Assembly (NCBI RefSeq): GCF_010907035.1
Contig: NZ_QUMK01000054.1
Location: 1 to 38,327, forward strand
DNA from: Rhodopseudomonas sp. BR0M22
GTDB taxonomy: Bacteria; Pseudomonadota; Alphaproteobacteria; Rhizobiales; Xanthobacteraceae
Reading direction: 5' to 3'
Length of the DNA stretch: 38,327 bases
How positions within the stretch are numbered: the first letter of the stretch is position 1; every line of letters begins with the position of its first letter. The notes below the pieces were generated by a model that was not told where the DNA came from, made no database searches, and saw nothing but the letters and a program-made list of their open reading frames with translations. Positions 1 through 38,327 of the stretch are shown here, one piece after another. A program made the position numbers and the translations under genes.

Positions 1-120
1 GGGAATGTCTATCGGCACGATTACGAGGATGTGGCGGCGCAGATGATCTGGGATACCGTCCACCGCGCCCTGCCGGGCCTGAAAGCAGTGGTGATGGAAG
101 AGCTTGCCCGCTCGGGATAG
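1..120 (+). CDS. C-terminal end of an unrecognised protein (partial)
   Basis: The first 120 bases read without a stop in frame 1 and end in TAG, giving a 39-residue C-terminal tail. It contains an acidic and aromatic stretch (YRHDYEDV) followed by WDTVHRALPGLKAV. Codon use is GC-rich at third positions, like the neighbouring genes, which supports real coding. The start and most of the protein lie outside the window, so I cannot name a family and do not assign a function. It is co-oriented with the aminotransferase that follows after about 137 bases. Confidence 0.6.
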   Translation, partial: GNVYRHDYEDVAAQMIWDTVHRALPGLKAVVMEELARSG

Positions 121-257
121 CTGCAAGCCGTAGCGAAGAACTCATGCCGCCCGTCGATGGTTAATCGCGTCTTAACCTCGCCGTATCTATGGTGGCTGAT
201 CTGTTTCCGCTCGATCCACCATGGCGATCGGCTGCGGTGAAAACTGGCGTATTTCGA

Positions 258-1484
258 ATGGCTTTGTCCGCTTCCACCTCACCGGCGCGTGCGGCCGGCA
301 GCGTCGACGCTACCGGGCAGAGCGAGCGCTCGCCGTTCGCGCGGCTGACTGAATTGTTGGCGCCCCATCAGCCGGGCCAAAGCCTGATCAATCTGTCGGT
401 CGGGGAACCCCAACATCCAGTGCCGGATTTTGTCGGCCCCGTGCTGGCGCGGCACACGGCCGAGTTCGGCCGCTATCCGCTCGCCAAAGGCATCGAGCCA
501 TTCCGCAACGCCGCGTCCTCTTGGCTGACCAAGCGCTTCACGCTCGATCGCGCGCCTGATCCCGAGACCGAAGTGCTGGTGCTGAACGGCAGCCGAGAAG
601 GATTGTTTCTCGCCGCGATCGCGGCCGCACGCCATGTGCCAAAGCGCGACGGGGCGCCGGCGATCCTGATGCCGAATCCGTTCTATCCGGCCTATGCGGC
701 CGGCGCGCGTGCCGCCGGGTGCGAAGCGGTGTTCCTCCCGACCACGCTGAGCAATGGGTTTCTGCCGGATCTCGACCAGCTCGACGAGGCGACGCTGAAG
801 CGCACCGTGGCGATTTATCTCGCGTCACCTGCAAACCCGCAGGGCTCGGTCGCATCGCTTGATTACTTCACGCGGCTGAAGCAGCTCGCCGATCGCTATG
901 GCTTCATGATCCTCAGCGACGAGTGCTACTCGGAGATCTACACCCAGGTCGCGCCCGGCAGCGCGCTGCAGGTCGCGGGGCCCGATTTCCGCAACGTCGC
1001 CGTGTTCCAATCGCTGTCGAAGCGATCGAATTTGCCCGGCATGCGGGTCGGCTTCGTCGCCGGCGATGCGAGCTTTCTCAAGGCCTATCACGAGCTGCGC
1101 AATGTCGCGGGGCCGCAGGTGCCGATCCCGCTGCAGCATGTCGCCGTCGCGGCTTACTCGGACGAGACACACGTCGAGGAAAACCGGCGGCTGTATGGGC
1201 TGAAATTCGATCTCGCCGATCAGATCCTCGGGGCCCGTTACGGCTATCAGCGTCCGCCCGGCGGCTTCTGCCTGTGGCTCGATGTTTCGGCCCATGGCGG
1301 GGACGAAGTCGCGGCGGTGCGGCTGTTCAAGGAGGGCGGCGTTCGCGTGGTGCCGGGCAGCTACCTGGCGCGGCAGCAAAGCGACGGCAGCAATCCGGGT
1401 GCGGGCTACATCCGCGTCGCGATGGTGCAGGACAGCGGCATCACCGCCGAGGCGCTGCATCGCCTAGTGCGGATTCTCGGGTGA
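258..1484 (+). CDS. Class I/II PLP-dependent aminotransferase (possibly succinyldiaminopimelate aminotransferase-like)
   Basis: A fold-type I aminotransferase of 408 residues when started at the ATG at 258. An in-frame ATG at 189 would add 23 residues that look unlike a conserved N-terminus. Neither start has a strong ribosome site. The PLP-binding lysine is about residue 255, inside [12 protein letters not shown]. Upstream are the family's N-x-G/PANPQGS substrate-loop motif and the [10 protein letters not shown] strand with the PLP-ring aspartate; a late arginine lies in YIRVAMV. Related alphaproteobacterial proteins are often annotated as the DapC step of lysine and peptidoglycan precursor synthesis, transferring an amino group from glutamate to a keto-pimelate. 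That substrate is family inference only; other amino acids are possible. It is followed by ftsK after 13 bases. Confidence 0.85.
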
Positions 1485-1497
1485 TGCGCAGGGCCCC

Positions 1498-3969
1498 ATG
1501 AGCATGCCGGCGATCGAACGAGCCTTTCCCCTGGTTGGACACCTGCCGCTCTCGGTGCGAGAAGTTTTGGCGCGGCGGCTGCGCGAGCTGGCGGGCTTCG
1601 GCCTGATCGCCGTCACCGCAGTCGCTGCCGCGGCGCTCGCGACCTGGTCGGTGCAGGACCCCAGCCTCAGCCACGCGACATCACGGCGCATCCACAATCT
1701 GCTCGGCTACCCGGGCGCGATCGGCGCCGATCTGGCGATGCAGATCCTCGGCCTTGGCGCGATCGGACTGCTGATGCCGGTCGCGGTATGGGGCTGGCGG
1801 ATGCTGAACCACCGCCCCTTCGACCGAACCGCGCTGCGGATGGGCGCCTGGATCCTGTGCACGATCTTCGCCGCCGGCTTCGCTTCGTCGTTTCCGCACG
1901 ATACGGCGTGGCCGCTGCCCACCGGGCTCGGCGGCGTGGTCGGCGACGCGCTGGTGCGGGCGCCGTCGCTGGTGTTCGGGCCCGGCCTGATTTTCCGTGT
2001 CATCCTGAGCCTCATCCTCGGCATCGCCGTCATGGCCACATTCCTGATCGCCGGAGGCTTCGGGTCGCGCGAACGCGACCCCGACGAGACCCCGGCCGAC
2101 GAGGATCTGCCGCTCGAGGACGAAGAAGAATCCGACCGCGGATCGGTGTCGCTCGGCTGGCTGGTGCACGCGCTGCTCAGTGCCAAGGCGCGGCTGTGGC
2201 GGCTGGCGAAGCTGTCCTATCAGGGCCTCGTCAGCAGTGCGCCGACCGGCGGCAAGCAGACCTTCGAACGGCAGGAGCCGCGGCTCGGAGGACGCGCCGC
2301 GCCGCCGATCGCGCCTGAAGCCGATCACGACGAAGACTTCGAGCCTGAGATCGCCGACGACATCGAAGACGAAGACGACGAGGAGGAAGCTCCTCCGGTC
2401 GCCCGCGCGCCGCGCAAAAAGGTCGCCCCCAAGCCGGTGGCCAAGAAGGCGCGGTTCGACCTGCCCTCGGTCAACGTTCTATCGGCACCGAAGGCATCGG
2501 ACCGGCAGCCGCTCAACAAGTCCGAGCTCGAGGCGAATTCACGCGCGCTCGAAGGCGTGCTGCAGGATTTCGGCGTGCGCGGCGAAATCATCAAGGCGAG
2601 CCCCGGCCCGGTCGTGACGCTTTACGAGCTGGAGCCGGCGCCCGGCATTAAGTCGTCGCGCGTCATCGGACTCTCCGACGACATCGCCCGTTCGATGAGC
2701 GCGCTGTCGGCACGCGTGGCGGTGGTGCCGGGCCGCAATGCGATCGGCATCGAGCTGCCGAACGCGCATCGCGAGAAGGTGTATTTGCGCGAGCTGCTCA
2801 GCGTGAAGGACGCCAACGAGACCGTGCACAAGCTACCGCTGTGTCTGGGCAAGAATATCGGCGGCGATTCGATCATCGTCGATCTCGCCCGGATGCCGCA
2901 TCTTCTGATCGCCGGTACGACCGGTTCGGGTAAGTCGGTTGCGATCAACACCATGATCCTCAGCCTGGTGTACCGGCTGCGGCCGGATCAATGCCGGCTG
3001 ATCATGGTCGATCCGAAGATGCTCGAACTCTCGGTCTATGACGGCATCCCGCATCTGCTGACGCCGGTGGTCACCGATCCGAAGAAGGCGGTGGTCGCCC
3101 TGAAATGGGCGGTGCGCGAGATGGAAGAGCGCTACAAGCGCATGGCCAAGCTCGGCGTTCGCAACATCGACGGCTACAACACCCGCCTCGGCGAAGCCAA
3201 AGCCAAGGGCGAAGAGCTGACCCGCACGGTGCACACCGGCTTCGACAAGGAGACCGGCAAGGCGATCTACGAGGAAGAGAAGCTCGATCTCGAACCGCTG
3301 CCCTATATCGTCATCATCGTCGACGAAATGGCCGACCTGATGATGGTCGCCGGCAAGGACATCGAAGGCGCGGTGCAGCGTCTTGCCCAGATGGCACGTG
3401 CGGCCGGTCTGCATGTGATCCTGGCGACGCAGCGTCCGTCGGTCGACGTCATCACCGGCACCATCAAGGCCAACTTCCCGACCCGCATCTCCTTCCAGGT
3501 CACGTCGAAGATCGACAGCCGGACCATCCTGGGCGAGATGGGCGCCGAGCAGCTGCTCGGCCAGGGCGACATGCTGTACATGGCGGGCGGCGGCCGGATC
3601 AGCCGTGTGCACGGCCCGTTCGTCTCCGACGAGGAAGTCGAGAAGGTCGTCAAACACCTCAAGGCTCAGGGCGCGCCCGAATATCTCGAGGCGGTCACCG
3701 CCGAGGAGCCTGCCGAGGGCGAAGACGGCGCGGTGTTCGACGCGACCGGAATGGGCGGCGACGGCGGCGGCGATCTGTTCCAGCAGGCGGTGGCGATCGT
3801 CAAACGCGACCGCAAGGCGTCCACCAGCTATATTCAGCGGCGCCTGCAGATCGGGTACAACCGCGCCGCCTCGCTGATGGAGCGAATGGAGCTGGAAGGC
3901 ATCGTCGGCCAGGCCAATCACGCCGGCAAACGCGAGATCCTGGTGGCCGAAGAGGATTCGAACTTTTGA
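1498..3969 (+). CDS. ftsK: DNA translocase FtsK
   Basis: An 823-residue septal DNA pump that moves chromosome dimers and terminus DNA through the closing division septum and activates XerCD at dif. The N-terminal part has four likely membrane helices (about residues 32-50, 75-100, 113-130 and 163-188), anchoring it at the division site. A linker rich in Asp/Glu (about 193-210 and 275-300) follows. The RecA-like motor carries Walker A GTTGSGKS at 473-480 and Walker B IVIIVDE ending at 609-610. The last ~65 residues (DLFQQAV through GKREIL) match the gamma winged-helix domain that reads polar KOPS sequences. The linker is much shorter than in E. coli FtsK, as is usual in alphaproteobacteria. 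It sits close behind the aminotransferase, so the two may be cotranscribed. Confidence 0.96.
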
Positions 3970-4079
3970 ACGCCGGGATCACGGGAATGCAAATGTCCGA
4001 TATGGGGTCGCGAAATCGCCATAGCGTCCCTGTAGCGGCAGACGGGCAACGCGACGACGTTGTCGCAACCGTGCAGGAC

Positions 4080-4931
4080 ATGAGTTTGATCAAGCAATTC
4101 AACGGTTTGAAGCCGGTGTGGGCGACCGGAACCAACCTGCGGCGCGCCTGCGCGGCCGCCGCAGCGATTGTGATCGCCAACATCGCGCAGCAGCCGGCGA
4201 ATGCCGAGCCGATCCCGGCTCCGAAGCCGTCACCCCGTGCGCTCAAGCTCAGCGCCGCAGAGCCGAAGCAACGTTCGCCGCAGGCGCCGGCGCAGCCGCC
4301 GGTCGCAAAGCTGACCACGCCGCCCGAGCCGGTGATTCCCGATCCGCGCCGCAACGTGCCGGCGTCGATCTTCACCACGTTCGACGCGGCTCAGAAGGCC
4401 GAGGCCGCCAAGGCCAGCGCCTATCTGTCGTCGCTGCAGACGCTGGTCGGCCAGTTCGTCCAGGTCGGACCGGACGGCAGCAAGCTCACCGGCGATTTCT
4501 ACATCATGAAGCCCGGCCGGGTGCGGTTCGAGTATGACGACCCGAGCCCGATCTCGATGATCGCCGACGGCCAGTCGGTGGTGGTGCGTGATCGCAAGCT
4601 GGCGACCCAGGACGTCTATCCGCTGTCGCAGACGCCGTTGCGCTATCTGCTCAGCGACCGGCTCGATCTATTGCGCGACACCAACGTCGTCAGCATCACC
4701 TCCGATGATCTGTATTCCAACATCATCATCGAAGAGAAGAACGCCGTCATCGGCACCAGCCGCCTGCTGCTGATGTTCGGCACCAAGGACGGCCAGCTCA
4801 AGCAATGGACCGTCACCGATCCGCAGGGCTACGACACCACCGTCGCGGTGTATAATCTCGACACCACCAAGCGGCCCGACCCGTCGATGTTCAAGATCGA
4901 CTACACTAATTATCAGACGCCACCCGGTTAG
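4080..4931 (+). CDS. LolA-family outer-membrane lipoprotein carrier protein
   Basis: A periplasmic chaperone that accepts lipoproteins from the LolCDE transporter and passes them to the outer membrane. From the ATG at 4080 the protein has 283 residues. A signal peptide (RR, then an Ala-rich core, cleavage likely after residue 42, ANA|EP) is followed by a Pro/Ala/Lys-rich linker to about residue 90. The LolA fold follows: SSLQTLVGQFVQ, GDFYIMKPGRVRFEYDDPSP and the QTPLRYLL and DPQGYDTTV blocks. The start is uncertain. In-frame ATGs at 3987, 3993 and 4002 would lengthen the leader; the one at 3993 has GGGA six bases upstream, but a longer leader fits a signal peptide less well. It lies 110 bases after ftsK. 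The low-complexity linker before the lipid-binding barrel is longer than in E. coli LolA. Confidence 0.88.
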   Translation: MSLIKQFNGLKPVWATGTNLRRACAAAAAIVIANIAQQPANAEPIPAPKPSPRALKLSAAEPKQRSPQAPAQPPVAKLTTPPEPVIPDPRRNVPASIFTTFDAAQKAEAAKASAYLSSLQTLVGQFVQVGPDGSKLTGDFYIMKPGRVRFEYDDPSPISMIADGQSVVVRDRKLATQDVYPLSQTPLRYLLSDRLDLLRDTNVVSITSDDLYSNIIIEEKNAVIGTSRLLLMFGTKDGQLKQWTVTDPQGYDTTVAVYNLDTTKRPDPSMFKIDYTNYQTPPG

Positions 4932-4942
4932 TCGTCCGACGC

Positions 4943-5539
4943 ATGACCGCGGATGCGATCATCGGTGTTTACGCACGACACGCACAGCAATGGGATCGTG
5001 AACGCGGCCGCACCCTGGTCGAACGCGTCTGGCTCGAACAGTTTCGCCAGAGCGCCGGCGAACGCGCCGACATCCTGGACCTCGGTTGCGGCGCGGGCGA
5101 ACCGATCGCGCGGTTTTTGATCACAGCGGGGCATGGTCTCACCGGGCTGGATTCCTCACCCGGCTTGATCGAGCTGGCCCAGCGTCGCTTTCCAGATCAG
5201 CATTGGGTGGTGGGTGATATGCGGCGCGCGGATCTGAAGCGCCAGTTCGGCGGCATCCTCGCTTGGGACAGTTTCTTTCATCTGTCGCCCGACGATCAGC
5301 GCGCGATGTTCGCGGTGTTTCGGGCGCACGCGGCTCCCGGCGCGGCGCTGATGTTCACCTCAGGTCCGGCCGAAGGCGTGGCGATCGGCACGTATCAGGG
5401 CGAGCCGCTGTATCATGCTAGCCTTGCTCCGGCCGAATATCGGCAGTTGCTCGCCCGGCACGGTTTCACGGTCGTAGCCCACCGCGCCGATGATCCAGAC
5501 TGCGGCGGCCACACCGTGTGGCTGGCGAAATCCGGTTGA
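4943..5539 (+). CDS. SAM-dependent class I methyltransferase
   Basis: A 198-residue Rossmann-fold methyltransferase. Motif I, which binds S-adenosylmethionine, is ILDLGCGAGEP with the glycines at about 48-52. The acidic end of the second strand is LDSSPGLIELA, and LAWDSFFHLSPDDQ is the post-motif strand near the active site. The substrate cannot be read from the sequence. The gene starts 11 bases after the LolA-like gene and is probably cotranscribed with it. It is a compact single-domain protein without membrane segments, so a small-molecule substrate in the cytoplasm is plausible, but that is inference. Confidence 0.85.
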   Translation: MTADAIIGVYARHAQQWDRERGRTLVERVWLEQFRQSAGERADILDLGCGAGEPIARFLITAGHGLTGLDSSPGLIELAQRRFPDQHWVVGDMRRADLKRQFGGILAWDSFFHLSPDDQRAMFAVFRAHAAPGAALMFTSGPAEGVAIGTYQGEPLYHASLAPAEYRQLLARHGFTVVAHRADDPDCGGHTVWLAKSG

Positions 5540-5591
5540 AGCCGCGGGGCTCAGGCTTGCTCCCCTGGCTGCGATCCGCTAGGTCGCGCAG

Positions 5592-6404
5592 ATGCGTCTC
5601 ACGCTCACGACTTGGAACATCAACTCGGTGCGGCTTCGCATCGACCTGGTGGCGAAATTCCTCAAAGCCCAACGCCCGGACATCCTGTGCCTGCAGGAGA
5701 CGAAGTGTCCGGACGATGCGTTTCCGCTGAAGCGATTCAAGCGCCTCGGCTATGAGCACATCGCGCTGAACGGACAGAAGGGCTACCACGGCGTCGCAGT
5801 GGTTTCGAAGCTGCCGTTTGTCGCCACCGATATCCGCACCTTCTGCGACATCATCGACAGTCGCCACATCTCGGTCTCGATCAAGACCGACGACAACGCG
5901 CCTCCGCTGGTGCTGCACAATTTCTACGTCCCGGCCGGCGGCGATATTCCCGATCCGGCCGTCAATCCGAAGTTCAAGCACAAGCTGTCGTTTCTCGACG
6001 AGATGAAAGCCTGCGAGCCGCTGCATCCATCGGGCGATCAACGGCACATCCTGGTCGGCGATCTCAACGTCGCGCCGCACGAGCACGACGTCTGGTCGCA
6101 CAAGCAGCTTCTGAAAGTCGTGTCGCACACGCCGGTCGAATGCGACAAGCTGCTCGCGGTGCTGCGCGCCGGCAACTGGGTCGACGTCGCGCGTGACCGC
6201 ATCCCGCTCGATCAGAAGGTCTATACGTGGTGGAGCTATCGGGCCGCCGATTGGACAGTGGGCGATCGCGGCCGGCGGCTCGACCACATCTGGGTGTCGG
6301 AAGCGCTGAAGGACCGCGTCACCGACTTCAAGATCCTGCGCGATGCGCGCAGCTGGGAGCGGCCGAGCGACCACGTCCCGGTGACGATGACGATGGAGCT
6401 GTAA
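5592..6404 (+). CDS. xth: Exodeoxyribonuclease III / AP endonuclease (XthA family)
   Basis: A 270-residue Mg-dependent endonuclease/exonuclease/phosphatase-fold enzyme that cuts DNA at abasic sites and removes 3' blocks in base excision repair. The family motifs appear in order: TTWNINSVR near the N-terminus, the metal-binding glutamate in LCLQETK (about E36), VGDLNVAPHEHDVW, RRLDHIWVS and the C-terminal SDHVPV catalytic histidine. Length matches typical ExoIII (about 260-270). It is preceded by a 52-base gap after the methyltransferase. It ends immediately before, and convergent with, the cyclic-nucleotide-binding gene; the two stop codons abut at 6404/6405, so their transcripts must overlap at the ends. 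Confidence 0.95.
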   Translation: MRLTLTTWNINSVRLRIDLVAKFLKAQRPDILCLQETKCPDDAFPLKRFKRLGYEHIALNGQKGYHGVAVVSKLPFVATDIRTFCDIIDSRHISVSIKTDDNAPPLVLHNFYVPAGGDIPDPAVNPKFKHKLSFLDEMKACEPLHPSGDQRHILVGDLNVAPHEHDVWSHKQLLKVVSHTPVECDKLLAVLRAGNWVDVARDRIPLDQKVYTWWSYRAADWTVGDRGRRLDHIWVSEALKDRVTDFKILRDARSWERPSDHVPVTMTMEL

Positions 6405-6854
6405 CTACGACGTCAGCTTGCTGCCGACCATGACGATGTCGTTGGCGATCTGACTGGTGCGGGCGGCAAATTCGTCGCGCAGCCTCAGCGCTGCGCCGGG
6501 ATCGCTTTCGAGCACCCGCTGAAACAGGCTGCGGGCGATCCGGATCGCCGACGAGTATTCGAGCGCCACAGCGGTCGACGGCCGCCGCATCGGCATCACC
6601 AGCGCCAACTCGCCGATCAGATCGCCCGGCCGCGCCACCATCTCGTGGACGCCGCCGTCTTCCATCGTGATCTGAAATGCGCCGCGCTGCACCACGTAAC
6701 CGGCATCGGCGGCCTCGCCGGCATTGAACATCACGTCGCCGCGGGCGAAGTCGCGCTGCTCCGAGCCGATCGCCAGCATCCGCAGCGCCTGCTCGCCGAG
6801 CAGCCGCAGCGTCGGGACGCGCTCGAGCAGGGCAACATCATCTTCGATCGACAT
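6405..6854 (-). CDS. Stand-alone cyclic-nucleotide-binding (CNB/Crp-type) domain protein
   Basis: A 149-residue protein made almost entirely of one CNB beta-roll domain. It has the GDVMFNAGEAADAGYVVQRG and RPGDLIGELALVM blocks; the latter is the phosphate-binding cassette, with Gly-Glu-Leu-Ala and a following RRPSTAVAL where the conserved arginine would sit. It lacks the C-terminal helix-turn-helix of Crp/Fnr regulators, so it probably acts by protein contact or as a nucleotide sensor. It lies 39 bases downstream of the response regulator on the same strand and is likely in its operon. Ligand (cAMP, cGMP or none) is unknown. Confidence 0.82.
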   Translation of the reverse strand: MSIEDDVALLERVPTLRLLGEQALRMLAIGSEQRDFARGDVMFNAGEAADAGYVVQRGAFQITMEDGGVHEMVARPGDLIGELALVMPMRRPSTAVALEYSSAIRIARSLFQRVLESDPGAALRLRDEFAARTSQIANDIVMVGSKLTS

Positions 6855-6893
6855 GAAGGACCGGGCCGCGGGTGAATCGGTCCCTTATTGGTA

Positions 6894-7580
6894 TCACGGC
6901 ACGAGTTTGTAGCCACCGGCCTCAGTGACCAGAATCTCGGGATTCGCCGCGTCACGCTCGATCTTTTGGCGTAGCCGGTAAATGTGAGTCTCCAGCGTAT
7001 GGGTGGTGACGCCGGAATTGTAGCCCCACACTTCCTGCAGCAGCGTCTCGCGCGATACCGGCGCTTGTCCGGCGCGGTACAGGAAGCGCAGGATCGCGGT
7101 TTCCTTCTCGGTCAGCCGCACCTTCTTGGCATTTGCGCCGGTCAGCATCTTCGAGCCCGGGCGGAACGAATACGGCCCGACCACGAAGACCGCGTCCTCG
7201 CTGGCTTCGTGCTGACGTAGCTGAGCGCGGATCCGCGCCAACAACACGGCAAACCGGAACGGCTTGGCCACGTAGTCGTTGGCGCCGCTCTCGAGCCCCA
7301 GAATGGTATCCGAGTCGGTGTCATGACCGGTCAGCATGATGATCGGGGCCTTGAAGCCGCCCTTGCGCAGCGACCGCACCACTTCGCGGCCATCGGTGTC
7401 GGGCAAGCCGACATCCATCAGCACCAGATCGGGAGACAGCGCTTTGGCGGTCTGGACCCCCTTGGCGCCGGTATCGACCGCCGATGCCTCGAACTCTTCG
7501 TGCAGCGAGAGCTGCTCGACCAGCGCGTCGCGCAGATCATTGTCGTCGTCCACGATCAGGATCTTGCGGGCGTTCGGCAT
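6894..7580 (-). CDS. OmpR/PhoB-family DNA-binding response regulator
   Basis: A 228-residue two-component regulator. The receiver domain holds the acidic pair in IVDDDND (11-13), the phosphoacceptor aspartate about D56 in LVLMDVGLPDTDG, the switch threonine in MLTGHD and the lysine in YVAKPF. The C-terminal winged-helix domain ends TLETHIYRLRQKIE...EAGGYKLVP. I chose the ATG at 7580 because GGAAGGA lies about nine bases upstream; a longer frame to 7640 is open but adds an atypical leader. No histidine kinase is adjacent, so it is an orphan here. Its neighbours (CNB protein; divergent L,D-transpeptidase) suggest envelope control, and a CenR-like cell-envelope role is possible but not shown. 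Confidence 0.92.
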   Translation of the reverse strand: MPNARKILIVDDDNDLRDALVEQLSLHEEFEASAVDTGAKGVQTAKALSPDLVLMDVGLPDTDGREVVRSLRKGGFKAPIIMLTGHDTDSDTILGLESGANDYVAKPFRFAVLLARIRAQLRQHEASEDAVFVVGPYSFRPGSKMLTGANAKKVRLTEKETAILRFLYRAGQAPVSRETLLQEVWGYNSGVTTHTLETHIYRLRQKIERDAANPEILVTEAGGYKLVP

Positions 7581-7744
7581 GGGCGCGGTCCTTCCGTCGT
7601 CTGGCGGCGCGGCTCTCATCGGGGCGCGCACGCAAATCAAGCGCGATTGTATCGCAGATCAGCAGATAGGGAGCGATTCCGCGGAATTTAACTGCGGAAG
7701 TCTAAATTTGCCTCCATGATGCTCGCGGCAGAACCGATCGGCGC

Positions 7745-8314
7745 ATGAAAAAGGCAACCAGATCATTAACTTCGAGGCAATCGCCTCGGACCGGGCCAGT
7801 CTTGCGAGTTGCCGTGCGGGCGGCGGCTGGCCAACGTAGCCGTGGCTGGCTGATTGCCGGCGGACAGATCATTCCGGTCGCGCTCGGCCGCGGCGGCATT
7901 CTGGCGAATAAGCGCGAGGGCGACGGCGGCACGCCGCGCGGCACGTTTCGCCCGCTACGGCTGTGGTGGCGCGCCGACCGCGGCCCACGGCCCCGCACGC
8001 ACCTGCCGATCCGGATCGTCGGCCCCGACGATGCCTGGTGCGAGGACCCGACGAGCCGACACTACAACCAGCCGATCCGCCGGTCGGCCAACGGGGAAGG
8101 CGATCGCCTGATGCGCGACGATCACCTTTACGATCTGATCGTCGAGATCGACCACAACACCCGGCCGCGAGTGGCCGGCCGCGGCAGTGCGGTGTTTCTG
8201 CATCTGGCCCGCGACAATTTCGGCCCGACCGCCGGCTGCGTGGCGATGACCCGCCCGAACCTGACGCGCCTGCTCGCGCGTCTCGGGCCAAGAACCAAGA
8301 TTGTGATCGGGTGA
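7745..8314 (+). CDS. L,D-transpeptidase (YkuD-domain) family protein
   Basis: A 189-residue protein with the YkuD catalytic signature: VFLHLARDNFGPTAGCVAM, with His153 and the nucleophile Cys165. ANKREGDGGTPRG upstream is the conserved lead-in of this family. Such enzymes form 3-3 meso-DAP crosslinks in peptidoglycan or attach proteins to it. No clear signal peptide is visible: the first 35 residues are basic and Arg-rich rather than hydrophobic. Export route is therefore unresolved, or the true start differs. The gene is divergent from the response regulator across a 164-base gap. Regulation by that regulator is a reasonable guess. Confidence 0.85.
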   Translation: MKKATRSLTSRQSPRTGPVLRVAVRAAAGQRSRGWLIAGGQIIPVALGRGGILANKREGDGGTPRGTFRPLRLWWRADRGPRPRTHLPIRIVGPDDAWCEDPTSRHYNQPIRRSANGEGDRLMRDDHLYDLIVEIDHNTRPRVAGRGSAVFLHLARDNFGPTAGCVAMTRPNLTRLLARLGPRTKIVIG

Positions 8315-8435
8315 GTTTTGGGCGGGTGCTGTGCTTTGCCGGACGTCAGCCATGGCTCACATTCGGGCCAACGACCGACTGCACCGCGGCCTCGTCGATG
8401 CCGTGAAGATTGCCGAGCCACTACTCGAGCGTCGC

Positions 8436-10544
8436 TCAGAACACGATGCGATAGCTGGCCGAAAGCCAGGTGAGGTTGCGGTTTGTCTGGTTGGAGGTGT
8501 TCACCATGATCAGCCCGTCGCCGGGGCCGAGGCGGTAGCGCAGGCCGAGGCCGGCGCGGCCCCAGTCCTGCTTCACATTGCCGCCGTCGAACGCGAAGTT
8601 CGACAGGCCGAGGATCTGGCCGGTCGTCGCCGCGCCGGTGCGCTCGAAGCGGTGGGCGTATTCGAGCCGCGTCACCAGGCCGAGCTGCTCGGTCAGCGGC
8701 GTTAGCATGTCGCCGCCGATGCGCGCCACCGTGGAGTTTTCATGCGAAGCGTCGAACCGCACCGGGAAGCTGCCGCCGGTCTCGATGTAGGCATCGAGCC
8801 GCGTGTTGAGATAGGTGATGCTGGCATAGGGCGAGAACCCGGTCTTGCCGAAGCGTAACGCGTCCTGCCAGTCGAGCCGGGCGCGGGCGCCTGCGGTCAG
8901 CGTGGCGGTGCTGCCGAACGAGATGTCCTGGGAGTTGGCGTTGAGATAGCCGCGGCGGATATCGGCTGTACCCCAGTTGAGATAACCGGTGACGGTCGCC
9001 ACCAGGCCGGGGCCGAACAGCATCGAGGCTTCGGGCACCACATAGGTGCCGGTGGTGTTGCTGGCGCCGCCGAGTGCCAGAGGGGTGCGGGAGGCGACAC
9101 CGCCGACGCCGAACTTCACGGTCACGCCGTGCTCGAAGCCATGAGCGATGCCTCCCTCGCCGAGGCCGGAGCCGGCATCGAGTCCGCCGCCGCCACCGGC
9201 GACCGCGACATCGCCGGCGGTCCATACCGCCGAGCGTCCCGGCGCCAGCAGCGTGGTCAGCGGCGAGGAGTGCGCGCCGTTGACGATCATATCGCCGGTC
9301 TGCAGCTGCGGCGCGGTGCGCGGCGTGCCGCCCAGGCTCGCCTGGAAATTCACCACATCCATCAGGCCGGCCGCGGCGACGAAGGGCGCTGGCTGCGAAG
9401 GCGTTACACCGGGGGTGGTCGGCGGCGGCGTGGTCACTGGCGTCTGTGTGACGCCGACCGGCCCGCGCGCGATAAAGGGATGGCCATTGGCCAACTCACC
9501 GACGATGGTCGTGCCATCCGCAGAAATTCCACGAGCCGCGACGGTCACGTCTGTCGGGATAGTGGCGCCGTTGTTGCGCAGCCATTGCTCGACGGTGATC
9601 ATGCCGGTGGCCTGGGTCCAACGGATGGCGCGTGAAGTACCGGTGGAGTCGGCGTTGGCTTGGCCTACCACGACATCACCGTTGGCATTGACCGCAAGAG
9701 CCTCGGACCGGAGGCCGCCATTGAGCATGCCAAGAGACACCATACCCCCGGTCTGCGTCCACCGGAATGCGGTGCTGGCGTTTCTGTTGGCGCCGTCATT
9801 TGCAACACCGACCACGACGCTGCCGTCGGAGTTGACGCCTTGAGCCTGGGACGTATTTCCACCATTCAGCATGCCCAGAGAGGTCATGCCGCCGGCCTGC
9901 GTCCAGCGAAATGCGGTGTTACGCGTCTGACTGGCGCCATCGTAAGCAGAACCCACCACAACGCTGCCATCGGCGCTAACCGCCAAGCCCTGAGAGAAAG
10001 GGCCCCCGTTCATCATCCCGAGACTGACAATGCCGCTGGCCGCCGTCCACCGAAAAGCGGTATTCCTATTGGCATTTGTGCCGTCTTGCGCCGTTCCGAC
10101 CACGACGCTGCCGTCGCCGCTGACGGCATTTGCGGAGGAACTATTCCCACCATTTAGGGTTCCGAGGCTGACGATGCCGCCCGCCTGTGTCCAGACAAAC
10201 GCACGATAACGCGAACTGCCGTCCCGCGCCAAACCGACCACGACGTTGCCATCGGCACTCACGCCGTAGGGGGTTGTCGCGTTGCCATTGTTCAGGTTGC
10301 CGAGGTCGGTCATGCCTCCCGCCTGGGTCCAGCGCCACCCTGTCGAGGTCGTGCTTGTGTTCGTGAAGCCGACCACGACCGATCCGTCCGCATTGACGGC
10401 GAACGCAGACCCGCTATTGGGTGACGTTGACCCTAGGAGGTCAGTTAACGCCGCGGTTTGCGCCAACGCGGAGGAGGCGATCACGCTACTGGCCAGTGCC
10501 GTCCCAGCCCACAGGCCCAACGATGATCGGTTTGTGCACGGCAT
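8436..10544 (-). CDS. HAF-repeat autotransporter-like outer-membrane protein
   Basis: A 702-residue exported protein. Residues 1-29 are a Sec signal peptide (cleavage near SALA|Q). Residues ~47-360 contain six clear HAF-type repeats plus a degenerate seventh. Each unit is 46-49 residues with the pattern A-V-S-x-D-G-S-V-V-V-G ... A-F-R-W-T-Q-A-G-G-M-x-S-L-G-x-L-N-G-G; the DGxVVVG cores fall near residues 53, 98, 144, 192, 240 and 288. A Pro/Thr-rich hinge (about 365-385) leads to a ~270-residue C-terminal region with alternating polar/apolar strands, ending in the aromatic residue Phe (SASYRIVF), typical of an autotransporter beta-barrel. I infer a surface-exposed beta-propeller-like passenger. 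Function is unknown. It is a single gene unit with an odd palindrome upstream at 10626-10641. Confidence 0.85.
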   Translation of the reverse strand: MPCTNRSSLGLWAGTALASSVIASSALAQTAALTDLLGSTSPNSGSAFAVNADGSVVVGFTNTSTTSTGWRWTQAGGMTDLGNLNNGNATTPYGVSADGNVVVGLARDGSSRYRAFVWTQAGGIVSLGTLNGGNSSSANAVSGDGSVVVGTAQDGTNANRNTAFRWTAASGIVSLGMMNGGPFSQGLAVSADGSVVVGSAYDGASQTRNTAFRWTQAGGMTSLGMLNGGNTSQAQGVNSDGSVVVGVANDGANRNASTAFRWTQTGGMVSLGMLNGGLRSEALAVNANGDVVVGQANADSTGTSRAIRWTQATGMITVEQWLRNNGATIPTDVTVAARGISADGTTIVGELANGHPFIARGPVGVTQTPVTTPPPTTPGVTPSQPAPFVAAAGLMDVVNFQASLGGTPRTAPQLQTGDMIVNGAHSSPLTTLLAPGRSAVWTAGDVAVAGGGGGLDAGSGLGEGGIAHGFEHGVTVKFGVGGVASRTPLALGGASNTTGTYVVPEASMLFGPGLVATVTGYLNWGTADIRRGYLNANSQDISFGSTATLTAGARARLDWQDALRFGKTGFSPYASITYLNTRLDAYIETGGSFPVRFDASHENSTVARIGGDMLTPLTEQLGLVTRLEYAHRFERTGAATTGQILGLSNFAFDGGNVKQDWGRAGLGLRYRLGPGDGLIMVNTSNQTNRNLTWLSASYRIVF
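9461..10406 (-). repeat. Tandem ~140-147 bp repeats encoding HAF motifs
   Basis: Within the autotransporter-like gene, a unit of 46-49 codons recurs six to seven times. The DNA copies share blocks such as the codons for DGSVVVG and for FRWTQAGGM, while intervening bases differ. The array could gain or lose units by recombination, but the copies are already diverged, so it looks old rather than freshly expanded. Confidence 0.8.
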
Positions 10545-10625
10545 TGGACGCAGTCTCGGTATGAATCAAAAAGGGGCGGCACCCGAGCAATATCGACCAC
10601 CAGCATGCGCCAGCAAGCGAATACC

Positions 10626-10641
10626 GTTCCGTATTCGGAAC
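10626..10641. promoter_or_regulatory. Palindrome upstream of the autotransporter-like gene, possible operator
   Basis: GTTCCG-TATT-CGGAAC is a perfect inverted repeat lying about 80 bases upstream of the start of the gene ending at 10544. It overlaps a second palindrome (CGAATAC...GTATTCG). The position fits an operator or dimeric regulator site. No regulator can be named from the sequence, and it could be coincidental. Confidence 0.3.
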
Positions 10642-10735
10642 AATTCGCGTGTCATCTGCGCTGAGCGGATTCCCGGTTACACGCACGGAACTGTGGCCAC
10701 TCGCATCACGCGAGGAACGCGCCGTCAGACCGTTT

Positions 10736-11395
10736 TTAGCGATGCCCGAAGATCGCCGACCCCACCCGCACATGGGTGGCGCCGAACTGGATGGCGGTGG
10801 CGAAGTCGGCGCTCATGCCCATCGACAGTTTCGACAGCCCGTTGCGTTTGGCGATCTTCGCGCACAGGGCGAAATGCGGCGCCGGAGCCTCATCGACCGG
10901 CGGGATGCACATCAGCCCAGCGATCGTCAGACCCCACCGCTCGCGGCAGGCCACCAGAAAAGCGTCGGCATCCTGCGGCGCGATGCCGGCTTTCTGCGGC
11001 TCCTCGCCGGTGTTGATCTGCACGAACAGGTCGACCTTGCGGCCAGCCTGCGGCAGTACCTTGCTCAAAGCCTCGCACAGACTGTCGCGATCGACCGAGT
11101 GGATCGCATCGAACAGCGCGACCGCGTCCTTGGCCTTGTTGGACTGCAACGGCCCGATCAGGTGCAATTCGGTGCCGGGATATTCCGCCACCAATGCGGG
11201 CCATTTGCCCTTGGCTTCCTGAACCCGGTTTTCGCCGAACACCCGTTGGCCCGCCGCCAGAACAGGCCGGATCGCATCGGCCTCGAAGGTCTTCGACACT
11301 GCGATCAGCGTCACCTCGCTGCGTTCGCGACCCGCGTCCCTGCAGGCGCGAACAATCTCGGCCTCGACTGTCGCCAGATGATCGGCCGCACTCAT
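10736..11395 (-). CDS. YggS/PROSC-family pyridoxal phosphate homeostasis protein
   Basis: A 219-residue protein of the single-domain alanine-racemase-fold family that binds PLP and buffers its free level. It is not an active racemase. The PLP-binding lysine is K35 in LIAVSKT. The other family blocks are FGENRVQEAKGKW, LHLIGPLQSNKAKDAV, VDLFVQINTGEEPQKAG, LSMGMSADFATAI and the C-terminal HVRVGSAIFG phosphate-binding loop. I chose the ATG at 11395 because the protein then aligns with the usual start ~35 residues before SKT; an ATG at 11428 would add 11 residues, and the frame extends further without homology. It is divergent from the diguanylate cyclase gene. Confidence 0.93.
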   Translation of the reverse strand: MSAADHLATVEAEIVRACRDAGRERSEVTLIAVSKTFEADAIRPVLAAGQRVFGENRVQEAKGKWPALVAEYPGTELHLIGPLQSNKAKDAVALFDAIHSVDRDSLCEALSKVLPQAGRKVDLFVQINTGEEPQKAGIAPQDADAFLVACRERWGLTIAGLMCIPPVDEAPAPHFALCAKIAKRNGLSKLSMGMSADFATAIQFGATHVRVGSAIFGHR

Positions 11396-11565
11396 CGCGT
11401 CTCGGCCCTCTGAAGCCTGCGCAGACATGGTGAAAGCAACGTAAACGGTGCGAAATGTGCGGTGAGATCTCTCACGACTAGGCTTTCGGTCAAATTGTAA
11501 CGATTCGCGGAAAGGCTTTTTGAAGCCTTCCACCTAGGATGATTGCGGGGGGTCGAGGGGCAACG

Positions 11566-13239
11566 ATGTCACGCATCGCAATCGTCCGCAAGAAAGCCAA
11601 GCTCAGAGACTTGCTCGGCATCCGAGCCAGGCTGACGATCCTGGCGCTGATCCTGGTGTGTCCGCTGATGCTGGACCGGGTGCGCCTGCTTGAGCAGACC
11701 CGGGCCGCCCAGTTCGCCGGGATGGCCAAGGAGCTGTCGACGCTGGCGCAGCGCACGGCCGACGCCGAACGAGAGGTGATGTCCTCGGTCGAGGCTGTGC
11801 TGAAATCCGCCGCCTATGTGCATGCATCGGCCTCCCAGGCAGGACGAAGCTGTAGCATTCTGCGTGCGAGCCTGCGGGTCGATCTGCCGTCGATTCGGAT
11901 GTTGATGGTCGCCGATCCGGACGGAATCGTGCGCTGCTCGACCGCCTCGACGTTCGTCGGCAGCGATATCAGCGACCGTCCGTATTTCCGGAAGGCACTC
12001 GAAACGCACGATTTTATCGTCAGCGATTTTCTCGTCGGGCGACACACCCAAAAGGGCACGATCCTGGCCGCCTATCCGGTGTCGGCCATCGACACCGGCA
12101 AGGAAGCCGTCATCGTCGCCGGTCTCAATCTCGACTGGCTGTCCGACATGATGAGCAATCTTGCCGGGCGAACAGGCGTCAGTGCGGCCCTGATCGACGG
12201 CGAAGGCACGGTCCTGGCGACGCCGCCGGACGAACGCAGCCTGATTGGCAAGAAGCTGGACAAACTGGAGCTGCTGCCCGCCATGGCGGAGAACCCGCAG
12301 GGTCGGCAAGCCGCAACCATCCGTGACGAGGCCGGACGATTGCTGTCGATCAGCCGAATTCCCGGGACCAGCGCGCGATTGGTGGTCACCATCGACGAAA
12401 GCAAAGTCTCGGCCGGCATCAATCATGAAATCCGCACCGCCTATCTGCAGCTCGCCCTGGTCTGCCTGTTCGTGCTGCTGGGCGCCTTGATCGCGGCGGA
12501 GCGGCTGATCGTCCAGCCGATTTCGGTGCTGACTGCGGTTGCCAAGAGATTTGCGGCGGGCGATTGGTCGGCCAGGGTCGCTCGCAAGGGGCTGCCCTCG
12601 GAATTCGTGCCGCTGGCGCGCGCCTTCAACGCGATGGCGGCCCAGCTCGGACAGCGCGAACGTGAGCTGGTCGCCAACAACAGCCGCCTCAGCGTAATGG
12701 CGTCAATGGATCTGCTCTCCGGGCTCGCCAACCGGCGCGGATTCCAGAGCCGGCTCGAGGTCGAATGGCTGAAGGGCCAGCAGACCGGACACCGGCTGGC
12801 GCTGATGATGATCGACGTCGACCACTTCAAGCTGTTCAACGATTCCTACGGCCATCCCGAAGGCGATGCCTGCCTCAGCCGGATCGGCGAGACGCTTGCG
12901 GCGGTCGCCAACCAGACCGATGGTTTCGCCGCGCGGTATGGCGGCGAGGAATTCTGTCTGCTGCTTCCGGAAACCGGGACGGCCCGGGCCATTCAGGTCG
13001 GTGAGCTGGTGCGCGCCACGATCGAGCAGCTTGCGCTGCCGCACCGAACCAGCGCATTCGAGCGCGTCACGGTCAGCATCGGCGTTGCCTGCACGCTGCC
13101 GAGCGAACAGGCCTCACCGGCGGAGCTGGTCGAGGCGGCCGACGCCGCGCTGTACGCGGCCAAGCATCGCGGCCGCAACAATGTGGTCGAGCACGGCTTC
13201 ACCCGTGCGGCCGGCGGCGCGGTGGCGTTAGCGAGCTGA
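11566..13239 (+). CDS. Membrane diguanylate cyclase: dCache sensor, HAMP, GGDEF
   Basis: A 557-residue signalling enzyme predicted to make cyclic di-GMP. Two membrane helices (about 22-37 and 294-315) flank a ~250-residue periplasmic region of dCache type (DRPYFRKALETHDFIVSDF is the diagnostic stretch). After the second helix comes a HAMP linker (VQPISVLTAVAKRFAAGDWSAR), then the GGDEF domain with MIDVDHFKLFNDSYGH and the active-site GGEEF at 459-463. The inhibitory RxxD I-site expected just before this is absent (QTDG at that position), so product inhibition by that route is unlikely. I prefer the ATG at 11566, which has GAGGGG five bases upstream, over the one at 11539. The sensed ligand is unknown. 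The gene stands alone, divergent from yggS. Confidence 0.93.
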   Translation: MSRIAIVRKKAKLRDLLGIRARLTILALILVCPLMLDRVRLLEQTRAAQFAGMAKELSTLAQRTADAEREVMSSVEAVLKSAAYVHASASQAGRSCSILRASLRVDLPSIRMLMVADPDGIVRCSTASTFVGSDISDRPYFRKALETHDFIVSDFLVGRHTQKGTILAAYPVSAIDTGKEAVIVAGLNLDWLSDMMSNLAGRTGVSAALIDGEGTVLATPPDERSLIGKKLDKLELLPAMAENPQGRQAATIRDEAGRLLSISRIPGTSARLVVTIDESKVSAGINHEIRTAYLQLALVCLFVLLGALIAAERLIVQPISVLTAVAKRFAAGDWSARVARKGLPSEFVPLARAFNAMAAQLGQRERELVANNSRLSVMASMDLLSGLANRRGFQSRLEVEWLKGQQTGHRLALMMIDVDHFKLFNDSYGHPEGDACLSRIGETLAAVANQTDGFAARYGGEEFCLLLPETGTARAIQVGELVRATIEQLALPHRTSAFERVTVSIGVACTLPSEQASPAELVEAADAALYAAKHRGRNNVVEHGFTRAAGGAVALAS

Positions 13240-13437
13240 GGTCGCCCGGCGGGTCGCCGGGCTTGCGCCATCCCATTGACCCGACACCTTGTTTCGTGGC
13301 CTATTCCGCGCGCTTCGCGCGCGATTTGACCCGAGCCCCCGCACCGGTTGGCGACCTCGGCCGCGCCTTGTTTTCCGCCCTGCTGATCCGCGCTCGAACC
13401 GGCCGGCCGCCTTTCTGATGTTTCGAATCCTGATCTC

Positions 13438-16062
13438 ATGAGCAACGAACGATACAACGCCCGCGAATCCGAGCCGAAATGGCAGGCGAAATGGGACGAG
13501 GCGAAGATTTTCGCCACCCGTAACGACGACCCGCGCCCAAAGTATTACGTGCTGGAGATGTTCCCCTATCCGTCGGGACGGATCCACATGGGCCACGTCC
13601 GCAACTACACCATGGGCGACGTGGTGGCGCGGACGATGCGGGCACGCGGCCACAACGTGCTGCATCCGATGGGCTGGGACGCGTTCGGACTGCCGGCGGA
13701 GAACGCCGCGATCGAACGCAAGGTCGCGCCGAAGGCTTGGACCTACGACAACATCGCGGCGATGAAGAAACAGCTCCAGACCATGGGGCTGTCGCTCGAC
13801 TGGGCGCGTGAATTCGCGACCTGCGACCCGACCTACTACAAGCATCAGCAGAAGATGTTTCTCGACTTCCTGAAGGTCGGGCTGGTCGAGCGCGAGAAGC
13901 GCAAGCTGAACTGGGACCCGGTCGATATGACCGTGCTGGCCAACGAGCAGGTGATCGACGGCCGCGGCTGGCGCTCGGGCGCGGTGGTCGAGCTGCGCGA
14001 GATGAACCAGTGGGTGTTCAAGATCACCAAATACGCCCAGGAGCTGCTCGACGCGCTGGATACGCTGGATCGCTGGCCCGACAAGGTCCGGCTGATGCAG
14101 CGCAACTGGATCGGCCGCTCCGAAGGCCTGATGGTGCGGTTCGCGCTCGATAGCGCGACCACGCCGGCCGGCGAGACCGAGCTGAAGATTTTCACGACCC
14201 GCCCCGACACGCTGTTCGGCGCCAAGTTCATGGCGATCGCGGCCGACCATCCGCTGGCGCAGGCCGCAGCGGCGAAGGACCCGAAGGTCGCGGCGTTCAT
14301 CGAGGACTGCAAGAGGCGCGGCACCGCGCAGGCCGAGATCGATACCGCCGAGAAGCAGGGCATCGACACCGGCATTCGCGCCGCGCATCCGTTCGATCCG
14401 AACTGGAAGCTGCCGGTCTATGTCGCCAACTTCGTGCTGATGGAATACGGCACCGGCGCGATCTTCGGCTGCCCGGCGCACGACCAGCGCGACCTCGACT
14501 TCGTCAACAAGTACCAACTCGGCAACACCCCGGTGGTCTGCCCCGAAGGTCAGGACCCGGCCAGCTTCGTCATCACCGACGAGGCTTATGACGGCGACGG
14601 CCGTATGATCAATTCGCGGTTCCTCGACGGCATGACGATCGCGGACGCCAAGGAAGAAGTCGCCAAGCGGCTGGAGACGGCGCAGCTCGGCGGCGCGCCG
14701 GTCGGCGAGCGCAAGGTCAACTTCCGCCTGCGCGACTGGGGTATCTCGCGTCAGCGCTATTGGGGCTGTCCGATCCCGATCATCCACTGCCCGACCTGCG
14801 ACGTGGTGCCGGTGCCGGACGCGGATCTGCCGGTGGTGCTGCCGGAGGACGTGTCGTTCGACAAGCCGGGCAATGCGCTCGACCATCACCCGACCTGGAA
14901 GCACGTCACCTGTCCGCAATGCGGCGGCAAGGCGCAGCGCGAAACCGACACCATGGACACCTTCGTGGACTCGTCCTGGTACTTCGCGCGCTTCACCGAT
15001 CCGTGGAACACCGAAGCGCCGACCACGCCGGACGTCGTCAACCGGATGTTGCCGGTCGATCAGTATATCGGCGGTGTCGAGCACGCGATTTTGCATCTGC
15101 TGTACAGCCGCTTCTTCACCCGGGCCATGAGGGCTGCCGGCCACGTCGCCTTGGACGAGCCGTTCAAGGGCATGTTCACCCAGGGCATGGTGGTGCACGA
15201 GACTTACCGGACCGCCGATGGCCACTTCGCCTCGCCGGCCGAGATCTCGATCACGGTCGAGGGCGATTCGCGGAAGGCGACGCTGCTCGACGGCGGCACG
15301 CCGGTCGAAATCGGCCCGATCGAGAAGATGTCGAAGTCCAAGCGCAACACCGTCGATCCCGACGAGATCATCGGCACTTACGGTGCCGACACCGCGCGCT
15401 GGTTCATGCTGTCGGATTCGCCGCCGGACCGCGACGTGATCTGGAGCGAGGAAGGCGTCAAGGGCGCGTCGCGCTTCGTGCAGCGGCTGTGGCGGATGGT
15501 GAACGATGCGGCCCCGATCGCCGCTTCGGCTCCGGCCGAACGGCCGGCGAGCTTCGGCGCCGATGCGCTCAGCTTGCGCAAAGCCGCCCATGGTGCGCTC
15601 GACAAAGTGCTGTCCGGCATCGAGCGGCTCGCCTTCAACGTCAGCCTGGCGCATATCCGAGAGTTCTCGAATACCCTCGGCGACGTGGTGGCGCGGTCCC
15701 AGACGCCCTCGCCCGATCTCGCCTGGGCGATCCGCGAATCGACCGTGATCCTGGTGCAGCTGTTCCACCCGATGATGCCGCACCTCGCCGAGGAATGCTG
15801 GACGGTGCTCGGCCAGACCGGCCTGGTGTCCGAGGCGCTGTGGCCGCGGATCGAACCGGATCTCCTGGTCGAGGACAGCATCACCCTGCCGGTTCAGGTC
15901 AACGGCAAGAAACGCGGCGAGGTGACGGTGCCCCGGGACGCCCCGACCGGCGAAATTGAGGCTGCCGTTTTGGCGCTCGATGCGGTAAAACAGGCCCTGG
16001 GTGACAAGCCCGTCCGCAAGGTGATCGTGGTTCCGCAGAGGATCGTGAATGTCGTCGGCTAA
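13438..16062 (+). CDS. leuS: Leucine-tRNA ligase
   Basis: An 874-residue class Ia aminoacyl-tRNA synthetase that charges tRNA-Leu with leucine. The HIGH motif appears as HMGH at residues 50-53 within [16 protein letters not shown]. The KMSKS loop is at 630-634 (EKMSKSKRN). Between them are the CP1 editing domain ([12 protein letters not shown], and [15 protein letters not shown] with the conserved editing aspartate) and a Zn-ribbon-like CPTC/CPQC region around HCPTCDVV and TCPQCGGK. The C-terminal anticodon-binding domain ends VPQRIVNVV. Length is normal. The start of lptE lies inside its last 14 bases, so translation of the two is probably coupled. Confidence 0.98.
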
Positions 16063-16612
16063 GCCCTCGGGGCTCAAGAAGTTCGCCGTCCGGTTGGCGT
16101 TGGCCGTCGCGCTGGCGGCGCCGGTCGCCGGCTGCTTCCACCCGATGTACGCCGATCGCGGCGACGGCTCGCCGACGCTGCGGGACAAGCTTACGGCCAT
16201 TGAGGTGCCGCCGCTCGACATTCCGAACGGCTCCCGCAATGCCCGCCTCGGCGTCGAGCTGCGCAACAAGCTGATGTTCAAGCTGTACGGCAGCGCCACC
16301 GGCGCTCCGCCGCTCTACACCTTGAAGATCTCGCTCTCGACGTCGCGATCGTCGCTGATCGTCGATCCCAGCACGCAGCTTCCGACGATCGAGAACTACG
16401 CGATCGACGCCAGCTACGAGCTCAAGGACATCGCCACCGGCAAAACGGTAATGAGCGGCAACACCTTCTCGCGCGTCGAATACGACATTCCGGGGCAGTC
16501 GCAGCGCTTCGCCCGCACCCGGGCCGGCCGCGATGCCGAAGACCGCGCCGTGCAGGAAATCGCCGAGAACATCAACACCCGGCTGGCTTCGTTCTTCTAC
16601 GCCGGCATGTGA
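16049..16612 (+). CDS. lptE: LPS-assembly lipoprotein LptE
   Basis: A 187-residue outer-membrane lipoprotein that plugs the LptD barrel and helps deliver lipopolysaccharide to the cell surface. A lipoprotein signal peptide (KK, then an Ala/Leu-rich core) ends in the lipobox VAGC with Cys29 as the lipidated residue. FHPMYADRG follows, matching the LptE N-terminus. The body has the family's [19 protein letters not shown] and [14 protein letters not shown] segments, and ends with the [17 protein letters not shown]-type helix. It overlaps leuS by 14 bases and precedes holA, the usual leuS-lptE-holA arrangement in proteobacteria. Confidence 0.93.
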
Positions 16613-16668
16613 GCCGCGATTCCACCGCGCACGCGGTGCTGGTTCAGGTTCGGCTCTGGCGCTGAGTG

Positions 16669-17700
16669 ATGGTTGCTTTACGCGGCAAAGACGCCACTTC
16701 GTTTCTGGCCCGGCCCGATGCGGCCCGCCCGATCGTGCTGCTGTACGGACCGGACGCCGGCCTCGTGCGCGAACGCGCCGATGCGCTGATCGCCGCCTCG
16801 CTCGACGATCCCAAAGATCCATTCGCATTGGTTCGGCTCGACGGCGACGAACTCGCGTCCGAGCCGTCCCGTCTGGTCGACGAAGCCCTCGCGATTCCGA
16901 TGTTCGGCGGACGCCGCGCGATCCGGGTTCGCGCCGGTTCGCGCAGTTTCGTCGCCGGCGTCGAAGCGCTGATCGCCTCGCCGCCAAAGGAATGCCGGGT
17001 GGTGATCGAGGCCGGCGACATCAAGCCCGACAACGCGCTCCGCAAGGCCTGCGAAAAGGCCACCACCGGCGCGGTGGCGATCGGCTGCTACCCGGACGCC
17101 GAAGCCGACATCGCCCGGCTGATCGACGACGAGCTGCGCGGATCGAATCTACAGATCGCCAAAGATGCGAAGGCGGTGCTGACGACGCTGCTCGGCGGCG
17201 ACCGCCAGGCCTCGCGCAATGAACTGCGGAAGCTGACGCTGTACGCGCACGGCAAAGGTGAAGTCACGCTCGACGACGTGATCACCTGTGTGTCCGACGC
17301 ATCCGATCTCAAGCTCGACGCGATCGTCGACGCTGCGTTCTCGGGCAAGCCGGTCGTGGTCGAGACTGAGTTCGCCAAGGCCATGGTGGCCGGCACCTAT
17401 CCGGGCCAGATCATCCTGGCGGCGCAGCGCCACGCGGCGTTTCTGCACAAGACGAGCCTGGTGGTCGAAGGCGGCACGCCGGCCGCCGTGGTGCTCGATT
17501 CAGGATTCCCGCGGCTGCATTTCTCGCGCAAAGCCGCGGCCGAGGCGGCGCTGCGCAATCTCTCCGCCGCACGTCTCGCGCAGATCATCGAGCAGCTCGC
17601 CGGCGCCGCACTCGAAACCCGTCGCCAGGCCACGCTCGGCGCTGCGATAGCCCAGCGCACGCTGCTGTCGATCGCGGTCAGCGCGCGGCGACGGAGTTAG
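16669..17700 (+). CDS. holA: DNA polymerase III subunit delta
   Basis: A 343-residue clamp-loader subunit that opens the beta sliding clamp. It has the N-terminal AAA+-like fold with VLLYGPDAGLVRERADAL, where GPD replaces a true P-loop as usual for delta, which does not bind ATP. Then come the GGRRAIRVR strand and the helical C-terminal collar (ETEFAKAMVAGTYPGQIILAAQRHAAFLHK). GTG at 16666 directly precedes the ATG at 16669; I use the ATG. It follows lptE after 56 bases and closes the leuS-lptE-holA unit. A large inverted repeat lies just downstream. Confidence 0.93.
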   Translation: MVALRGKDATSFLARPDAARPIVLLYGPDAGLVRERADALIAASLDDPKDPFALVRLDGDELASEPSRLVDEALAIPMFGGRRAIRVRAGSRSFVAGVEALIASPPKECRVVIEAGDIKPDNALRKACEKATTGAVAIGCYPDAEADIARLIDDELRGSNLQIAKDAKAVLTTLLGGDRQASRNELRKLTLYAHGKGEVTLDDVITCVSDASDLKLDAIVDAAFSGKPVVVETEFAKAMVAGTYPGQIILAAQRHAAFLHKTSLVVEGGTPAAVVLDSGFPRLHFSRKAAAEAALRNLSAARLAQIIEQLAGAALETRRQATLGAAIAQRTLLSIAVSARRRS

Positions 17701-17768
17701 TTGGTATCATCCGTAGTGCTGAGCGCAGCGAAGCCCACCCGGCTCGCCACACGAGACCCCTCTCGTTC

Positions 17769-17912
17769 GTCATTCCGGGGCGCCGCGCAGCGCGAGCCCG
17801 GAATCCATACTCCCGGCGCTCGTGAGAGCGCACGGCGGTGGATGACGAACCATTGACGGCAGTGGTTATGGATTCCGGGCTCGCGCAGCGTAGCTGCGCG
17901 CCCCGGAATGAC
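17769..17912. repeat. Large palindromic intergenic repeat between holA and parB
   Basis: The left arm (17769-17809, GTCATTCCGGGGCGC ... CGGAATCCATA) is nearly the reverse complement of the right arm (17867-17912, TATGGATTCCGGGCTCGCG ... CCCCGGAATGAC), separated by about 57 bases. It lies between the convergent ends of holA and parB. The motif resembles dispersed palindromic elements scattered through Bradyrhizobium-type genomes. As RNA it would fold into a long hairpin and could end or protect transcripts from both sides. Nothing suggests coding. Confidence 0.8.
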
Positions 17913-17953
17913 AACGAGAGATCGTCGCCTCAGGCGACCAAGAACAACGCGAA

Positions 17954-18844
17954 CTAACCGCCCGCCTCGAGCCGGCGGATGATGTCGTCGAGCTGGTCGA
18001 GATCGGCGTAGCGGATCTGGACCGCACCGGCACCTTCGTGGTCGTCGATCGTCACCTTCATGCCGAGCACGTCGCTGAGACGTTTCTCGAGTGCCACCGT
18101 GTCGGCGTCTTTGACCGACTTGGCGGCAGCCGTGGCGCGCGGCTTCTGCGGCTTGCGCTCCGGCACGCCTTCTTCGTGCGCGAGCGCTTCGGTCTGCCGG
18201 ACATTGAGACCTTCGGCGACGATCCGCTTGGCGATCGCCGACGGATCGGGCAGACCGATCAGCGCGCGGGCGTGGCCCGCGGTGAGTTCGCCCGAGGCGA
18301 TCAGCGACTTGACGTCGTCGGGCAGCTTGATCAGCCGCATCATATTGGCGACGTGGCTGCGGCTCTTGCCGACGATCTTGGCGATCTCTTCCTGGCTGCG
18401 ATTGAACTCGGCCGCGAGCGCCTGATAGCCGAGCGCCTCTTCGAGCGGATTGAGATCCTCGCGCTGCACGTTTTCGACGATGGCGATTTCGAGCGCCAGC
18501 GCGTCCGAGACATCGACCGGAACGATCGGCACTTCGTGCAGACCGGCGCGCTGCGCCGCGCGCCAGCGCCGCTCGCCGGCGATAATTTCGTAGCGATCGG
18601 CGGCACCCTTCACCGGGCGAACCACGATCGGCTGGATCACGCCGTGCTGCTTGATCGAGTCGGACAGTTCGCCGAGCTCGGCATCGGTGAAGGTGCGGCG
18701 CGGGTTGCGCGGGTTGGCCTTGATGAATTCGATCGGCACCTTGCGCTGCGCGCGCGGTCGCTCGGCCTGCGCCGACTCGCCGCCGACATCGCCAATCAGG
18801 CTCGCCAGGCCGCGTCCCAGGCGCGAACGGTGCTCATCGGCCAT
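17954..18844 (-). CDS. parB: Chromosome-partitioning protein ParB (CTP-dependent parS clamp)
   Basis: A 296-residue protein that loads on parS, binds CTP and spreads along DNA to form the segregation complex moved by ParA. The N-terminus carries the ParA-activating basic region RSRLGRGLASLIGD. The CTP-binding motif GERRWR is at 90-95 and the ENVQRED box at 124-130. The helix-turn-helix that reads parS is about 149-171 (SQEEIAKIVGKSRSHVANMM). A C-terminal dimer domain ends the protein. I chose the ATG at 18844 because AAGGGAG lies about six bases upstream; the frame is open to 18892. It lies downstream of parA on the same strand with a 194-base gap. Three parS sites lie 1.8-3.9 kb away. Confidence 0.97.
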   Translation of the reverse strand: MADEHRSRLGRGLASLIGDVGGESAQAERPRAQRKVPIEFIKANPRNPRRTFTDAELGELSDSIKQHGVIQPIVVRPVKGAADRYEIIAGERRWRAAQRAGLHEVPIVPVDVSDALALEIAIVENVQREDLNPLEEALGYQALAAEFNRSQEEIAKIVGKSRSHVANMMRLIKLPDDVKSLIASGELTAGHARALIGLPDPSAIAKRIVAEGLNVRQTEALAHEEGVPERKPQKPRATAAAKSVKDADTVALEKRLSDVLGMKVTIDDHEGAGAVQIRYADLDQLDDIIRRLEAGG

Positions 18845-18909
18845 CGCCGGCTCCCTTGGATTCACGTCGCTACTCCGCACTGATATAACCAAAGTTGTTA
18901 GTTGTCGTC

Positions 18910-18946
18910 GTCATTGCGAGGAAGCGAAGCCGACGAAGCCATCCAG
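18910..18946. repeat. Dispersed repeat fragment in the parA-parB gap
   Basis: GTCATTGCGAGGAAGCGAAG followed by CGACGAAGCCATCCAG is a form of a short repeat widely scattered in alphaproteobacterial intergenic DNA (GCGAGGAGCGAAGCGACGAAGCAATCCAG type, recalled from general knowledge). Only one arm is clear; a loosely complementary stretch follows near 18974-18996. It interrupts the space between parA and parB. Confidence 0.6.
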
Positions 18947-19038
18947 TCTTCGTCGCCTGTCGCCGGACGGCTTCGCCGCGCGTCCTATGACGGACTGCAG
19001 CACCGCGGTCCGGCGCCCGCCCCTCAGCCGTCCGCCCC

Positions 19039-19893
19039 TCAATGGGCCGTGCGAAGCTCGCGTTCGCGCTGGATCACTTCGGTCGCGAGCTTCAGATAGG
19101 CTTCGCTGCCGACGCATTTCAGATCGTAGACCAGCACCGGCTTGCCGTAGCTCGGCGCTTCCGAGATCCGCACGTTCCGCGGGATCATGGTGTCGTAGAC
19201 CTTCTTGCCCATGAACTGGCGGACGTCGGCGACGACCTGGCTCGACAGATTGTTGCGGCTGTCGAACATCGTCAGCACGATGCCGTGGATGGTGAGCGCG
19301 GGATTGAGATTGGTGCGGACCTGCTCGACGGTCTGCAGCAACTGCGACAGACCTTCGAGGGCGAAGAACTCGCACTGCAGCGGCACCAGGATCGCGTCCG
19401 CCGCCGCCATCGCATTCACAGTCAGCAGGTTGAGCGACGGCGGGCAGTCGATCAGCACGTAGGTGTAGTCGAGCGGCGGATCGATATCCTTGTTGAGCAC
19501 GCCGATCGCGTCGCGCAGCCGGAACGCGCGGTCGCTGCGATTGCCGAGCTCGAGCTCGAGGCCGGACAGGTCCATCGTCGAGGCCGCGATGTGCAGCCGA
19601 GGCACCGCGGTCGCCACCACCGCATCGCGCAGCGGCGCCTCGCCGGCCAGCACGTCGTAAGTCGAGGTGTTGCGATCGCGGCGATCGATCCCGAGCCCGG
19701 TCGAGGCGTTACCCTGCGGGTCGAGATCGACGATCAGAACTCGCTCGCCGATCGCGGCCAGCGCGGTGCCGAGATTGATTGCGGTGGTGGTCTTGCCGAC
19801 CCCGCCCTTCTGGTTGGCGAGCGCGATGATGCGCGGACGCCCGGGCTCGGAATTCACCCTATCCTCTTGATAAATATCATCAATCACGGTCAT
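19039..19893 (-). CDS. parA: Chromosome-partitioning ATPase ParA
   Basis: A 284-residue deviant-Walker ATPase that coats the nucleoid and pulls the ParB-parS complex as ParB stimulates its ATPase. KGGVGKTT at 29-36 is the deviant Walker A with its signature first lysine. DLDPQGNASTGLG is motif A' and LIDCPPSLNLLTVNAM is Walker B. It aligns with chromosomal Soj/ParA types, without the long N-terminal helix-turn-helix of plasmid ParA. Start: ATG at 19893 fits relatives, but a GTG at 19857 has a better ribosome site (AGAGGA about five bases upstream), giving 272 residues. Order rsmG-parA-parB is the standard origin-proximal cluster. Confidence 0.97.
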   Translation of the reverse strand: MTVIDDIYQEDRVNSEPGRPRIIALANQKGGVGKTTTAINLGTALAAIGERVLIVDLDPQGNASTGLGIDRRDRNTSTYDVLAGEAPLRDAVVATAVPRLHIAASTMDLSGLELELGNRSDRAFRLRDAIGVLNKDIDPPLDYTYVLIDCPPSLNLLTVNAMAAADAILVPLQCEFFALEGLSQLLQTVEQVRTNLNPALTIHGIVLTMFDSRNNLSSQVVADVRQFMGKKVYDTMIPRNVRISEAPSYGKPVLVYDLKCVGSEAYLKLATEVIQRERELRTAH

Positions 19894-19914
19894 GACAGGT
19901 TCTTCGGCTTGCGG

Positions 19915-20586
19915 TTATATGCGTCGTTCGATGGAGTCGATCTCGACGATCCAGCCTTGGCCACCGGTCACGCTGGCATGCAGCTTGGGCTGAATTTTCC
20001 AATATTTAGTAGCTTCAGTCAATTCCGCCTCTACATCTTGACCCTTCAGGAACAACGCCTTGGTGGTTCCGGAAGTCATCAGAGGTTGGGCGAAACCGAT
20101 GAGTTGGTGTAGCGGAGCGACCGCACGCGCGGTGATGCAATCGACCGCCTGTGGGAATCTATCCACGTTATCCCCGATGTCCGCGAGCATCACTGAGCCG
20201 GGCGCACCGGTGACCCGAAGCGCCTCGCGCAGAAATGCCGCCTTCTTGGCGATCCGCTCGACCAGAGTGACATGCCCGCCGACGTCAGCCATGGCACAGG
20301 CCAATACGATCCCCGGGAACCCACCGCCCGAGCCAAAGTCGAGCCACCGCCGCGCGTTCGGAACAAGCCCGAGCAACTGAAGCGAGTCGGCGATATGCCG
20401 GGTCCAGAGCTGCGGAAGCGTCGACGGCGCGACCAGATTGGTCTTAGCCTGCCATTGCTGCAGCAACGCGACATAGGCGTCGAGCCTCGCTTCGAGCGCC
20501 GGCGAGATCGGGACGAGCTTCAGCGCCGACGCTTTATCGGCGTCGAGATCGGAGACTGAAACGAAAGGTCTGGCAGCGCGCTGCAT
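19915..20586 (-). CDS. rsmG: 16S rRNA (guanine527-N7)-methyltransferase RsmG
   Basis: A 223-residue SAM methyltransferase that modifies G527 in the 530 loop of 16S rRNA; loss typically gives low-level streptomycin resistance. The SAM motif is WLDFGSGGGFPGIVLA, followed by VTLVERIAKKAAFLREALR and the DCITARAVAPLHQLI block, all characteristic of GidB/RsmG. LWTRHIADSLQL is the N-terminal signature. It lies between mnmG and parA on the same strand. Two parS sites occupy the 164-base gap separating it from mnmG. Confidence 0.96.
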   Translation of the reverse strand: MQRAARPFVSVSDLDADKASALKLVPISPALEARLDAYVALLQQWQAKTNLVAPSTLPQLWTRHIADSLQLLGLVPNARRWLDFGSGGGFPGIVLACAMADVGGHVTLVERIAKKAAFLREALRVTGAPGSVMLADIGDNVDRFPQAVDCITARAVAPLHQLIGFAQPLMTSGTTKALFLKGQDVEAELTEATKYWKIQPKLHASVTGGQGWIVEIDSIERRI

Positions 20587-20688
20587 GGAACTTCACTGCA
20601 GGGAGACGGCCACGATGGGCCTACTTTGATTATATTCTTGCAAACCGATTCCATCCATCGAATCCGGCATCAATCTGCAGACGGCTGG

Positions 20689-20704
20689 AGTTTCACGTGA
20701 AACA
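20689..20704. promoter_or_regulatory. parS-like ParB-binding site 1 (one mismatch)
   Basis: AGTTTCACGTGAAACA matches the parS consensus TGTTTCACGTGAAACA at 15 of 16 positions, differing only in the first base. It lies between the rsmG start and the mnmG stop, 37 bases from a perfect site, about 1.8 kb from parB. Confidence 0.85.
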
Positions 20705-20725
20705 TGATGAAGCTCAAAGACGGGG

Positions 20726-20741
20726 TGTTTCACGTGAAACA
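20726..20741. promoter_or_regulatory. parS ParB-binding site 2 (perfect)
   Basis: TGTTTCACGTGAAACA is an exact parS palindrome and is extended to a perfect 20-base palindrome (20724-20743, GG...CC). ParB loads here to form the partition complex. It sits in the mnmG-rsmG gap. Confidence 0.95.
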
Positions 20742-20750
20742 CCGCGCGGC

Positions 20751-22619
20751 CTACCCCGTCGATTTCCGCTTTCGCTGTTCCCGTCGCAGATAGGCGGCGA
20801 GAATTCCGAGGGCCGCCGGCGTGATGCCGTCAAGCCGTCCAGCCTGCCCCACCGTATGGGGACGATGCCGCTCCAGCCGCGTCCGGGCTTCATTCGACAG
20901 CCCTGGAACCAACGCGTAATCGACATCGCTCAGCCGCAGGCTTTCGTCGCGCCGAAACGCCTCGACGTCGGCGGTCTGGCGTTCGAGATACACATGGTAC
21001 TTCGCGTCGATCTCGACATGCGTCGCGACGCCCGGATCGACCTGGCCGAGTTCCGGCCAGATCGCCTGAACCAGTTTCCATTCGATTTCCGGATAGGACA
21101 GCAGGTCGAACGCCGAGCGCCGTTGACCATCCCGGTTCAGGGCCAGTCCGTGCTTGCCGGCCTCGTTCGGGGTGATCGACAACGACTGGGCCAGCGCTTT
21201 GGCGTCCTGAAGCGCTGCCATCTTGTGACGATGGAACGCCGCCCGCTCTGCGCCGACGCAGCCGAGCGCCAGCCCCTTGTCGGTGAGACGCTGGTCGGCA
21301 TTGTCGGCCCGCAGGGTCAGGCGATACTCGGCCCGGGAGGTGAACATCCGGTACGGCTCGGTGATGCCGCGGGTCACCAGATCGTCGATCATCACGCCGA
21401 GGTAGCCGTCAGCGCGGTCAAACACCGCAACATCTCCTCCACCCGCGAAGAGCGCCGCATTGAGCCCCGCGACCAGACCCTGGGCCGCCGCCTCTTCATA
21501 ACCGGTGGTGCCGTTGATCTGCCCGGCCAGAAACAACCCACGCACACGCTTCGTCTGGAGGGTGGGCTCCAACTCCCGCGGATCGACGTGGTCGTACTCG
21601 ATCGCATAACCCGGGCGGAACATCTCGGTCCGCTCCAGGCCAGGAATCGTCTTCAGGATCGCACGCTGCACCTCTTCGGGCAGCGAGGTCGAGATCCCGT
21701 TGGGGTAGACGGTCGGATCGTCGAGCCCTTCCGGCTCCAGGAAGATCTGGTGGCCGTCGCGGTCTCCGAATTTGACGATCTTGTCCTCGATCGACGGGCA
21801 ATAGCGCGGTCCCGTCGATTGGATCTGGCCGGAATACATCGGCGAGCGATGCACATTGGCGCGGATCACCTCGTGGGTGGCCGGCATCGTTCGGGTGATG
21901 CCGCATTCGATCTGCGGCGTCGTGATTGCTGGCGTCAGGACCGAAAACGGCTCCGCCGGATCGTCTCCGGGCTGCATTTCGACCGCATCCCAATCGATCG
22001 TCCTGCCATCCAGACGCGGCGGTGTCCCGGTCTTGAGACGACCGAGCGTGAAACCAAGCGCTTCGAAAGAAGCCGACAGCCCGAGCGCAGGAGCTTCGTC
22101 GATCCGGCCCGCCGGCCAGCTCCGCTCGCCGAGATGGATCAGGCCGCGCAGAAACGTGCCCGTGGTGATGACGACCGCGCCTGCAGTGAACTCCCGACCG
22201 TCACCGAGACGGATCCCGGTCACACGGCCGTCGCGCCACAACAGCGCGTCAGCCTCCCCTTCGACAACCGATAGGTTCGCGGTCGCGCGGATCGCCGTCT
22301 GCATCGCCGCCGCATACAGCTTGCGGTCGGCCTGGGCTCTGGGACCGCGGACGGCTGGCCCCTTGCGCCGGTTGAGCATCCGGAACTGAATGCCGCCGGC
22401 ATCGGCGACCCGGCCCATCAGACCATCCAACGCGTCGACTTCGCGAACCAGATGGCCTTTTCCAAGCCCGCCGATCGCGGGATTGCAGGACATCGCACCG
22501 ACGGTGGCAAAGCGATGGGTAACCAACGCGGTGGTGGCGCCGGCGCGCGCAGCGGCAGCCGCCGCCTCACAGCCGGCATGGCCGCCACCGATAACAATGA
22601 CGTCGAACGAGGTGCGCAT
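20751..22619 (-). CDS. mnmG: tRNA uridine-5-carboxymethylaminomethyl modification protein MnmG
   Basis: A 622-residue FAD enzyme that, with MnmE, installs the cmnm5 group on wobble U34 of certain tRNAs using methylene-tetrahydrofolate and glycine or ammonium. The N-terminal dinucleotide-binding loop is [14 protein letters not shown] (glycines at 11-16). Later blocks include [86 protein letters not shown] and [19 protein letters not shown]. The length is normal. It lies between mnmE and rsmG with parS sites on both flanks. Confidence 0.98.
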
Positions 22620-22697
22620 TCGAGGGTTCTAGCTCAGCTCCTGGGAGCTTTGAAGGCGAGTTGCTGTGATCTCGATACCGCACAAACCTCACCGCAT

Positions 22698-22713
22698 TGT
22701 TTCACGTGAAACA
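22698..22713. promoter_or_regulatory. parS ParB-binding site 3 (perfect)
   Basis: TGTTTCACGTGAAACA, an exact parS palindrome, lies in the 156-base gap between the mnmE stop and the mnmG start. It is about 2 kb from the other pair and 3.9 kb from parB. Confidence 0.95.
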
Positions 22714-22775
22714 GCCCGGGCACCGGATGCGGTCGTGGTTAACCAGTCCTTACCGGCCAGCCGCCCTTCGGCGGT

Positions 22776-24104
22776 CTATTTACCAATGCAGAACCGGCTG
22801 AAGATCTCGCCGAGCACGTCTTCGACGTCCACACGGCCAAGCAATCGCCCGAGACTGTGAGCCGCGGCCCGAAGTTCTTCGGCCACGATTTCCTCTGCCA
22901 GACCCGGAGCCATGCTCCGTCCCAGCGCCGCAGCGGCATCGGCCAGCAGAGCGCGATGCCGGTCCCGGGTGATCAGTCCCGCCTCCGCGTGGCCGAAATA
23001 TTGCGCCGCAAAGCGTGACATTTCGCGCAGCAAGTCGCCAAAACCCTCGCCCGTCGTCGCCGAAATCCAGAAATCGGCGCCGGAGGATCGCAACTCCGTT
23101 TCCTCGCTCGTCCCGAAGAGGTCGATCTTGTTGCGCACACGCCAGACGACCGGACCAGCGACATCCGGACAGGACGCATCCGCCGTCGCGCTCACCCACA
23201 ACACCAGATCGGCCGCCGCAGCCCGCGACCGGGCGCGCCTCACGCCCTCCTGCTCGACCGGATCATCGCTGTCGCGGAGACCGGCGGTGTCGATGACCGT
23301 CACCGGATAGCCATCGAGATCGAGCTGCACCTCGATCACATCCCGGGTCGTGCCGGCATGCGGCGAGACGATCGCCACTTCACGCCGCGCCAGGCGATTG
23401 ACCAGAGTGGACTTGCCGACGTTCGGCACGCCGGCAATCGCCACCACCATCCCATCGCGAAGCCGTTCGCTGCGCCCCTGCTCGGCCAACACCGCAGCAA
23501 TCTCGCCAGACAGCGCCGCGATTTTCGCCCGCGCCGGCGCCATCAATTCGTCCGCCACGTCGCCTTCGTCGGAAAAATCGATCCCGGCTTCGACCAGAGC
23601 CAGTGCTTCGATGATCTGGTCGCGCCAGCGCCTTGCTCTATCGCCCAGAATCCCGCCGAGCTGGCGCAGTGCCTGACGACGCTGAGCGTCCGTATCGGCA
23701 TGGATCAGGTCGTCGAGACCTTCGGCTTCGGTCAGGTCGAGCTTGCCGTTCTCGAACGCGCGGCGGGTGAATTCGCCCGGCTCGGCCAGTCGGACACCTT
23801 CGAGTTCCGACAAGGTCTTGATCAGCGCCGCCGCGACCGCCCGGCTGCCGTGGATGTGCAGCTCGGCAACGTTCTCACCGGTGGCCGAGGCTGGCCCCGG
23901 GAACCAGAGCACCACCCCATCGTCGATCTTATCGCCGGCTGCATCCCGAAGATCACAGCGCATCGCCCGTCGCGGCGGCGGTCGTCTCCCCGCCAGGGCT
24001 GTCAGCACGTCGCCCGCCTGCGGCCCGGATATCCGAACGATCGCAATCGCGGACGGCAGCGGCCCGGTCGCGAGGGCAAAGATGGTCTGGTCGCTCGGAT
24101 GCAT
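22776..24104 (-). CDS. mnmE: tRNA modification GTPase MnmE
   Basis: A 442-residue partner of MnmG in wobble-uridine modification. It has an N-terminal formyl-THF-binding domain ([40 protein letters not shown]), a helical domain and an inserted G domain. Its G1 loop is GVPNVGKS at 225-232, with switch [13 protein letters not shown]3 DTAG and G4 NKID. It ends in the catalytic CIGK motif (439-442) common to MnmE. I chose the ATG at 24104 ([11 protein letters not shown]) as the family start; the frame is open to 24140 but the extra residues would overlap the rho terminator. It follows rho on the same strand. Confidence 0.97.
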
Positions 24105-24140
24105 GGCCGCTGTCTTGCCGAGGCGCCGTTGCGAACGCAA

Positions 24141-24170
24141 ACAAAAAGGGCGCCCCGATCGGGACGCCCT
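24141..24170 (-). terminator. Intrinsic terminator after rho
   Basis: On the minus strand AGGGCGTCCCGATCGGGGCGCCCT forms a long GC-rich self-complementary stem (one mismatch) followed directly by TTTTTGTTT. It lies 25 bases past the rho stop codon and just before the mnmE start, so it should separate the rho transcript from mnmE. Confidence 0.85.
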
Positions 24171-24194
24171 CGCTAGCTCCTGTCTCCAACTCGC

Positions 24195-25460
24195 TCAGGT
24201 GTTCATCGAGTCGAAGAATTCCGAGTTGTTCTTGGTGTTGCGCAGCTTGTCGAGCAGGAACTCGATCGCATCCATGGTCCCCATCGGATTGAGGATACGG
24301 CGCAGCACGTACATCTTCTTGAGGAGCTGCGGATCGGTGATCAGCTCTTCCTTGCGGGTGCCGGAGCGCGAGATGTCGATGGCCGGGAAGGTGCGCTTGT
24401 CGGCGACCTTGCGGTCGAGGATCAGCTCCGAGTTGCCGGTGCCCTTGAACTCTTCGAAGATCACTTCGTCCATGCGCGAGCCGGTATCGACCAGCGCGGT
24501 GGCGATGATGGTGAGCGATCCGCCCTCTTCGATGTTGCGGGCGGCGCCGAAGAACCGCTTCGGCCGCTGCAGCGCGTTGGCGTCGACACCGCCGGTCAGC
24601 ACCTTACCCGAAGACGGCACCACCGTGTTGTAGGCGCGGCCGAGGCGGGTGATCGAGTCCAGCAGGATGACGACGTCACGGCCGTGTTCGACCAGGCGCT
24701 TGGCCTTTTCGATCACCATCTCGGCGACCTGAACGTGGCGAACCGCCGGCTCGTCGAAGGTCGAGGAGATCACCTCACCCTTCACCGAGCGCTGCATGTC
24801 GGTGACTTCTTCGGGCCGCTCGTCGATCAGCAACACGATCAAATAGCACTCAGGATGGTTCGCCGTGATCGAGTGTGCGATGTTCTGCATCAGCACGGTT
24901 TTACCGGTGCGCGGCGGCGCGACGATCAGCGCACGTTGGCCCTTACCGATCGGGGCCACGATGTCGATCACCCGGGCCGACAGATCCTTACGGGTCGGGT
25001 CGTCGATCTCGAGCCGGAAACGTTCATCGGGAAACAGCGGCGTCAGGTTGTCGAAATTGACCTTGTGCCGGGACTTTTCCGGATCTTCGAAGTTGAGCGT
25101 GTTGACCTTCAGCAGCGCGAAATAGCGTTCGCCTTCCTTCGGGCTGCGGATGTGGCCCTCGATGGTATCGCCGGTGCGCAGACCAAACCGGCGGATTTGC
25201 GAAGGCGACACGTAGATGTCGTCCGGACCGGGAAGGTAGTTCGCGTCCGGCGACCGCAAGAATCCGAAGCCGTCAGATAGGACCTCAACGACGCCCTCGC
25301 CGATGATGTCGGTTTCTTTCGCCGACAATTGCTTCAGGCAGGCGAACATCAGCTCCTGCTTGCGCATCGTGCTGGCGTTCTCGACCCCGAGTTCTTCCGA
25401 AAACGAAACGAGCTCGGCCGGCGTCTTGGCCTTCAAGTCTTGAAGTTTGATTTCCCGCAT
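24195..25460 (-). CDS. rho: Transcription termination factor Rho
   Basis: A 421-residue hexameric RNA helicase that loads on untranslated C-rich RNA and ends transcription. The N-terminal three-helix Rho_N domain ([15 protein letters not shown]) is followed by the cold-shock RNA-binding fold ([19 protein letters not shown] and [13 protein letters not shown]). The motor has Walker A APPRTGKT at 181-188, Walker [15 protein letters not shown], and R- and Q-loop segments. Length fits the short Rho class without acidic or Arg-rich inserts. A promoter-like pair lies about 200 bases upstream and an intrinsic terminator 25 bases downstream. rho is thus probably a single-gene unit with a long leader, which in other bacteria serves autoregulation. 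Confidence 0.98.
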
Positions 25461-25660
25461 GGGGGTGGTCCTGTGGAAACGAGACTGGGGGAATCGTCAG
25501 CGGAAGAAGGAGCGGAAGGAAATAACCGGAGGTCCGCAGGTCTTCAGATCGACGGCGTCTTGAGCAAGGAAGGTGCGGGAGGCTTCAAACCCGGTGCGGC
25601 GGCCGGCTCTAACGGAACCAGATCGCAACCACATTCGCCTGCTTTAGGTGGGACGACTCC

Positions 25661-25689
25661 ACTATAGAAAATCCGTCGCATCGACGCAA
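25661..25689 (-). promoter_or_regulatory. Sigma-70-type promoter candidate for rho
   Basis: On the minus strand TTGCGT (25689-25684) and TATAGT (25666-25661) are separated by exactly 17 bases. Both elements differ from the consensus by two bases or fewer, and they lie between hemJ and rho. Transcription would begin near 25655 and leave a leader of about 195 bases before the rho start codon. No transcription data are available to confirm it. Confidence 0.5.
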
Positions 25690-25722
25690 GACGATCGGCA
25701 CAGCACCGTTCGTTTCATGCCG

Positions 25723-26163
25723 TCAGAACGGTTTGACGATCACAAAGATCACTGCGGCGACCATCAGAAGAGTCGGTATCTCATTGATTACACGATAGAA
25801 TTTATGAGATCGCGTATTCCGATCGGCGGCGAAATCGCGGACGTAGCGACCCAGCATCACATGGATCACGGTCATCAGCACGACCGCAGCCAGTTTGGCG
25901 TGAAACCAGCCCGACGCAAAATAGCCCTGCTCCCAGGCAATCGCCAGACCGGCAACCCAAGCCACCATCATGGCCGGATTCATGATCGCACGGTACAGCC
26001 GGCGCTCCATGACCTTGAACGTCTCGGACTGCGTCGATCCGATCTCGGCGGTGCAATGGTAGACGAACAGCCGCGGCATATACAGCATGCCGGCCATCCA
26101 TGAGATCACTGCCACGACGTGCAGGGTCTTCACCCACGGATAGACATAGACCCACTCGATCAT
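25723..26163 (-). CDS. hemJ: Protoporphyrinogen oxidase HemJ family membrane protein
   Basis: A 146-residue integral membrane protein that oxidises protoporphyrinogen IX in heme and chlorophyll synthesis in bacteria lacking HemG/HemY. Four hydrophobic segments are visible. The conserved N-terminal block is YPWVKTLHVVAVISWMAGMLYMPRLFVYH, with His15 and His36 as likely heme or active-site ligands; it is followed by ERRLYRAIMNPAM, the GWFHAKLAAVVLMTVIH helix and the C-terminal EIPTLLMVAAVIFVIVKPF. I chose the ATG at 26163, with GGAAGA just upstream; longer in-frame ATGs at 26175 and 26283 add residues atypical for the family. It lies upstream of rho on the same strand and faces the candidate origin region. 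Confidence 0.9.
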   Translation of the reverse strand: MIEWVYVYPWVKTLHVVAVISWMAGMLYMPRLFVYHCTAEIGSTQSETFKVMERRLYRAIMNPAMMVAWVAGLAIAWEQGYFASGWFHAKLAAVVLMTVIHVMLGRYVRDFAADRNTRSHKFYRVINEIPTLLMVAAVIFVIVKPF

Positions 26164-26617
26164 TCGATCTTCCATTCCGCTGTGCCGCGAAGCTGCAACT
26201 GAATCCGGAACGCAGGACCCGCATCGCGCGTTGATCGAATGCTCGAATGCAGAGCTTTCCGCAAGCGGCACCCTTCTAATCAATATTTATAGATTCTTAA
26301 GGTTTGAGTCTAAGTGGCCGTGGATTTGACTCACCCAACGGCATTCCTGAGTTCTTCCGTCGCGGCCCACATCTCAACATCTATCCCCAGCCGCTCGACT
26401 GTTCGATGAGCTGTTGCAAGATCAGGGCGTTGCGCCGGATCGTCGCCGCATTACCGAGAGACAAATCCACATTCACCCGCTAACCTCATCACGACCCCGA
26501 AATGCTCTTCTCATCCGACCCCTGTGAAGAAAAAGCCGGGTTATCCCGACTGCGACGACCGCGGCCCCGGTTTGGTGTGGTTCTCGCCCCGTTGTTCACA
26601 GGTTACACAGGGCCACG
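26164..26617. other. Divergent intergenic region, candidate chromosomal replication origin (oriC)
   Basis: A 454-base gap between hemJ (-) and ppsR (+). It holds an AT-rich patch (about 26275-26300, CTAATCAATATTTATAG then ATTCTTAA) and three GANTC methylation sites in 41 bases (26292, 26306, 26328), plus one at 26201. Several 9-mers lie two changes from the DnaA box TTATCCACA: CTATCCCCA 26381, AAATCCACA 26463, TTCTTCACA on the minus strand at 26523, TTATCCCGA 26541 and TTGTTCACA 26592. The Caulobacter origin lies at the same boundary, beside the DUF299/ppsR-maf-coaE-dnaQ side. No perfect DnaA box is present. It must also carry the promoters of both flanking genes. Confidence 0.5.
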
Positions 26618-27457
26618 ATGCTGACCGACGGCAGCTATTTTCATCTTCATCTGGTCTCCGACTCGACCGGCGAAACCTTGATCACGGTGTCGCGGGCGGT
26701 CACGGCGCAATACGCCAACGTCACGCCGGTCGAACACGTCTATCCGCTGGTGCGCAGCCAGAAGCAGCTCGATCGCGTGTTGCAGGAGATCGAGGAGGCG
26801 CCCGGCATCGTGCTGTTCACGCTGCTGGAAACCGAGCTGGTCAACCGGCTCGAGGCAAAGTGCCAAGAGATCAACAGCCCGAGTCTGTCGATCATCGGCC
26901 CGGTGATGCAATTGTTCGAGGCCTATCTGGGCGCCTCGACCACAGGCCGTGTCGGTGCGCAGCACACCCTGAACGCCGAATATTTTCAGCGGATCGACGC
27001 GCTGAACTACTCGATGATGCACGACGACGGCCAGCACGTCGAAGGTCTGGAAGAAGCCGACGTGGTGCTGGTCGGGGTGTCGCGCACCTCGAAGACGCCG
27101 ACCTCGATCTATCTGGCCAATCGCGGCATCCGCACCGCGAATGTGCCGCTGGTCGCCGGCATCCCGATTCCGCATCAGCTCGAAACACTGAAGAAGCCGC
27201 TGGTGGTCAGCCTGCATGCCTCGCCGGAACGGCTGATTCAGGTCCGGCAGAACCGGCTGCTCAGCCTCGGCGCCGGCACCGGCAACGACTCTTATATCGA
27301 TCGCCAGGCAGTCACCGACGAGGTGCTGCTGGCGCGCAAGCTCAGCGCCAAATACGGCTGGTCGCTGCTCGACGTCACCCGCCGGTCGATCGAGGAGACC
27401 GCAGCGGCGATCATGAAATTGCTCGCCGACCGGCAGCGCCAAAGGGTGCCGGAATGA
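26618..27457 (+). CDS. ppsR: Pyruvate, phosphate dikinase / PEP synthase regulatory kinase-phosphorylase (DUF299)
   Basis: A 279-residue bifunctional regulator that uses ADP to phosphorylate, and phosphate to reactivate, a threonine near the catalytic histidine of PPDK or PEP synthase. It controls the step between pyruvate and PEP. It starts [15 protein letters not shown] and has a P-loop-like GVSRTSKT at 153-160, followed by [20 protein letters not shown], characteristic of the family. Whether the target is PPDK or PpsA cannot be read here. The homologous gene is the first one right of the origin in Caulobacter. Its TGA overlaps the ATG of maf (ATGA at 27454-27457), implying translational coupling. 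Confidence 0.93.
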
Positions 27458-28062
27458 CGCTGTGGCTCGGGCCGCAGCCGCTTGTGCTGGCTTCGCAAAG
27501 CAGCGCCCGGAAGACTGTGCTCGCCAATGCCGGAATTCCGTTCGATGCGATTCCCGCCGACATCGACGAACGCGGGATCGCGGAGGCGTCCGGCCTCAGC
27601 GCGCCGGGTGAGATCGCTGCGCTGCTGGCCACCCAGAAGGCGGCCTTCGTCAGCAATCATCATCCCGGTCGCCTGGTGCTCGGCGCCGACCAGACGCTGG
27701 CGCTCGGGGCTCGGGGCTTCAACAAGCCGGCCGATCGCGCGGCAGCCGCCAAGCAGCTCCGCGAGCTTGCCGGCCGCCGGCATGAATTGCACTCGGCAAT
27801 CGCCGTGGTTCGCAACGGCATCACGCTGTTCGCCGACGTCTCGATCGCACGGATGACGATGCGGCCGCTGACCGAAGCCGAGATCGACGCCTATCTCGAC
27901 GTCGTCGGCGACAAGGCGACCACCAGCGTCGGCGCCTATCAGGTCGAAGGTCTCGGCGTGCATCTGTTCGACGGCATCCATGGCGATCATTTCACCATCC
28001 TGGGCCTGCCGCTGTTGCCCCTGCTCGGTTTTCTGCGTAGCCAGAACCTGTTGGCGGTCTAG
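27454..28062 (+). CDS. maf: Maf-family nucleoside triphosphate pyrophosphatase
   Basis: A 202-residue house-cleaning enzyme that hydrolyses non-canonical or methylated nucleoside triphosphates to monophosphates. It begins [22 protein letters not shown], the Maf signature with the Ser-Arg pocket. It continues with [22 protein letters not shown] and [28 protein letters not shown], where the last carries conserved metal- and substrate-binding residues. The start ATG overlaps the ppsR stop by four bases. In many alphaproteobacteria aroE follows maf; here coaE follows directly after about 108 bases. Confidence 0.95.
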
Positions 28063-28170
28063 CTCGCTGGCGCTGCGCGTCAAAACAACAACAGGCTTCA
28101 GGGCCGATCACTCTCGGATCTGATCGGATCTGAAATGTCTCGCGCGGACGAAAAAGACGGAGGGGACGGA

Positions 28171-28770
28171 ATGCTGGTGCTCGGACTGACCGGTTCAATC
28201 GGAATGGGCAAATCGACCACCGCCAAGCTGTTCGCCGAAGCCGGCGTACCGGTCTATGACGCCGACGCCACCGTGCATAAGATCTACGAGAACGAGGCCG
28301 TGCCGGCGATCGAGGCGGCGTTTCCCGGCACCACGGTCGGCGGCAAGGTCGATCGCGCGCTGTTGTCGGCGAAAGTGGTGCACGATCCGGAGGCGATGCA
28401 TCGACTCGAAAAGATCGTTCATCCGATGCTGCGTGCCCATCATCAGCAATTTCTCGACGATGCCGAATCATCCGGCGCTGCAGTTGCTGTGGTCGATGTG
28501 CCGCTGCTGTTCGAGACCGGCGGCGAAAAACGCGTCGATGCCGTGGTGGTGGTGACGACCTCGCCGGAGGTGCAGCGCGAACGGATTCTGGCCCGCGACA
28601 ACATGACCCCGGACAAGCTCGATGCGATTCTGGCCCGGCAGATGCCCGATGCCGAAAAGCGCAAGCGTGCGGATTTCGTCGTGGATACTTCGAACGGACT
28701 GGACCCGGTGCGTCTGCAGATCCGCGAAATTCTCGACGCCGCTGCTAAAATGCCGCGTCGGCGCGACTGA
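28171..28770 (+). CDS. coaE: Dephospho-CoA kinase
   Basis: A 199-residue P-loop kinase performing the last step of coenzyme A synthesis, phosphorylating the 3'-hydroxyl of dephospho-CoA. Walker A is GSIGMGKS at 8-15, in [18 protein letters not shown]. The CoA-domain blocks [51 protein letters not shown] and RILARD...[19 protein letters not shown] follow. I chose the ATG at 28171 because GGAGGGG lies about seven bases upstream; the frame extends to an ATG at 28135. dnaQ follows after 35 bases, as in related genomes. Confidence 0.96.
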
Positions 28771-28805
28771 TTCGTCCGGCAGTCGATATGGTCTGATCAG
28801 AAGCA

Positions 28806-29504
28806 ATGCGTGAGATCGTCCTCGATACCGAAACCACCGGCCTCGATCCGCTGCGCGGCGATCGGCTGGTCGAAATCGGCTGCGTCGAGATCTTCAATCG
28901 GATGCCGACCGGTCGGACCTATCACCGCTACATCAATCCCGAACGCGATATGCCGGCCGAAGCCTTCGCGGTGCATGGCCTGTCGAGCGAATTTCTCGCC
29001 GACAAGCCGTTGTTCGCTCAGGTGGCCGACGAGTTCCTTGAATTCATCGGCGACGATCCGTTGGTGATTCACAACGCTTCGTTCGACATCGGCTTCATCA
29101 ATGCCGAATTGTCGAGGCTGTCACGACCCCCGGTGGCGCGCGACCGGCTGGTGGATACGCTGCTGCTGGCCCGGCGCAAGCATCCGGGCGTGTCGAACCG
29201 GCTCGACGACCTCTGTTCGCGTTACGCGATCGACAATTCGCGCCGCACCAAGCACGGCGCGTTGCTCGACGCCGAGCTGCTGGCCGAGGTCTATATCGAT
29301 CTGATCGGCGCACGGCAGTCGCAGCTCATCCTCGCCGATGTGCCGGTCGAAGTGGTTGGCGTTGCGAACGAAAGTCGCAGACGGCAGCGGCCGTCGCCGC
29401 TCCCCAACCGGGTCACCGAGGCCGATCTCGAGGCTCACCGCGCCTTCATTGCCACCATGGGCGACAAGGCGATCTGGGCCGAATACCTCCCGACTGGCGC
29501 CTGA
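28806..29504 (+). CDS. dnaQ: DNA polymerase III subunit epsilon (proofreading exonuclease)
   Basis: A 232-residue DEDDh 3'-5' exonuclease that proofreads for the replicative polymerase. Exo I is VLDTETTGLDP (Asp7, Glu9), Exo II is VIHNASFDIGFINAEL, and Exo III is RTKHGALLDAELLAEVY with the catalytic His and Asp. The C-terminal tail, ending in the family's EYLPTGA region, is the part that binds the alpha subunit. It is the last gene of the ppsR-maf-coaE-dnaQ run and convergent with secB. A hairpin at 29599-29642 sits between them. Confidence 0.96.
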   Translation: MREIVLDTETTGLDPLRGDRLVEIGCVEIFNRMPTGRTYHRYINPERDMPAEAFAVHGLSSEFLADKPLFAQVADEFLEFIGDDPLVIHNASFDIGFINAELSRLSRPPVARDRLVDTLLLARRKHPGVSNRLDDLCSRYAIDNSRRTKHGALLDAELLAEVYIDLIGARQSQLILADVPVEVVGVANESRRRQRPSPLPNRVTEADLEAHRAFIATMGDKAIWAEYLPTGA

Positions 29505-29598
29505 TCGGTCACGACCAACACGACAGTGCCCGGCGCATGTGGCCGGGCATCGGGGCATATCGCGCCACACCGTTACCGGTACGGGTGAAAAACGGATC

Positions 29599-29642
29599 AA
29601 AAAAACAGAGCTCCGGCTCTGATCGAACAGCGCCGGAGCTCT
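29599..29642 (-). terminator. Intrinsic terminator after secB
   Basis: On the minus strand an 11-base perfect stem (AGAGCTCCGGC / GCCGGAGCTCT, 14-base loop) is followed by G and a run of seven T. It lies about 32 bases past the secB stop. The T-run is on the minus-strand side, so it serves secB; the hairpin may also weakly act on dnaQ transcripts. Confidence 0.85.
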
Positions 29643-29673
29643 ACAGATTAAGTGCGAGAAGGTCCTGAGCGGC

Positions 29674-30153
29674 TCAGCTCGGACGGACCTGCTGCTGCTC
29701 GGACTGACGCTCGAGATTCTGGCGATACAGACCGACGAAATCGACCGGATCGAGCATCAGCGGCGGGAAACCGCCATCGCGGACCGCGCTGGCGATGATC
29801 TCGCGGGCAAACGGGAACAACAGCCGCGGGCATTCGATCATGATCAGCGGATGCAGATTTTCCTGCGGCACGTTGAGCACCCGGAACACGCCCGCATAGG
29901 CCAGTTCGAAGCTGAACAGCACGCTGCTGCCGGACTCGGCCTTGCCGTCGATCGACAGCGTCACTTCATATTCGTTCTCGGCGACGTTGTTGGCGCCGAC
30001 ATTGATCTGAATGTTGATCGCCGGCTGCTGCTGCTGCGGAGCGAGCGATGCCGGGGCGTTCGGGTTCTCGAACGACAGATCCTTGGTGTATTGCGCCAGC
30101 ACATTGAGCTGCGGAGGAGCACCCTCGGGAGGCGTGCCGTTACCGTTGGTCAT
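29674..30153 (-). CDS. secB: Protein-export chaperone SecB
   Basis: A 159-residue tetrameric cytoplasmic chaperone that keeps preproteins unfolded and hands them to SecA. The body shows [100 protein letters not shown], all SecB-specific. I chose the ATG at 30153 because AGGAGAA lies ten bases upstream; the open frame continues to 30330 but the extra residues are atypical. In Caulobacter and relatives secB also lies near dnaQ and a Tim44-like gene by the origin. It is divergent from the Tim44-like gene. Confidence 0.97.
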
Positions 30154-30617
30154 CGATGGTTCTCCTGGAAGCGGATTCTGGAGCGAAAGCCGGCTTGGAG
30201 CCGGCGTCGCAACAATGGGCAGGTGCTTTGGCGAGTGGCTATCATACGCCCGCCGCGTTCCACAAGGTAGACGGATGCATCGGCCGCGAGGACCCAAACG
30301 GGCGCGCGATACCGGCGGGCCCCTATCCACATCTCTTCGTCAGCCTGGCAAGCGCTCGTTAACCCCCGGACGGTCAGGTTCCTCGCCGTCCCCGGTTTCC
30401 GACGGGGCGCGAAACGCGTAGACTTGCCACAATATAGGCTCCAGGCTGCTGGCCCGGTCTTGCCAACCCCGGCGACTGTGCCAAAACGCGCCATTGGCGC
30501 GGCGCGGTTGATGCTTACATGGTGAAAACCGGCTTCGCCGTCCCGCGTGGGTGCTGCAACGCCGGAACACGCAAGCCGCGCCGGCTCGCCCCGGCCCGAT
30601 CAGAAAGTGAATGCGAC
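30154..30617. other. secB / Tim44-like divergent gap with no recognised element
   Basis: A 464-base region between secB and the Tim44-like gene. I see no gene with supporting homology, no clear hairpin terminator and no repeat. It presumably contains two divergent promoters, but I could not identify convincing -35/-10 pairs. Open frames across it have no recognisable domains. Confidence 0.5.
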
Positions 30618-31325
30618 GTGGATATTTACACCATCATCTTCCTGGCGCTCGCGGTGTTCATCTTCCTGCGTCTGCGCAACGTGCTTGGCCAGCGCACCGG
30701 CAACGAACGTCCACCGTTCGATCGCGCCGCGGCGCGCGACATGATGCCCGGCAAGCAGGATTCCAATGTGATCTCGATGCCCGGCACCGTGATCGATCCG
30801 GCGCCGATGGGACCGAACGCTGACGTGGCGCCGCCCTCGGATCGCTGGAAGGGGATTGCCGAGCCGGACTCTGAACTCGAGCACGGCCTCAATGCCATTG
30901 CGCGGCTCGATTCCTCGTTCGATGCGCAGCATTTCATCACCGGCGCCAAGAGCGCGTATGAGATGATCGTGATGGCGTTTGCCAACGGCGACCGTCGCTC
31001 GCTGCGCGATCTGCTGTCGAGCGACGTCTATGACAGCTTCGATGCGGCCATCAAGGATCGCGAAAAGAACGACCTCAAGGTCGAGACACGCTTCGTGGCG
31101 ATCGAAAAGGCCGAGATGATCAGCGCGGAGGTGCGGGATCGCACTGCCATGCTGACGTTGAAATTCGTGTCGCAGATGATATCCGCGACCCGCGACAAGA
31201 CCGGTGCGGTGGTCGACGGCTCGCCCGACAAGGTCGCCGACATCACCGACGTCTGGACTTTCGCGCGCGACACGAGCTCTCGCGATCCGAACTGGAAGCT
31301 GGTTGGGACCGGCAGCGCCACCTGA
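30618..31325 (+). CDS. Tim44-like domain membrane-anchored protein
   Basis: A 235-residue protein starting at GTG 30618 as (V)DIYTIIFLALAVFIFLRLRNVLGQRTG, one N-terminal membrane helix typical of bacterial Tim44-like proteins. The Tim44/TIM44-like fold covers about residues 95-235: HFITGAKSAYEMIVMAFANGDRRSLRDLLS, RFVAIEKAEMI and a C-terminal VWTFARDTSSRDPNWKLVGTGSA strand. The family is thought to act at the inner membrane in protein quality or assembly, related to the mitochondrial import motor anchor, but the bacterial role is not firmly defined. No ATG lies at the expected point, so GTG is the likely start. mltA overlaps or closely follows it. Confidence 0.85.
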   Translation: MDIYTIIFLALAVFIFLRLRNVLGQRTGNERPPFDRAAARDMMPGKQDSNVISMPGTVIDPAPMGPNADVAPPSDRWKGIAEPDSELEHGLNAIARLDSSFDAQHFITGAKSAYEMIVMAFANGDRRSLRDLLSSDVYDSFDAAIKDREKNDLKVETRFVAIEKAEMISAEVRDRTAMLTLKFVSQMISATRDKTGAVVDGSPDKVADITDVWTFARDTSSRDPNWKLVGTGSAT

Positions 31326-32802
31326 CCGGCGCGGCGCCGGCCGCGCCGCTCTTGCCGGCTGCGTGCTCGCAGCCGCGCTGTTGGTTGCGCCCGGAGACGC
31401 CGATGCGCGCAGCCGGCATCATCATTATTCCGGCGCCCGATCAGTTTCCAAATTTGCCGAACATCATGCGCGCTACCGGCATCCGCAGTGGCCGCTGGAA
31501 ATTCCCGGCGGCCAATATCTGCCGGTCGCCTGGTCGGACATTCCCGGCTGGGACTCCGATGATCAGCTGGCGGCGCTGAAAACCTTTCGGGTGAGTTGCC
31601 GCCCGATTCTGGCCGGCGGCCCGGCGCGATCGAACGACAAACCGCTCGGCGGCTCGTTGTGGGAGCCGTGCCATGCGGCGCGCTCCGCGCATCCGACGAC
31701 GGCGACCGAGGCCCGCGCATTTTTCGAACAGCACTTCGTTCCCCTGCAGATTTCGCGGCTCGGTGAGCCGCAAGGTTTCGTCACCGGTTACTACGAGCCG
31801 GTGATCGACGGCTCCCCGGTCAAGACCGACGACTACACGGTGCCGGTCTATCGCCGGCCGTCGAACCTGTTCGTGCGCGGCTACAAGCAGGATGCGGCGC
31901 TGCCGAACGGCGGGCCGGTGTATCGCAAGATCGGCCGGCGCAAGCTGGTGCCGTATTACGATCGTGCTCAGATCGAAGACGGCGCGATCGATGGCCGGGG
32001 GTTGGAGATCTGCTGGCTGAAGAGCCAGACCGATCTGTTGTTCGCGCAGATCCAGGGCTCGGCGCGGATCAGGCTGCCGGACGGCCGGGTGGTTCGCATC
32101 AATTACGACGCCCACAACGGCTTTCCCTACACCCCGGTCGGTCGCATCCTGATCGAGCGCGGCATCATCCCGCGGGAAGAAATGTCGATGCACCGGATCC
32201 GGGAGTGGATGGATGCGAACCCCGACGGCGCCAAGGAGCTGCGGCGGGCGAATCGCTCCTATGTGTTCTTCCGCAAGGTCGAGCTGAAGGACGACGACGA
32301 AGCGATCGGCGCCCAGGGTGTGCCACTGACCCCGGGGCGCTCGATCGCGGTCGACAAGGCGCTGCACGTCTATGGAACGCCGTTCTTCATCGCCGGCGAT
32401 CTTCCGATCGAATCCCCGACTGCGAAGACGCCGTTTCGGCGGCTGATGATCGGCCAGGACACCGGGTCGGCGATCGTCGGCCCGGCACGGGCCGATCTGT
32501 ATTTCGGCGCCGGTGCGGAAGCCGGCGCAGTCGCCGGCCGGATTCGCAACCCGATGGCGTTCGTCATGCTGGTGCCGAAGGGCATCGATCCCGTCGCGCG
32601 CGCTCGCAGCCTGCCGCCGCCCGAGCCGCGACCGCCGGCCAACACCAAAAAACCCTCAGCGACGGCCTCGAAATCTGGTGGTAGAGACGGAGCCTCCAAC
32701 GTCGTCCCGACACCGGATGCTCGTCCGGCCGCAGCGTCGTCCCGGCCGCCCGGTCAACGCCATCGGTCTCACCGCCACCGGCACCATCGCTACTCCCGCT
32801 GA
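31303..32802 (+). CDS. mltA: Membrane-bound lytic murein transglycosylase A family (MltA / 3D domain)
   Basis: A transglycosylase that cleaves peptidoglycan glycan strands to 1,6-anhydro products. The protein has about 499 residues from a TTG at 31303, which has GGAAG four bases upstream and overlaps the previous gene by 23 bases. No ATG lies between that gene and the mature domain. A leader with RR and the core AALAGCVLAAALLVAPGDADA follows, most like a signal-peptidase I leader. The MltA beta-barrel domain runs from DDQLAALKTF to YDAHNGFPYTPVGR. The 3D domain carries the catalytic aspartate in GQDTGSAIVGPARADLYFG. A Pro/Arg-rich tail ends it. Start uncertain; a GTG at 31363 is too late for a full leader. 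Confidence 0.9.
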   Translation: MGPAAPPDRRGAGRAALAGCVLAAALLVAPGDADARSRHHHYSGARSVSKFAEHHARYRHPQWPLEIPGGQYLPVAWSDIPGWDSDDQLAALKTFRVSCRPILAGGPARSNDKPLGGSLWEPCHAARSAHPTTATEARAFFEQHFVPLQISRLGEPQGFVTGYYEPVIDGSPVKTDDYTVPVYRRPSNLFVRGYKQDAALPNGGPVYRKIGRRKLVPYYDRAQIEDGAIDGRGLEICWLKSQTDLLFAQIQGSARIRLPDGRVVRINYDAHNGFPYTPVGRILIERGIIPREEMSMHRIREWMDANPDGAKELRRANRSYVFFRKVELKDDDEAIGAQGVPLTPGRSIAVDKALHVYGTPFFIAGDLPIESPTAKTPFRRLMIGQDTGSAIVGPARADLYFGAGAEAGAVAGRIRNPMAFVMLVPKGIDPVARARSLPPPEPRPPANTKKPSATASKSGGRDGASNVVPTPDARPAAASSRPPGQRHRSHRHRHHRYSR

Positions 32803-32807
32803 CTTCA

Positions 32808-33392
32808 ATGAAACGCATCATTCCGCCGCTCGACCCGCCGATGTCGCGCCGCAAGCGGAGTCTGACCGAGGACGAGCGGGCGCTGTGGGACGGCGTGGCC
32901 CGTCAGATCAAGCCGCTGCGCGGCCGGTCGCGGCTGATCAAGGTCGAGATTGCCGATCCGCAGATCCCTGCACCCGCGATCAAGCCGGCGCCGGCGGCGC
33001 CGCCGCAACCGCTCAAACGTGCCGCGAAACCATCGCTCCCCACCGCCCCGCCGCCGCTGGCCACGCTGGGCCGCCGCGAACGGGCGCATCTGTCGCGCGG
33101 CCGCAAGGACATCGATGCGCGGATCGATCTGCACGGCATGACCCAGGCCCGCGCGCATCACGCGCTGCTGTATTTCCTGCAGCGCGCCAGTCATGACGGG
33201 CTCGGCTTCGTACTGGTGATCACCGGTAAGGGCAAAAGCGGCGATACCGAACGCGGCGTGCTGCGCCGCCAGGTGCCGCAATGGCTCGCCCTCCCCGAAT
33301 TCCGCGCCTACGTGGTCGGCTTCGACGAAGCCCACATCGGCCACGGCGGCGAAGGCGCGTTGTACGTGCGGGTGAGACGGGCGCGCGGTTAG
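32808..33392 (+). CDS. Smr/MutS2 C-terminal domain protein
   Basis: A 194-residue protein with a Lys/Arg/Pro-rich N-terminal half and an Smr endonuclease-like domain from about residue 98 (IDARIDLHGMTQARAHHALLYFLQ). It includes LVITGKGKSGDTERGVLRRQVPQWLALPEFRAYV and ends GALYVRVRRARG. The DLHGMT and GKG motifs are the domain signatures. Smr domains can nick DNA or RNA. As a stand-alone form it is common in alphaproteobacteria, and the biological role is not settled. It starts five bases after mltA ends, so the two are almost certainly cotranscribed. Confidence 0.9.
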   Translation: MKRIIPPLDPPMSRRKRSLTEDERALWDGVARQIKPLRGRSRLIKVEIADPQIPAPAIKPAPAAPPQPLKRAAKPSLPTAPPPLATLGRRERAHLSRGRKDIDARIDLHGMTQARAHHALLYFLQRASHDGLGFVLVITGKGKSGDTERGVLRRQVPQWLALPEFRAYVVGFDEAHIGHGGEGALYVRVRRARG

Positions 33393-33419
33393 TTAGCCGC
33401 CCCATCAGCAACATCCACC

Positions 33420-33521
33420 GTCATCACCCGCGCATGCGGGTGATCCAGTATCCCAGAGAGGTTGTTACTTGGACGCAGACGCTCTGCGATACTGGGTCGC
33501 CCGGACGAGCCGGGCGATGAC
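33420..33521. repeat. Palindromic intergenic repeat 1 (smr-hslU gap)
   Basis: The left arm (33420-33458, GTCATCACCCGCGCATGCGG ... CCCAGAG) is largely complementary to the right arm (33482-33521, CTCTGCGATACTGGG ... GGGCGATGAC), separated by 23 bases. The left arm has its own perfect hairpin ATCACCCGC-GCAT-GCGGGTGAT. It lies between convergent smr and hslU and could act as a bidirectional transcript end. It has no coding potential of note. Confidence 0.8.
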
Positions 33522-33577
33522 CTTGGAAGGTGGGGCAGTGGCCCATGATGAGCCGCGAAGTATCAGTATTCCACGCC

Positions 33578-33654
33578 CGTCATTGCCGGGCTTGACCCGG
33601 CAATCCATCATCTCGCGAAAAGGATGGATGCGCGGGTCAAGCCCGCGCATGACG
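33578..33654. repeat. Palindromic intergenic repeat 2 (smr-hslU gap)
   Basis: CGTCATTGCCGGGCTTGACC ... CAATCCATC (33578-33609) faces GATGGATGCGCGGGTCAAGC ... GCATGACG (33623-33654) as an imperfect inverted repeat with a 13-base loop. The GGGCTTGACCCGG core resembles dispersed palindromes of bradyrhizobial genomes. It sits right after the first repeat, so the 343-base convergent gap is mostly repeat. Confidence 0.8.
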
Positions 33655-33735
33655 TCTGGGTATGAGGATACGTGCCGTCCTCAGACTACTTGGTCTTAAC
33701 GGACGGTGACCAGGAGCCGCCAACAAACCGGCCGC

Positions 33736-35037
33736 TCACAAGATAAACCGGCTCAAATCCGTATTCTTGGCCAGATCCCCGACATTGGTCTTCACGTAGT
33801 CCGCGTCGACCCGGAAAGTCTCGCCGTGGCGGTCGGGGGCGACGAAGGAGATCTCGTCGAGGACGCGCTCCATCACTGTCTGCAGCCGGCGCGCGCCGAT
33901 GTTCTCGACCGTCGAGTTCACCGCCACCGCGACATCGGCCAGCGCGTCGATCGCGTCGTCGGAGAAGTCCAGCGTCACGCCCTCGGTCTTCATCAGCGCC
34001 ACGTACTGCTTGATCAGCGAGGCTTCCGGCTCGGTCAGGATCCGGCGCATGTCGTCGCGGCTCAGTGCATTCAGCTCGACGCGGATCGGCAGCCGGCCCT
34101 GCAGCTCGGGCAAAAGATCCGAAGGCTTGGCGATGTGGAAGGCGCCGGAGGCGATGAACAGGATGTGCTCGGTCTTCACCGCGCCGTGCTTGGTCGACAC
34201 CGTGGTGCCTTCGATCAGCGGCAACAGATCGCGCTGCACGCCTTCGCGCGAGACTTCGCCGCGGCTGCGTCCGTCGCGGACGCAGATCTTGTCGATCTCG
34301 TCCAGAAACACGATGCCGTTGTTCTCGACCGCGGCGATGGCTTCCTGCACCAGCTGGTCGGTGTCGAGCAGCTTGTCGGCTTCCTCATTGACCAGGATTT
34401 CGTGCGAGTCGGCCACCGTCAGCCGCCGGGTCTTGGTGCGGCCGCCCATCTTACCGAAGATATCGCCGAGCGAGATCGCCCCGATCTGGGCGCCCGGCAT
34501 GCCGGGAATTTCGAGCATCGGCGAGCCGGCACCGGCCTGGGTCTCGATCTCGATTTCCTTGTCGTTGAGTTCGCCGGCCCGCAGCTTCTTGCGGAACGAG
34601 TCCCGCGTCGCCGGACCCGAACCGGGCCCGACCAGCGCATCGAGCACGCGCTCTTCGGCGGCGACCTGGGCGCGCGCCTGCACGTCCTTGCGCTTCTTCT
34701 CGCGCACTTGCGCGATCGCGACTTCGACAAGATCGCGGATGATCTGTTCGACGTCGCGGCCGACATAGCCGACCTCGGTGAACTTGGTCGCCTCGACCTT
34801 GAGGAACGGTGCGCCCGCGAGCTTGGCGAGCCGCCGCGCGATCTCGGTCTTGCCGACGCCGGTCGGGCCGATCATCAGGATGTTCTTCGGCAGCACTTCT
34901 TCGCGCAAAGCCCCTTCGAGCTGCAGGCGCCGCCAGCGGTTGCGCAGCGCGATGGCGACCGCGCGCTTGGCGTCGGCCTGGCCGACGATGAAACGATCGA
35001 GTTCGGAAACGATTTCACGGGGAGAGAAGTCGGTCAT
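33736..35037 (-). CDS. hslU: ATP-dependent protease ATPase subunit HslU
   Basis: A 433-residue AAA+ unfoldase that feeds proteins into the HslV chamber. Walker A is GPTGVGKT at 57-64, Walker B is [11 protein letters not shown], followed by the sensor region [30 protein letters not shown]. It ends with the hydrophobic SRFIL tail that inserts into HslV to activate it. I chose the ATG at 35037 ([19 protein letters not shown]), the conserved start; the open frame extends to 35064. An inserted I domain with [20 protein letters not shown] follows the Walker A as expected. hslV lies upstream with one membrane-protein gene between them. Confidence 0.97.
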
Positions 35038-35076
35038 GGGGCCTACGTAGGGTCGGTCGAACAAGGGAGCAAGCGG

Positions 35077-35688
35077 TCAGATGATCGGTGGGCCCGCCTG
35101 CCAGTGCCGGATGGCATCGAACGGATGAATCAGCATGATTATGTTGAGGGTCAGATTGTCGCGGATGTGCAGGCCGACCAGCACTTCGAACAGCGCCGCA
35201 ATCGCGACGGTCGCGGCGATCGGCAGCCGCCACGCCAGCAGGAAACCGGCAATCATCGCCAGCGTGTCGGCGACCGAATTGACGATGCTGTCGCCGTAGT
35301 AATCGAGCGAGATCGTGCCGGCGCGGTAGCGTTCGATGATGAAGCTCGAATTCTCGGTCAGCTCCCAGGCGCCCTCGATCAGCACCGCGACGATCAGCCG
35401 TGCCGTCCATGGCCAGCGCCGCAGCAGCAGCCATGTGCCGGCATAGAACAGGAAGCCGTGGATGATGTGCGAGAACGTGTACCAGTCGGTCAGGTGCTGA
35501 GAGTTCTCCGAACTCATCACCACGCCGTGCCAGAGCTTGACGGTGCCGCAGGCGCAGATCGGCACCCGGCCCATCGCGAACAGCGCGGTCGCCTGAAGCG
35601 CCAAGAGACCAAGGACGACGGCCAGCGCCCAGCGGACCGGAAAGCCGGCCGTGGACGACACCGGTCGCTCGGCGCCCGCCCAGCTCAT
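35077..35688 (-). CDS. DUF2585 (UPF0314) membrane protein
   Basis: A 203-residue protein with about four to five hydrophobic segments, including [23 protein letters not shown] near the N-terminus, [25 protein letters not shown] and a late [61 protein letters not shown] and [31 protein letters not shown] are the family's conserved blocks. Function is unknown. Its ATG overlaps the hslV stop (35685-35688) and hslU follows after 39 bases, so it is sandwiched inside the protease operon. Confidence 0.87.
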
Positions 35689-36254
35689 GCAGTCAGCGTC
35701 TCGATCGTGACATTGCCGTTGGTGTAGACGCAGATGTCGGCGGCGATGCCGAGCGACTTGCGCACGATGGTCTCGGCGTCCTGATCGGTGTCGACCAGTG
35801 CGCGCGCGGCCGCCAGCGCATAATTGCCGCCGGAGCCGATCGCCATCACGCCGGCTTCCGGTTCGAGCACGTCGCCGGTGCCGGTCAGCACCAACGACAC
35901 GTCCTTGTCGGCGACGATCATCATCGCTTCGAGCCTTCGCAGATAGCGGTCGGTGCGCCAGTCCTTGGCGAGTTCGACCGCCGCGCGGGTGAGCTGGCCC
36001 GGGTACTGCTCGAGCTTGGCTTCGAGCCGCTCGAACAGTGTGAAGGCGTCGGCGGTGGCGCCGGCGAAGCCGCCGATCACGTCGCCCTTGCCGAGCTTGC
36101 GGACCTTCTTGGCGTTGGCCTTGATCACGGTCTGGCCGATCGAGACCTGGCCGTCGCCGCCGATCACGACCTTGCCGCCCTTGCGCACGGTCAAAATGGT
36201 GGTGCCGTGCCAGACTGGGGGGCCGGCGTCTCCCGAAGAGCTATGAGGTGCCAT
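35685..36254 (-). CDS. hslV: ATP-dependent protease peptidase subunit HslV
   Basis: A 189-residue proteasome-like threonine peptidase that forms the double-ring chamber of HslUV. In E. coli the catalytic threonine follows the initiator Met directly. Here the [11 protein letters not shown] block begins at Thr18 after a 17-residue lead with HG at 16-17, so the lead must be cleaved to expose Thr18. [38 protein letters not shown] and [15 protein letters not shown] are family blocks; the latter region binds a metal near the C-terminal helix. It heads the hslV-DUF2585-hslU unit and is divergent from hisB across 187 bases. Confidence 0.96.
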
Positions 36255-36441
36255 GGAGTTCCTTTCGCGAGCGCTGATCTAGGCACGGCCGGGCGGCGAT
36301 GCAATCGGCCGGCTGGCCAGCGACGGGGCGGCCAATCCGCTCACCATAGGACGAAGATCGGCCCCGCTCCGCACCCGGCGCAGTAGCGAAGGTGTCACCG
36401 GCCTGTTAAAAGACCGGCGTTTTTACCGGAGAGCCCGCTTC

Positions 36442-37035
36442 ATGCGCACGGCGACGATCAAGCGCAAGACCAAGGAGACCGACATCGAGGTCACGGTCGA
36501 CCTCGACGGCACTGGTGTGGCCAACGCCACCACCGGAATCGGCTTCTTCGACCATATGCTCGATCTGCTCGCCAAGCATTCGCGGATCGACATCACCGTC
36601 AAGGCGGTGGGCGACCTCCATGTCGACTTCCACCACACCACCGAGGACGTCGGCATCGCGCTCGGCCAGGCAGTCAAGCAGGCGCTCGGCAACATGGCGG
36701 GCATCAGCCGCTATGCCAGCATCTTCATGCCGATGGACGAGACCCTGACCCGGGTGGTGATCGACGTCTCGGGCCGTCCTTTTCTGGTGTTCAAGGCCGA
36801 CTTCCCGCGCGACAAGATCGGCGAATTCGACACCGAGCTGGTTCGGGAGTGGTTTCAGGCCTTCGCCATCAACGCGGGCGTGACTCTCCACGTCGAAACC
36901 CTATATGGCGAGAACAGCCACCACATTGCTGAATCCTGCTTCAAGGGATTGGCCCGCGCGCTGCGTGCGGCGGTCGCGATCGATCCCAAGACGGCCGGCG
37001 AAGTGCCTTCGACCAAGGGGCAGCTCGGCGGCTAA
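36442..37035 (+). CDS. hisB: Imidazoleglycerol-phosphate dehydratase
   Basis: A 197-residue Mn-dependent enzyme converting imidazole glycerol phosphate to imidazole acetol phosphate in histidine synthesis. The two half-repeats each carry a metal-binding histidine cluster: [34 protein letters not shown] and, in the second half, [22 protein letters not shown]. It is monofunctional, without the phosphatase domain fused to E. coli HisB. CGGAGAG about nine bases upstream supports the ATG at 36442. hisH follows after one DUF2628 gene on the same strand. Confidence 0.97.
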
Positions 37036-37062
37036 GCGTTGTCGAGCGGCGGAGACGAGTCC

Positions 37063-37584
37063 ATGCCGGTGTTTACTGTTCACGCCCCGCGGGCGGACGA
37101 TGACGAGCTGCAGCGCGCCGAACCCGAGAAGTTTCGCTTCATCCGCGACGGGTTCTATGTCTGGGCCTTCGTGTTCGGCCCGTTCTGGCTGGTCTACCGC
37201 CGGCTGTGGCTGGCAACGATCGGCTATCTGGTGGTGATCGGCGTCTCCGCGGTGGCGCTGACGGCGCTGCATGCCGGAGGCGGTACTCGGTTCTTGGTCG
37301 CGTTGCTGCTGGCATGCCTGCTCGGGCTCGAAGCCGGCAGCCTGTGGCGCTGGACCCTGGCGCGGCGCGGCTGGCAGTCGGTCGGCGTTGCGGTCGGCGA
37401 GGACCGCGAGATCGCCGAACGGCGGTTCTTCGATCGCTGGGTCGCAGGCCAGCCGCAGCCGATCAGCTTCACCCTTCCGGTCGACCGCGGCGCGCCGCCG
37501 CCGGCGCGCAGCATTCCGCTGCCGGCGTCGTCGATCCATGGCGACATCTTCGGCTCGTTCCCGAATCCTGGAGGTTCGCGATGA
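37063..37584 (+). CDS. DUF2628 membrane protein
   Basis: A 173-residue protein starting MPVFTVHAP at the ATG at 37063, with GGAG eight bases upstream. An in-frame TTG at 37039 is an unlikely alternative. It has a soluble lead ([28 protein letters not shown], typical of DUF2628), hydrophobic segments [17 protein letters not shown] and [21 protein letters not shown], and a polar C-terminal tail rich in Pro. Function is unknown. It is inserted between hisB and hisH, and its stop overlaps the hisH start (ATGA at 37581-37584), so it is almost surely cotranscribed with the histidine genes. Confidence 0.87.
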
Positions 37585-38231
37585 GCGTTGCGATCATCGA
37601 TTACGGCTCCGGCAATCTGCACTCGGCCGCGAAAGCGTTCGAGCGTGCGGCGCGGAGCATGGAGAATCCCGAACCGATCCTGGTGACCCGTGATCCGGAC
37701 CAGGTGTTTCGGGCCGACCGCGTCGTTCTGCCCGGCGTCGGCGCCTTCGCCGACTGCCGCAAGGGACTGGATTCGATCGACGGCATGGTCCAGGCCCTGA
37801 CCGAGACCGTCCGCGACAAGGCGCGGCCGTTCTTCGGCATCTGCGTCGGCATGCAGCTGATGGCGACCCGCGGCAAGGAGCACGTCACCACCGACGGGCT
37901 GAACTGGATCGCCGGTGACGTCGTCAAGATCGCGCCCAACCGCGAGGATCTGAAGATCCCGCATATGGGCTGGAATACCCTCGATCAGGTCCGCGAGCAC
38001 CCGGTGCTGGATCGGCTCCCGCTCGGTTCGAAGGGCCTGCACGCCTACTTCGTGCACTCCTTCCACCTCGCCGCCGAACACGAGGGCGACGTGCTGGCGC
38101 GCGCCGATTACGGCGGGCCGGTCACCGCCGTCGTCGGCAAGGACACCGCGATCGGGACTCAGTTTCACCCCGAGAAGAGCCAGCGCTTCGGCCTGGCGCT
38201 GATCTCGAACTTTTTGAAGTGGAAGCCGTGA
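37581..38231 (+). CDS. hisH: Imidazole glycerol phosphate synthase, glutamine amidotransferase subunit HisH
   Basis: A 216-residue glutaminase that channels ammonia to HisF to form imidazole glycerol phosphate and AICAR in histidine synthesis. The class-I amidotransferase triad is visible: nucleophile Cys88 in [11 protein letters not shown], and His196 with Glu198 in [10 protein letters not shown]. The oxyanion PGVGAF loop is also present. TGGAGG seven bases before the ATG at 37581, and the overlap with the preceding DUF2628 gene, support this start. hisA and hisF would be expected just beyond the window. Confidence 0.97.
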
Positions 38232-38276
38232 GCATGATCCTGCGGCCTCAGCTCCGGAGTGCGCGACGGCGCAGCT

Positions 38277-38312
38277 CCCCTCCCCCTTGCGGGGAGGGGT
38301 GGGGGGGGGGGG
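38277..38312. repeat. GC hairpin with 12-base G run after hisH
   Basis: CCCCTCCCC (38277-38285) pairs perfectly with GGGGAGGGG (38291-38299) around a five-base loop, followed after one T by a run of twelve G. There is no T-tract, so it is not a standard terminator. Similar C/G-run elements recur in bradyrhizobial intergenic DNA. Confidence 0.6.
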
Positions 38313-38327
38313 TCCGCGAGTCCGGCG

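Follow-up and report, generated by a model that had tools for sequence, protein, structure and literature searches.

The window, the whole 38,327-bp stretch of DNA that was analysed, was contig C109 of a 5.29-Mb draft genome in 159 contigs. The best named match of its PpsR protein was R. palustris XCP, followed by other Rhodopseudomonas. A 454-bp intergenic region at 26164–26617, which was assigned to neither strand, separated two oppositely oriented groups of genes. The genes parB (17954–18892, minus strand), parA (19039–19893, minus strand), rsmG, mnmG, mnmE, rho and hemJ (25723–26163, minus strand, with the start set at MIEWVYV) ran leftward, and ppsR (DUF299/COG1806; 26618–27457), a maf-like gene (27454–28062), coaE (28135–28770) and dnaQ (28806–29504) ran rightward on the plus strand. 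The order maf-coaE-dnaQ beyond ppsR is presumably that of Caulobacter as well. The parB product carried the ParB/RepB/Spo0J domain above its cut-off, and the product of the adjoining parA was a ParA-family ATPase, with no curated cut-off reached among the matches listed. A gene for the DNA translocase FtsK was present at 1498–3969, some 22 kb to the left of the gap.

The first-pass annotation of this DNA had proposed the gap as a candidate chromosomal replication origin, and its description of the surroundings proved correct. The gene orientation flipped at the gap, hemE was missing from the slot, where hemJ was found instead, and dnaA was outside the window; the genome carried its own hemE on contig C96 and its own dnaA on contig C159. 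The AT-rich patch was the AT-richest 40-mer of the 38-kb window (31 of 40 at 26274). It formed the AT maximum (26274–26313) of a conserved AT-rich/GANTC block on the plus strand (26246–26338, model R1), and a conserved DnaA-box block was located at 26436–26556 on the same strand (model R2). The AT-rich block beside the boxes was present and conserved, and it is a candidate DNA-unwinding element. The boxes, the conservation, the density rank and the R1/R2 matches described below led to the annotation of the gap as a predicted oriC.

Conservation of the intergenic region among relatives

From 313 relatives, 80 PpsR loci were kept, and the gap was aligned in 79 rows, the window and 78 loci, which share ancestry, so that counts over the rows are not counts of independent events. 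The two loci left out were L016, in which hemJ was beyond reach, and L081 of Bradyrhizobium sp. U87765, the gap of which was 1411 bp long because hemE lies between hemJ and the element. The length of the aligned gaps, including that of the window, ranged from 397 to 560 bp. The gene hemJ was on the left and leftward in 79 of the 80 loci, the remaining one being truncated by a contig end, and coaE was on the right and rightward in all 80. Wherever they were in reach, rho (73 loci), mnmE (69) and mnmG (63) were always on the left and leftward. Comparison of the gap across these relatives, which the first-pass annotation had suggested for the 9-mers, revealed that several 9-mer positions and GANTC positions were conserved in the alignment.

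R1 and R2 were sequence-only models, each built from 40 of the 79 rows. The window's own genome contained one R1 match and one R2 match, both in the gap. Of the family genomes searched (198), 87 had an R1 match, 72 an R2 match and 70 both, counts that overstate the reach of the models since some of the matched genomes probably gave training rows. In all 70 genomes with both models, the matches were on one contig and one strand, 182–231 bp apart. Under strict filters, 111 of the 198 genomes were without an R1 match and 126 without an R2 match, and one genome (G227) had a second, weak R2 match. Of the 88 R1 matches listed in the searches of the family and the order together, repeats aside, 33 own-family loci were examined, and ppsR was present in all of them. 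A search for R1 at the level of the order gave matches in 5 of 150 genomes, four of which belonged to the same family, including the window's own genome. In the fifth, from another family (L238), the AT block carried two GATTC sites and was flanked by maf on one side and hemE-hemJ on the other, and no PpsR match was found within its 3-kb locus.

The locus of Bradyrhizobium sp. U87765 (5155–7822), which was outside the training rows of the models, showed the order hemJ-hemE-R1-R2-ppsR. No hemE match was found in the other PpsR loci within the stretches fetched. In the window's own genome, a single hemE above the family cut-off was found on contig C96 (L086, G000:C96:35426-39430), flanked by fragments of bchD and bchO and thus apparently inside a bacteriochlorophyll gene cluster, and its protein was 62% identical to HemE of U87765. 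The order in U87765 is probably a relic of the ancestral one. Because this relative keeps hemE between hemJ and the putative origin, the gene was probably once located in that slot and lost from it in the window's lineage.

The region upstream of rho (25461–25722, minus strand), beside the gap, was likewise strongly conserved, reaching at least 80% in 125 of its 262 columns over 70 rows, and conservation alone is therefore no proof of an origin. This region had no match in Rfam. Its consensus fold beat column shuffles (z ~ -8.7) with an unfavourable covariation term, and it is a candidate for an unclassified rho leader.

DnaA-like boxes and GANTC sites

When both strands were scanned, the five DnaA-like 9-mers of the earlier annotation were recovered, each with two mismatches and all inside 26381–26600 of the gap. 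When the window was simulated 400 times with a first-order Markov model, no simulation gave five boxes in any 220 bp. The best conserved box was TTCTTCACA (26523–26531, minus strand), as 75 of the 79 rows had a box there. A two-mismatch box was found at the position of AAATCCACA (26463–26471, plus strand) in 42 rows, and a box at that of TTGTTCACA (26592–26600, plus strand) in 21 rows. At TTATCCCGA (26541–26549, plus strand), a two-mismatch box was present in 14 rows only, with TTATCCC widely kept, and CTATCCCCA (26381–26389, plus strand) was not conserved. The family also showed two-mismatch boxes at 26363 (64 of 79 rows), 26255 (51) and 26451 (46), positions at which the window had more than two mismatches; the family sequence around 26451–26472 was TTATCAAGAGACAAATCCACAT, which contained two adjacent boxes. 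Conservation of the five 9-mers therefore held for several positions and failed for 26381, the 9-mers themselves varied, and some had decayed in the window. As noted earlier, the perfect DnaA box TTATCCACA was absent from the window. It occurred 5 times in the whole draft versus 19 times for the reversed control, and this strong box may be avoided in the genome.

The gap ranked first in box density among the 454-bp windows of the 38-kb window. It also ranked first, unmatched by the other sampled windows, in B. erythrophlei (G001), R. palustris JSC-3b (G002) and Afipia clevelandensis (G003), for each of which about 760–800 kb was sampled. The gap of the nearest relative, R. palustris XCP (G005), had only three two-mismatch boxes and, over the 400 kb sampled, was tied with 37 windows that overlapped one another; the tie was gone once GANTC sites were added, as none of the 37 windows matched the GANTC count of the gap. 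The predicted box cluster was thus above background, and its boxes were degenerate. DnaA boxes near dnaA are expected for dnaA autoregulation, and loose groups of DnaA-like boxes were seen upstream of dnaA. The own genome had four in 421 bp (L082, 614–1034), with two in any 220 bp versus five in the gap, and JSC-3b had five in 449 bp (L088, 3377–3825) versus seven in its gap. XCP had three in 354 bp, and the dnaA loci of the other four relatives had at most three. These loose boxes perhaps serve dnaA autoregulation.

The four GANTC sites reported earlier were present in the gap at 26201, 26292, 26306 and 26328. Those at 26292–26296 and 26306–26310 were kept in 77 and 70 of the 79 rows, respectively, and that at 26328–26332 in 31 rows. 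Of 5000 random placements, 143 put four or more sites into the gap and 1402 gave a GANTC triple within 41 bp somewhere along the window. The clustering in the window alone was dropped as evidence for an origin because 28% of random placements gave such a triple. GANTC was depleted across the window (94 observed versus 211 expected), and such depletion has been reported for alphaproteobacteria (PMC3973325). Among the relatives, GANTC density was 9.5/kb in the gaps versus 2.5/kb in the rest of the locus and was higher in the gap in 78 of 78 loci. A strict CtrA motif (TTAA-N7-TTAA) was found in 1 of 79 gaps and a loose one in 27, including one in the window at 26286. The IHF motif WATCA-N5-WTR was found in 4 of 79 gaps and was absent from the gap of the window. 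Control by CtrA or IHF was not established by these counts, nor were DnaA-trios by visual inspection.

parS sites, GC skew and distance to dnaA

Two perfect parS sites were located between rsmG and mnmG (20726–20741) and between mnmG and mnmE (22698–22713), and a parS-like site with one mismatch was located at 20689–20704. These were the only three parS sites in the 5.29-Mb draft with at most one mismatch, all in the window and 3.5–5.5 kb left of the gap; at this threshold, none was found near dnaA in the draft. The two parS intergenic regions contained 0 and 1 DnaA-like 9-mers versus five in the gap.

The GC skew was analysed in relatives. Coarse skew turned from negative to positive between samples bracketing the gap, and not dnaA, in all three long contigs (B. 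erythrophlei, JSC-3b and A. clevelandensis). Fine skew was analysed by step fits in 500-bp bins, with rough intervals that assume independent bins. The step was placed at 839,001 (838,001–856,501) in XCP, 2.3 kb from the ppsR start at 841,346; at 3,164,001 (3,163,001–3,164,501) in A. clevelandensis, 3.0 kb from the ppsR start at 3,161,041; and at 1,704,501 (1,693,001–1,710,001) in B. erythrophlei, 8.4 kb from the ppsR start at 1,696,120. The step in JSC-3b disagreed, as it was placed at 3,358,001 (3,353,501–3,361,001), about 160 kb from the ppsR start at 3,195,110. In the relatives, the coarse switch thus bracketed the gap in three of three and the fine step was within 10 kb in three of four, a mixed picture overall. 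In JSC-3b, a slightly shallower dip adjoined the gap, and the signs were mixed between the dip and the minimum. This stretch of irregular skew beside the gap (G002:C1:3180001-3360000) is possibly an island or an inversion.

The rough intervals of B. erythrophlei and XCP included the gap and began about 0.6–1.0 kb short of the nearest parS. In A. clevelandensis, the gap was 1.4 kb outside the interval, which fell on the parS side of the gap without reaching parS, the nearest site being 0.6 kb away. The gene dnaA was about 134–378 kb from the gap in six of six relatives, and no R1 or R2 match was found at seven dnaA loci. The skew spoke against dnaA, and fine skew alone does not reliably distinguish an origin at the gap from one at parS. 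Taken over the relatives, the skew supported the location of the origin with a precision that ranged from kilobases to hundreds of kilobases.

Discussion

Direct observation covered the gap sequence with its conservation in relatives, its single occurrence in the draft and the short distance to parS. The locus resembled known origins of alphaproteobacteria. Cori of Caulobacter crescentus has the order hemE|ori|COG1806 (PMC1914354), and it shares with the gap ppsR on the right, an AT-rich block, DnaA boxes and nearby parAB and parS. The window differed from Cori in that hemJ, and not hemE, occupied the slot on the left, although hemE flanked the element in Bradyrhizobium sp. U87765 and the AT block in L238. 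The order hemJ-hemE-R1-R2-ppsR in U87765 matches that of Caulobacter and was counted in favour of an origin. A further difference was that most of the 79 gaps were without canonical CtrA or IHF sites and carried a conserved GANTC pair in the AT block. In Hyphomonas neptunium, the replication peak obtained by marker frequency was near hemE, with parAB about 7 kb away (PMC6650430). The hemE neighbourhood and the distance of a few kilobases to parAB/parS are similar to those of the gap; the H. neptunium origin was mapped by experiment, whereas the gap is a prediction.

A published prediction placed the origin elsewhere in the same neighbourhood, within about 6 kb. In 2008, Ori-Finder proposed for Bradyrhizobiaceae the DnaA box TGTTTCACG and located the origins of ten genomes beside gidA (mnmG), all with the palindrome TGTTTCACGTGAAACA (PMC2275245), and this prediction was taken over for O. 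carboxidovorans OM5 (PMC3091675). An origin at these palindromes, and not at the hemJ/ppsR element, would agree with the Afipia skew interval, which was closer to parS than to the gap. However, the 16-mer TGTTTCACGTGAAACA had served as the parS oligonucleotide when ParB was assayed by gel shift in H. neptunium (PMC6650430), parAB adjoined the palindromes in the window, and the palindromes were the parS sites described above, outside the predicted origin and in intergenic regions nearly free of DnaA-like boxes. The proposed box TGTTTCACG was half of parS. Forks departing from parS would meet the transcription of mnmE, rho and hemJ head-on, and the rough intervals of B. erythrophlei and XCP, a weak argument under the assumption of independent bins, included the gap and stopped short of parS. 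An origin beside mnmG with TGTTTCACG as the family DnaA box is thus considered very unlikely. The simplest reading is that Ori-Finder took parS for DnaA boxes and set the origin about 3.5–5.5 kb off. No published correction of the TGTTTCACG assignment was recognised among titles and abstracts of the open-licence literature.

The gap might instead consist of the ordinary divergent promoters and leaders of hemJ and ppsR. Promoters are present in any divergent gap, and GANTC has been reported to be enriched between genes in alphaproteobacteria (PMC3973325). In U87765, however, hemE separated hemJ from the element, and in L238 the AT block was between hemE and maf in a 3-kb locus where PpsR was unmatched. 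Promoters would also leave the box cluster and the parS neighbourhood unexplained, and we consider this explanation highly improbable. An RNA element in the gap was disfavoured as well, since Rfam gave no match there; no consensus RNA fold was obtained on either strand, a result of little power as shuffled columns gave none either. An origin beside dnaA is a common arrangement in many bacteria, and the DnaA-like boxes upstream of dnaA in the own genome, XCP and JSC-3b would fit it. Against this, dnaA was far from the gap in all six relatives, the coarse skew was already positive between the gap and dnaA in JSC-3b and A. clevelandensis (the fine JSC-3b stretches there were mixed), and neither R1/R2 matches at the dnaA loci nor parS near dnaA in the own draft were found. 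These observations made an origin at dnaA extremely improbable.

The conservation, the box cluster, the uniqueness of R1 and R2, the nearness of parS and the skew of the relatives together supported the original proposal for the gap as a strong prediction. Judged from sequence, the hemJ/ppsR gap is very probably the chromosomal oriC of the Rhodopseudomonas-like host and of its Bradyrhizobium, Afipia, Tardiphaga and Nitrobacter kin. At such an origin, DnaA would bind weak, degenerate boxes across about 26380–26600, and the bound DnaA would melt the adjacent AT-rich block at 26246–26338. Forks would depart both ways, co-directional with the flanking genes on each side, and ParB at parS, 3.5–5.5 kb to the left, would then segregate the new origins. 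The GANTC pair in the AT block makes the CcrM methylation state a likely regulator. Since canonical CtrA sites were rare and the GANTC pair was near-invariant in the AT block, it is conceivable, if rather doubtful, that the family origin has lost direct CtrA control and is gated by CcrM, with hemimethylation of the pair in the unwinding element after firing altering melting or binding. In L238, from another family, the corresponding block carries two GATTC sites, a hint that such a CcrM gate would be older than the family.

Our results suggest that an origin finder in wide use incorporates, as a species-specific DnaA box, a sequence that makes up one half of parS. The TGTTTCACG motif has since been applied to O. 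carboxidovorans and, alongside two other search motifs, in a study of Rhodobacteraceae (PMC6699656), and the database origins of the family, together with the kilobase-scale analyses built on them, therefore need checking. A 2026 paper reported that some DoriC sites mismatch the true origin, the family being unnamed in the passages concerned (PMC13342612). For a large group of bacteria, which includes phototrophs and their nitrogen-fixing and nitrifying relatives, the hemJ/ppsR gap gives an exact and testable predicted oriC and accounts for the missing hemE.
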